44,685 nucleotides of DNA from Betaproteobacteria bacterium (GTDB lineage Bacteria > Pseudomonadota > Gammaproteobacteria > Burkholderiales > SG8-39), in the NCBI GenBank assembly GCA_016868105.1, contig VGIA01000007.1, forward strand, positions 1-44,685, in the 5' to 3' direction. The notes under the pieces were generated by a model. The model did no database searches, was not told where the DNA came from, and saw nothing but the letters and a program-made list of their open reading frames with translations. Positions 1-44,685 of the stretch are shown in pieces. How positions within the stretch are numbered: the stretch's first letter is position 1; each line of letters opens with the position of its first letter. The position numbers were made by a program, and so were the translations under genes.

Positions 1-104
1 CCGGCCAGCAGCTGCGACACGTAGGAAGCCTTCGGGTCGCCGCCCTTGCGGCTCTCGATGGTGGCGGCGATGCGCTGCAGCGTTTCGTAGATGCCCGGTT
101 TCAT
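1..104 (-). CDS. hisE: Phosphoribosyl-ATP pyrophosphatase, 5' part only
   Basis: The first 34 codons of HisE, which hydrolyses phosphoribosyl-ATP to phosphoribosyl-AMP and pyrophosphate in histidine synthesis. The visible N-terminus ([20 protein letters not shown], then [13 protein letters not shown]) matches the start of the all-alpha MazG-like HisE family, including the GGDPxxSY segment. The ATG overlaps the hisI stop in an ATGA, so it is translated as the next gene of the his operon. The rest lies beyond the left window edge, so completeness cannot be judged. The ORF track missed it because it is partial. Confidence 0.9.
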
Positions 105-519
105 GCCTGCCCGCCTTTCTTGCCGCTCTGAGTCCCATAGATCGCCGCCGGATCCTTCAGCACCGGATCGGTCTCCATCCACTTGCCGTTCTCCAGCCTG
201 CGATAGAAGCAGCTCGCGCGCCCGGTGTGGCAGGCAATGCCGCCCACCTGCTCCACCTGCAGCAGCAGGGTATCGGCGTCGCAATCCAACCTGATCTCGC
301 GCACCTTCTGCGTGAAGCCCGATTCCTCGCCCTTGTGCCAGAGCTTCGAGCGCGAGCGCGACCAGTACACCGCCTCGCCGGTCGCGGCGGTCTTCGCCAG
401 CGCGTCGCGGTTCATCCAGGCGAGCGTCAGCACGCGGCCGCTGGCGGCATCCTGCGTCACCACCGGCACCAGGCCCTGGTCGTTCCAGGGCACTTCGTCC
501 AGCCAGTCCGCCGGCGCGG

Positions 520-523
<4 letters not shown>
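101..523 (-). CDS. hisI: Phosphoribosyl-AMP cyclohydrolase
   Basis: HisI opens the adenine ring of phosphoribosyl-AMP (third step of histidine synthesis), a zinc and magnesium enzyme of the cytoplasm. The 140-residue protein is the monofunctional form. Family motifs are present: [10 protein letters not shown] near residue 35, [17 protein letters not shown] near 55, [11 protein letters not shown] near 80 and [12 protein letters not shown] near 97, which supply the conserved Asp and Cys metal ligands. The start is GTG, overlapping the hisF stop as GTGA, and its own stop overlaps hisE as ATGA. The separate hisI and hisE genes contrast with the fused enterobacterial HisIE. Confidence 0.96.
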
Positions 524-1278
<755 letters not shown>

Positions 1279-1279
1279 G

Positions 1280-2029
1280 TCAGCCCCCCCCGAGCGCCTT
1301 GTCGGCGGCCGCCTGGGCCTTCTTGAAGTCGAGCGTGCCCTCGTAGAGCGCGCGCCCGGTGATGACGCCGATGACGCCCTCGGCGGACAGCTTCTGGCAG
1401 ATGGACTGCAGGTCCTTGATGTTGTTCAGGCCGCCGCTGGCGATGACCGGGATGCGGGTCTGCTGCGCCAGCTTGAGCGTGGCCTCGATGTTGACCCCGG
1501 TCATCGTGCCGTCACGGCCGATGTCGGTGTAGATCAGCGCCTCGGCGCCGTAGTCCTCGAATTTCTTCGCCAGGTCCGCCACTTCATGCCCGGTCATCTT
1601 CGACCAGCCCTCGACCGCCACCTTGCCGTCCCTGGCGTCCAGGCCGACGACGATGTGGCCTGGAAACGCGCTGCAGGCGTCCTGCAGGAAGCCGGGGTTC
1701 TTCACCGCGGCGGTGCCGATGATGACGTAGGCGACGCCGGCATCGATGTAACCCTCGACCGTGTCCAGGTCGCGGATGCCGCCGCCCAGCTGGATCGGCG
1801 TCTTGTCGCCCACCGCGGCGATCATCTCCCGGATCACCTTCTGGTTCTTCGGCTTGCCGGCCACCGCGCCGTCCAGGTCCACGATGTGCAGGCGACGCGC
1901 GCCCAGGCCGGACCAGTTGCGCGCCATGGCGACCGGATCCTCGGAGAACACGGTCGCGGAGTCCATGCGCCCCTGCACCAGGCGCACGCAGTGGCCGTTC
2001 TTCAGGTCGATGGCAGGGATGATGAGCAC
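1280..2029 (-). CDS. hisA: ProFAR isomerase (phosphoribosylformimino-AICAR-P isomerase)
   Basis: HisA performs the Amadori rearrangement of ProFAR to PRFAR and is a half-barrel-duplicated (beta-alpha)8 protein related to HisF. I place the start at a GTG giving [20 protein letters not shown], the canonical HisA N-terminus with catalytic Asp 8, rather than the track's ORF start 11 codons upstream. That gives 249 residues, the usual length. Phosphate loops GGGIRD and VIASGGLNN and the second catalytic Asp in [13 protein letters not shown] are visible. The gap to the hisH stop is 13 nt. Confidence 0.96.
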
Positions 2030-2042
2030 GTGAGGCGGAAAT

Positions 2043-2654
2043 TCAGGGACGCCACTGCACAAAATTCGACAGCAGCCGCAAGCCGGAGTTCTGGCTCTTC
2101 TCGGGGTGGAACTGCACGGCGAAGATGTTATCCCGCGCCACCGCGCAGGTAAAGCGCCCGCCGTAGTCGCAGGTCGCCGCGGTGAGCGCGCCCTGCGCGG
2201 GCTGCGGATAGTAGCTGTGCACGAAATAGAAGCGGCTGCGCTCCTCGATGCCCCGCCAGAGGAGGTGCGCTCGCTCCTGGAACACCTCGTTCCATCCCAT
2301 GTGCGGAATCTTCAATCCGCTGACCTGGAAGCGCGGCACGCCTCCGGGAAGCAGGGCGAGGCCCGCGGCGTCGCCCTCCTCGCCGCGCTCGAACAGCATC
2401 TGCAGGCCGATGCAGATGCCCAGGAACGGCTTGGCACGGGTGGCCTCGATCACCGCCTCGCGCGCGCCGCTGGCGGCCAGCTGGCGCATGCAGTCGGGCA
2501 TGGCGCCCTGTCCGGGAACCACGACGCGCTCGGCCGCGAGGATCGCCTCCGGGTCGGAAGTCACCAGCACCTGGTCGCGCGGCGCCACCCGCTCCAGCGC
2601 CTTGGAAACCGAGCGCAGGTTGCCCATGCCATAGTCCACCACCGCGATTCTCAC
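2043..2654 (-). CDS. hisH: Imidazole glycerol phosphate synthase, glutaminase subunit
   Basis: HisH is the class I glutamine amidotransferase that feeds ammonia to HisF. The triad is visible: Cys in [14 protein letters not shown], and His and Glu in [13 protein letters not shown] near the C-terminus; GQGA is the oxyanion-strand region. I chose the GTG giving [15 protein letters not shown] (203 residues), preceded by GGGAG at about 6 nt; the track ORF begins 20 codons earlier inside the hisB end. A tandem GTG one codon upstream is an alternative. It lies between hisB and hisA, matching the hisB-H-A-F order. Confidence 0.96.
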
Positions 2655-2667
2655 CACCAGCTCCCGG

Positions 2668-3255
2668 CTAGAGCACGCCTTTGGTGGAAGGGATCGCGCC
2701 CGCGGCGAGCGCATCGGGCTCCGCCGCCATGCGCAGCGCGCGCGCGAAGGCCTTGAACATGGTCTCGCACTGGTGGTGCGCGTTGTCGCCGCGCAGGTTG
2801 TCGATGTGCAGCGTCACCTGGGCGTGGTTGACGAAGCCCTGGAAGAACTCGCGCGCGAGGTCAGCGTCGAACTCGCCGATCAGCGCGCGTGTGAACTCGA
2901 CCTGGTAGATGAGGCCGGGACGGCCGGAGAAGTCGATCACCACCCGCGACAGCGCCTCGTCCAGCGGCACGTAGGCGTGGCCGTAGCGGCGCAGGCCCGC
3001 CTTGTCGCCGATCGCCTTCGCGAACGCCTGGCCCAGGGTGATGCCGATGTCCTCGACGGTGTGATGGGCGTCGACGTGCAGGTCGCCCCTGGCCTCGATC
3101 TCCAGGTCGAGCATGCCGTGGCGCGCCACCTGGTCGAGCATGTGCTCCAGGAACGGGATGCCGGTGGCGAGCTTCGCCACGCCCCTGCCGTCCAGGTTGA
3201 TCCGGACCCGGATCTGCGTTTCCTTGGTGTCGCGTTGGATCTCGGCGGTTCTCAT
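2668..3255 (-). CDS. hisB: Imidazoleglycerol-phosphate dehydratase
   Basis: Monofunctional HisB, which dehydrates imidazole glycerol phosphate to imidazole acetol phosphate and assembles as a 24-mer with paired manganese ions. The 195-residue protein starts [17 protein letters not shown]. The two metal-binding repeats are seen as [11 protein letters not shown] and [14 protein letters not shown], with [13 protein letters not shown] and [13 protein letters not shown]. There is no histidinol-phosphatase domain, unlike enterobacterial HisB, so that activity must be encoded elsewhere. The ATG at 3255 overlaps the hisC stop as ATGA; the longer track ORF is a shadow of hisC. Confidence 0.97.
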
Positions 3256-4331
3256 TTCAGGGCCTCGCTCAGTACCGCCACAAGTATACGGTTCTCCTCC
3301 GGCGTGCCGATGCTCAGGCGCAGGCAATTCGCGAGCGCCGGCGGGCCGCCGTCGAAATTGCGCACCAGCACCCCTTGCGCGCGCAAGGCCTCGAACACGC
3401 GCGTGCCGGAGCCCGCCGGCCCGTGCACGCGGGCGAGGAAGAAATTCGCCACCGACGGATACAGCGTGATCCCGGGCAGGCGCTCGAGCAGCGGCCGCAG
3501 GCGCTCACGCTCGGCCAGCACCCGGGCGGATTGCTCGTCCAGCACCTTCTTGTTCTGGAGCAGCGTGAACGCCACCGCCTCGGTGAGGACATTGATGTTG
3601 AACGGCGAGCGGGTCTTGTTGAAGGCGTCGATCCATTCGGGGCGGCCGCAGGCGTACCCCAGGCGCAGGCCGGCCATGCCGATCTTGGACACCGTGCGCA
3701 TCACAACGAGGTTCTCGAACTCGGCCAGGCGGGGCATGAACGTGCCGCCGGCGAAGGGCTGGTAGGCCTCGTCGAGCACCACCAGTCCCGGCGCCGCGCG
3801 CAGGATGCGCTCGATGTCGGCGACCGGGAACGCGTTGCCGGTCGGGTTGTTCGGGTAGGCGATCCACACCAGCGCCGGTTGCTCCTTCGCCATCGCGGCG
3901 AGGAACGCGTCGGTGTCGAGCGAGAAGTCTTCCCGCAGCGGCACGCCGACGAAGCGCAAACGGTAGAACAGCGCGTGCATCGAGAACATGGCGAACGAAG
4001 GCGCCGGCGCCATCACCACGGCACCTTCCCGCGCGGCCGAGGCGGTGATGTACTGGATGCACTCGTCCGAGCCGTTGCCAAGGAGCACGTCGCAGCCCGC
4101 GGGAACCTGCATCACCTCCCGGATCAGGGCACGCAGCCGCAGCGCGGTCGGTACCGGGTAGCGGTTCAGCGACAGCTTCGAGACCACCTGGCCGACTTCC
4201 GCTGCGAGCTCCGGCGGCAGGCCATAGGGGCTTTCCATGAGGTCGAGCTTGACCAGGCCGGTGGCGTCCGCAACCGGGTAGGCGTGCATGGCCTGGATCT
4301 CCGGGCGGATGACCTTCGCGGCGGCGCTCAC
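3252..4331 (-). CDS. hisC: Histidinol-phosphate aminotransferase
   Basis: HisC is a PLP-dependent fold-type I aminotransferase that transfers the amino group from glutamate to imidazole acetol phosphate. At 359 residues it is normal. Visible sites are [10 protein letters not shown] (PLP phosphate contact), YPNNPTGN, the Asp in [11 protein letters not shown] and the Schiff-base lysine in [15 protein letters not shown]. The GTG start overlaps the hisD stop as GTGA, giving [20 protein letters not shown]. Alternative: a paralogous HisC2 with broader specificity, but its position between hisD and hisB supports histidine synthesis. Confidence 0.96.
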
Positions 4332-5608
4332 CTGCGGTACTCCGCCGAGCGGGCATGCGCCTCGAGGCCTTCGCCCCGCGCCAAGGTCGCCGCAAGGCGG
4401 CCAAGCGCGCGCGCGCCGGCGCGGGAAACCTCGATCAGGCTGCTGCGCTTCTCGAAGTCGTACACCCCGAGCGGGGACGAGAACCGTGTCGTGCCCGCGG
4501 TGGGCAGGACGTGGTTCGGCCCGGCGCAGTAGTCACCGACTGCCTCCGAACTCCAGCGCCCGAGGAAGATGGCCCCGGCATGGCGCAGCCGCGGCAGCAG
4601 CGCGCGGGGTTTGGCCACCGCCAGCTCCAGGTGCTCCGGCGCGATGCGGTTGGCGATCTCGCAGGCCTCGGCCAGGCTGCGCGTCTGGATGAGCGCGCCG
4701 CGGCCCTGCAGCGAGGCGGTGATGATGGCGCGGCGCGGCATCCCGACGGCCAGGCGGCGCATCGACGCCTCCACCGCGTCGAGGTAGGCCGCGCCGGGAC
4801 ACAGCAGGATGGATTGCGCCAGCCGGTCGTGCTCGGCCTGGGAGAACAGGTCCATCGCCACCCAGTCCGCGGGCGCGCTGCCGTCGGCGATGACCAGGAT
4901 CTCGGAGGGCCCGGCGATCATGTCGATGCCGACCTCGCCGAAGACCTGGCGCTTGGCCGCGGCGACATAGGCGTTGCCGGGTCCCACGATCTTGTCCACG
5001 CGGGGGATGCTCCGCGTGCCGTAGGCAAGCGCGGCCACTGCCTGCGCGCCGCCGAGGGCGATGACGCGGTCCACGCCCGCGACCGCGGCGGCCGCCAGCA
5101 CCATCGGCTTCGGGTTCGGGCTCACCATCACCAGCTCGGGGACCCCGGCGACCCTGGCCGGGATCGCGTTCATCAGCACCGAGGACGGATAGGCCGCCTT
5201 GCCCCCCGGCACGTACAGGCCGACCCGCGCCATCGGGCTCACGATCTGCCCCAGCCGCGTGCCGTCGCGCTCGGAAAAGGTCCAGGACCCGGACCGCTGG
5301 CGCTCGTGGAAGCGCCGGATGCGCGCCGCCGCCGCGCGCAACGCCGCCGCCTGCGCCTTGGGCAATCCGGCCAGGGCCTCGCGCAGGCGCGCGCGCGGCA
5401 CTTCCAGTTGCGCCACCGAACGCGCCCTGACGCGGTCGAAGCGGCGCGCGTACGCGAGCACCGCCACGTCGCCGTTGCGGCGCACACCGGCGATGATGCC
5501 GCGCACCACGCGCTCGACCCCGGTATCCTGCGCCGCCCCGTAGCGCGTGAGCGCGGCCAGCTTCGCCTCGAAACCGGGCTCGCTTGTGGACAGCCGGCGG
5601 ATCCTCAC
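4328..5608 (-). CDS. hisD: Histidinol dehydrogenase
   Basis: HisD carries out the last two steps, oxidising L-histidinol via the aldehyde to L-histidine with two NAD+ and one zinc. It is 426 residues, as usual. Visible signatures are [18 protein letters not shown], the NAD-binding [19 protein letters not shown], the block [14 protein letters not shown], and zinc or catalytic residues in [18 protein letters not shown] and [10 protein letters not shown]. The GTG start overlaps the hisG stop (GTGA) and its stop overlaps hisC (GTGA), so translation is coupled on both sides. Confidence 0.97.
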
Positions 5609-6246
5609 CTCACCGCCTTCGTCAACGCCTCGATCAGCGGCTGCAACTCGCCGCGCCGCGTCTTCAGCGCCGCCTGGTTGACGATCAGCCTCGCCGAGAC
5701 CGGCATGATCTCCTCCACCGCATGCAGCTTGTTCGCCCTCAGCGTCTTGCCGGTGGACACCAGGTCCACGATGGCGTCGGCAAGATTGAGCAGCGGCGCC
5801 AGCTCCATCGAGCCGTAGAGCCGGATCAGGTCCACGTGCACCCCCTTGGCGGCGAAATGCTCGCGCGTGGTCTGGATGTACTTGGTAGCCACGCGCAGCC
5901 GCGCGCCCTGGCGCACCGCCGCGGCGTAGTCGAAGCCGCGGCGCACCGCCACCATCATGCGGCAGCGCGCGATACCGAGGTCCAGGGGCTGATAAAGCCC
6001 GGCGCCGCCGTGTTCATGCAGCACGTCCTTGCCTGCGATACCGATCTCGGCAGCGCCGTGCTGCACGTAGGTGGGCACGTCCGAGGCGCGCACCACGATC
6101 AGCCGCACGTCGCGGCGCGCCGTGGGCAGGATGAGCTTGCGTGAGGCCTCCGGATCCTCCTGCGGGGCGGCGCCGAGGCGCGCCAGCAGCGGTCCGGTTT
6201 CCTCGAGGATGCGGCCTTTCGACAACGCGATGCTGATGAGGGCCAT
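5605..6246 (-). CDS. hisG: ATP phosphoribosyltransferase, short catalytic form
   Basis: HisG condenses ATP with PRPP, the committed and feedback-regulated step of histidine synthesis. The 213-residue protein is the short form HisG(S), without the C-terminal regulatory ACT-like domain. Established knowledge says such enzymes need the HisRS-like subunit HisZ, which is not in this window. [21 protein letters not shown] is a typical N-terminus, and the PRPP-binding loop is seen as [18 protein letters not shown]. It lies 5 nt after the murA stop, so no separate his promoter is apparent; transcription probably comes from upstream. Confidence 0.96.
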
Positions 6247-6251
6247 GGCGT

Positions 6252-7502
6252 TCAGTTTACCCGCTCCACCCGGGCGCCCAGCGCGGCCAGCTTGTTCTCC
6301 AGCGCCTCGTAGCCGCGGTCCAGATGGTAGATGCGGTCGATGACGGATTGGCCCTCGGCGGCGAGCGCGGCGATCACCAGGCTCGCCGAGGCGCGCAGGT
6401 CGGTCGCCATGACCTGGGCGCCGGAGAGGCGCTCGACGCCCTTCACCACCGCGACGTTGCCCTGCAGCTCGATGCTGGCGCCTAGGCGCGCCAGCTCCGG
6501 CACGTGCGTGAAGCGGTCGAGGTAGATCGTATCCTCGATCAGGCTGGAGCCCGAAGCCACCGCGCAGACCGCGATCATCTGCGCCTGCATATCGGTGGGG
6601 AAGCCGGGAAACGGCTGCGTCACCACCTCCACCGCCTTCGGGCGCCGCGGGCCGGAAACCTCGGCCGCGTCCGCCGCGCGCCGGATGCGGCAGCCGGCTT
6701 CCTCCAGCTTGCGCAGGGACGCCTCGAAATGATCCGGGATCACGCCCTCCAGCCGGACCGTGCCGCCGGTCATCGCCGCCGCCGCCGCGAAGGTCGCCGC
6801 CTCGATGCGGTCCGGGATGATGGTGGCGTCGACCGGTCGCAGGCTGCCCACGCCGCGGATCGTCAGGCGAGGCGAACCCAACCCCTCGATGCGCGCGCCG
6901 CAGGCGACCAGCACTTCGCCCAGCGCGGTCACATCCGGCTCCAGGGCGACGTTCTCCAGCACCGTGGTGCCCTCGGCCAGAACGGCGGCCATCAGCAGCT
7001 GCACCGTGGCGCCAACCGAAACCACGTCGAAGCCGAACCTGACGCCCTTCAGCTTGACGCCGCGGCCGACGATGTAGCCGTGCTCGATCTCGAGCTTCGC
7101 GCCCATCGCCTGCAGGCCGGCAAGGTGCAGGTTCACCGGCCGCGGTCCCCAGGCGCAGCCGCCGGGCAGCGACACCCGCGACTGGCCGAAGCGCGCCAGC
7201 AGCGGCCCCAGCACGTAGATGCTCGCGCGCATGGTCTTCACCAGCTCGTAGGGCGCCTCGACCGCGTTGACGCCATGCGTGTCGATCGTCATGCGATCGC
7301 CTTCAAAGGCGATTCTCGCCCCCAGGGTCTCCAGCACCCTGGCAAAGGTCCGGGTGTCGCGCAGCCTGGGCACGTTGCGCAGGGTGTGCAAGCCGGGGGT
7401 GAGCAGCGTCGCCGCCATCACCGGCAGCGCGGCGTTCTTGGCGCCGGAGATGCGCACCGTCCCCTCGAGCGGGCGCCCGCCCGTGATCCGCAGCTTATCC
7501 AC
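6252..7502 (-). CDS. murA: UDP-N-acetylglucosamine 1-carboxyvinyltransferase
   Basis: MurA transfers enolpyruvate from PEP to UDP-GlcNAc, the first committed step of peptidoglycan synthesis and the fosfomycin target. The 416-residue EPT-fold protein starts at a GTG ([27 protein letters not shown]). The N-terminal Lys-Asn pair is in SGAKNAALP, and the catalytic loop [15 protein letters not shown] retains the cysteine, so fosfomycin sensitivity is expected. [12 protein letters not shown] and the C-terminal YHLDRGYE are also conserved. The start overlaps the ibaG stop by 8 nt, placing murA between a BolA protein and hisG, a common betaproteobacterial order. Confidence 0.97.
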
Positions 7503-7734
7503 CGGGCTTCCACTCCGCGGGCGTGAGGGTCTGCATGGACAGTGCGTGGATCTCCTCGCGCATGCGCTCGCCCAGCGCGCGGTACACCAGCTGGTGGCGC
7601 TGGACGCGGCTCTTGCCCTCGAACGCGCGCGACACGATCAGGGCCTGGAAATGCTGGCCGTCGCCGATCACCTCCAGGTGCTCGCAGGCGAGTCCCGCCG
7701 CGATGCCCTGCCTGACGCTGTCGTTCGTAACCAT
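7495..7734 (-). CDS. ibaG: BolA/IbaG family iron-sulfur metabolism protein
   Basis: A 79-residue BolA-family protein of the IbaG (YrbA) branch. Such proteins pair with monothiol glutaredoxins to bind [2Fe-2S] clusters and are linked to acid stress and iron-sulfur trafficking. The sequence shows the class II KH-like fold pattern: an N-terminal helix, CEHLEVIGDGQHFQALIVS, and the segment RVQRHQLVYRALGERMREEIHALSMQTLTP containing the invariant RHQLVY and the H-A-L-S motif. The context next to murA and mla genes is the same as for E. coli ibaG. The start is an ATG 11 nt after the stop of the permease remnant. Confidence 0.92.
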   Translation of the reverse strand: MVTNDSVRQGIAAGLACEHLEVIGDGQHFQALIVSRAFEGKSRVQRHQLVYRALGERMREEIHALSMQTLTPAEWKPGG

Positions 7735-7745
7735 GGTTGTCTGCC

Positions 7746-7853
7746 TCAGCCGCGGAGTTTGTAGCCTGATCTGAGAAGCGCGAGCGCGATCGCCGACAGG
7801 ATCGCGAAGCTTAACCCGCCCACCGCCAGGCTCGCGAGCGGCGCGAAATCGAC
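7746..7853 (-). pseudogene. C-terminal remnant of an ABC-2 type permease
   Basis: Between mlaB and ibaG an open frame of 36 codons, without a start codon of its own, ends 11 nt before ibaG. It reads VDFAPLASLAVGG, then a hydrophobic helix, then LLRSGYKLRG and a TGA. Established knowledge: many betaproteobacteria carry an ABC ATPase gene and an ABC-2 permease gene exactly here, and those permeases end in a last membrane helix followed by a basic xLLRxGYKLR tail. I infer that the ATPase and nearly all of the permease were deleted, leaving the 3' end that adjoins ibaG. The frame runs open upstream into mlaB but has no plausible start there. Confidence 0.65.
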
Positions 7854-7857
7854 CGGC

Positions 7858-8163
7858 TCAGTGGTGCCTGGCGGGCTCGGCCTGCGCGACGGTAAGTAGC
7901 TCGGCCACACCGTAGAGCCGCGCGATCGCCGTCAACCCGTCGGGAAGGCCGGAGAAGGCGAGCTCCCGGTTGCGCGAGCGCGCGTCGCGCAGCCAGGCGA
8001 GCAGCATGGCAAGGGCGGAGGAATCGAGCTCGGTCACGCCGCGCAGGTCCACGGTGCGCACGCCGTCGTAGATCTGCCCGCGGCCCTGCTCCAGCAGCGC
8101 TGCGACGCCGGCCAGCGTGACCGCGCCTGAGACGACCATGCGGTCGCCGTCGCGTACGATCAC
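7858..8163 (-). CDS. mlaB: STAS-domain protein of the Mla transporter
   Basis: MlaB is the small cytoplasmic STAS protein that binds MlaF and is needed for assembly and activity of the MlaFEDB phospholipid ABC transporter at the inner membrane. The 101-residue sequence shows the STAS pattern: VVSGAVTLAGVAALLEQG, TVDLRGVTELDSSALAMLLAWLRDA with the conserved D-S-S-A loop, and LAFSGLPDGLTAIARLYGV. The GTG start overlaps the mlaC stop as GTGA. Its 3' end abuts the permease remnant, so one breakpoint of the presumed deletion lies at or just after its stop. Confidence 0.9.
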   Translation of the reverse strand: MIVRDGDRMVVSGAVTLAGVAALLEQGRGQIYDGVRTVDLRGVTELDSSALAMLLAWLRDARSRNRELAFSGLPDGLTAIARLYGVAELLTVAQAEPARHH

Positions 8164-8807
8164 TTGCGCTCCGCGCCGGCCACCGTCGCCCGCTCGAGCG
8201 ACTGGTTCTTGGTGCGCAGGGTCTTGATCAGGCCCTCGATGCCGGCTTCGCGCACCTGGTTGTCGAACTCGGTGCGGTAGTTGGCCACCAGGCTGATGCC
8301 GGCGACGCGCACGTCCCAGACCTTCCAGCCGCCCGGACGCTTCTCCATGTCGTATTCCAGCTGCACCGGCTGCGCCCCGGACTGCATCACCCGCACGGTC
8401 ACGGTGAGGTCGGTGTCGGTGGGCTTGGCGCGCAGCGGCCGGAAATCGAACTTCTGGTCCTTGTAGGCCGCGATCGAACTGGCGTAGGTCCGAACCAGCA
8501 GCGTGCGGAACTCCTCGATCAGGCGCGCGCGCTGCTCCGGGGTCGCCTTTTCCCAGTGGCGGGCAACCGCGCCCGCGGTCATGGCGTTGAAGTTGAAGTG
8601 CGGCAGGACCTTGGCCTCGATCAGGGAGATGACCTTCTTGCGTTCGCCGGCCTGGATGTCCTTGTCGCTGCGGATGATGTCCATCACTTCGAGGGTGACG
8701 TTCTTCACCAGCAGGTCGGGGGCCATGTCATTCGCCAGCGCGGGCGCGGCAAGGCAGCAAGCGGCGAGCGCGGCCACCGCCGCGACCCGGGCAATCAGCG
8801 GCAGCAT
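8160..8807 (-). CDS. mlaC: Periplasmic phospholipid-binding protein MlaC
   Basis: MlaC shuttles phospholipid across the periplasm between the outer-membrane MlaA complex and the inner-membrane MlaFEDB transporter. The 215-residue product has a Sec signal peptide (hydrophobic stretch to about residue 25, with APALA as a likely cleavage site) and the MlaC/Ttg2D fold: VTLEVMDIIRSDKDIQAG, LPHFNFNAMTAGAVARHWEKATPEQ, EFRTLLVRTYASSIAAYKDQK and WDVRVAGISLVANYRTEF. It ends with a polar tail. It follows mlaA by 1 nt and overlaps mlaB, so the mla genes form one translational run. Confidence 0.95.
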   Translation of the reverse strand: MLPLIARVAAVAALAACCLAAPALANDMAPDLLVKNVTLEVMDIIRSDKDIQAGERKKVISLIEAKVLPHFNFNAMTAGAVARHWEKATPEQRARLIEEFRTLLVRTYASSIAAYKDQKFDFRPLRAKPTDTDLTVTVRVMQSGAQPVQLEYDMEKRPGGWKVWDVRVAGISLVANYRTEFDNQVREAGIEGLIKTLRTKNQSLERATVAGAERK

Positions 8808-8808
8808 C

Positions 8809-9654
8809 CTAGCCTCCGTGGGGCGAGGCGGTGGCGGCGTCGTGGAATGCCGGCTCCTCGATCAGCCGCAGCGCAGAGTGCGGTACGCCCCGCTGCGCGC
8901 TGACCTCGCGCGGCGCTTCGCTCTCGGCGCGCGGCGGCGCGCCGTCGTACACCTGGTTGCGGCGGCGCTGCAGGTAGGCATCGCGCTGGAACACGTACTT
9001 ATCCAGCGCCGCCTCCTCCAGGATGCGGCCGGCGTCCAGCAGGTCGGCGCGCTTGCCCAGGGCGCGGGTCACCACCATGAAGCTGCGCACGCCCTTCGGC
9101 CGGTGGGCCACCACCGGGTCGAGGTTGAAGTCGAGAATCAGGCCCGCGGTATCGCGCACCGAACTGGAGCCGACGAACGGCCACACCAGGTAGGCGCCGT
9201 CGGGCAGGCCCCAGCGGCCGAAGGTCTGGCCGAAGTCCTCGTCGTGCTTCTCCAGGCCCATCTCGCTGGCGAAGTCGAAGATGCCGAACACGCCCAACAG
9301 CGTGTTGATGGCGAAGCGGGTCCAGTCGGTGGCGGCATCGAGTGGCTTGCCTTGCAAAAGATTGTTAACGCCGATGAACAGGTCGGCGATGTTGGCGAAG
9401 AAATTGCGCACCACGTCGCGCACCGGGTCGGGCAGCACGTCGCGGTAGGCCGTCGCCACCGGCTTGCCGATGGCGCGGTCGAAGCCTTCGTTGAAGGCGT
9501 ACATGGCGCGGTTGAAGCCCTCGGCCGGGTCGCGCGGGTCGCCGCCGCCGTTGGTGGCGCAGCCGGCGCAAAGCGCGATCAGGGCCGCCAGCACCAGGGG
9601 CCGCAGCCCTGCCCTCCAGCCTGTTCCCGCCGTTCGATCGTTTGCCGAGGTCAC
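8809..9654 (-). CDS. mlaA: Outer-membrane lipoprotein MlaA (VacJ)
   Basis: MlaA sits in the outer membrane and removes mislocalised phospholipids from the outer leaflet, handing them to MlaC. The 281-residue precursor has a lipoprotein signal with lipobox LCAG before Cys at about residue 32. Typical family blocks follow: DPAEGFNRAMYAFNEGFDRA, NFFANIADLFIGVNNLLQGK, FAINTLLGVFGIFDFASEMGL, and DFGQTFGRWGLPDGAYLVWPFVGSSSVRDT. The GTG start overlaps the mlaD stop as GTGA. MlaA within the mla operon, rather than unlinked as in E. coli, is usual in betaproteobacteria. A C-terminal tail of about 50 charged residues is variable. Confidence 0.95.
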   Translation of the reverse strand: MTSANDRTAGTGWRAGLRPLVLAALIALCAGCATNGGGDPRDPAEGFNRAMYAFNEGFDRAIGKPVATAYRDVLPDPVRDVVRNFFANIADLFIGVNNLLQGKPLDAATDWTRFAINTLLGVFGIFDFASEMGLEKHDEDFGQTFGRWGLPDGAYLVWPFVGSSSVRDTAGLILDFNLDPVVAHRPKGVRSFMVVTRALGKRADLLDAGRILEEAALDKYVFQRDAYLQRRRNQVYDGAPPRAESEAPREVSAQRGVPHSALRLIEEPAFHDAATASPHGG

Positions 9655-10133
9655 TTCTTCGCGCCCTTTTCGTCCTTGCCCTCTGCCGCCTTGCTGAACA
9701 GGAACTGGCTGATCAGGTTCTCCAGCACCACCGCCGACTGCGTCAGCCGCAGGCGGTCGCCGTTCTTCAGCATCACGCCGTCGCCGCCGGCCTCCAGGCC
9801 GACGTACTGCTCCCCGAGCAAGCCCGAGGTCAGGATCTTGGCCGCCGTGTCCTTGGGAAACTGGAACCGGGCGCTGAGGTTTAGCGTGACGATGGCCTCG
9901 TAAGTCTCGTTGTCGAAGCGGACTTCCGCCACCCGCCCGACCACCACCCCGGCGCTTTTCACCGGCGCCCGCACTTTCAGGCCGCCGATGTTAGCAAACT
10001 TGGCAAGTACCTGATATGTCTGGTCAGTGGAAAAAGACGCCAGATTGCCGACCTTCAAGGCCAGAAACAACAGCCCGGCCAGGCCCAGGGCGACAAAGGC
10101 GCCGACCCAGGCGTCGATGGTGGAGCGTTTCAT
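9651..10133 (-). CDS. mlaD: MCE-domain lipid transport protein MlaD
   Basis: MlaD is anchored in the inner membrane by one N-terminal helix (about residues 9-27, [18 protein letters not shown]) and forms a periplasmic hexameric MCE ring through which phospholipid passes. The MCE domain spans about residues 38-117, with [22 protein letters not shown] and [19 protein letters not shown], followed by helix [15 protein letters not shown] and a lysine-rich tail. At 160 residues it is normal. The ATG overlaps the mlaE stop as ATGA. Confidence 0.96.
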
Positions 10134-10948
10134 CTGCCGTTACCTCCGGTGAACATGAGCGCGGTAAGCACGAAATCCAGGGCCAGGATGGCGAGCGAGG
10201 AGGTCACCACGGTGCGCGTGGTGGCCCCGGAGACGCCCTCGGCCGTGGGAGGGGCGTCGTAGCCCTCGAAGACCGCGATCCAGCTCACCGCGATCCCGAA
10301 CACGATGCTCTTGATGACCCCGTTCAGGATGTCCTCGCGCACGTCCACCGAGGCCTGCATCTGGGACCAGAACGCCCCCTGGTCGACCCCGATCAGGGGC
10401 ACCGCGACCAGGTAGCCGCCGAAGATGCCCATGGCCGAAAAGAGAGCCGCCAGCAGCGGCATCGAGATCACCCCGGCCCAGAACCGCGGCGCCACGACCC
10501 GCGCGATCGGGTCCACCGCCATCATCTCCATGGCCGCGATCTGCTCGGTGGCCTTCATCAGTCCGATCTCGGCGGTGATGGCCGAACCGGCGCGGCTGGC
10601 GAACAGCAGCCCCGCCACCACCGGCCCCAGTTCGCGCACCAGCGACAACGCAACCAGGATGCCGAGCGCCTCCGAGGAGCCGTAGCGCTGCAGCGTCTCG
10701 TAGCCCTGCAGGCCCAGCACCATGCCGACGAACAGGCCCGAGATCAGGATGATGATCAGCGACAGCACCCCGGCGAAGTAGATCTCGCGGATGGTGAGGC
10801 CGAAGCGGCGCAGCGCAACCCCCGAGTGCAGCACCAGGTAGGCGAGGAAGCGCGCCGCGAAGCCCAGCCGCCAGATCTTGGCGGTGAAGGTCCGGCCCAG
10901 GCGCTCCAGGCCCTGGCGCAGGTCCGCCACCGGGCCGCCCTCAGCCAC
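10130..10948 (-). CDS. mlaE: Mla ABC transporter permease
   Basis: MlaE is the inner-membrane permease of the phospholipid transporter. The sequence has five or six hydrophobic segments and the family block [35 protein letters not shown], then [30 protein letters not shown]. The track ORF begins inside mlaF and its first 57 codons are a shadow. I place the start at the GTG at 10948, which overlaps the mlaF stop and is preceded by GGAG. A second GTG at 10930, with GAGGG about 8 nt upstream, gives a family-typical 266 residues and is equally plausible. Confidence 0.93.
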
Positions 10949-11786
10949 CGGCGCGCTCCAGCGCGAGGTCGGCGCCGTACCCCGGCGCCGGGTAGTGGAA
11001 CGGGATCGGGCCGTCGGGCTCGCCCTGGACGAACTGGTGCACGAACGGGTGCCCGGAGCGGCGCAGGTCCGCCGGCGTGCCGTGGGCGACGATGCGCCCC
11101 GCGGACACGAAGTACACATAGTCGACGATGTCGAAGCACTCGGCGAGGTCGTGGCTGACCACGATCGAGGTCTGGCCGAGGGAGTCGTTCAGGCGCCGGA
11201 TCAGGCGCGCAATCACCCCCAGCGCGATCGGGTCCAGGCCGGTGAAGGGCTCGTCGTAGAGCATCAGCTGCGGGTCGAGCGCGATCGCGCGCGCCAGGGC
11301 CACGCGCCGCGCCATGCCGCCCGAGAGCGCCGAGGGCATCAGGTCCGCCGCGCCGCGCAGGCCGACCGACTCGAGCTTGAGCATCGCCAGGTCCCGGATC
11401 AGTTCCTCCGGCAGGTTGGTGTGCTCGCGCATCTGGAAGGCGACGTTCTCGGCCGCGCTCATGTCCGTGAACAGGGCGCCGAACTGGAACAGCATGCCCA
11501 TCTTCCGCCGCAGCGCGAAGATGCGCGCCTCGTCCAGCTCGTTCAGATTCTCCCCCAGCACGCGCGCGCTGCCGGCGCTGGCCTTCAGCCAGCCGGCGAT
11601 GATCCGCAGCAGCGTGGTCTTGCCGCAGCCGGACTGCCCCATGATGCCGACCACGCTGCCGCGCTCGATCGTCAGGTTGATGCCGTGCAGGACCGGCCGC
11701 GCAGCGTCGTAGCCGAACGAAACCTGGTCAATCTCGACGATGCTGGAACGGGTCGCCACGGGAAGGCCGGAAACGCAAGGCTGCAT
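10941..11786 (-). CDS. mlaF: Mla ABC transporter ATPase
   Basis: MlaF powers phospholipid movement through MlaE/MlaD. ABC motifs are all present: Walker [11 protein letters not shown]-loop MLFQFGALF, signature [15 protein letters not shown], Walker [14 protein letters not shown] and the switch His in VVSHDLAE. The C-terminal tail LAGVxP-like region reads [16 protein letters not shown]. At 281 residues it is slightly long because the ATG at 11786 adds MQPCVSGLP; a GTG at 11759 ([15 protein letters not shown]) would match the family N-terminus better, and the putative -10 element overlaps the ATG. It is the first gene of the mla-ibaG-murA-his run. Confidence 0.94.
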
Positions 11787-11828
11787 TCTACTCGACTGCT
11801 GCCGCCCCGGCGCCGACTGCTGCCGCCC
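11784..11828 (-). promoter_or_regulatory. Putative mlaF promoter with a 15-bp direct repeat
   Basis: In the 96-bp gap between kefB and mlaF the 15-mer CGACTGCTGCCGCCC (plus-strand reading) occurs twice, at 11793-11807 and 11814-11828. The spacing is 21 bp start to start, two helical turns. On the minus strand a TAGAAT hexamer follows the repeats and overlaps the annotated ATG. The arrangement is compatible with a repeat-type operator just upstream of a -10 element. No good -35 is visible, and GC-rich repeats can arise by slippage, so the regulatory reading is an inference. Confidence 0.3.
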
Positions 11829-11882
11829 TGCTCGCGCAGGGACTGGTAACGAGCGCCCGTCCGGAAGAAAAGGCAGACGGCA

Positions 11883-13859
11883 TTATCCCTGCAAGAGCAG
11901 GATCTCGGCGGCGGCAAGCAGGTCCGGCGCGCCCAGCAGCACCACCACGTCGCCTGGCTGCATCAGGCCCGCCTCCTGCGGCGAGAGGCGCTTGCGCTCG
12001 CCCGGGCGGCGCACCGCGCGCACCTGCACGCCGAGTTCCTCCAGCGCGGCGACATCCAGCGGCTGTCCGAGCGCGCGCGCGCTGCCGGCAAGAGTAACCG
12101 AGTGCAGGCGCGGCTGCGCCGCCTCCGCGCCCTCCGCCTCCTCGCTCGCGCCCCGGAACAGCCCGCGCAGCAGGCCGTACTGCTCGTCGCGCACCGCGCG
12201 CACGCGCCGCACCACGCGGCTGAGGGGCACGCCGACCCAGACCAGGGTGTGCGAAGCCAGCATCAATCCGGATTCCAGCGCCTCGGGCACGACCTCGGAG
12301 GCGCCGGCCACGGTCAGGCGCGCGATGTCCGAATCCTCCCGCGCGCGCGCGATCACCGGCACCGAGGGATTGAGGGACAGCACCTGCGCCACGGCGCGCA
12401 CCGCCTCGGCGGACTCGGCGAAGGTCACCACCACCGCCGCGGCGCGCAGCACGCCGGCGGCGATCAGCGCCTCGCGCCTGGAGCTGTCGGCGAACACCAC
12501 CGTGTCCCCGGCCAGCGCGGCCTCGCGCACCCGTTCCGGATCCAGGTCGAGCGCAACGTAGCGCACCCCCTCGGCCTCCAGCAGGCGGGCGATATGCTGG
12601 CCGTTGCGGCCGTAGCCCAGGATGATGACGTGGCGCTCGGTCTCCAGCGCCTGCACCGCGACGCGGTGCATTTCCAGCGACCGCAGCATCCACTCCGAGC
12701 CGGCGAAGCGCAGCACGATGCGGTTGCTGGCATTGATCAGGAACGGGGTCGCGATCATCGACAGCACCATCGCGGCGAGCAGCGGCTGGCCGAGCGCCTC
12801 ACCCACCACGCCCAGGGCGTCGGCCTGCACCAGCAGCACGAAACCGAACTCCCCGCCCTGCGCCAGCGCCAGCGCCGTGCGCAGCGAAGCCCCGGCCGGC
12901 AGCCCGAAGGCGCGCGCCAGCAGCCCGATCAGGGCGAACTTGAACCCGACCAGCAGGGCGAGCAGCGCCAGCACCTGCCAGGTGTTGTCCAGCACCAGCG
13001 GCAGGTCGAGCATCATGCCGATGGTGACGAAAAAAAGGCCCAGCAGCACGTCGCGGAACGGCTTGATCTCGTCTTCCACCCGGTAGCGGTACTCGGTCTC
13101 CGAGATCAGCATGCCGGCGAGGAACGCCCCCAGCGCGAGCGACAGCCCCGCCAGGCTGGTGAGGAAGGCCATGGCCAGGATCACCAGCAGCACATTGAGC
13201 GTGAACAATTCGGTCGACTTGCGCCGCGCCACCAGCCCGAACCAGGCGCGCATCAGCCGGGGCCCGGCGAACAGTATCACCGCGAGCACGAGCGCCGCCT
13301 TGGCGAGCCCGATCGCGATCGCGGCGCCGATGCTCCCCGCGGGCTGCGACAGCTCCGGCACCAGGATCAGCAGGGGCACCACCGCCAGGTCCTGGAACAG
13401 CAACACGCCGATGATGGCACGCCCGTGCGGCGTGTCCAGTTCCATGCGCTCGGCGAGCATCTTGCTCACCACCGCGGTCGAGGACATCGCCACCACGCCA
13501 CCGACCGCAAGCCCCGCCTGCCAGTAACCGCCGCCGGCGGCGAAGGCGAGCGCGACGCACGCGGCTATCGTCAGCGACACCTGCGCCAGGCCCAGGCCGA
13601 ACACCTCGCGCCGCATGACCCGGAGCTTCGACAGGCTGAACTCCAGCCCGATGGAGAACATCAGGAACACCACGCCGATCTCGGCCAGGTGCCGCGTCAG
13701 CGCGTCGCTGCTCACCGCGCCCAGCGCGCGCGGCCCGAGGGCGAGGCCGACGGCGAGGTAGCCGATGATCGGCGGCAGCAGGAGCAGGCGACAGGCGACC
13801 ACCGCCAGCACCGCCGCGCCGAGCAGGATCAGGATCGGTTGCAGCGAGGCGGGTTCCAA
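11883..13859 (-). CDS. KefB-type monovalent cation:proton antiporter (CPA2)
   Basis: An inner-membrane CPA2 antiporter or potassium-efflux protein of about 658 residues. The N-terminal two thirds hold about 12 membrane segments, starting ILILLGAAVLAVVACRLLLLPPIIGYLAVGLALGP and including FLMFSIGLEFSLSKL and FQDLAVVPLLILV. A TrkA-N (RCK) domain follows near residue 420 with VIILGYGRNGQHIARLLEAEGV, then a TrkA-C domain (RLHSVTLAGSARALGQPL). The 998-aa track ORF is a shadow of kdsD over its first 340 codons. The best start is a TTG at 13859, which gives the family length but has no clear ribosome-binding site. It diverges from kdsD. Whether glutathione-gated like KefB/KefC or a YbaL relative cannot be told. 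Confidence 0.88.
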   Translation of the reverse strand: MEPASLQPILILLGAAVLAVVACRLLLLPPIIGYLAVGLALGPRALGAVSSDALTRHLAEIGVVFLMFSIGLEFSLSKLRVMRREVFGLGLAQVSLTIAACVALAFAAGGGYWQAGLAVGGVVAMSSTAVVSKMLAERMELDTPHGRAIIGVLLFQDLAVVPLLILVPELSQPAGSIGAAIAIGLAKAALVLAVILFAGPRLMRAWFGLVARRKSTELFTLNVLLVILAMAFLTSLAGLSLALGAFLAGMLISETEYRYRVEDEIKPFRDVLLGLFFVTIGMMLDLPLVLDNTWQVLALLALLVGFKFALIGLLARAFGLPAGASLRTALALAQGGEFGFVLLVQADALGVVGEALGQPLLAAMVLSMIATPFLINASNRIVLRFAGSEWMLRSLEMHRVAVQALETERHVIILGYGRNGQHIARLLEAEGVRYVALDLDPERVREAALAGDTVVFADSSRREALIAAGVLRAAAVVVTFAESAEAVRAVAQVLSLNPSVPVIARAREDSDIARLTVAGASEVVPEALESGLMLASHTLVWVGVPLSRVVRRVRAVRDEQYGLLRGLFRGASEEAEGAEAAQPRLHSVTLAGSARALGQPLDVAALEELGVQVRAVRRPGERKRLSPQEAGLMQPGDVVVLLGAPDLLAAAEILLLQG

Positions 13860-13907
13860 TGGCGCGTCGGGCGGGCGAAATGGATGAGGAAAATGAAGGG
13901 CTTGGGC

Positions 13908-13913
13908 TATACT
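13908..13913 (+). promoter_or_regulatory. Putative -10 element of kdsD
   Basis: TATACT lies 9 nt before the kdsD ATG in the divergent kefB/kdsD gap. No ribosome-binding site stands between it and the ATG, so transcription from here would give a nearly leaderless kdsD mRNA. An in-frame upstream ATG at 13883 is the alternative start, but it would place the -10 inside the gene. No convincing -35 is visible. Confidence 0.45.
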
Positions 13914-13922
13914 TTGCGCTCC

Positions 13923-14906
13923 ATGATACCGAAAGAAGCCACCGCTTCCGCGCTGGAGCTTGCGCGCCGGGTCCTCGCCATCGAGGCCGACGCGGTGCGC
14001 GCCCTGGGCGCGCGCCTGGACGAGCGCTTTCTCGCCGCGGTGTCGCTGATCCTCGCCTGCCGCGGCCGCCTCATCGTCAGCGGCATCGGCAAGTCCGGCC
14101 ACATCGCGCGCAAGATCGCCTCGACGCTGTCGAGCACCGGCACCGCCGCCTACTTCGTGCACCCGGCCGAGGCGAGCCACGGCGACCTGGGCATGATCCA
14201 GCGCGAGGACGTCTTCATCGCCATCTCCTATTCGGGCGAGAGCGACGAACTGCTGCAGATCGTGCCGCTGGTCAAGCGCCAGGGCGCCAAGCTGGTGGTG
14301 ATGAGCGGCAAGCCGCAGTCCTCGCTCGCGCGCGAGGCAGACGTGTTCCTCGACGCCGCAGTCGAGCAGGAAGCCTGCCCGCTCAACCTCGCGCCCACCG
14401 CCAGCACCACCGCGGCGCTGGCACTGGGCGATGCGCTCGCGGTGGCGCTGCTCGACGCGCGCGGCTTCTCCGCCGACGACTTCGCGCGCTCGCACCCCGG
14501 CGGGGTGCTCGGCCGCAAGCTGCTGACCCACGTCGCCGATGTCATGCGCACCGGGGAGGCGGTGCCGAGCGTGCTGGCCGGCACCACGCTTGCGGAGGCC
14601 ATCCTCGAGATCACGCGCAAAGGCATGGGCATGACGGCGGTGGTCGACCTCGAGCGGCGCCTGGTCGGCCTGTTCACCGACGGCGACCTGCGCCGCGTGC
14701 TGGAGCGCGCGGCCGACCCGCGCGGCCTGCTCATCGACGAGGTGATGACGCGCGGGCCCCGCGCGGTGCGGCCCGAGGCGCTCGCGGTCGAGGCGGTCGA
14801 AATCATGGAGCAGCGCAAGAGCACCCAGATGCCGGTGGTGGACGCCGCCGGCCGCTTGGTGGGCGCGCTCAACATCCACGACCTGTTCGGGGCCAAGATC
14901 CTCTAG
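13923..14906 (+). CDS. kdsD: Arabinose-5-phosphate isomerase
   Basis: KdsD interconverts ribulose 5-phosphate and arabinose 5-phosphate, the first step of Kdo synthesis for lipopolysaccharide. The 327-residue protein has an N-terminal SIS domain (LIVSGIGKSGHIARKIASTLSSTGT, EASHGDLGMI, AISYSGESDELLQIVPL, and LAPTASTTAALALGDALA) and two C-terminal CBS domains from about residue 205 (DVMRTGEAVPSV and DEVMTRGPRAVRPEA). The ATG giving MIPKEATASALELARRVL fits the family N-terminus. The 934-aa track ORF is an antiporter shadow upstream of this point. It leads the kdsD-kdsC-lptCAB-rpoN operon. Confidence 0.96.
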   Translation: MIPKEATASALELARRVLAIEADAVRALGARLDERFLAAVSLILACRGRLIVSGIGKSGHIARKIASTLSSTGTAAYFVHPAEASHGDLGMIQREDVFIAISYSGESDELLQIVPLVKRQGAKLVVMSGKPQSSLAREADVFLDAAVEQEACPLNLAPTASTTAALALGDALAVALLDARGFSADDFARSHPGGVLGRKLLTHVADVMRTGEAVPSVLAGTTLAEAILEITRKGMGMTAVVDLERRLVGLFTDGDLRRVLERAADPRGLLIDEVMTRGPRAVRPEALAVEAVEIMEQRKSTQMPVVDAAGRLVGALNIHDLFGAKIL

Positions 14907-14911
14907 CGCCG

Positions 14912-15472
14912 ATGCCGGCTGCGGCTCCTGATGCGCCCGAGAGCGCCCAGCGCGACGCGCTGGAACGCGCGCGGCGCGTGCGCATCATGATCTTCGACGT
15001 CGACGGCGTCCTGACCGACGGCCGCCTCTGGTACGGCCCCTCCGGCGAGAGTCTGAAGGCGTTCAGCGTGCTCGACGGCCACGGCATCAAGATGCTGATG
15101 CGCTCCGGGGTCGAAGTCGCGCTGCTGAGCGGCCGCAGCTCGGCCGCGGTATCGGCGCGCGCCGCCGAACTGCGCATCCGCCACGCGCTGCAGGGCATCG
15201 AGGACAAGGTCGCGGCCTTCGGTGCGCTGCTCTCCGGCCTGGGGCTCGGCGCCGACAGCGCCGGCTTCATGGGCGACGAACTGGTCGACCTGCCGGTGCT
15301 GCGGCGCTGCGGGTTCGCCTGTGCGCCGGCGAGCGCGCGCGACCTGGTGCTGCGCCACGCGCACTATGTCGCCGCCGCGCCGGCCGGCGCCGGCGCGGCG
15401 CGCCAAGCGTGCGAGTTCGTGATGCAGGCGCAGGGTACGCTGGACGCGGTGCTGGCGAAGTACCTGGCGTGA
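14912..15472 (+). CDS. kdsC: Kdo-8-phosphate phosphatase
   Basis: KdsC removes phosphate from Kdo-8-phosphate to give Kdo. It is a tetrameric HAD phosphatase without a cap domain. The 186-residue protein shows HAD motif I in IMIFDVDGVLTDG, FSVLDGHGIKML, motif II in VALLSGRSS and motif III/IV in GFMGDELVDLPVLRRCG. In most homologues motif IV reads GDDxxD; here the second acid is Glu (GDELVD). The start lies 5 nt after the kdsD stop. The short N-terminal extension (PAAAPDAPESAQRDAL) is typical of betaproteobacterial forms. Confidence 0.95.
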   Translation: MPAAAPDAPESAQRDALERARRVRIMIFDVDGVLTDGRLWYGPSGESLKAFSVLDGHGIKMLMRSGVEVALLSGRSSAAVSARAAELRIRHALQGIEDKVAAFGALLSGLGLGADSAGFMGDELVDLPVLRRCGFACAPASARDLVLRHAHYVAAAPAGAGAARQACEFVMQAQGTLDAVLAKYLA

Positions 15473-15482
15473 GGCCCTCGGC

Positions 15483-16073
15483 GTGAAGCTGCCGGCCATG
15501 CGGCTGTTCCCGCTGCTGCTGGTGCTGGCGCTCGCGCTGCTGACGTTCTGGCTGGAGCAGATGGTGCGCGAGGACGCGGGCCCGCATCCGTCGCTGCGCC
15601 GCCACGACCCCGACTACATCGTGGAGCGGATGAGCCTGACGCGCTACGGCGCGGGCGGCGGCGTCGAATCCAAGCTGGAGGCGGCGAAGATGATACATTA
15701 CCCGGACGACGATTCAACCGAGTTGATCGCGCCGCGCATAGTGCAGACCAAGCCCAACGAGCCGCGCCTCACGGTCACCGCGGAGCGCGGCGTGCTGTCG
15801 CAGGACGGCGAGGAGGTGTTCCTCTACGGCGACGTGCGGCTGGTGCGGGAGGGCGCGGCCGACCGCCCCGAGACGCGGATGCACACCAGCTTCCTGCACC
15901 TGGTGCGCGCCCGCTCGCTGGCGCGCACCGACCGGGAAATCGAGATCTCCGAGCAGGACCGCGTGCTGTCCGGGCGCGGCATGGAGTACTACAACGACTC
16001 GAGGCAGCTGCACCTGCGCGAGCGGGTGCGCGGCCAGTTCGAACCGAGGAAAAAGGCCCAGACAGCAAAGTGA
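15483..16073 (+). CDS. lptC: LPS export system protein LptC
   Basis: LptC is the bitopic inner-membrane component that takes LPS from LptB2FG and passes it to LptA. The 196-residue product has one N-terminal membrane helix (about residues 7-22, FPLLLVLALALLTFWL) and a periplasmic OstA-like beta-jellyroll with DYIVERMSLTRYG, KMIHYPDDDSTEL, PRLTVTAERGVLSQDGEEVFLYGDVRLVRE and MHTSFLHLV. The start is a GTG with GAGG about 8 nt upstream; the ATG at 15498 is an alternative. It overlaps lptA by 4 nt (GTGA). Confidence 0.93.
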   Translation: MKLPAMRLFPLLLVLALALLTFWLEQMVREDAGPHPSLRRHDPDYIVERMSLTRYGAGGGVESKLEAAKMIHYPDDDSTELIAPRIVQTKPNEPRLTVTAERGVLSQDGEEVFLYGDVRLVREGAADRPETRMHTSFLHLVRARSLARTDREIEISEQDRVLSGRGMEYYNDSRQLHLRERVRGQFEPRKKAQTAK

Positions 16074-16671
16074 AGACACCCGCCCACGCCCTGCTCGCCA
16101 TGATGCTGCTCGCGGCGCCCAACGCCCTGGCGGAGAAGGCCGACAAGGAAAAGCCGACCTACATCGAAGCCAACCGCATGAGCGCCGACGACGCCAGGCG
16201 CATGAGCGTGTTCGAGGGCAGCGTGGTGCTCACCAAGGGCACGGCGCAGGTGCTCGCCGACCGCATCGTGGTGCGCCAGGACGCCGAGGGCTTCCAGTTC
16301 GCCACCGCCACCGGCAAGCCGGTGCGCTTCCGGCAGAAGGGCGACCCCAAGCCCGACCGCCCGGCGGTCTGGACCGAGGGCGAGGCGCTGCGCCTGGAGA
16401 TCGACGAGCGCAACGAGAAGATCGAGCTGTTCGAGCGCGCCCGCGTCAAGCGCGACCAGGACGAGGTGCGCGGCGAGTACATCTTCCTCGACCAGCGCAC
16501 CGATTACTTCTCGGCCAGTTCCGGCCGCGACACGGCCCGGGACGCCGCGACACCGGCAGCCGAATCCCGCGTGCGCGCGGTGATCCAGCCCAAATTCAAG
16601 CCCGAGGCGCCTGAGCCACCCTCGGCGGCGCCCGCCCCCGCCGCGCCGGCTGCGCCGCCCCCCGGGCCGCG

Positions 16672-16675
<4 letters not shown>
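16070..16675 (+). CDS. lptA: LPS transport periplasmic protein LptA
   Basis: LptA forms the periplasmic bridge of stacked beta-jellyrolls that carries LPS to LptD/LptE. The 201-residue precursor has a Sec signal ([16 protein letters not shown]). The mature part contains the OstA domain: [50 protein letters not shown], and [28 protein letters not shown] Pro/Ala-rich low-complexity tail (about 25 residues) ends the protein. The GTG start overlaps the lptC stop and the lptA stop overlaps the lptB ATG (ATGA). Confidence 0.94.
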
Positions 16676-17394
<719 letters not shown>

Positions 17395-17419
17395 CAGACC
17401 GCATGCCGACCGCATCGCG

Positions 17420-18856
17420 ATGAAACCCACGCTCCAGTTCCGGCTCTCGCAGCACCTGAGGCTGACCCCGCAGCTGCAGCAGTCCATCCGCCTGCTGCAG
17501 CTCTCGACGGTCGAGCTCAACCAGGAGATCGAGCGCCTGCTGATGCAGAACCCGATCCTCGAGCGCGAGGATGGCGAGGCCGATGCGCCGGCGGGCGAGC
17601 GCGCGCCCGCCCCGGAGCGGCCGCGCGGCGAGGAGCCCCGCGCCGCCGGATCCGAGCCCGGCGAGGCGCGCCCCGAGGCCGAGGAGATGGCGCAGTACTC
17701 GGCCGCGCCGTGGCGCGGCGCGGAAGACGGCGACGACGAGGGCGAGCGCGGCCAGGGGACGGCGCAGATGCCGACGCTGCGCGAGCACCTCAACAGCCAG
17801 TTGACGCTGGTCCATCTCGGGCTGCGTGACCGCGCGCTGGTGTCGATGCTGATCGACGCGCTGGACGACGACGGCTACCTCACGCAGCCGCTGGAGGAGA
17901 TCGCCGCCATGCTGCCCCCGGGGGCGGAAGCGGGCCTCGAGGAGCTCGCCATCGCGCTGCGGCACCTGCAGAACCTGGAGCCGGCCGGCGTCGGCGCGCG
18001 CTCGCCTTCGGAATGCCTGGCATTGCAGCTGCGCGCGCTGGCGCCGGGCGCGCACGGCGCGCGCTGCCACGCGGTGGCGCTGGTGGTCGCCGAGCAGCAC
18101 CTGGAGCTGCTCGCGGCGCGCGACTTCGCGCGGCTGAAGAGCGCCGCCGGCGCCAGCGACGAGGAACTGCGCGCGGCGCAGCAGCTGATCCGCCGCCTCA
18201 ACCCGCGCCCGGGGGCGTCGTTCTCGCGCATCGACTCGCCGTACGTGATCCCGGACGTGATCGTGCGCAAGACGCGCAATGCCTGGAAGGCGACGCTCAA
18301 CCAGCAGGCGGTGCCGCGCCTGCGCATCAACCGCTTCTATGCCGAACTGACCGCCGGGCAGAGGAGTGCCGGCGGTTCGCTCTCGACCCAGCTGCAGGAG
18401 GCGCGCTGGCTGATCAAGAACGTGCGCCAGCGCTTCGACACCATCCTGCGCGTGTCGCAGGCGATCGTCGACCGGCAGCGCAGCTTCCTCGAGCACGGCG
18501 AGGTGGCGATGCGGCCGCTGGTGCTGCGCGAGATCGCCGAGACGCTCGGCGTGCACGAAAGCACCATATCGCGCGTCACGACGCAGAAGTACATGGCGAC
18601 GCCGCGCGGCACCTTCGAGCTGAAGTACTTCTTCGGCAGCCATGTCGCCACCGACGGCGGCGGGGCGGCCTCCTCGACCGCGATCCGCGCCCTGATCAAG
18701 CGGCTGGTGGCCGCAGAGGACGGGCACGATCCGCTGTCGGACTCGGCGATCACGCGCATACTGGGCCAGCAGGGTATCGTGGTGGCGCGGCGCACGATTG
18801 CAAAGTACCGGGAATCCCTGCAGATTCCCCCTGTCAACCAGAGAAAGAGCCTGTGA
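17420..18856 (+). CDS. rpoN: RNA polymerase sigma-54 factor
   Basis: Sigma-54 directs RNA polymerase to GG-N10-GC promoters and needs an AAA+ activator. The 478-residue protein has region I (LQFRLSQHLRLTPQLQQSIRLLQLS, Gln/Leu-rich, activator contact), an acidic region II to about residue 120, a core-binding domain, the helix-turn-helix ETLGVHESTISRVTTQKYMATPRG and the RpoN box ARRTIAKYRESLQIP near the C-terminus. The chosen ATG at 17420 gives MKPTLQFRL; the longer track ORF is a shadow of lptB. Downstream, where hpf is normally found, only a remnant is seen. Confidence 0.97.
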   Translation: MKPTLQFRLSQHLRLTPQLQQSIRLLQLSTVELNQEIERLLMQNPILEREDGEADAPAGERAPAPERPRGEEPRAAGSEPGEARPEAEEMAQYSAAPWRGAEDGDDEGERGQGTAQMPTLREHLNSQLTLVHLGLRDRALVSMLIDALDDDGYLTQPLEEIAAMLPPGAEAGLEELAIALRHLQNLEPAGVGARSPSECLALQLRALAPGAHGARCHAVALVVAEQHLELLAARDFARLKSAAGASDEELRAAQQLIRRLNPRPGASFSRIDSPYVIPDVIVRKTRNAWKATLNQQAVPRLRINRFYAELTAGQRSAGGSLSTQLQEARWLIKNVRQRFDTILRVSQAIVDRQRSFLEHGEVAMRPLVLREIAETLGVHESTISRVTTQKYMATPRGTFELKYFFGSHVATDGGGAASSTAIRALIKRLVAAEDGHDPLSDSAITRILGQQGIVVARRTIAKYRESLQIPPVNQRKSL

Positions 18857-18872
18857 GAACCGGGGGCAACAG

Positions 18873-18983
18873 ATGAACCTGAACCTGAGCGGCCACCAGT
18901 TCGAGCCGGCGCCGCGCTATAATCCGCGCCCTCGCGCGCCATGGCGCGCCTTGCACAAGCCGCCCCGCCGGCCCCAACCATGA
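18873..18983 (+). pseudogene. Truncated hpf (ribosome hibernation factor) remnant
   Basis: A 36-codon ORF begins MNLNLSGHQFEPAPRYN, 16 nt after rpoN, with GGGGG about 6 nt before its ATG. The first 11-16 residues resemble the N-terminus of HPF/RaiA proteins (M-N-L-N-I-T/S-G-H-H then a T-P-A-I-R-like stretch). Established knowledge: hpf lies between rpoN and ptsN in most proteobacteria. After this the frame is Arg/Pro-rich and unlike HPF, so I infer a large internal or 3' deletion. The ORF ends in TGA overlapping the ptsN ATG (ATGA), which would allow translational coupling. A TATAAT hexamer at 18918-18923 lies inside it. Confidence 0.6.
18918..18923 (+). promoter_or_regulatory. TATAAT hexamer, possible ptsN promoter
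   Basis: A perfect -10 consensus in very GC-rich surroundings, 56 nt upstream of the ptsN ATG and inside the hpf remnant. No clear -35 sits 16-18 nt upstream (CCAGTT-like). If used, it would give ptsN-hprK-rapZ transcription independent of rpoN. Confidence 0.35.
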
Positions 18984-19465
18984 GCCTGGTCGCCAAACTC
19001 CTGCCGCCCTCGAACGTCGTCCTCGGCATGGCGGCGTCCAGCAAGAAGCGCCTGTTCGAGCAGCTGGGCTTTCTGTTCGAGAGCAACCATGGCATCGGCA
19101 AGGGCCATGTGTTCGACAGTCTGTTCGCCCGCGAGCGCCTGGGCTCCACCGGCCTGGGCCAGGGCCTGGCCATCCCGCACGGCCGCATCAAGGGCATCAA
19201 GGAGGCGCTGGGCGCCTTCGTGCGCCTGGAGCAGCCGGTGCCTTTCGACGCCCCCGACGGCAAGCCGGTGAGCCTGGTGTTCGCGATGCTGGTGCCGGAG
19301 CAGGCCACCGAGAAGCACCTCGAGATCCTGTCCGAACTGGCGCAGATGTTCAGCGACCGCGGGCTGCGTGAGGCGTTGGCGCAGGCGCCGGACGCCCAAG
19401 CCCTGCGCCAGCTCATCGCCGATTGGCAGCCGGATGCTCCAGGTCGACGTCGCGCAGCTGCATGA
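18980..19465 (+). CDS. ptsN: PTS IIA-like nitrogen regulatory protein
   Basis: PtsN (EIIA-Ntr) is the terminal phosphoacceptor of the nitrogen PTS and regulates potassium uptake and other targets rather than transporting sugar. I start it at the ATG at 18980 (MSLVAKLLPPSNVVLGMAASSKKRLFEQ), giving 161 residues; the track's earlier ATG adds MARLAQAAPPAPT. The phosphorylated His is in LGQGLAIPHGRIKG, near residue 72. FVRLEQPVPFDAPDGKPVSLVFAMLVPE and HLEILSELAQMFSDR complete the fold. Its 3' end overlaps hprK by 32 nt. ptsP and ptsO (EI-Ntr, NPr) are not in the window. Confidence 0.96.
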   Translation: MSLVAKLLPPSNVVLGMAASSKKRLFEQLGFLFESNHGIGKGHVFDSLFARERLGSTGLGQGLAIPHGRIKGIKEALGAFVRLEQPVPFDAPDGKPVSLVFAMLVPEQATEKHLEILSELAQMFSDRGLREALAQAPDAQALRQLIADWQPDAPGRRRAAA

Positions 19466-20369
19466 AGACAACCGCGAGGCCCTCGCGCTCGAGTGGGTCG
19501 CGGGGCGCGACGGCGCGACGGCGGTGCGGCGCGAAGCCGCGGCTGCGGCGGCGCTGGTCGGCCACCTCAACCTGACCCATCCCAACAGCGTCCAGGTCAT
19601 CGGCGCCTTCGTGGCCGGGCTCGCCGAGCGCTACGACCCGGCCAGGCGCGCCGACTTCGCCGCCCGCCTGATCGCCGCGGCGCCCGCGCTGGTGGTGTTC
19701 GCCGACGGCGTGCGCCCGTTCGCCGAGCTGGTGCAGGCGGCGCAGAAGGCGCACACCCCGGTGCTCGCCTCCGGCGCCTCGGCGGCGCACGTGATCGAGA
19801 AGCTGTCGCGCTACCTCGCCAAGAAGCTGGCCGACATGGTCGAGCGCCACGGCGTGCTCATGGACGTGCTGGGCGTGGGCGTGCTGATCACCGGCGACTC
19901 CGGCGTGGGAAAAAGCGAGCTTGGGCTGGAGCTCATCAGCCGCGGCCACGGCCTGGTGGCCGACGACGTGGTGGAGATCTCGCGCATCGCCCCGACCACG
20001 CTGGAAGGACGCTGCCCGCCGCTGCTCAAGGACTACATCGAGGTCCGCGGCCTGGGCCTGATCGACATCCGCGCCATCTACGGCGAGACCGCGGTGCGCC
20101 CGAAGATGAAGCTGAAGCTGATCGCGCACCTGGAGAGGCCGGCCAAGGGCGCGACCGCCGGCAGCGTCGAGCGCCTGCCGCTGTCGGCCCTTTCGGAGGA
20201 GATCCTCGGGGTCACGGTGCGCAAGGTGGTGATCCCGGTGGTGGCCGGGCGCAACCTCGCGGTGCTGGTCGAGGCCGCGGTGCGCAGCTACATCCTGCAG
20301 CTGCGCGGCGTCGACTCGGCGGCCGAATTCCTGGCGCGCCAGAGGCGCGTCATGGACGCGCAGGAGTAG
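19434..20369 (+). CDS. hprK: HPr kinase/phosphorylase
   Basis: HprK phosphorylates a serine of HPr-type proteins with ATP and can reverse this with phosphate; in proteobacteria it links the PTS to regulation. The 311-residue protein starts MLQVDVAQLHEDNREALALEW at an ATG within ptsN. It has an N-terminal MurF-like domain to about residue 130 and the kinase domain with P-loop GDSGVGKS (about 154-161), GHGLVADDVV and the HprK signature EVRGLGLIDIRAIYG. FLARQRRVMDAQE ends it. The track ORF's extra N-terminal codons are a shadow of ptsN. Confidence 0.95.
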   Translation: MLQVDVAQLHEDNREALALEWVAGRDGATAVRREAAAAAALVGHLNLTHPNSVQVIGAFVAGLAERYDPARRADFAARLIAAAPALVVFADGVRPFAELVQAAQKAHTPVLASGASAAHVIEKLSRYLAKKLADMVERHGVLMDVLGVGVLITGDSGVGKSELGLELISRGHGLVADDVVEISRIAPTTLEGRCPPLLKDYIEVRGLGLIDIRAIYGETAVRPKMKLKLIAHLERPAKGATAGSVERLPLSALSEEILGVTVRKVVIPVVAGRNLAVLVEAAVRSYILQLRGVDSAAEFLARQRRVMDAQE

Positions 20370-20372
20370 CCC

Positions 20373-21233
20373 CTGCAGTTCGTCCTGGTCAGCGGTCTGT
20401 CGGGGTCGGGCAAGAGCATCGCTCTGGGCGTGCTCGAGGACGGCGGCTACTACTGCGTCGACAACCTGCCGGCGACCCTGCTGCTGGAGGTGGCGCAGTT
20501 CCTGGGCGAGGCCGGGCACGAGCGCGTCGCGCTCAGCGTCGATGCGCGCAGCGCGGCGCTCGCCTCGCTCCCGGGCCACCTGGATACGCTGAAGTCGCGC
20601 GGCGTCGATTGCCGCGTGCTGTTCCTGGAGGCGACCTCTGCGGTGCTGCTGCGGCGCTTCTCGGAGACGCGCCGCCGCCACCCGCTCGCCGGCGCCGGCC
20701 TCACCCTCACCGAGGCGATCGAGAGCGAGCGCGCGCTGCTCGCCGGCGTGTCGGGCATGGGCCACCGCATCGACACCAGCCAGCTGCAACCCAAGGCGCT
20801 GCGCAACTGGGTCAAGGACCAGCTGGGCCTGGGCGGCGGCGCGCTCGCGATCACCTTCGAGTCCTTCGCCTTCAAGGACGGCATTCCCCTGGACGCCGAC
20901 TGGGTGGTGGACGCGCGCATGCTGCCCAACCCGCACTACGTGGCGGAGCTGAAGGAACTGACCGGGCGCGATGCGCCGGTGGTCGCGTTCCTCGACGCCC
21001 AGGACATCGTGCAGCGCTTCCTCGGGGATCTGCGCGGCTTTCTCGCACGCTGGCTGCCGGAGGTGGCGCGCGACAATCGCAGCAGCCTCACGCTGGCGGT
21101 GGGCTGCACCGGCGGCCGGCACCGTTCGGTGTACCTCGCCGAGCGCCTGGCGCAGGCCTTCCGCGGCGAATGGCGCGTGCTGGTGCGCCACCGCGGCCTC
21201 GCGAACCAGGACGCCGGCGGAACTTCGGCTTGA
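20373..21233 (+). CDS. rapZ: RNase adapter protein RapZ
   Basis: RapZ binds GTP/ATP and, in enterobacteria, a small RNA, delivering it to RNase E to control glmS; in other proteobacteria its role next to hprK is less clear. The track ORF starts at a GTG after the P-loop. Reading upstream, the frame continues QFVLVSGLSGSGKSIALGVLEDGGYYCVDNLP, which is the true N-terminus. The only start that fits is a CTG at 20373, with AGGAG 6 nt upstream, giving 286 residues as expected. The C-terminal domain shows GCTGGRHRSVYLAERL. A CTG start is rare. The stop overlaps the next gene as TTGA. Confidence 0.92.
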   Translation: MQFVLVSGLSGSGKSIALGVLEDGGYYCVDNLPATLLLEVAQFLGEAGHERVALSVDARSAALASLPGHLDTLKSRGVDCRVLFLEATSAVLLRRFSETRRRHPLAGAGLTLTEAIESERALLAGVSGMGHRIDTSQLQPKALRNWVKDQLGLGGGALAITFESFAFKDGIPLDADWVVDARMLPNPHYVAELKELTGRDAPVVAFLDAQDIVQRFLGDLRGFLARWLPEVARDNRSSLTLAVGCTGGRHRSVYLAERLAQAFRGEWRVLVRHRGLANQDAGGTSA

Positions 21234-21820
21234 GGCACATCCCGCTCTTCCCGCTGGGCACGGTGCTCTTTCCCGGCGGCCTGCTGCCGCTGCGCCTGTT
21301 CGAGCAGCGCTACCTGGAAATGGCCAAGACCTGCCTGCGCGATGAGTCGCCCTTCGGCGTCTGCCTGATCCGCGATGGCACGGAAGTCGGCGCGCCCGCG
21401 ACCCACGAGCCGGTCGGGTGCCAGGCGCGCATCCTCCAGTGGGACATGCAGCAGCTGGGGCTGCTGCAGATCGTGGCGGTGGGCGGCGAGCGCTTCCGCG
21501 TCGCCTCCGAACAGGTGCGCGCCGACGGGCTGATCATCGGCGAGATCGAGTTGCTGCCCGAATCCGCCGACCCGCCGATCGGGCAACGGCACGGCGCCTG
21601 CGTGCGGTTGCTCGAGCGCATCGCGGCCGAGCACGGCGAGCGCCTGTTCGCCAAGCCGTTCCGCATGGATTCCAGCGCCTGGGTCGGCGCGCGCCTCGCA
21701 GAGGTGCTGCCGCTGCCCGCCGCCACGCGGCAGAAGCTGATGGAACTGGACGAGCCGCTGCAGCGCCTGGACATCCTGCAGCGGCTGCTGGCGCAGCCGG
21801 CGGGGGCGCGCGGCGGTTGA
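21230..21820 (+). CDS. Lon N-terminal (LON substrate-binding) domain protein
   Basis: A stand-alone LON-SB domain protein of 196 residues, hidden in the track within a long composite ORF. It begins LRHIPLFPLGTVLFPGGLLPLRLFEQRYLEMAKTCL, a clear match to the Lon N-terminal PUA-like fold, followed by PFGVCLI and GERFRV-type strands and a helical C-terminal part (LLERIAAEHGERLF, LAEVLPLPAATRQKLMELDEPLQRLDILQRLL). There is no AAA+ or Ser-Lys protease domain, so it is not Lon. The TTG start overlaps the rapZ stop (TTGA). Its role is unknown; homologues are thought to be binding or adaptor domains. Confidence 0.88.
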   Translation: MRHIPLFPLGTVLFPGGLLPLRLFEQRYLEMAKTCLRDESPFGVCLIRDGTEVGAPATHEPVGCQARILQWDMQQLGLLQIVAVGGERFRVASEQVRADGLIIGEIELLPESADPPIGQRHGACVRLLERIAAEHGERLFAKPFRMDSSAWVGARLAEVLPLPAATRQKLMELDEPLQRLDILQRLLAQPAGARGG

Positions 21821-21868
21821 ATGTGCGCTGATCGGTAACATTTGCCGGGTCCTCGAGCAGCGGGATCC

Positions 21869-22876
21869 CTAGCCGAGCCGCTGCAGCAGCGCCCTCACCG
21901 GCGCCGGCACCGCCGCATGCGGCGCCTGCTCCAGGTCCAGCCACATCCGGCCGCCCGACTCGGCGCGCGGCAGCGCCCTCTTCACGACGCAGCGCAGCGG
22001 CTGTGCCACAAGCGTGAAGTGCGTAAACCCATGCGTCACGACATCCAGCTTGCACGGCGACGCGATGCTGCAACCGAGTTGCCTGCGGCAGTAGCCCGCC
22101 GCGGCGCCCACCGGTTCCGGAAACGCCCACAGCCCGCCCCACAACCCGCTCGGCGGCCGCCGCTGCAGCAGCACCCGCCCCTGGTGCAGCAGCACCAGCC
22201 AGGTCGCCGTGCGCATCGGCACCGGCTTGTGCCTGTTCGGCGCCGGCAACTCGGCGACGCGATTCTGCCGCAGCGCGACGCAGCTCGCGGCCACCGGGCA
22301 GCGTCCGCAGCCCGGATTCGAGCGCCTGCACAGCGTCGCGCCCAGGTCCATCAGGCCCTGGGTATAGGCCTCGATGCCGCGCCAGGGCAGCAGCGACTCC
22401 GCGAGCGCCCACTGCTCGTCCTTGCCCTCGACGCCGAAGTGCCGCGCCAGCACGCGCTTGACGTTGCCGTCGAGGATCGCGGCGCGCCGGCCGAAGGCGA
22501 AGGCCGCGACCGCGGCCGCGGTGGAGCGCCCCACGCCGGGCAGGTTCTGCAATCCCTCCGCAGTGTCCGGGAAGCACCCGCCCAGGTCCCCCGCCACGAC
22601 CCGCGCCGCCGCGTGCAGGTTGCGCGCCCGGGCGTAGTAGCCCAGGCCGCTCCAGAGGCGCAGCACCTCGGCCACCGGCGCCGCGGCCAGCGCCGCCAGG
22701 TCCGGAAAGCGCTCGAGGAACCTCAGGTAATAGGGGGTCGCCGCCTCGACCTGGGTCTGCTGCAGCATCACCTCGGCGAGCCAGATGCGGTACGGGTCGC
22801 GCGTGCCCTGCCAGGGCAGCCCGTGGCGGCCGTGCCGGCGCTGCCAGGCGACCAGTTTTCGGGAGAACGCGCGCAA
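21869..22876 (-). CDS. mutY: A/G-specific adenine DNA glycosylase
   Basis: MutY removes adenine paired with 8-oxoguanine. The 335-residue protein shows WLAEVMLQQTQV with the catalytic Glu, the helix-hairpin-helix LQNLPGVGRSTAAAVAAFAFG, the catalytic Asp in AILDGNVKRVL, and the [4Fe-4S] ligands C-x6-C-x2-C-x5-C in CRRSNPGCGRCPVAASC. A C-terminal NUDIX-like domain (RTATWLVLLHQGRVLLQRRPPSGLWGGLWAFPE, then THGFTHFTL) recognises 8-oxoG. The 801-aa track ORF is mostly antisense to the downstream gene. The best start is TTG at 22876 (LRAFSRKLVAWQRRHGRHGLPWQ), with TACAAT 7 nt upstream, so it may be leaderless. Confidence 0.93.
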   Translation of the reverse strand: MRAFSRKLVAWQRRHGRHGLPWQGTRDPYRIWLAEVMLQQTQVEAATPYYLRFLERFPDLAALAAAPVAEVLRLWSGLGYYARARNLHAAARVVAGDLGGCFPDTAEGLQNLPGVGRSTAAAVAAFAFGRRAAILDGNVKRVLARHFGVEGKDEQWALAESLLPWRGIEAYTQGLMDLGATLCRRSNPGCGRCPVAASCVALRQNRVAELPAPNRHKPVPMRTATWLVLLHQGRVLLQRRPPSGLWGGLWAFPEPVGAAAGYCRRQLGCSIASPCKLDVVTHGFTHFTLVAQPLRCVVKRALPRAESGGRMWLDLEQAPHAAVPAPVRALLQRLG

Positions 22877-22879
22877 GCC

Positions 22880-22906
22880 TTGGATTGTAGGGCGGTCACG
22901 TAGAAT
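22880..22906. promoter_or_regulatory. Divergent promoter region, mutY / ABC permease
   Basis: The 39 nt between the divergent mutY and permease starts hold two -10-like hexamers: TACAAT on the minus strand (22889-22884) facing mutY, and TAGAAT on the plus strand (22901-22906) facing the permease gene. On the plus strand TTGGAT at 22880 lies 15 nt from TAGAAT, a slightly short spacer. The two promoters would overlap physically. This is seen by eye only. Confidence 0.4.
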
Positions 22907-22915
22907 TCGGCCGCC

Positions 22916-23899
22916 ATGCTCGCCTTCATCCTCCGGCGCCTGGGCCAGGCCGTGCTCGTCATGCTCGCGGTCGGCCTGATCGCGTTTTCGCTGTTCCGCT
23001 TCGTCGGCGATCCGGTGGTCTTCATGCTGGGGCAGGACGCCACCCCGGAGGCGCGGGCGGAGATCACGCAGCAGTTGGGCCTCGACCAGCCGTTCTACCT
23101 CCAGTACGCGCGCTTCGTGGCGCGCGCCGTGCAGGGCGACTTCGGCCTCAGCCTCAGGCAGGTACAGCCGGTTTCCGAGCTGCTCATGGACCGGCTGCCG
23201 GCGACGCTGGAGCTGTCGATCTGCGCCGCGCTGATGGCGCTGGTGGCCGGCATCGTCATGGGCGTCTATACCGCGCTGCACAGGGACTCCTGGCTCTCGC
23301 AGGTGATGCTGGCAGGCTCGCTGGTCGGGGTGTCCCTGCCCACCTTCCTCATCGGCATCCTGCTCATCTTGGTGTTCGCCGTGGTGCTGGGCTGGCTGCC
23401 TTCGTTCGGCCGCGGCGACACCGTGGCGCTGGGCTTCTGGAGCACCGGCCTGCTCACCGCCTCCGGTCTCAAGGCGCTGATCCTGCCTTCGATCACCCTC
23501 GGCCTGTTCCAGATGACCCTGATCCAGCGCCTGGTGCGCTCGGAGATGCTGGAAGTGCTGCGCACCGACTACATCAAGTTCGCGCGCGCGCGCGGCCTCA
23601 CCGACCGCGCGGTGCACTTCGGCCACGCGCTGAAGAACACCCTCGTCCCCGTGATCACCATCACCGGCCTGCAGCTGGGCGCCATCATCGCGTTCGCCAT
23701 CATCACCGAGACCGTGTTCCAGTGGCCCGGCATGGGGCTGCTCTTCATCCAGGCGGTGACCTTCGCCGATGTCCCGGTGATGGCGGCCTACCTGTGCCTG
23801 ATTGCCCTGTTCTTCGTCGTCATCAACCTCGTGGTCGACCTGCTCTACTACGCCGTGGATCCGCGCCTGCGGATCGACCGCGGCGCGGCCGCGCACTGA
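22916..23899 (+). CDS. Dipeptide/oligopeptide-type ABC permease (DppB family)
   Basis: An inner-membrane permease of the peptide/nickel ABC importer family, 327 residues. It opens with the family N-terminus MLAFILRRLGQAVLVMLAVGLIAFSLFRFVGDPV, has about six membrane helices, LGLDQPFYLQYARFVARAVQGDFGLSL in the periplasmic loop, and the EAA-loop region RTDYIKFARARGLTDRAVHFGHALKNTLVPVIT that contacts the ATPases. It ends VDLLYYAVDPRLRIDR. No solute-binding protein gene precedes it; mutY diverges from it. Substrate is unknown: peptides or N-acylated compounds are inferred from the family and from the hydrolase next door. Confidence 0.92.
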   Translation: MLAFILRRLGQAVLVMLAVGLIAFSLFRFVGDPVVFMLGQDATPEARAEITQQLGLDQPFYLQYARFVARAVQGDFGLSLRQVQPVSELLMDRLPATLELSICAALMALVAGIVMGVYTALHRDSWLSQVMLAGSLVGVSLPTFLIGILLILVFAVVLGWLPSFGRGDTVALGFWSTGLLTASGLKALILPSITLGLFQMTLIQRLVRSEMLEVLRTDYIKFARARGLTDRAVHFGHALKNTLVPVITITGLQLGAIIAFAIITETVFQWPGMGLLFIQAVTFADVPVMAAYLCLIALFFVVINLVVDLLYYAVDPRLRIDRGAAAH

Positions 23900-23912
23900 G
23901 GAGTCCCGTTCC

Positions 23913-25124
23913 ATGAATGCTCCGATCCACTGCGTCGCGCCGGTCGCCTCGGTGGCCCGCGTGCGGGAGTTCCACGGCGAGCTGAAGGCCATCCGTCGCG
24001 ACATCCATGCCCACCCTGAGCTCGCGTTCCAGGAAACCCGCACCTCGGACATCGTCGCCGGCAAGCTCGCCGCCTGGGGCATCGAGGTGCACCGCGGGCT
24101 GGCGAAGACCGGCCTGGTCGGCGTAGTGAAGGGACGGGCAGGGGCCAGCGGCCGCGCCATCGGCCTGCGCGCCGACATGGACTGCCTGCCGATGCACGAG
24201 ACCGGCACGGTGCCCCACAAGTCCGTCCATCCCGGGCGCATGCACGCCTGCGGCCATGACGGGCACACCACCATGCTGCTGGGCGCGGCGCGCTATCTCG
24301 CGGAGACGCGCAATTTCGACGGCACCGCCTACCTCATCTTCCAGCCGGCCGAGGAGGGCGGCGGCGGCGGCAGGCTGATGGTGCAAGAGGGCCTGTTCGA
24401 GCGCTTCCCGGCCAACGAGGTCTATGCCATCCACAACTGGCCCAGCCTGCCCCCGGGCCAGATCGCCGTGCGCCCCGGCCCGGTGATGGCCGCCACCGAC
24501 GAGATCCAGCTCACCGTGCGCGGCAAGGGCGGCCACGGCGCCATGCCGCACCTGACGGTGGACCCGGTGGTGATCACCGCGCAGGTGATCAGCGCGCTGC
24601 AAACCATCGCCAGCCGCAACGCCAGCCCGCTCGATTCGATCGTGGTCTCGGTGTGCTCCATGCAGACCAGCCAGACCGGGGTCTTCAACGTCATCCCCGA
24701 TTTCGTGAAACTCATCGGTACCGTGCGCACGTTCCGGCCGGAAACGCGCGAACTGGCCCAGAAGCGGATCGGCGAAATCACCTCCGGCATCGCCGAGGCC
24801 ATGGGCGGCAGCGCGCAGATCGCCTACCACCGCGGCTACCCGGCCACCGTCAACACCGAGCGCGAGGCCGCCTTCGCCGCGAAGGTGGGCGAGCGCGTGT
24901 TCGGCAAGGACAACGTGTTCACCGACGCCGAGCCGACCATGGGCGGGGAGGACTTCTCCTACATGCTGCAGGCGCGCCCGGGGGCCTACGTGTTCCTCGG
25001 CCAGGGCGGCGGGCCGACCTCCTGCTTCCTGCACAACTCGGGATACGACTTCAACGACGAGGTGATTCCGCTGGGCGCGGGCTACCTCGCCGCGCTGGTC
25101 GAGGAAGCGCTCCCGCTCCGGTAG
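23913..25124 (+). CDS. M20-family amidohydrolase (hippurate hydrolase/aminoacylase type)
   Basis: A 403-residue cytoplasmic M20D amidohydrolase, likely removing an acyl group from an amino acid or cleaving an amide. The start is ATG (MNAPIHCVAP) with GAGGAG upstream; the track ORF begins earlier in a shadow. Metal ligands and catalytic residues are visible: RDIHAHPELAFQE, LRADMDCLP, MHACGHDGHTTMLLGAA with Cys and His ligands, QPAEEGGGGG with the catalytic Glu pair, the dimerisation or lid domain RGKGGHGAMPH, and EPTMGGEDFSYML. It sits between the two permease genes (13 nt and 4 nt gaps), suggesting it processes the imported substrate. Confidence 0.93.
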   Translation: MNAPIHCVAPVASVARVREFHGELKAIRRDIHAHPELAFQETRTSDIVAGKLAAWGIEVHRGLAKTGLVGVVKGRAGASGRAIGLRADMDCLPMHETGTVPHKSVHPGRMHACGHDGHTTMLLGAARYLAETRNFDGTAYLIFQPAEEGGGGGRLMVQEGLFERFPANEVYAIHNWPSLPPGQIAVRPGPVMAATDEIQLTVRGKGGHGAMPHLTVDPVVITAQVISALQTIASRNASPLDSIVVSVCSMQTSQTGVFNVIPDFVKLIGTVRTFRPETRELAQKRIGEITSGIAEAMGGSAQIAYHRGYPATVNTEREAAFAAKVGERVFGKDNVFTDAEPTMGGEDFSYMLQARPGAYVFLGQGGGPTSCFLHNSGYDFNDEVIPLGAGYLAALVEEALPLR

Positions 25125-25128
25125 CCGC

Positions 25129-26043
25129 GTGCGCAGCGCCCTCGCCCGTTTCTGGGACCACGACCTCGCCTACAGCTTCCGCCGGTCGCCGGTCACCGTC
25201 GCCGCCGCGGTGATGACCCTGCTGTGCGTCGCCGCCGCGGTGCTGGCGCCCTGGCTCGCGCCCTCCAATCCCTTCGATGCCGCCGCCCTCAGCCTGGACA
25301 GCGCCTTCCTGCCGCCGGCCTGGACCGCGGAGGGGCGCGCCGCGCACCTGCTGGGCACCGACGACCAGGGCCGCGACGTGCTCTCCACCATCATGTACGG
25401 GGCGCGCATCTCGCTCGCCGTGGGCCTCGCCGCGGTGGTGTTCGCGATGGCGCTGGGCGTGGTGCTGGGCCTCGCGGCGGGCTACTTCGGCGGCAGCCTG
25501 GACGCCCTCATCATGCGCGTCGCCGACGTCCAGCTGTCGTTCCCGGCGATCCTGATCGCGCTGCTCATCAACGGCGTGGCGCGGGTGGCGCTGCCGCAGC
25601 AGATGCACGACGCCATGGTGCTCTACGTCATGGTGATCGCCATCGGCCTGTCGAAATGGGTGGATTTCGCGCGCACCGTGCGCGGCTCGACTCTGGTGGA
25701 GAAGAACAAGGAGTACGTGCAGGCGGCGCGCGTCATCGGCCGCCACCCCTTCGCCATCATGCTGCGCCATGTGCTGCCCAACGCCATGGGGCCGGTGCTG
25801 GTGATCGCCACCATCAACATCGGCATCGCCATCATCACCGAGGCGACGCTGTCGTTCCTGGGCGTTGGCGTGCCGCCGACCAAGCCGTCGCTGGGCACCC
25901 TGATCCGGGTCGGCAACGACTTCCTGTTCTCGGGCGAATGGTGGATCACCGTGTTCCCCGGCATCGCCCTGGTGGTGCTGGTGCTGTCGGTGAACCTGCT
26001 GGGCGACTGGCTGCGCGACGCGTTGAACCCCAAGCTGCGCTGA
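25129..26043 (+). CDS. Dipeptide/oligopeptide-type ABC permease (DppC family)
   Basis: The second permease of the importer, 304 residues, starting at a GTG 4 nt after the amidohydrolase stop. It has the DppC N-terminal region FRRSPVTVAAAVMTLLCVAAAVLAPWLAPSNPFD, HLLGTDDQGRDVLSTIMYGARISLAVGL, about six membrane helices, and the EAA loop EYVQAARVIGRHPFAIMLRHVLPNAMGPVLV. It ends LGDWLRDALNPKLR as the family does. A loop IALLINGVARVALPQQMHDAMVLYVMVIAIGLSKW is slightly extended compared with E. coli DppC. It pairs with the permease encoded upstream of the hydrolase. Confidence 0.94.
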   Translation: MRSALARFWDHDLAYSFRRSPVTVAAAVMTLLCVAAAVLAPWLAPSNPFDAAALSLDSAFLPPAWTAEGRAAHLLGTDDQGRDVLSTIMYGARISLAVGLAAVVFAMALGVVLGLAAGYFGGSLDALIMRVADVQLSFPAILIALLINGVARVALPQQMHDAMVLYVMVIAIGLSKWVDFARTVRGSTLVEKNKEYVQAARVIGRHPFAIMLRHVLPNAMGPVLVIATINIGIAIITEATLSFLGVGVPPTKPSLGTLIRVGNDFLFSGEWWITVFPGIALVVLVLSVNLLGDWLRDALNPKLR

Positions 26044-26052
26044 GCCGGCCAC

Positions 26053-27033
26053 ATGACCCCCGCCGCCGCACTGCTGGAGGTGAAGGACCTGCGCGTCGAG
26101 TTCCCGACGCGCCGCGGCACGCTGGTCGCAGTGGACGGGATTTCCTTCGCCATCGCCCCGGGCGAGGTGCTGGGCGTGGTGGGCGAATCCGGCGCCGGCA
26201 AGTCGCTCACCGGTATGGCGGTGATCCGCCTGCTGGAGCCCCCCGGCCGCATCGCCGGCGGCGAGGTGCGGCTGGAGGGCGAGCGCATCGACAATCTGCC
26301 GCCGGACCAGCTGCGGCGCATCCGCGGCCGGCGCATCGGCGCCATTTTCCAGGACCCGCTCACCTCGCTCAACCCGCTGTACACCGTGGGCGAGCAGATC
26401 GTCCAGACCATCCTGACCCACCTCCAGGTATCGCCGCAGGAAGCGCGCGAGCGCGCGCTGGGCCTGCTGCGCGAGGTGGGTATCCCCGCGCCCGAAAGCC
26501 GCATCGACCACTACCCGCACCAGTTCTCCGGCGGCATGCGCCAGCGCGTGGTGATTGCCCTCGCCCTGTGCGCGGAACCCCGCCTGATCATCGCCGACGA
26601 GCCGACCACCGCGCTCGATGTCTCCATCCAGGCGCAGATCATCCAGCTGCTCAAGCGCCTGGCGCGCGAGCACGGCACCGCGGTGATGCTGATCACGCAC
26701 GACATGGGCGTGATCGCCGAGACCGCCGACCGCGTTGCGGTGATGTACGCCGGGCGCATCGCCGAGATCGGCCCGGTGCGCGAGGTGATCCATGCGCCCC
26801 GCCACCCTTACACCGTCGGCCTGATGGGCTCGATCCCGAAACTGGGGGCGGGCATGGGAAAGCGGCACATGCGGCTGGCGCAGATCGAGGGCGCGATGCC
26901 GCGCCTGAACGCCATTCCCCCGGGCTGCTCCTTCAACCCGCGTTGCCCGCGGCGCATGGAGCGCTGCATGCGCGAGCGCCCGGCCCTGGTGACAGCCGGG
27001 ACCAACCAGACCGCGTGCTGGCTCTATGAGTGA
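26053..27033 (+). CDS. Peptide-type ABC importer ATPase (DppD family)
   Basis: First ATPase of the importer, 326 residues. Motifs: Walker [10 protein letters not shown]-loop [20 protein letters not shown], signature [15 protein letters not shown], Walker [14 protein letters not shown] and switch His in MLITHDMGV. The C-terminal oligopeptide-transporter domain carries the cysteine-rich segment [22 protein letters not shown] and a final Cys (TACW), which in relatives binds an iron-sulfur cluster. The last 8 nt overlap the next ATPase gene. Confidence 0.95.
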
Positions 27034-28021
27034 CGCACTGCTGAAGCTGCAGGAGGTGGGCCGCGACTTCGACGTCTCGCGCCCCTGGCTCAACCGGGTG
27101 CTGGAAGGCCTGCCGCGGCAGCGGCTGCGCGCGGTGGACAGCGTGAGCCTCGATGTCCGCCGCGGCGAGACCATAGCCCTGGTGGGCGAATCGGGCTGCG
27201 GCAAGTCCACGGTGGCGCGCCTGATCGTCGGCCTGTGGCAGCCTTCGCGGGGCCGGATCGAGTTCGACGGCGTCGAGATCAGCAATCCCGCGACGCGCGC
27301 CGCCACCTCGCAGGTGCGGCGCCGGATGCAGATGATCTTCCAGGATCCCTACGCCAGCCTCAACCCGCGCTGGCGGGTGCGCGAAGTGGTGGCCGAGCCG
27401 CTGCGCGTACTCGGTCTCGCCTCGGATGAGGCGGCAATCGACCGCCGCGTCGCCGAGCTGCTGCGACAGGTCGGCCTGGCCGCGGAAGACGCCGAGAAGT
27501 ATCCGCACGAGTTCTCCGGCGGCCAGCGTCAGCGCATCTCCATCGCGCGCGCCCTCTCGGCCAACCCGGAGTTCCTGGTCTGCGACGAACCCACCTCGGC
27601 GCTGGACGTCTCGGTGCAGGCGCAGATCCTCAACCTGATGACCGACCTGCAGGAGAAACTGGGCCTCACCTACCTCTTCATCTCGCACAACCTTGCGGTG
27701 GTGTCGCATATCGCCGACCGCATCGGCGTCATGTACCTGGGACGGCTGGTGGAAGTGGCGCCGGCCGAAGACCTGTTCTCGCGGCCTCAACATCCCTACA
27801 CGCGCATGCTGCTCGACGCGGTGCCCGATCTCGAGATGAGCGGCAAGCAGCGCACGCCGGTGGCCGGGGAAGTGCCCAACCCGCTTTCGCCGCCCTCGGG
27901 CTGCGCCTTCCATCCGCGCTGCCCGCATGCGAACGACCGGTGCCGCATGAAACGGCCCGCGTCCGTCGTCTCGGGGACCGCGACGGTGGCCTGCCATGCG
28001 GTGCAGGAAGGGCGCATCTAG
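27026..28021 (+). CDS. Peptide-type ABC importer ATPase (DppF family)
   Basis: Second ATPase of the importer, 331 residues. Motifs: RVLEGLPRQRLRAVDSVSLDV, Walker A GESGCGKSTVARLIVGL, Q-loop MIFQDPYASLNPRWRV, signature FSGGQRQRISIARAL, Walker B FLVCDEPTSALDVSVQ and switch SHNLAVVSHIADR. A C-terminal Cys cluster (GCAFHPRCPHANDRCRMKRP, with a final TVACH) matches the family. The ATG overlaps the upstream ATPase gene. The operon then ends, facing the 5'-nucleotidase gene on the other strand; no substrate-binding protein follows. Confidence 0.95.
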   Translation: MSDALLKLQEVGRDFDVSRPWLNRVLEGLPRQRLRAVDSVSLDVRRGETIALVGESGCGKSTVARLIVGLWQPSRGRIEFDGVEISNPATRAATSQVRRRMQMIFQDPYASLNPRWRVREVVAEPLRVLGLASDEAAIDRRVAELLRQVGLAAEDAEKYPHEFSGGQRQRISIARALSANPEFLVCDEPTSALDVSVQAQILNLMTDLQEKLGLTYLFISHNLAVVSHIADRIGVMYLGRLVEVAPAEDLFSRPQHPYTRMLLDAVPDLEMSGKQRTPVAGEVPNPLSPPSGCAFHPRCPHANDRCRMKRPASVVSGTATVACHAVQEGRI

Positions 28022-28081
28022 GGGGATTCGCTTTTCCCGGATCGCCCCTTTTCCGGGCCGCTCCAAGGCGCCGTCGGCTGA

Positions 28082-28102
28082 TCGGGGCGTTTACCGCCCC
28101 GA
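28082..28102. terminator. Hairpin between convergent genes, possible terminator
   Basis: TCGGGGCG-TTTAC-CGCCCCGA forms a perfect 8-bp stem with a 5-nt loop, in the 89-nt gap between the convergent ABC ATPase and nucleotidase genes. It could serve both strands. No T-tract follows on either side, so intrinsic termination is not certain. A weaker CCCGGA/TCCGGG hairpin lies just before it. Confidence 0.45.
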
Positions 28103-28110
28103 CAAGCCCT

Positions 28111-29028
28111 TCACCTTGTCGCCGAGCCCCCTTGGTTCGCAATGCCGAAGGGTACATGCCCGGTGGCCACGTGCTGGCGGGCCGATTCCACATGCCCGCG
28201 CTGGTCGTCGAAATAGAAATCGGGCTGGAACGCCTTGAGGAATTCGCCCTTGTCCAGGCCGCCGAGGAACAGGGCCTCGTCCACCGCGATATTCCAGTCC
28301 ACCAGGGTGCGCACCGCGCGCTCGTGCGCCGGGGCGCTGCGCGCGGTGACAAGCGCCGTGCGCAGGCGCATCGGCACCTCCTGCCCGGCCGCGGCCTGCA
28401 GGCGGTGCAGCGCCTCCAGCAGCGGCTTGAACGGCCCTGGCGGCAGCGGCTTGAGCGCGTGCACCGTCTCGTGCTTGGTGAACGCCGCCAGGCCCTCGCG
28501 CTGGTAGACGCTCTCGGCCTCGTCGGAGAACAGCACCGCGTCGCCGTCGAAGGCGATGCGCACCTCGTCGCCGTGCCCGTCCGCCTGCGCCGACTCCGGC
28601 AGCACGCGCGCTGCCGGGAAGCGCGCATCGAGCGCGCCCATCACGTCCTGCTCGTTGGCCGACAGGAACAGGTTGGCGCGCAGCGCGTCCAGGTACCGGT
28701 AGGGGCTGCGCCCGCGCGTGAACACGCCGCGCTCGATGGGCAGCCCGGCGCGCTCGGCCGAGCGGAAGATGCGCAGGCCCGAGACCGGGTCGTTCTTGGA
28801 CAGGATCACCACTTCCACGCGCTGCGCCCCGGCGCTGTTGAACGCGAGCAGCTTCTTCACCAGGCGGAAGGCGACGCCTTGCTTGGCGGGTACCTCCAGC
28901 TTCGAGTACTGCAGGTCGATGTAGGCGCGCTCGCCCCGGGCGTCGAATACCCGGTTCTCCTCCTCGAAGTCGAACAGCGCGCGGGAGGAGATCGCGACGA
29001 CGAGCTTGCCTTCGACCGAGTAGGGCAT
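28111..29028 (-). CDS. Cytosolic 5'-nucleotidase (NT5C1-like family)
   Basis: A 305-residue protein of the 5'-nucleotidase family related to animal cytosolic 5'-nucleotidase I, which dephosphorylates AMP or IMP. Family blocks are visible: LVVAISSRALFDFEEENRVFD, VEVVILSKNDPVSGLRIFRSAERAGLPIERGVFTRGRSPYRYLDALRANLFLSANEQDV, RIAFDGDAVLFSDEAE, LPPGPFKPLLEALHRLQ, RTALVTARSAPAHERAVRTLVDWNI and ALFLGGLDKGEFLKAFQPDFYFDDQ, with HAD-like Asp residues. I start it at the ATG at 29028 (MPYSVEGKLVV); the track's first 25 residues are translated tRNA. It lies 18 nt after tRNA-Gly and may be cotranscribed with it. Confidence 0.9.
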   Translation of the reverse strand: MPYSVEGKLVVAISSRALFDFEEENRVFDARGERAYIDLQYSKLEVPAKQGVAFRLVKKLLAFNSAGAQRVEVVILSKNDPVSGLRIFRSAERAGLPIERGVFTRGRSPYRYLDALRANLFLSANEQDVMGALDARFPAARVLPESAQADGHGDEVRIAFDGDAVLFSDEAESVYQREGLAAFTKHETVHALKPLPPGPFKPLLEALHRLQAAAGQEVPMRLRTALVTARSAPAHERAVRTLVDWNIAVDEALFLGGLDKGEFLKAFQPDFYFDDQRGHVESARQHVATGHVPFGIANQGGSATR

Positions 29029-29046
29029 CGGGCCAGTGGCCTCCGG

Positions 29047-29117
29047 AGCGGGTGAAGGGAATCGAACCCTCGTATGCAGCTTGGGAAGCTGCCGTTCTGC
29101 CATTGAACTACACCCGC
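29047..29117 (-). tRNA. tRNA-Gly (anticodon CCC)
   Basis: The 71-nt minus-strand sequence folds as a cloverleaf. The acceptor is GCGGGTG/CACCCGC with discriminator T, the D-arm GTTC/GAAC, the anticodon stem GCAGC/GCTGC with loop TTCCCAA (anticodon CCC, reading GGG) and the T-arm GAGGG-TTCGATT-CCCTT. The CCA end is not encoded (CCG follows). A TAGAAT hexamer lies about 11 nt upstream of the mature 5' end. Confidence 0.95.
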
Positions 29118-29127
29118 GACGAGGGGA

Positions 29128-29152
29128 ATTCTACCAAGCCTCCGCGTATAGT
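29128..29152. promoter_or_regulatory. Back-to-back -10 elements, tRNA-Gly / small membrane protein
   Basis: In the 45 nt between the tRNA 5' end and the next plus-strand ATG there is TAGAAT on the minus strand (29133-29128), placed well for the tRNA, and TATAGT on the plus strand (29147-29152), placed well for the 75-residue ORF. No clear -35 boxes are visible. Confidence 0.4.
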
Positions 29153-29162
29153 CCGTCTTGAG

Positions 29163-29390
29163 ATGAAGCTCCTTCAGCGCCTCCTCGCCGCCCTGATCGC
29201 CCTCGCCGTGTTCGCCGCGGCGCTGGTGTTCGCCTCGATCGCGCTCGGGGTGATCCTGGCGGTTGCGCTCCTCGCCTGGGCCTGGTTGGCATGGCGCGCG
29301 CGCAAGGCGCGACGCCGGTCCGGCGTCATCATCGAAGGGGAAGTCCGCGACCTCGAAGTGCCCGAGCGCATCGAGCACCGCGAGTACTGA
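29163..29390 (+). CDS. Small membrane protein of unknown function
   Basis: A 75-residue ORF beginning MKLLQRLLAALIALAVFAAALVF; the track ORF's longer N-terminus is antisense tRNA. Two hydrophobic segments are visible, about residues 5-23 and 26-44, so it is probably a two-helix hairpin or one long bent helix. A basic stretch RARKARRRS follows, then a short acidic tail (IIEGEVRDLEVPERIEHREY). The charge pattern suggests the C-terminus is cytoplasmic. I do not recognise the family with certainty. It has its own -10-like element and lies 13 nt before thiS, so it could share a transcript with thiamine genes without being part of that pathway. Confidence 0.6.
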   Translation: MKLLQRLLAALIALAVFAAALVFASIALGVILAVALLAWAWLAWRARKARRRSGVIIEGEVRDLEVPERIEHREY

Positions 29391-29403
29391 TATCATTCGC
29401 GGC

Positions 29404-29607
29404 ATGATCGAGGTCCTGGTCAATGGGGCTGCGCAGCGCTTCGACCAGCCGATCGCGGTGAGCGAAATGCTCGAGCGCATGGCCCTGGCCGGGCGAAAGA
29501 TCGCGGTCGAACGCAATGGGCAGATCGTGCCGCGCAGCGCGCACGGCTCCACCCTGGTGACGGACGGCGACCGGCTGGAGATCGTGGTCGCGGTCGGAGG
29601 AGGCTGA
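29404..29607 (+). CDS. thiS: Sulfur carrier protein ThiS
   Basis: ThiS is the ubiquitin-fold sulfur carrier whose C-terminal Gly-Gly is thiocarboxylated and donates sulfur to ThiG for the thiazole of thiamine. The 67-residue protein starts [23 protein letters not shown] and ends [12 protein letters not shown]. The required Gly-Gly terminus is present, with one extra Gly in the run. The track ORF extends it upstream in the wrong context. No TPP riboswitch is visible ahead of it: the gap to the small membrane gene is only 13 nt (with a TATCAT that might be a -10). thiG follows after 1 nt. Confidence 0.94.
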
Positions 29608-29608
29608 G

Positions 29609-30409
29609 ATGGATTCCCTGGTGATCGCCGGAAAGACCTACGGCTCGCGCCTGCTCGTGGGTACCGGCAAGTACAAGGATTTCGCGCAGACGCGCGCCGC
29701 CATCGACGCCTCGGGCGCCCAGATCGTCACCGTCGCCATCCGGCGCACCAACATCGGCCAGGCGAAGGACGAGCCTTCGCTGCTGGAATTCCTGCCGCCC
29801 GCGAAGTTCACCTATCTGCCCAACACCGCCGGCTGCTACTCCGCGCTAGACGCGGTGCGCACGCTGCGCCTGGCGCGCGAGCTGCTGGAGGGCCACGACC
29901 TGGTCAAGCTGGAAGTGCTGGGCGACGCCCAATCGCTGTACCCGAACATGCCCGAGACCCTTTCCGCCGCGACCACGCTGGTGAAGGAAGGCTTCAAGGT
30001 CATGGTGTACTGCTCCGACGACCCGATCCAGGCGAAGATGCTCGAGGAAGCCGGCTGCGTCGCGGTGATGCCGCTGGCCTCGCTCATCGGCTCCGGGATG
30101 GGCATCCTCAACCCGTGGAACCTGCAGCTCATCATCGAGCGCATCCAGGTGCCGGTGCTGGTGGACGCGGGCGTGGGCACGGCTTCGGACGCCGCCATCG
30201 CCATGGAACTGGGCTGCGACGGCGTGCTGATGAACACCGCCATCGCCGCGGCGATGGACCCGGTCCTGATGGCCGGGGCGATGAGGAAGGCGGTCGAGGC
30301 CGGGCGCGAGGCCTTCCTTGCCGGGCGCATGCCGAGGAAGTTCTACGGCGCCTCGCCCTCGTCACCGACTGCAGGCCGGATCTCCTCCTCGCAACCCCAG
30401 GCGGCTTGA
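29609..30409 (+). CDS. thiG: Thiazole synthase
   Basis: ThiG builds the thiazole phosphate from deoxyxylulose phosphate, dehydroglycine or glycine imine, and sulfur from ThiS. It is a (beta-alpha)8 barrel of 266 residues. Visible: [79 protein letters not shown] with the Schiff-base lysine, [31 protein letters not shown] and [14 protein letters not shown]. thiO/thiH, thiE and thiF are not in the window. Its stop overlaps the trmB TTG as TTGA. Confidence 0.97.
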
Positions 30410-31059
30410 ACCGGCGCAGGATCCGCAGCTTCGTCCTGCGCCAGGGCAGGACCACGCCCTCGCAGCTGCGCGCCCTGGAAGAGCTGTTTCCCCGCTATGG
30501 CATCGCCTACGGCGCGGCGCGGCTCGATCCACGCGCGGTATTCGGCCGCACCGCGCCGCTGGTGCTGGAGATCGGCTCGGGCATGGGCGAGACCACCGCG
30601 GCCATCGCGCAGGCGAATCCCGGCACGGACTACGTCGCGATCGAGGTGCACGGCCCGGGCGTGGGCAGCCTGTTGAAGAAGATCGACGAGCTGGGCCTGA
30701 ACAACCTGCGCGTCATCCGCCACGACGCCGTCGAGGTGCTGGAGAACATGGCACGGGACGGGTCGCTGGCGGGCATCCACCTGTTCTTCCCCGATCCCTG
30801 GCCCAAGAAGCGCCACCACAAGCGCCGCCTGGTGCGGCCGGACCTGGCCGCCCTGCTCGCGCGCAAGCTCATACCCGGCGGCATCCTGCACGCGGCCACC
30901 GACTGGGTCGATTATGCAGAGCACATGCAAAGCGTGCTCGGCGCCGAGCCGCTGTTCGAGCGCCTGCCCGCGGGCGCCCCGCGCCCCATGACCAAGTTCG
31001 AGCGCCGCGGCCTGAAGCTGGGCCACGAGGTGCGCGAGCTCTACTACCGGCGGCGCTGA
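30406..31059 (+). CDS. trmB: tRNA (guanine-N7)-methyltransferase
   Basis: TrmB methylates G46 in the variable loop of tRNAs using SAM. The N-terminal [31 protein letters not shown], the SAM loop [25 protein letters not shown], the catalytic [17 protein letters not shown], and the C-terminal [19 protein letters not shown] are all family hallmarks. The track ORF runs upstream through thiG in another frame. I choose the TTG at 30406, which overlaps the thiG stop as TTGA and gives 217 residues with the right N-terminus. Convergent with hemW. Confidence 0.94.
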
Positions 31060-31203
31060 CCTGGAGCGGCGCCGGTTCATGGTTGCCACGGCGAGCTTCG
31101 CGCTGCCTGGTCCGGGCCGCGGCCCGGGCGCCGCACGTCAGCCGGATCAGACGCCAACGAGCGCACCGGTATGGCCAGCGCGCCGATCAGCGTCGCCTGA
31201 ACT
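31060..31203 (+). other. Gap between trmB and hemW; fragment resembling a Tat signal
   Basis: A 144-nt gap between convergent genes. From 31061 the plus frame reads LERRRFMVATASFALPGPG, resembling a twin-arginine signal peptide (R-R-x-F then a hydrophobic stretch), without a good start codon or ribosome-binding site. After about 25 codons it becomes an antisense reading of hemW. It may be the remnant of an exported-protein gene or chance. At 31112-31127 there is a perfect GC palindrome (CCGGGCCGCGGCCCGG) without a T-tract. I see no intact gene or terminator. Confidence 0.3.
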
Positions 31204-32370
31204 TCAGGGCACAAAGAGCTGCTGCAGCTCGTTGAGGAAGCGCTGCCCGCGCGTGGTGGGGCGCACGCGCCGCAAGTCGCGCTCGACCAGTCCCCTGCCT
31301 TCGGCCGCCCTCAAGCCCGGCTCCAGCGCCGACAGCGCCAGCCCGGTGCGCGCCGGGAACAGCTCGGCTGCGAATCCTTCCACCAGCCGAGCCGCGTTGA
31401 GCATGAACTCGAACGGCAGCTCGCGCGGCTCGATGGTCCTCTGCGCCACCGTGCCGCCCGCGCTCATGTGCTCGCGCGGTGACTTGGCGCGCTCGTGGCG
31501 CGCAACGCGATCGGCGAAGGAGAGCTTGCCGTGCGCGCCGGCGCCAAGGCCAAGGTAGTCGCCGTACTCCCAGTAGTTCAGGTTGTGCCGGCAGCGCCGG
31601 CCGGGGCGCGCGAAGGCCGAGGTTTCGTAGTGCTCGTAGCCGCCCGCGCCCAGCAGGTCCTCGATGGCGAGCTGCATGTCGGCGCCGGCGTCGTGATCGG
31701 GCAGCGCCGGGGGCTTCGACCAGAACACCGTGTTGGGCTCGATGGTGAGCTGGTAGGCCGACAGATGCGCGCTCTGCCAGCGCAGCGCCTCGCGCATGTC
31801 CGCCTGCGCCATGGCCGGGGTCTGTCCCGGCAGGCCGTACATCAGGTCCAGGTTCAGGTTGTCAAACGCAGCCTGCGCCATCTCGATCGCCCGCCGCGCT
31901 TCTTGCGCCGAATGGATGCGGCCGAGGGCCTTCAGCATCCTGTCGTCGAAGCTCTGGATGCCCAGCGACAGCCGGTTCACGCCCGCCTCGCGATAGCCGC
32001 GCAAGCGCCCCGCCTCGGCGCTGCCCGGGTTCGCCTCCAGCGTCACCTCGGCCTCGGGCTCCACCGGGATGCGCGCCCGCACCGCCGAGAGCAGCCGGTC
32101 GATGGACTCCGGCGCAAACAGGCTCGGGGTGCCTCCGCCGATGAACACGCTCGCGATGCGCCGGCCCCACACCGAGGGCAGCAGCGCCTCCAGGTCCGCG
32201 GCGAGCGTGTCCACGTATACTGGCTCGGGCAGCGCGCCACCAAGCTCGTGCGAGTTGAAGTCGCAGTACGGGCACTTGCGCTCGCACCAGGGCAGGTGGA
32301 CGTACAGCGCGAGCGGCGGCAGCGCGGTGAACTTCACCTCCCAGGGGCGCGACAGCGCGACCGCCTTCAT
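31204..32370 (-). CDS. hemW: Radical SAM heme chaperone HemW
   Basis: HemW is a radical SAM protein formerly annotated as oxygen-independent coproporphyrinogen oxidase and now known as a heme chaperone. The 388-residue protein starts MKAVALSRPWEVKFTALPPLALYVHLPWC; the cluster motif C-x3-C-x2-C is in WCERKCPYCDFNSH. Further HemW blocks are FIGGGTPSLF, EVTLEANPG, GVNRLSLGIQSFDDRMLKALGRIHSA, DLMYGLPGQT and the C-terminal HemW domain. In true coproporphyrinogen oxidase HemN an extra Cys follows the motif (CxxxCxxCxC); here it is Asp-Phe, supporting HemW. The ATG overlaps the rdgB stop. The 520-aa track ORF's N-terminus is a shadow. Confidence 0.94.
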   Translation of the reverse strand: MKAVALSRPWEVKFTALPPLALYVHLPWCERKCPYCDFNSHELGGALPEPVYVDTLAADLEALLPSVWGRRIASVFIGGGTPSLFAPESIDRLLSAVRARIPVEPEAEVTLEANPGSAEAGRLRGYREAGVNRLSLGIQSFDDRMLKALGRIHSAQEARRAIEMAQAAFDNLNLDLMYGLPGQTPAMAQADMREALRWQSAHLSAYQLTIEPNTVFWSKPPALPDHDAGADMQLAIEDLLGAGGYEHYETSAFARPGRRCRHNLNYWEYGDYLGLGAGAHGKLSFADRVARHERAKSPREHMSAGGTVAQRTIEPRELPFEFMLNAARLVEGFAAELFPARTGLALSALEPGLRAAEGRGLVERDLRRVRPTTRGQRFLNELQQLFVP

Positions 32371-32987
32371 GGTTCGGCGCCAAGCCGTTCGATCAGGCGC
32401 GCCAGCGCCTGGCCGCGGTGGCTGAGGCGGTTCTTCTCCTCGGGCGGCAGTTCCGCGGCGGTACAGGACGTTCCATGTAACCGATCGGTTACATTGAACA
32501 GCGGATCGTAGCCAAAGCCGTTCTCGCCGCGCGGCTCGGTGCCGATGGTCCCGGCCCAGCGCCCCTCGGCCAGCATCGGCTCCGGGTCCCCGGCGCGGCG
32601 CGTGAGCACCATGACGCAGGTGTAGTGGGCGCGCCGGTCGCTCTTCGACGCAAGACTCGCCAGCAGCTTGGCGTTGTTGCGCGCATCGCGCAGCTCGCGC
32701 CCGCCTTCGCGCCCGGCGAAGTGCGCCGAGTGCACCCCCGGCAGCCCGCCCAGCGCCGCGACGCACAGGCCGGAATCGTCCGCCAGCGCCGGCATCCCGG
32801 TGGCGCGGCTGGCGTGGCGCGCCTTGGCGAGCGCGTTCTCCAGGAATGTGTCGTGCGGCTCCTCCGCTTCGGCGATGCCCAGCTCGGCCTGCGACACGAC
32901 GTGGATGCCCAGCGGTTCCAGCAGGGCGCGGATCTCGCGCGCCTTGCCCGGGTTGCCCGAGGCGAGTACCAGGGACTTCGGGGCCAT
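32367..32987 (-). CDS. rdgB: Non-canonical purine NTP pyrophosphatase (RdgB/HAM1)
   Basis: RdgB hydrolyses dITP, ITP and XTP to monophosphates, keeping deaminated purines out of DNA. The 206-residue protein shows SLVLASGNPGKAREIRALL, EEPHDTFLENALAKARHAS, PALADDSGLCVAALGGLPGVHSAHFAG, the FGYDPLF block and AAELPPEEKNRLSHRGQALARL. Between FGYDPLF and TAAEL there are a few more residues (NVTDRLHGTSC) than in typical homologues, and their codons contain the 20-bp palindrome listed separately. The start is 3 nt after the rph stop, and hemW overlaps its end. Confidence 0.95.
   Translation of the reverse strand: MAPKSLVLASGNPGKAREIRALLEPLGIHVVSQAELGIAEAEEPHDTFLENALAKARHASRATGMPALADDSGLCVAALGGLPGVHSAHFAGREGGRELRDARNNAKLLASLASKSDRRAHYTCVMVLTRRAGDPEPMLAEGRWAGTIGTEPRGENGFGYDPLFNVTDRLHGTSCTAAELPPEEKNRLSHRGQALARLIERLGAEP
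32475..32494. repeat. 20-bp perfect palindrome inside rdgB
   Basis: ATGTAACCGATCGGTTACAT is a perfect inverted repeat, richer in A/T than its surroundings, inside the rdgB coding region. It encodes part of a segment that appears longer than in homologues. TGTAAC-type palindromes resemble TetR-family operators. A partial relative (GATCGGTAACAT, one mismatch to the right half, again starting ATGT) lies at 21821-21841, after the Lon-domain gene. Function unknown. Confidence 0.5.
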
Positions 32988-32990
32988 GGC

Positions 32991-33710
32991 CTAGCCCAGG
33001 CCGAGGGCGTGGCGCTGCTCGGCCACCAGTTGCGCGATGCCGCAGCCGGCCAGGTCCAGCAGCGCATCCAGTTCGGCGCGCGCGAAGGGCTCGCCCTCGG
33101 CGGTGCCCTGCACCTCGACGAGGCGCCCGGCGCCGGTCATGACCACGTTCATGTCGGTGTCGCAGGCGAGGTCCTCGGCGTAGTCCAGGTCCAGCACCGC
33201 CGCGCCCCGGTACACGCCCACCGACACCGCGGCGACCAAGTCCTTCACCGGCAGGGTCGCGATCAGGCCCTTGCCCTGCATCCAGGTGAAGGCGTCATGC
33301 AGCGCGACGAAGGCGCCGGTGATGGCGGCGGTGCGCGTGCCGCCGTCGGCCTGCAGCACGTCGCAGTCGATGTGCACGGTGCGCTCGCCCAGCGCGGGCA
33401 TGTCCACCACCGAGCGCAGCGCGCGCCCGATCAGGCGCTGGATTTCCTGCGTGCGGCCCGACTGCTTGCCGCGCGCCGCCTCGCGATCGCCCCGGGTATG
33501 CGTCGCGCGCGGCAGCATGCCGTACTCCGCGGTGACCCAGCCGCGGCCCTGGTCACGAAGGAACGGCGGCACGCGGTTCTCCACGCTGGCGGTGCACAGC
33601 ACGCGGGTTTGACCGAATTCCACCAGCACCGAGCCCTCGGCGTGGCGTGTGAAGCCGCGCGTCAGCCGAACCTCGCGCAACTGGCCGGCTTGCCTTCCGC
33701 TGGGTCTCAT
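32991..33710 (-). CDS. rph: Ribonuclease PH
   Basis: RNase PH is a phosphorolytic 3'-5' exoribonuclease that trims tRNA 3' ends; it forms a hexameric ring. The 239-residue protein starts [39 protein letters not shown], with [98 protein letters not shown] and [16 protein letters not shown]. All the catalytic-site Arg and Asp blocks are intact. The 523-aa track ORF is antisense or shadow upstream. It follows the PP2C gene by 5 nt. Confidence 0.96.
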
Positions 33711-33715
33711 GTTCG

Positions 33716-34630
33716 CTATGCCTTCCGGCCGGGGTCCGGCTTTGCCGGCGCCGACCTGCTGTGCGCGATCCGGCTTTCGATCTCCGCAGCTGTCACGCGC
33801 AGGAAATCGGCGGTGGTTGCGCCGAGGTCGGTGCCCGCCGGCGGCGTCTTGTCCAGCCGCGCATCCGGGACCGGCAGCGGCTTGGCCGGATCGTCCTCGA
33901 GCCAGTGCATGGCGAGCACCGAGACGTTGTCGCAGGTCTTGCCGGCGCGGGTCTGGGCCAACTCGATCAGTTCGGGCAGCGCCTCCGCCGGCAGCCTGCC
34001 CATCAGGCCCATCAGGATCTGGCGCTGTGTCAGCGGTCCCCAGAACCCGTCCGAGCACAACAGCAGGATGTCGTCCTTGTGCAGCGGAGCGTTCGCGACC
34101 TGCTCGAGGAGCGGGGTGATCGGGCCGCCCAGGCAGCGCAGCAGCTGGTTGCGATCCGGGTGCACCGCCACCGCCTCCTCGCGGATGCGGCCGGCGTCCA
34201 CCAGCTGCTGCACCAGGGTGTGGTCTTTGGTGCGCGTGACCAGGCGCCCTGCGCGGATCAGGTACAGGCGCGAATCGCCGACGAAGGACCACCAGGCGCG
34301 GCCGCCCTGCACCAAGCAGGCGACGATGGTGGTGCGCGGTGAGTCCGGCAGCCCCATCCGCTGCCCCTGGTGCACGATCATGGCGTGCGCGCGGCCGATG
34401 GCGCGGTAGAGGAAGGCCTCCGGGTGCTCGATGCGCGGCCTGGCCTCGGAGCGGAACGCGGCGCCAAGGCAGTCGACGGCGAGCTGCGCCGCGACCTCGC
34501 CGTGCAGGTGCCCGCCCAAGCCGTCGGCCAGCGCCAGCGCCATGGCCTCGCCGCTGGACCATTGCCCGAGGCGGTCCTGCTGGTAGGGGCGGGCACCGAT
34601 GCGGCTGTCCTGGAAGATGGTGTGCTTCAT
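33716..34630 (-). CDS. PP2C-type serine/threonine phosphatase
   Basis: A 304-residue PPM/PP2C phosphatase with manganese or magnesium ligands in [38 protein letters not shown] and [43 protein letters not shown] is the usual GDSRxY block. It starts [20 protein letters not shown] at the ATG at 34630. The C-terminal 50 residues are variable and polar. In related bacteria a serine/threonine kinase gene usually accompanies this phosphatase next to rph or yicC. No intact kinase is seen here, only a possible remnant just upstream. Target proteins are unknown. Confidence 0.92.
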
Positions 34631-34658
34631 CGTCGCGCGAGCCTGAATATAGCGCTCT

Positions 34659-34927
34659 TCAACTGCTCGGGCATCGGCGCCTCTCCCCGGATGCCGGGGG
34701 GACCAGCAAAGGAAGTTGCTGGCCCCCGGCCTGCAGCGTCTGGCGAGCGCTGTGCACTTCACGCAGGCCATCGGGCAGCTCGATGAAGGTGGTGCGGAAC
34801 CACTCCTCCTTCCGCGACCAGGTACGCCGGTGGATGAAGGAGAAACCGACCGTGGCGATCACTCTCAGGATGCGGTAATTCTCCGGTTGAAAGCCTTCTG
34901 TAAATGGTAGTTGGCTTGGGAGGACAT
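34659..34927 (-). pseudogene. Possible decayed N-terminus of a serine/threonine kinase
   Basis: The about 380-nt stretch between the PP2C gene and yicC has no intact gene. On the minus strand a frame ending at 34659 contains FQPENYRILRVIATVGFSFIH followed about 20 residues later by IELPDGL. This resembles the start of betaproteobacterial protein kinases (YRI..., a glycine-rich GGFS loop, then the AIKEYLP strand), but the glycine loop reads VGFS and the key lysine is missing. A start ATG at 34927 (MSSQANYHLQKAF) lies in another frame and would need a -1 shift near KAF to join it. The reading as a kinase remnant is inference, supported by PP2C next door. Confidence 0.4.
34694..34729. other. Strong hairpin upstream of the PP2C gene
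   Basis: CCGGGGG-(GA)-CCAGCAA, loop AGGAAG, TTGCTGG-CCCCCGG gives a 14-bp stem with a 2-nt bulge, inside the non-coding or decayed stretch between yicC and the PP2C gene. There is no T-run, so it is not a classical intrinsic terminator. It could be a transcript-stability or processing element, or left over from the lost gene. Confidence 0.4.
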
Positions 34928-34940
34928 CAGCCCTTATGAT
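34911..34940 (+). promoter_or_regulatory. Putative yicC-gmk promoter
   Basis: TTGGCT (34911-34916) and TATGAT (34935-34940) are separated by 18 nt, upstream of yicC. The same spot read on the minus strand gives TATCAT (34941-34936), so a divergent promoter toward the decayed kinase or PP2C side is possible. The predicted yicC leader of about 60 nt contains a GCCCGC/GCGGGC hairpin. Seen by eye only. Confidence 0.45.
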
Positions 34941-35007
34941 ACTTGCCGCCCGCAGGATTCTTCGCGGGCATTCCTCACACCGTGCCCGGGACCCCCTGCC
35001 TCCAGAG

Positions 35008-35871
35008 ATGATCCGCAGCATGACCGGTTACGCCGCCGCCAGCGCGCAGACCCCGCGCGGCACGCTCGCGCTGGAGCTGCGCGCGGTGAATTCGCGCTTC
35101 CTCGAGCTGCAGTTCCGCATCGCCGAGGAACTGCGCGCCGCAGAACCGCTGCTGCGCGAGCTGATCGCGGCGCGCCTGGCGCGCGGCAAGGTGGATTGCC
35201 GGCTCGCCCTGGGCGGCGGCGCGGCGGCGGCGCCGCGCCCGCTCAATGCCCAGGCGCTCGCCGAGTTGAAGCGCCTGGCCGGGGAAGCCGCAGGCGCGTT
35301 CCCGCAGGCCGCGCCGCTCGACCTGGCCGACGTGCTGCTCTGGCCGGGGGTGCTTGCCGACGCGCCTGTGGACGAGGATGCGATGCGCGCCGCAGTCCAG
35401 GCGCTGGCGCGGCGCGCGCTGGAGGAGTTGTGCGCGGCGCGCGAGCGCGAAGGCGCCAAGCTCGCGGCCATCATCCTCGCGCGCGTGGCGCAGATGCGCG
35501 AGCGGGTGACGCAGGCCGCGCTGCTGGTGCCCGAGGCGATCGCGGCCTGGAAGGCGCGGGTCGCCGCGCGCCTGCGCGAGGCGCAGGTGGCGCTGGAGGA
35601 GGAGCGCATCCGCGCCGAGCTCGCGGTGCAGGCGGCAAGGAGCGACGTGGACGAGGAGCTGACGCGCCTGGGCGCGCACCTGTCGGAAGTCGAGCGCGTC
35701 CTGGCCAAGGGAGGCGCCGCAGGCAAGCGGCTCGATTTCCTCGCCCAGGAATTGAACCGCGAGGCCAACACGCTCGCCTCCAAGGCGCAGGGACTGGCGC
35801 TGGCCGACTGCGCGCTGGAACTGAAGCTGCTGATCGAGCAGGTGCGCGAGCAGGTGCAGAATATCGAATGA
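35008..35871 (+). CDS. yicC: YicC family endoribonuclease
   Basis: YicC proteins are endoribonucleases: E. coli YicC has been linked to degradation of the small RNA RyhB with PNPase. The 287-residue product has the two family domains: N-terminal MIRSMTGYAAASAQTPRGTLALELRAVNSRFLELQFRI and C-terminal DUF1732 with DVDEELTRLGAHLSEVERVL and GKRLDFLAQELNREANTLASKAQ. The acidic residues of DEELTRL and the QELNRE block are intact. The ATG at 35008 is chosen by family N-terminus; the track's longer ORF adds 24 unsupported residues. gmk follows after 7 nt, the usual order. Confidence 0.95.
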   Translation: MIRSMTGYAAASAQTPRGTLALELRAVNSRFLELQFRIAEELRAAEPLLRELIAARLARGKVDCRLALGGGAAAAPRPLNAQALAELKRLAGEAAGAFPQAAPLDLADVLLWPGVLADAPVDEDAMRAAVQALARRALEELCAAREREGAKLAAIILARVAQMRERVTQAALLVPEAIAAWKARVAARLREAQVALEEERIRAELAVQAARSDVDEELTRLGAHLSEVERVLAKGGAAGKRLDFLAQELNREANTLASKAQGLALADCALELKLLIEQVREQVQNIE

Positions 35872-35878
35872 GAACGCC

Positions 35879-36451
35879 ATGAAGGGACTGCCGTTCATCA
35901 TTGCCGCGCCTTCGGGGGCGGGGAAAAGCTCGCTCATCGAGGCGCTGCTGAAGGACGACCCGAAGCTGGCCCCCTCCACCTCCTACACCACGCGCCCGCC
36001 GCGCCCCGGCGAGGCGAACGGCCGCGAGTACCACTTCGTGGACGAACCGACGTTCCTCGCCATGCTCGGGCGCGGCGAATTCCTCGAATGCGCCGAGGTT
36101 CACGGCAACCGCTACGGCACCTCGCAGGCGGTGATCCGGGACATTCTCGCGGCCGGCCGCGACCTGCTGCTGGAGATCGACTGGCAGGGCGCACAGCAGG
36201 TGCGCCGCCTGCTCCCCGGCACCATCGGCATCTTCATCCTGCCGCCTTCGGTGGAGGAGCTCGAGCGCCGCATGCGCCTGCGCGGCGCCGATCCCGAGGC
36301 CGCGATCCAGCGCCGCCTGGCCAATGCGCGCGAGGAGATCGCGCACGCCTGCGAGTTCGAATACGCTATAATCAACAGAGACTTCGAGGTCGCTTTGCAG
36401 GACCTGCAGGCGATCATCCGCGCCGAACGGCTGCGCGCGGCAAGAACCTAG
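35879..36451 (+). CDS. gmk: Guanylate kinase
   Basis: Gmk phosphorylates GMP to GDP, feeding GTP and (p)ppGpp metabolism. The 190-residue protein has the P-loop [20 protein letters not shown]-binding [21 protein letters not shown] and [30 protein letters not shown] and the lid [19 protein letters not shown]. It sits in yicC-gmk-rpoZ-spoT, linking a GMP kinase to the alarmone synthase. A TATAAT within its 3' end could serve rpoZ, though the codons there (YAIIN) are also conserved in the family. Confidence 0.97.
36367..36372 (+). promoter_or_regulatory. TATAAT within gmk, possible rpoZ-spoT promoter
   Basis: A perfect -10 hexamer 111 nt upstream of the rpoZ ATG. No matching -35 is seen at 16-18 nt. 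The sequence encodes a conserved Tyr-Ala-Ile-Ile stretch of guanylate kinase, so it may be coincidental. Confidence 0.25.
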
Positions 36452-36483
36452 TCGTCCTCTCCACACAGGATCGGAAAGCTGCC

Positions 36484-36711
36484 ATGGCCCGCATCACCGT
36501 TGAAGACTGCCTGAAGAAAATCCCGAACCGCTTCCAGCTGACGCTGGCGGCGACCTACCGCGCCCGCCAACTGGGCCAGGGCGCCACCGCCCAGGTGGAG
36601 CACGACAAGGACAAGTTCACCGTGATCGCCCTGCGCGAGATCGCCACCGGCAAGATCGGCACCGAAGTCCTGCGCCGCAACGCCAGTTCGACCCCGCTGC
36701 CCACGGTCTAA
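36484..36711 (+). CDS. rpoZ: RNA polymerase omega subunit
   Basis: Omega helps fold and hold the beta' subunit and forms part of one ppGpp-binding site on RNA polymerase. The 75-residue protein begins [30 protein letters not shown], with [15 protein letters not shown] typical of the family. It is slightly shorter than E. coli omega (91). Its place before spoT, which makes the ppGpp that binds omega/beta', is conserved in proteobacteria. The ATG is preceded by a GGAA stretch; the longer track ORF is a shadow of gmk. Confidence 0.97.
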
Positions 36712-36753
36712 GGCGCCACCCGGCGCCGGGGGCGCCAAGTAGACTATCCCCCC

Positions 36754-38868
36754 ATGGCCGCAGTCCCGACCCTCGACGCCAGCCGCTTCGGCTACCTGAA
36801 GCCGGGAGACGTCGCGCGCCTGTCGGAGGCCTACCGGTTCTCCAACGCGGCGCACGCAGGCCAGAGGCGGCAGTCGGGGGAACCCTACATCTCGCACCCG
36901 CTGGCGGTGGCCGAGATCCTCGCCGACTGGCGCCTCGACGGCCAGGCGCTGCAGGCGGCGCTGCTGCACGACGTAATGGAGGACACCTCGGTCACCAAGG
37001 ACGAGATCTCCGACACCTTCGGCCGGCCGGTCGCGGACCTGGTGGACGGGGTTTCCAAGCTCGATCGCATCGAGTTCCAGTCCGCCGAGTTCGCGCAGGC
37101 GGAAAACTTCCGCAAGATGCTGCTCGCCATGGCGCGCGACGTGCGCGTCATCCTGATCAAGCTCGCGGATCGCCTCCACAACATGCGCACGCTGGAGGCG
37201 GTGCCGCCGGCCAAGCGCCGGCGCGTGGCGCGCGAGACCATTGAGATCTACGCGCCGATCGCCAACCGCCTCGGCCTGAACGCGCTGTTCCACGAGCTGC
37301 AGGAGCTGGCCTTCGCGCACATCTACCCGCTGCGCTACCGGGTGCTCGCCAAGGCCACGCGCAACGCGCGCGGCAACCGGCGCGAGCTGGTGGGCAAGAT
37401 CGAGGCCGCGGTGAAGGGGAAGCTGGCCGAGGCCAGGATCGAGGCCGCGGTCTCCGGGCGCGAGAAGCACATTTATTCCATCTATCGCAAAATGATCGAG
37501 AAGCACCTGTCGTTCTCCGAGGTGCACGACATCTACGGCCTGCGCGTGGTGGTGAAAGACGTTGCCACCTGCTACCTGGCGATCGGCGCCCTGCACGGCC
37601 TGTACAAGCCGGTGCCGGGCAAGTTCAAGGACTACATCGCGATCCCGAAGGCCAACGGCTACCAGTCCATACACACCGCCCTCATCGGCCCCTTCGGCGT
37701 GCCGCTGGAGGTGCAGGTGCGCACCGAGTCCATGCATCACCTCGCCGAGGCCGGCGTCGCCTCGCACTGGATGTACAAGGACGAGGCTACCTCGCTGAAC
37801 GAACTGCAGAAGAAGACCCACCAGTGGCTGCAGTCACTGCTGGAGATCCAGAGCCATTCGGGCGACTCGCAGGAGTTCCTCGAGCACGTCAAGGTGGACC
37901 TGTTCCCGGACGAGGTCTACGTCTTCACCCCCAAGGGCCGCATCCTGTCGCTGCCGCGCGGCGCCACCGCGGTGGATTTCGCCTACGCGGTGCACACCGA
38001 CATCGGCAACCGCTGCGTCGCGGCCAAGGTGAACGGCGAGCTGGTGCCGCTGCGGACCGAGTTGCGCAACGGCGACCGCGTCGAGGCGATCACCACCGGT
38101 TACGCCAAGCCCAACCCGGCCTGGCTGCAGTACGTGCGCACCGCCAGGGCGCGCTCCAACATCCGCCACTTCCTGAAGACCATGCAGTACGAGGAGTCCG
38201 CGGCGCTGGGCGAGCGGCTGCTGGAGCAGGCGCTGAAGGGCTACGGCGTGACCCCGGCCGAGATCAACCAGGCGAGCTGGGAGCGGGTGACCCGCGAGAC
38301 CATCGGCGTCACCAAAGTGCAACTGCTTGCCGACATCGGCCTGGGCAAGCAGTTGCCGGCGGTGGTGGCGCGGCGCCTGATGATGCGCGCCGAGGGCGAG
38401 GCCAGGCCGCACGCCAAGCCGGCGAGCGTGGTGATCCGCGGCACCGAAGGCATGGCGATGCAGCTCGCGAGCTGCTGCCGCCCGATCCCGGGCGATGCCA
38501 TCGTCGGCTCCATCAAGAAGGGCCTGGGGCTGGTGGTGCACACCGCCGAGTGCCGCCACGTCGCGCGCTCCCGGCGCGCCGAACCGGAGCAGTGGATCGA
38601 CGTCGAGTGGGACCGGCAGCCCACGCGCATGTTCCAGTGCGCGATCAAGGTTACGGTGGCCAACCAGCGCGGCGTGCTCGCCAAGGTCGCCTCGGCGATC
38701 GCCGAGGCCGGCTCCAACATCGACTCGATCAGCATGGAGGAGGACCGCTCGGTGTACACCACGATGCTGTTCGTGCTGGAAGTGGGCAACCGCGCGCACC
38801 TGGCGCGCGTGCTGCGCTCGATCCGGCGCCTGTCGGAAGTGCACAAGCTGCTGCGCGTGCGGGACTAG
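36754..38868 (+). CDS. spoT: Bifunctional (p)ppGpp synthetase/hydrolase
   Basis: A 704-residue long RSH protein that makes and degrades (p)ppGpp. Domains in order: HD hydrolase (about 25-180) with QRRQSGEPYISHPLAVAEIL, LLHDVMEDT and LADRLHNMRTL intact, so hydrolysis is expected; synthetase (about 235-350) with SGREKHIYSIYRKM, DIYGLRVVV and FKDYIAIPKANGYQSIHTAL; TGS (about 385-445, VDLFPDEVYVFTPKGRILSLPRGATAVDFAYAVH); helical and zinc-finger regions with ASCCRPIPGD; and a C-terminal ACT domain. A GC hairpin (GGCGCCACCCGGCGCC) and a TAGACT-like -10 lie in the 42 nt after rpoZ. Confidence 0.96.
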   Translation: MAAVPTLDASRFGYLKPGDVARLSEAYRFSNAAHAGQRRQSGEPYISHPLAVAEILADWRLDGQALQAALLHDVMEDTSVTKDEISDTFGRPVADLVDGVSKLDRIEFQSAEFAQAENFRKMLLAMARDVRVILIKLADRLHNMRTLEAVPPAKRRRVARETIEIYAPIANRLGLNALFHELQELAFAHIYPLRYRVLAKATRNARGNRRELVGKIEAAVKGKLAEARIEAAVSGREKHIYSIYRKMIEKHLSFSEVHDIYGLRVVVKDVATCYLAIGALHGLYKPVPGKFKDYIAIPKANGYQSIHTALIGPFGVPLEVQVRTESMHHLAEAGVASHWMYKDEATSLNELQKKTHQWLQSLLEIQSHSGDSQEFLEHVKVDLFPDEVYVFTPKGRILSLPRGATAVDFAYAVHTDIGNRCVAAKVNGELVPLRTELRNGDRVEAITTGYAKPNPAWLQYVRTARARSNIRHFLKTMQYEESAALGERLLEQALKGYGVTPAEINQASWERVTRETIGVTKVQLLADIGLGKQLPAVVARRLMMRAEGEARPHAKPASVVIRGTEGMAMQLASCCRPIPGDAIVGSIKKGLGLVVHTAECRHVARSRRAEPEQWIDVEWDRQPTRMFQCAIKVTVANQRGVLAKVASAIAEAGSNIDSISMEEDRSVYTTMLFVLEVGNRAHLARVLRSIRRLSEVHKLLRVRD

Positions 38869-38902
38869 CCCTTGGCGGCTCACCAACCTGGTCAGGAAGC
38901 GG

Positions 38903-39931
38903 CTACCAGCCGCTGAGCACCAGCTTCCCGATCATCCCCTTGGATTCCAGCCTCGCATGCGCCGCGCGCAGGTTGGCGGCATTGACCGGCGAGAGCTTCT
39001 CGGTCAGGGTGCACTTCACCTCGCCCGCGTCGATCCAGTCGCCCACGCGCGCAAGCAGGCGATGCTGCTCGATCATGTCCGCGGTCTGGTAGGTGGAGCG
39101 CGAAAACATGCCTTCCCAGGCAAAGCGCAGCGACTTCCTCTGGATCGCCAGGATGTCGGCCGGGTTTTCGTTGCGCACGATGGAGCAGACCGTGCCCAGC
39201 GGGCGCACGATGTCGATGAACTGCGTCCAGTAGAGGTCGATGTCCGAGCAGACAAGCACGTAGTCCACCGCCGGCGCGCCGATGGCCGTCAGGCCATCCT
39301 TCAGCGGCTGGCGATGGTTGATGACGTGCCGGGCGCCGAGGTCCCGGCACCACCTGGTGCTTTCGGGCCGCGAGGCAGTGGCGATGACCACCAGCCCGAG
39401 CTTGCGGCCGATCTGGATCGCCATCGAGCCCACGCCGCCGGCCCCGGCGATCACCAGGAGGCGGGCCCCCTTGCTGCCGCCGTCCGGATCCACGCCCATG
39501 TGCGTCACGATGCTTTCGTAGGCGGTAATGGTGGTGAGCGGCATGGCCGCGGCCTGCGCGAATTCCAGCTTCGCGGGCTTCTTCGCCACGATGCGCTCGT
39601 CCACCAGCTGCAGCTGCGCGTTGCTCCCCGGGCGCTGGTTGGAGCCCGCGTAGTACACCGCGTCGCCGGGCTTGAAGAGCGTCACCTGCTCGCCCACCGC
39701 CCGGACCACGCCGGCGGCGTCCCAGCCCAGGATCCGGGGGCCGGGCTTCGTGCCCGCGGCGCCGGGCTGGTTCAGCATCCGGGTCTTGGTATCCACCGGG
39801 TTCACGGAGATGGCCTCGACGCGCACCAGGATGTCGTGGCCTTGCGGCGCGGGCGGGTCGGGAACCTCCGCGTCCACGAGCGAGCGCGGGTCGGAGACAG
39901 GAAGGGGTTCGTTCGCTAGGATGGCTTTCAT
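38903..39931 (-). CDS. Zinc-binding-type alcohol dehydrogenase family protein
   Basis: A 342-residue medium-chain dehydrogenase/reductase of the quinone-oxidoreductase-like branch, probably an NADPH-dependent reductase of a quinone or enone. The N-terminal GroES-like domain shows AISVNPVDTKTR and ILGWDAAGVVRAVGEQVTLFKPGDAVYYAG; the Rossmann fold has LLVIAGAGGVGSMAIQIGRKLGLVVIATAS. The catalytic Cys/His zinc ligands of classical alcohol dehydrogenases are absent, so zinc may not be bound despite the family name. Its ATG (39931) overlaps the kynU ATG on the opposite strand. It is convergent with spoT. Substrate unknown. Confidence 0.9.
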   Translation of the reverse strand: MKAILANEPLPVSDPRSLVDAEVPDPPAPQGHDILVRVEAISVNPVDTKTRMLNQPGAAGTKPGPRILGWDAAGVVRAVGEQVTLFKPGDAVYYAGSNQRPGSNAQLQLVDERIVAKKPAKLEFAQAAAMPLTTITAYESIVTHMGVDPDGGSKGARLLVIAGAGGVGSMAIQIGRKLGLVVIATASRPESTRWCRDLGARHVINHRQPLKDGLTAIGAPAVDYVLVCSDIDLYWTQFIDIVRPLGTVCSIVRNENPADILAIQRKSLRFAWEGMFSRSTYQTADMIEQHRLLARVGDWIDAGEVKCTLTEKLSPVNAANLRAAHARLESKGMIGKLVLSGW

Positions 39932-41192
39932 GGCTTCGGGTTCTACCACAGGGGCGCTGGACCGCGAGGCGCTCGTTCGCATGGACGCCGCCGACCCGCT
40001 CGCGGGCAAGCGCGAAGCGTTCTGGCTGCCCGATGGCGTCATCTACCTGGACGGCAACTCCCTGGGGGCGCTTCCCAGGCGCGTGATGGCGCGCATGCGC
40101 CGCGCGGTCGAGGAGGAATGGGGTAACGGCCTGGTCCGCTCCTGGACCGACGCCGGCTGGTACCCGGCGCCGCAGCGTGCCGGCGCGGCGATCGCGCGGC
40201 TGGCGGGGGCGAAGCCCGAGGAAGTGATCGTCTGCGATTCGACCTCGGTGAACCTCTTCAAGGCGCTGGTCGCGGCGTTGCGCCTGCAGCCCGAGCGCAA
40301 GGTGGTGGTCTCGGAACGCGGGAATTTCCCCACTGACCTCTACGTCAACGAGGGCGTGGCGGAGCTGATGGACGTCGAGCTGCGCTGCGCAGAGCCCGGC
40401 GACATCGAAACCGCAATCCGCGCCGCGGGCAGCGATCTTGCGCTGGTCCAGCTCACCCACGTCAATTACCGCAGCGGCCTCGTCCACGACATGGCGCGTA
40501 TCACTCGGCTCGCCCACCAACAGGGCGCGCTCGCCATCTGGGACCTGAGCCACAGCACTGGCACCCTGCCGGTGGAGTTGAATGCCTGCGGCGTGGATTT
40601 CGCCGTGGGTTGCGGCTACAAGTACCTGAACGGCGGGCCGGGGGCACCCGGGTTCATCTACGTTGCCACGCAGCACCTGCCTTCGTTCCGCCAGCCCATA
40701 CAAGGCTGGCACGGACACGCGAGCCCGTTCGCCTTCGACCACGACTACACGCCTCACCCCGGCGTCGACCGCATGCTGGTGGGCACCGCGCCGCAGTTGA
40801 GCCTGATCGCGCTGGAGGAGGCGCTCGCCGTGTTCGACGACGTGGACATGACGCAACTGCGCGCCAAGGGCAGCGCCCTGGGCGAGTGCTTCATCCGGCT
40901 GGTGGACCAGGAACTGGCCGGCCAGGGCTTCAGCCTCGCCAGTCCGCGCGAGGCGGCGCTGCGCGGCAGCCAGGTGTCGCTCACGCACCCGGAAGGCTAC
41001 GCCATCATGCAGGCGCTCATCGCGCGCGGCGTGATCGGCGACTTCCGCGCCCCGGACGTGCTGCGCTTCGGCTTCGCGGGCCTGTACCTGCGCTACGTCG
41101 AGGTATGGGACGCGGTGGCGGTGCTGAAAGAGGTCATGTCGTCCCGCGCCTGGGACCGGCCCGCGTTCAAAGCGTGGAAAGCTGTAACTTAA
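39930..41192 (+). CDS. kynU: Kynureninase
   Basis: KynU cleaves L-kynurenine to anthranilate and alanine, using PLP. The 420-residue protein has MDAADPLAGKREAFWLPDGVIYLDGNSLGALP, VIVCDSTSVNLFKAL, RGNFPTDLYV, LVQLTHVNYRSG, AIWDLSHSTGTLPVEL and the Schiff-base lysine in VGCGYKYLNGGPGAPGFIYV, with the substrate-site block GWHGHASPFAF. I choose the ATG at 39930 (MASGSTTGALDREAL), which has AGGA 8 nt upstream; the ATG at 39921 is an alternative. kynA and kynB, often adjacent in betaproteobacteria, are not in the window. Confidence 0.95.
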   Translation: MASGSTTGALDREALVRMDAADPLAGKREAFWLPDGVIYLDGNSLGALPRRVMARMRRAVEEEWGNGLVRSWTDAGWYPAPQRAGAAIARLAGAKPEEVIVCDSTSVNLFKALVAALRLQPERKVVVSERGNFPTDLYVNEGVAELMDVELRCAEPGDIETAIRAAGSDLALVQLTHVNYRSGLVHDMARITRLAHQQGALAIWDLSHSTGTLPVELNACGVDFAVGCGYKYLNGGPGAPGFIYVATQHLPSFRQPIQGWHGHASPFAFDHDYTPHPGVDRMLVGTAPQLSLIALEEALAVFDDVDMTQLRAKGSALGECFIRLVDQELAGQGFSLASPREAALRGSQVSLTHPEGYAIMQALIARGVIGDFRAPDVLRFGFAGLYLRYVEVWDAVAVLKEVMSSRAWDRPAFKAWKAVT

Positions 41193-41269
41193 ATGGATCT
41201 CTTATGACTTTCCACGCCGCGCCGCAATCGATCCGCTGATCGCATGCGCAAAACTTGCACCCAATTTCG
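41193..41269. other. Gap between kynU and xdhC
   Basis: A 77-nt gap between convergent genes, lower in GC than its neighbours. It contains no recognisable gene, repeat or hairpin terminator that I can support. A short ATG frame here (MTFHAAPQSIR) has no family resemblance. Confidence 0.5.
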
Positions 41270-42058
41270 CTAACTGGCATCACCCAGATTTCCGGACACA
41301 TTTGAATCGGCCGGCGCCGCGGTAGTGCTCGCCGCGTGCTGCAGCACCTGCGCCAGCGCCGAGACCGCCACCTCGGCCGGATGCTTGCCGCCCTTGAAGA
41401 GCCCGATCGGCGACACCAGCCGCGCCAGTTGCTCCTCGGCAAATCCGCGCGCGCGCAGGCGGGCCTTGAATTTCGCCGCCTTGGTCTGCGAGCCGATCAG
41501 CCCGAGCCAGGCGAAGTCGCCCCGCCTGAGCACCCGCGCCACCAGTTCCAGGTCCAGCGCGTGGCTGTGGGTCATGACCAGGAAGTAGGCGCCCGCAGGC
41601 GCCTCGTCCGCCATCCAGGCCGGCTCCTCCTCGATGACGACGCGCACGTTGGCGGCCACCGCGGGCGGGAACATCTCCGGCCGGGCGTCGACCCAGGTGA
41701 GGCGCCAGGGCAGCCGCTCCAGGATCCGCGCCACTTCCTTGCCGACATGGCCCGCGCCGAACAGCACCAGCTCGAACGCCGGCGTCGCGGCCGGCGGGAA
41801 GCCCTCGCGCGCCGAGAAGCGCAGCGTCACCGCGCCGCCGCAGCACTGGCCCAGCGAATCCCCGAGCGCGATGCGGCGCTCGCGCCGCGGCTCTCCCGAG
41901 AGCAGCATCTCGCGCGCTACCTTGAGCGCGGTGTACTCCAGGTTGCCCCCGCCGATGGTCCCGCGCACTTCCTGCGCGCCCACCCACATGCGCGCGCCGG
42001 CTTCGCGCGGCGTCGAGCCCTGCGCCGCCCACACCTCGATTTCAACCACGCAGAGCAT
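41270..42058 (-). CDS. xdhC: Xanthine dehydrogenase accessory protein XdhC
   Basis: XdhC binds molybdenum cofactor, protects and sulfurates it, and inserts it into XdhB. The 262-residue protein has AAQGSTPREAGARMWVGAQEVRGTIGGGNLE near the N-terminus, DSLGQCCGGAVTLRF with the conserved Cys pair, a Rossmann-like domain FELVLFGAGHVGKEVARILERL, FLVMTHSHALDLELVARVLRRGDFAWLGLIGSQTKAAKF and a terminal IGLFKGGKHPAEVAVSALAQVL. The start is an ATG inside the xdhB 3' end. An in-frame stop four codons upstream means the usual N-terminal helix of about 15-20 residues is missing. Confidence 0.93.
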   Translation of the reverse strand: MLCVVEIEVWAAQGSTPREAGARMWVGAQEVRGTIGGGNLEYTALKVAREMLLSGEPRRERRIALGDSLGQCCGGAVTLRFSAREGFPPAATPAFELVLFGAGHVGKEVARILERLPWRLTWVDARPEMFPPAVAANVRVVIEEEPAWMADEAPAGAYFLVMTHSHALDLELVARVLRRGDFAWLGLIGSQTKAAKFKARLRARGFAEEQLARLVSPIGLFKGGKHPAEVAVSALAQVLQHAASTTAAPADSNVSGNLGDAS

Positions 42059-44252
42059 GGATCGCCTTCAACACGTTCTCCGGCGTCGCCGGCGCCTCCA
42101 GCGGCACCGGCTCGCGCGAGTCGCTGGTGCTGCCCACCGCGTCCGCGATGGCGTGGAACACCGACAGCGCCAGCATCAGCGGCGGCTCGCCCACCGCCTT
42201 GGAGCGATGGGCGATGTCGCGCCGGTTCTCGCCGCCTTCCCACAACCGCACGTTGAACACCGGCGGGCAGTCGCTCGCCACCGGGATCTTGTAGGTGGAG
42301 GGCGCATGGGTGAGCAGCGCGCCCTGCCCGTTCCAGACCAGTTCCTCGGCGGTGAGCCACCCCATGCCCTGGATGAAGCCGCCCTCGACCTGTCCGCGGT
42401 CGATGGCCGGGTTGAGCGAGCGGCCGCAGTCGTGGAGCAGATCCGCCCTGAGCAGCCGGGACTCACCCGTAAGAGTGTCCACCGCGACCTCGGATACCGC
42501 CGCACCGTAGGCGAAGTAATAGAACGGCTCGCCCTGGAAGCGCTCGCGGTCGAAGTGAATCTCCGGGGTGCGGAAGTAGCCCGTGGCGGACAGCGACACG
42601 CGGGCGAGAAAGGCCGCCTTGGCGCGCTCGGCGAAGGAGGCGCCGCTGAAGGGCGCCAGGCGCTCCTTCAGCACCCGGCAGGCGGCGCGCGCGGCTTCGC
42701 CGTTGAGATCGGTGCCGCTGGAGGCGGCCGTGGGCGAAGTGTTCGGCACCTTGCCGGTGGAGGTGGCGGTGATCCGCACCGCCTCCAGGGCAATGCCGAA
42801 TTCCGCCGCCACCATCTGCTGCACCTTCACCATCAGCCCCTGGCCCATTTCGGTGCCGCCGTGGTTCACCGCCACGGAGCCGTCGGTGTAGATGTGGACC
42901 AGGGCGCCGGCCTGGTTCATCGGGATAGCGGTGAAGGCGATGCCGAACTTCACCGGCGTCAGCGCGAGGCCGCGGCGGATGTGCGGATGTTGCGCGTTCC
43001 AGAGCCCGATCGCCGCCCGCCGCGCGCGGTAAGCCGAGTCACGCTCGAGTTCCTCGATCAGCTGCGGTGCGACGTTGTCGCGGATCGTCATGCCGTAGTG
43101 CGTGACGTTGCGCTCCACCGTGCCGTACAGGTTGCGCTTGCGGACATCGAGCGCATCGAGCCCGAGCCGGCGCGCGACCGCGGCGAGCACGCCCTCGATG
43201 GCGAACATGCCCTGAGGTCCGCCAAAGCCGCGGAACGCCGTGTTCGACACCGTATTGGTGCGGCAGCGGTGCGAGGCGATGGCCAGGTTCTCGAGGAAAT
43301 AGCAGTTGTCGGCGTGAAACACCGCGCGATCGTTCACCGCGCCCGACAGGTCGGCGGAAATGCCGCAGCGCGAGGCCATCTCCAGGTCCAGCGCAACAAG
43401 GCGCCCGTCGGCCTCGAATCCGGCCTCGTAGTCGTAGCGGAAATCATGGCGCTTGCCGGTGCCGATCATGTCGTCGTCGCGATCGACGCGCAGTTTCACC
43501 GGGCGGCCTGTGGCCCGCGCGAGCAGCGCCGCCGCGACCGCGTACACCGCAGCCTGCGTTTCCTTGCCTCCGAAGCCGCCGCCCAGGCGCCGCAGTTCCA
43601 CTGTCACCGCGGCGCTGGGCTCGCCCAGCGCCGCCGCCACCAGGTGCTGGATCTCGCTCGGGTGCTGGGTAGAAGCGTGCACCCGCATCTCGCCCCGCTC
43701 CCCGGGGATCGCCAGCGCGACCTGGCCCTCGAGGTAGAAATGCTCCTGCCCGCCGCAGCGCAGGCGCCCGCGGATGCAGTGGGTGGCGCGGGCGAGCGCC
43801 GCGGCACTGTCTCCGCGCGTCACCTTGAGCGAGGGCAGCACGAACGCCTGCTGCTGCATCGCCTGGTCTACCGTCAGGACCGGCTCCAGGGCCTCGTAGC
43901 GGATGCTTGCCAGCCGCGCTGCGCGCCGCGCCGCCTCAACCGTGTCGGCGGCCACCGCGAACAGCGGCTGGCCATGGAACAGGACGCGGTCCGAGGCGAA
44001 CACCGGCTCGTCCGCGATCACCGGCCCGATGTTGTTGGCCCCGGGGATGTCGGGCGCCGCGAGCACCGCGCGCACGCCGGGCGCCGCGCGCACCGGATCC
44101 AGGTCCATGGACAGGATGCGCGCATGGGCATGCGCTGCCATGCCCAGAGCCGCGTGCAGCGTGCCGGCCGGCTCCGGCAGGTCGTCGACGTAGTGCGCCT
44201 CGCCGCTGACATGCAGCTCGGCGCTGTCGTGCGCGACGGCTTCCCCGATCAC
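42042..44252 (-). CDS. xdhB: Xanthine dehydrogenase, molybdopterin-binding subunit
   Basis: The large subunit oxidises hypoxanthine and xanthine to uric acid at the molybdenum site. The 736-residue protein has the Moco-binding blocks RLGGGFGGKETQ, NTAFRGFGGPQGMF with the stacking Phe, HGGTEMGQGLMVKVQQM and the catalytic Glu in SKAVGEPPLML; NDRAVFHADNCY carries the substrate Arg. Compared with typical forms (about 770-800) it lacks about 25-30 residues between CRVLKERLAPF and FAERAKAAFLARV, and part of the N-terminal leader. These are peripheral regions. The ATG overlaps the xdhA stop; the 3' end overlaps xdhC. Confidence 0.95.
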   Translation of the reverse strand: MIGEAVAHDSAELHVSGEAHYVDDLPEPAGTLHAALGMAAHAHARILSMDLDPVRAAPGVRAVLAAPDIPGANNIGPVIADEPVFASDRVLFHGQPLFAVAADTVEAARRAARLASIRYEALEPVLTVDQAMQQQAFVLPSLKVTRGDSAAALARATHCIRGRLRCGGQEHFYLEGQVALAIPGERGEMRVHASTQHPSEIQHLVAAALGEPSAAVTVELRRLGGGFGGKETQAAVYAVAAALLARATGRPVKLRVDRDDDMIGTGKRHDFRYDYEAGFEADGRLVALDLEMASRCGISADLSGAVNDRAVFHADNCYFLENLAIASHRCRTNTVSNTAFRGFGGPQGMFAIEGVLAAVARRLGLDALDVRKRNLYGTVERNVTHYGMTIRDNVAPQLIEELERDSAYRARRAAIGLWNAQHPHIRRGLALTPVKFGIAFTAIPMNQAGALVHIYTDGSVAVNHGGTEMGQGLMVKVQQMVAAEFGIALEAVRITATSTGKVPNTSPTAASSGTDLNGEAARAACRVLKERLAPFSGASFAERAKAAFLARVSLSATGYFRTPEIHFDRERFQGEPFYYFAYGAAVSEVAVDTLTGESRLLRADLLHDCGRSLNPAIDRGQVEGGFIQGMGWLTAEELVWNGQGALLTHAPSTYKIPVASDCPPVFNVRLWEGGENRRDIAHRSKAVGEPPLMLALSVFHAIADAVGSTSDSREPVPLEAPATPENVLKAIHALRG

Positions 44253-44685
44253 GCGTCCAGCTCCAGCAGCGCCCTCGGGCCGATGCCGGCGGCGAACTTG
44301 CGCAGCAGGTTCTGCGCCGCGACCAGGCGATACCAGGCCGAGCCGCGGTGGTCCGACAGCGGCTGGAAATCCTGCGCCAGCGCAGCGCAGCTGGCCTCGA
44401 GGCCGTCGCGCCAGGCCGCCTCCGCGCGCATCGCGCGGGCCGGGGTGGCCGCCATGCCGCCAAAGCCGAATCGCGCCCGGCCGTCTGCCGCGACGTGGAA
44501 CGCGGCGCAGACCGTGGCGATATCCTGATCGAAGCGCTTGGACAGCTTGTAGGCGCCGAAGCGCGCGCCGGGGGCGAGGCGCGCGATGCGCAGGCTGCGG
44601 ATGAACTCACCCGGCAGCAGCGCGGTCTTGCGATAGCCGGTGTAGAAGTCCTCCAGCGCCATTTGCCGCTGCACGGTGCCGCGCT
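44249..44685 (-). CDS. xdhA: Xanthine dehydrogenase small subunit, 3' part only
   Basis: The C-terminal 145 or so codons of XdhA, the iron-sulfur and FAD subunit that passes electrons from the molybdenum site to NAD+. Visible is the end of the FAD domain and the CO-dehydrogenase flavoprotein C-terminal domain: LEDFYTGYRKTALLPGEFIRSLRIARL, AYKLSKRFDQDIATVCAAFHV, RFGFGGMAATPARA and LVAAQNLLRKFAAGI. The frame is open through the right edge (reading RGTVQRQMALED), so the track's ATG at 44674 is internal. The [2Fe-2S] domains lie outside the window. Confidence 0.93.
   Translation of the reverse strand, partial: RGTVQRQMALEDFYTGYRKTALLPGEFIRSLRIARLAPGARFGAYKLSKRFDQDIATVCAAFHVAADGRARFGFGGMAATPARAMRAEAAWRDGLEASCAALAQDFQPLSDHRGSAWYRLVAAQNLLRKFAAGIGPRALLELDA

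Follow-up and report, generated by a model that had tools for sequence, protein, structure and literature searches.

The junction between rpoN and ptsN in the draft genome of an uncultured betaproteobacterium raises the question of whether a 36-codon ORF, located where the hibernation factor gene hpf is expected, is a leader kept by selection for the translation of ptsN or what a deletion of hpf left behind. The window analysed (44,685 nt) is the whole contig C7 of draft genome G000 (2.51 Mb, 190 contigs, 96% complete).

The ORF between rpoN and ptsN and its hpf-derived start

All features described are on the forward (+) strand. The sigma-54 gene rpoN (17420–18856) is intact, with the Pfam domains Sigma54_AID, _CBD and _DBD. 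It is followed by the mini-ORF (18873–18983), which runs from an ATG at 18873 to a TGA at 18981–18983 and encodes the product MNLNLSGHQFEPAPRYNPRPRAPWRALHKPPRRPQP. The motif GGGGG (18862–18866), placed 6 nt 5' of this ATG, corresponds to the kept ribosome-binding site of hpf (GGAGG in the sister genome G006); its pairing energy with the anti-Shine–Dalgarno sequence was −8.6 kcal/mol, and that of the hpf site of G006 was −9.5 kcal/mol. The gene ptsN (PTS EIIA-Ntr; 18980–19465; PTS_EIIA_2, E = 8.3e-34) is intact, and its ATG at 18980 overlaps the mini-ORF stop as ATGA. The original prediction of a 36-codon ORF between rpoN and ptsN, with a G-rich site resembling a Shine–Dalgarno (SD) sequence and a stop overlapping the ptsN start, is thus borne out by the sequence. 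Downstream, hprK (19434–20369) is intact, has orthologues in relatives and overlaps the end of ptsN. Directly after the hprK stop, in the region 20370–20430, rapZ shows an apparent CTG start, also present in G006; the start codon is ATG, GTG or TTG in other relatives.

The 36-residue product matched no Pfam family, and it is not an HPF/RaiA protein, as no match to the S30AE domain (about 88 residues) was obtained. Its 5' end is nevertheless related to hpf: the first 33 nt (18873–18905, encoding MNLNLSGHQFE) are identical to hpf of G006 at 31/33 nucleotides and 10/11 amino acids, and are homologous to the intact hpf of G001, G002, G005, G007, G011 and G012. Past the GAG of codon 11 the sequence departs from hpf and continues into the DNA just upstream of ptsN, so that codons 12–36 are not hpf. 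The right side of the junction, CCGGCGCCGCGC (18906–18917, placed by eye against G006), lies just 5' of the ptsN −10 element. On alignment with the junctions of relatives, the resemblance to HPF proposed for the first 16 codons holds for codons 1–11 and not beyond. The first 11 codons, syntenic between rpoN and ptsN, are taken as a true hpf remnant, that is, a gene scar. The preservation of this remnant fits a recent event, in a stretch too short for gauging selection.

Loss of hpf in the genus and in the genome

The junctions of 12 genomes of the genus containing ptsN were compared; G008, from the clade of G000, was left out, since its contig ends in rpoN. In six of the 12, the genomes listed above, hpf is intact. 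In the sister G006 a 7-bp tandem duplication, AGCAAGC, shifts the frame of hpf (G006:C28:3794-4070; L032, L073); the gene may be decaying in the G000/G006 clade, or the G006 draft may carry an error. The gene is absent from G003, G004, G009 and G010, with 29–51 bp left between rpoN and ptsN, and it has also been lost from the operon site outside the genus (G016; L081, L092). A tree of LptB, RpoN, PtsN and HprK placed G000 with G006 and G008, and then with G007. From the junction states and this placement, at least three separate losses of hpf from the rpoN–ptsN site appear to have occurred within the genus (G000; G003 and G004; G009 and G010). Compared with the lptB-rpoN-hpf-ptsN-hprK-rapZ operon of the related Betaproteobacteria G007 and G005, G000 agrees in gene order and in the start of hpf, and likewise has the ptsN promoter block and a ptsN start without an SD, but its hpf is deleted after codon 11.

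The HPF/RaiA family is described as common to many bacterial lineages (PMC10901736). An S30AE gene was present in all 60 relatives of the first survey, and among the 46 genomes of the family with a completeness of 90% or more it was undetected in G000 only. No S30AE domain (PF02482) was found anywhere in the G000 genome, even at E ≤ 10, in agreement with the proposed loss of hpf; no other hpf or raiA is detectable in the rest of this 96%-complete draft. The same search rejected a divergent hpf elsewhere. Members of the genus without the operon hpf keep another S30AE gene, at one syntenic place in G003, G004, G009 and G010; in G009 this second gene adjoins a gene resembling an Fe-S oxidoreductase. 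In G000 the 228 bp before the start of the corresponding gene (contig 99) contain no S30AE sequence, so this candidate was discarded. A third S30AE type, that of G008, was likewise rejected, its surroundings being represented in G000 by matches of 78 bp and 29 bp only. The gene for RsfS is present in G000. A total absence of S30AE proteins from G000 is likely, as judged from profile searches of the draft. A literature search on hpf gene loss found no report. The genomes with a clean loss (G003, G004, G009, G010 and G016) resemble G000 in lacking hpf and in keeping the ptsN −10 block; they differ in that no hpf remnant was seen in them and that another S30AE gene is kept elsewhere, whereas none is detectable in G000.

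The ptsN upstream region and the ATGA overlap

Codons 16–21 of the mini-ORF cover the block TATAATCCGCGCCCTC (18918–18933), composed of a −10 element and a GC-rich discriminator. TATAAT precedes ptsN in 12/12 genomes of the genus, with or without hpf, and is present in 35/53 upstream regions, where shuffled sequences gave 0.7%. The spacing between this hexamer and the ptsN ATG is 12–14 nt in most members of the genus, 24 in G009, 35 in G006 and 56 in G000. The motif TATAATNCGC occurs 12 times in the G000 genome, and the backward control gave no occurrence; one copy lies 11 nt 5' of a tRNA-Arg gene and others close before gene starts, including those of ORFs reading, by eye, as argS and prfB. 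Several of these sites (L148–L159; e.g. L151, L152 and L158) are 6–20 nt before start codons. Such proximity is suggestive of near-leaderless transcripts from TATAATNCGC sites. With respect to a sigma-70 promoter of ptsN, a conserved −10 at a fitting distance was found, and no −35 was recognised, there being no promoter-like hexamer pair in 18700–19100. Because of this missing −35, we infer the promoter function from conservation of the block and from its recurrence before other genes, and TATAATCCGCGCCCTC would be part of an active ptsN promoter. By pairing energy, no SD was found before ptsN in the members of the genus tested; the value for G000 was −1.7 kcal/mol.

A palindrome, GCGCGCCATGGCGCGC (18930–18980), absent from G006, contains an in-frame ATG at 18941. 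This alternative start (18941–18979) could extend the N-terminus of PtsN by 13 residues (MARLAQAAPPAPT). The hairpin at the ptsN start is no more stable than those of shuffled sequences.

It had also been proposed that hpf, reduced to its first codons, is still joined to ptsN by ATGA. The remnant and the loss of hpf stand; "still joined" is wrong, because in the six intact relatives hpf never touches ptsN and stops 13–45 nt before it. In most relatives ptsN starts with ATG AGC, and therefore TGA is built in. Random deletions from hpf codons 4–30 to the ptsN −10 were made in silico in the six intact relatives; in five of these genomes 33% of the deletions left the hpf frame ending at the ptsN ATGA, and in the sixth, G007, 0% did so. 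Given the built-in TGA, this chance rate of about one third and the gaps in intact relatives, the overlap needs no selection. Unlike the overlap, the hpf-derived 5' end of the mini-ORF exceeds chance expectation.

Origin of the mini-ORF

The mini-ORF is most probably a deletion scar lying over a kept promoter block, with ptsN on its own short-leader promoter without an SD. A deletion that began at codon 12 of hpf and ended about 12 nt 5' of the ptsN −10 would have removed the gene except for 11 codons and its ribosome-binding site. Transcription of ptsN would start from its own conserved promoter, the −10 of which falls inside the scar ORF. As elsewhere in the genus, the ptsN message would have a short leader and be translated with no Shine–Dalgarno sequence. 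The 36-codon frame and its ATGA end would be by-products of the deletion, making this a chance ORF. Such an explanation draws on the remnant homology, the absence of hpf, the conservation of the block, the lack of an SD and the chance rate of the overlap. Against it count the well-preserved ribosome-binding site and first codons of hpf and the missing −35, and it rests on one genome, a draft in 190 contigs.

Selection for translation of ptsN through a leader ORF, as originally predicted, is considered unlikely. Ribosomes would load at the old hpf site, translate the mini-ORF and re-initiate at the ptsN ATG, so that PtsN would be made from the rpoN transcript. As ptsN lacks an SD, coupling on a read-through rpoN transcript is mechanically possible, and the strong SD kept before the mini-ORF, while ptsN has next to none, and the exact ATGA overlap are what translationally coupled leader ORFs with stop/start overlap would display. 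Unlike such leaders, the mini-ORF is not conserved, its frame and overlap being absent from the other 11 junctions of the genus, and it is known from one genome. Its 3' two thirds overlie the promoter block, whose constraint has a different cause; the overlap is what chance would produce in about a third of deletions; intact-hpf relatives have no ATGA join, and G003, G004, G009 and G010 manage without any leader ORF. An assembly or binning artefact, with hpf present in the organism and missing from the draft, is also given little probability. The fragmentation and 96% completeness of the assembly would allow it, but the junction is internal to a 44.7-kb contig and flanked by intact rpoN and ptsN, the hpf of the sister G006 is also broken, and other lineages too have lost hpf at this site; we infer that the deletion is real. 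It is very improbable that a betaproteobacterium with a 2.5-Mb genome both truly lacks any HPF/RaiA and has recruited the scar as a leader ORF that is translated ahead of ptsN, itself without an SD, with PtsN output following translation of the rpoN transcript.

The deletion scar illustrates that the remains of a gene can imitate a regulatory leader ORF, and the junctions compared document repeated loss of hpf from the rpoN–ptsN operon within one genus. If the absence of S30AE is real, the G000 lineage would be a natural case in which to examine how a bacterium lives without HPF/RaiA.
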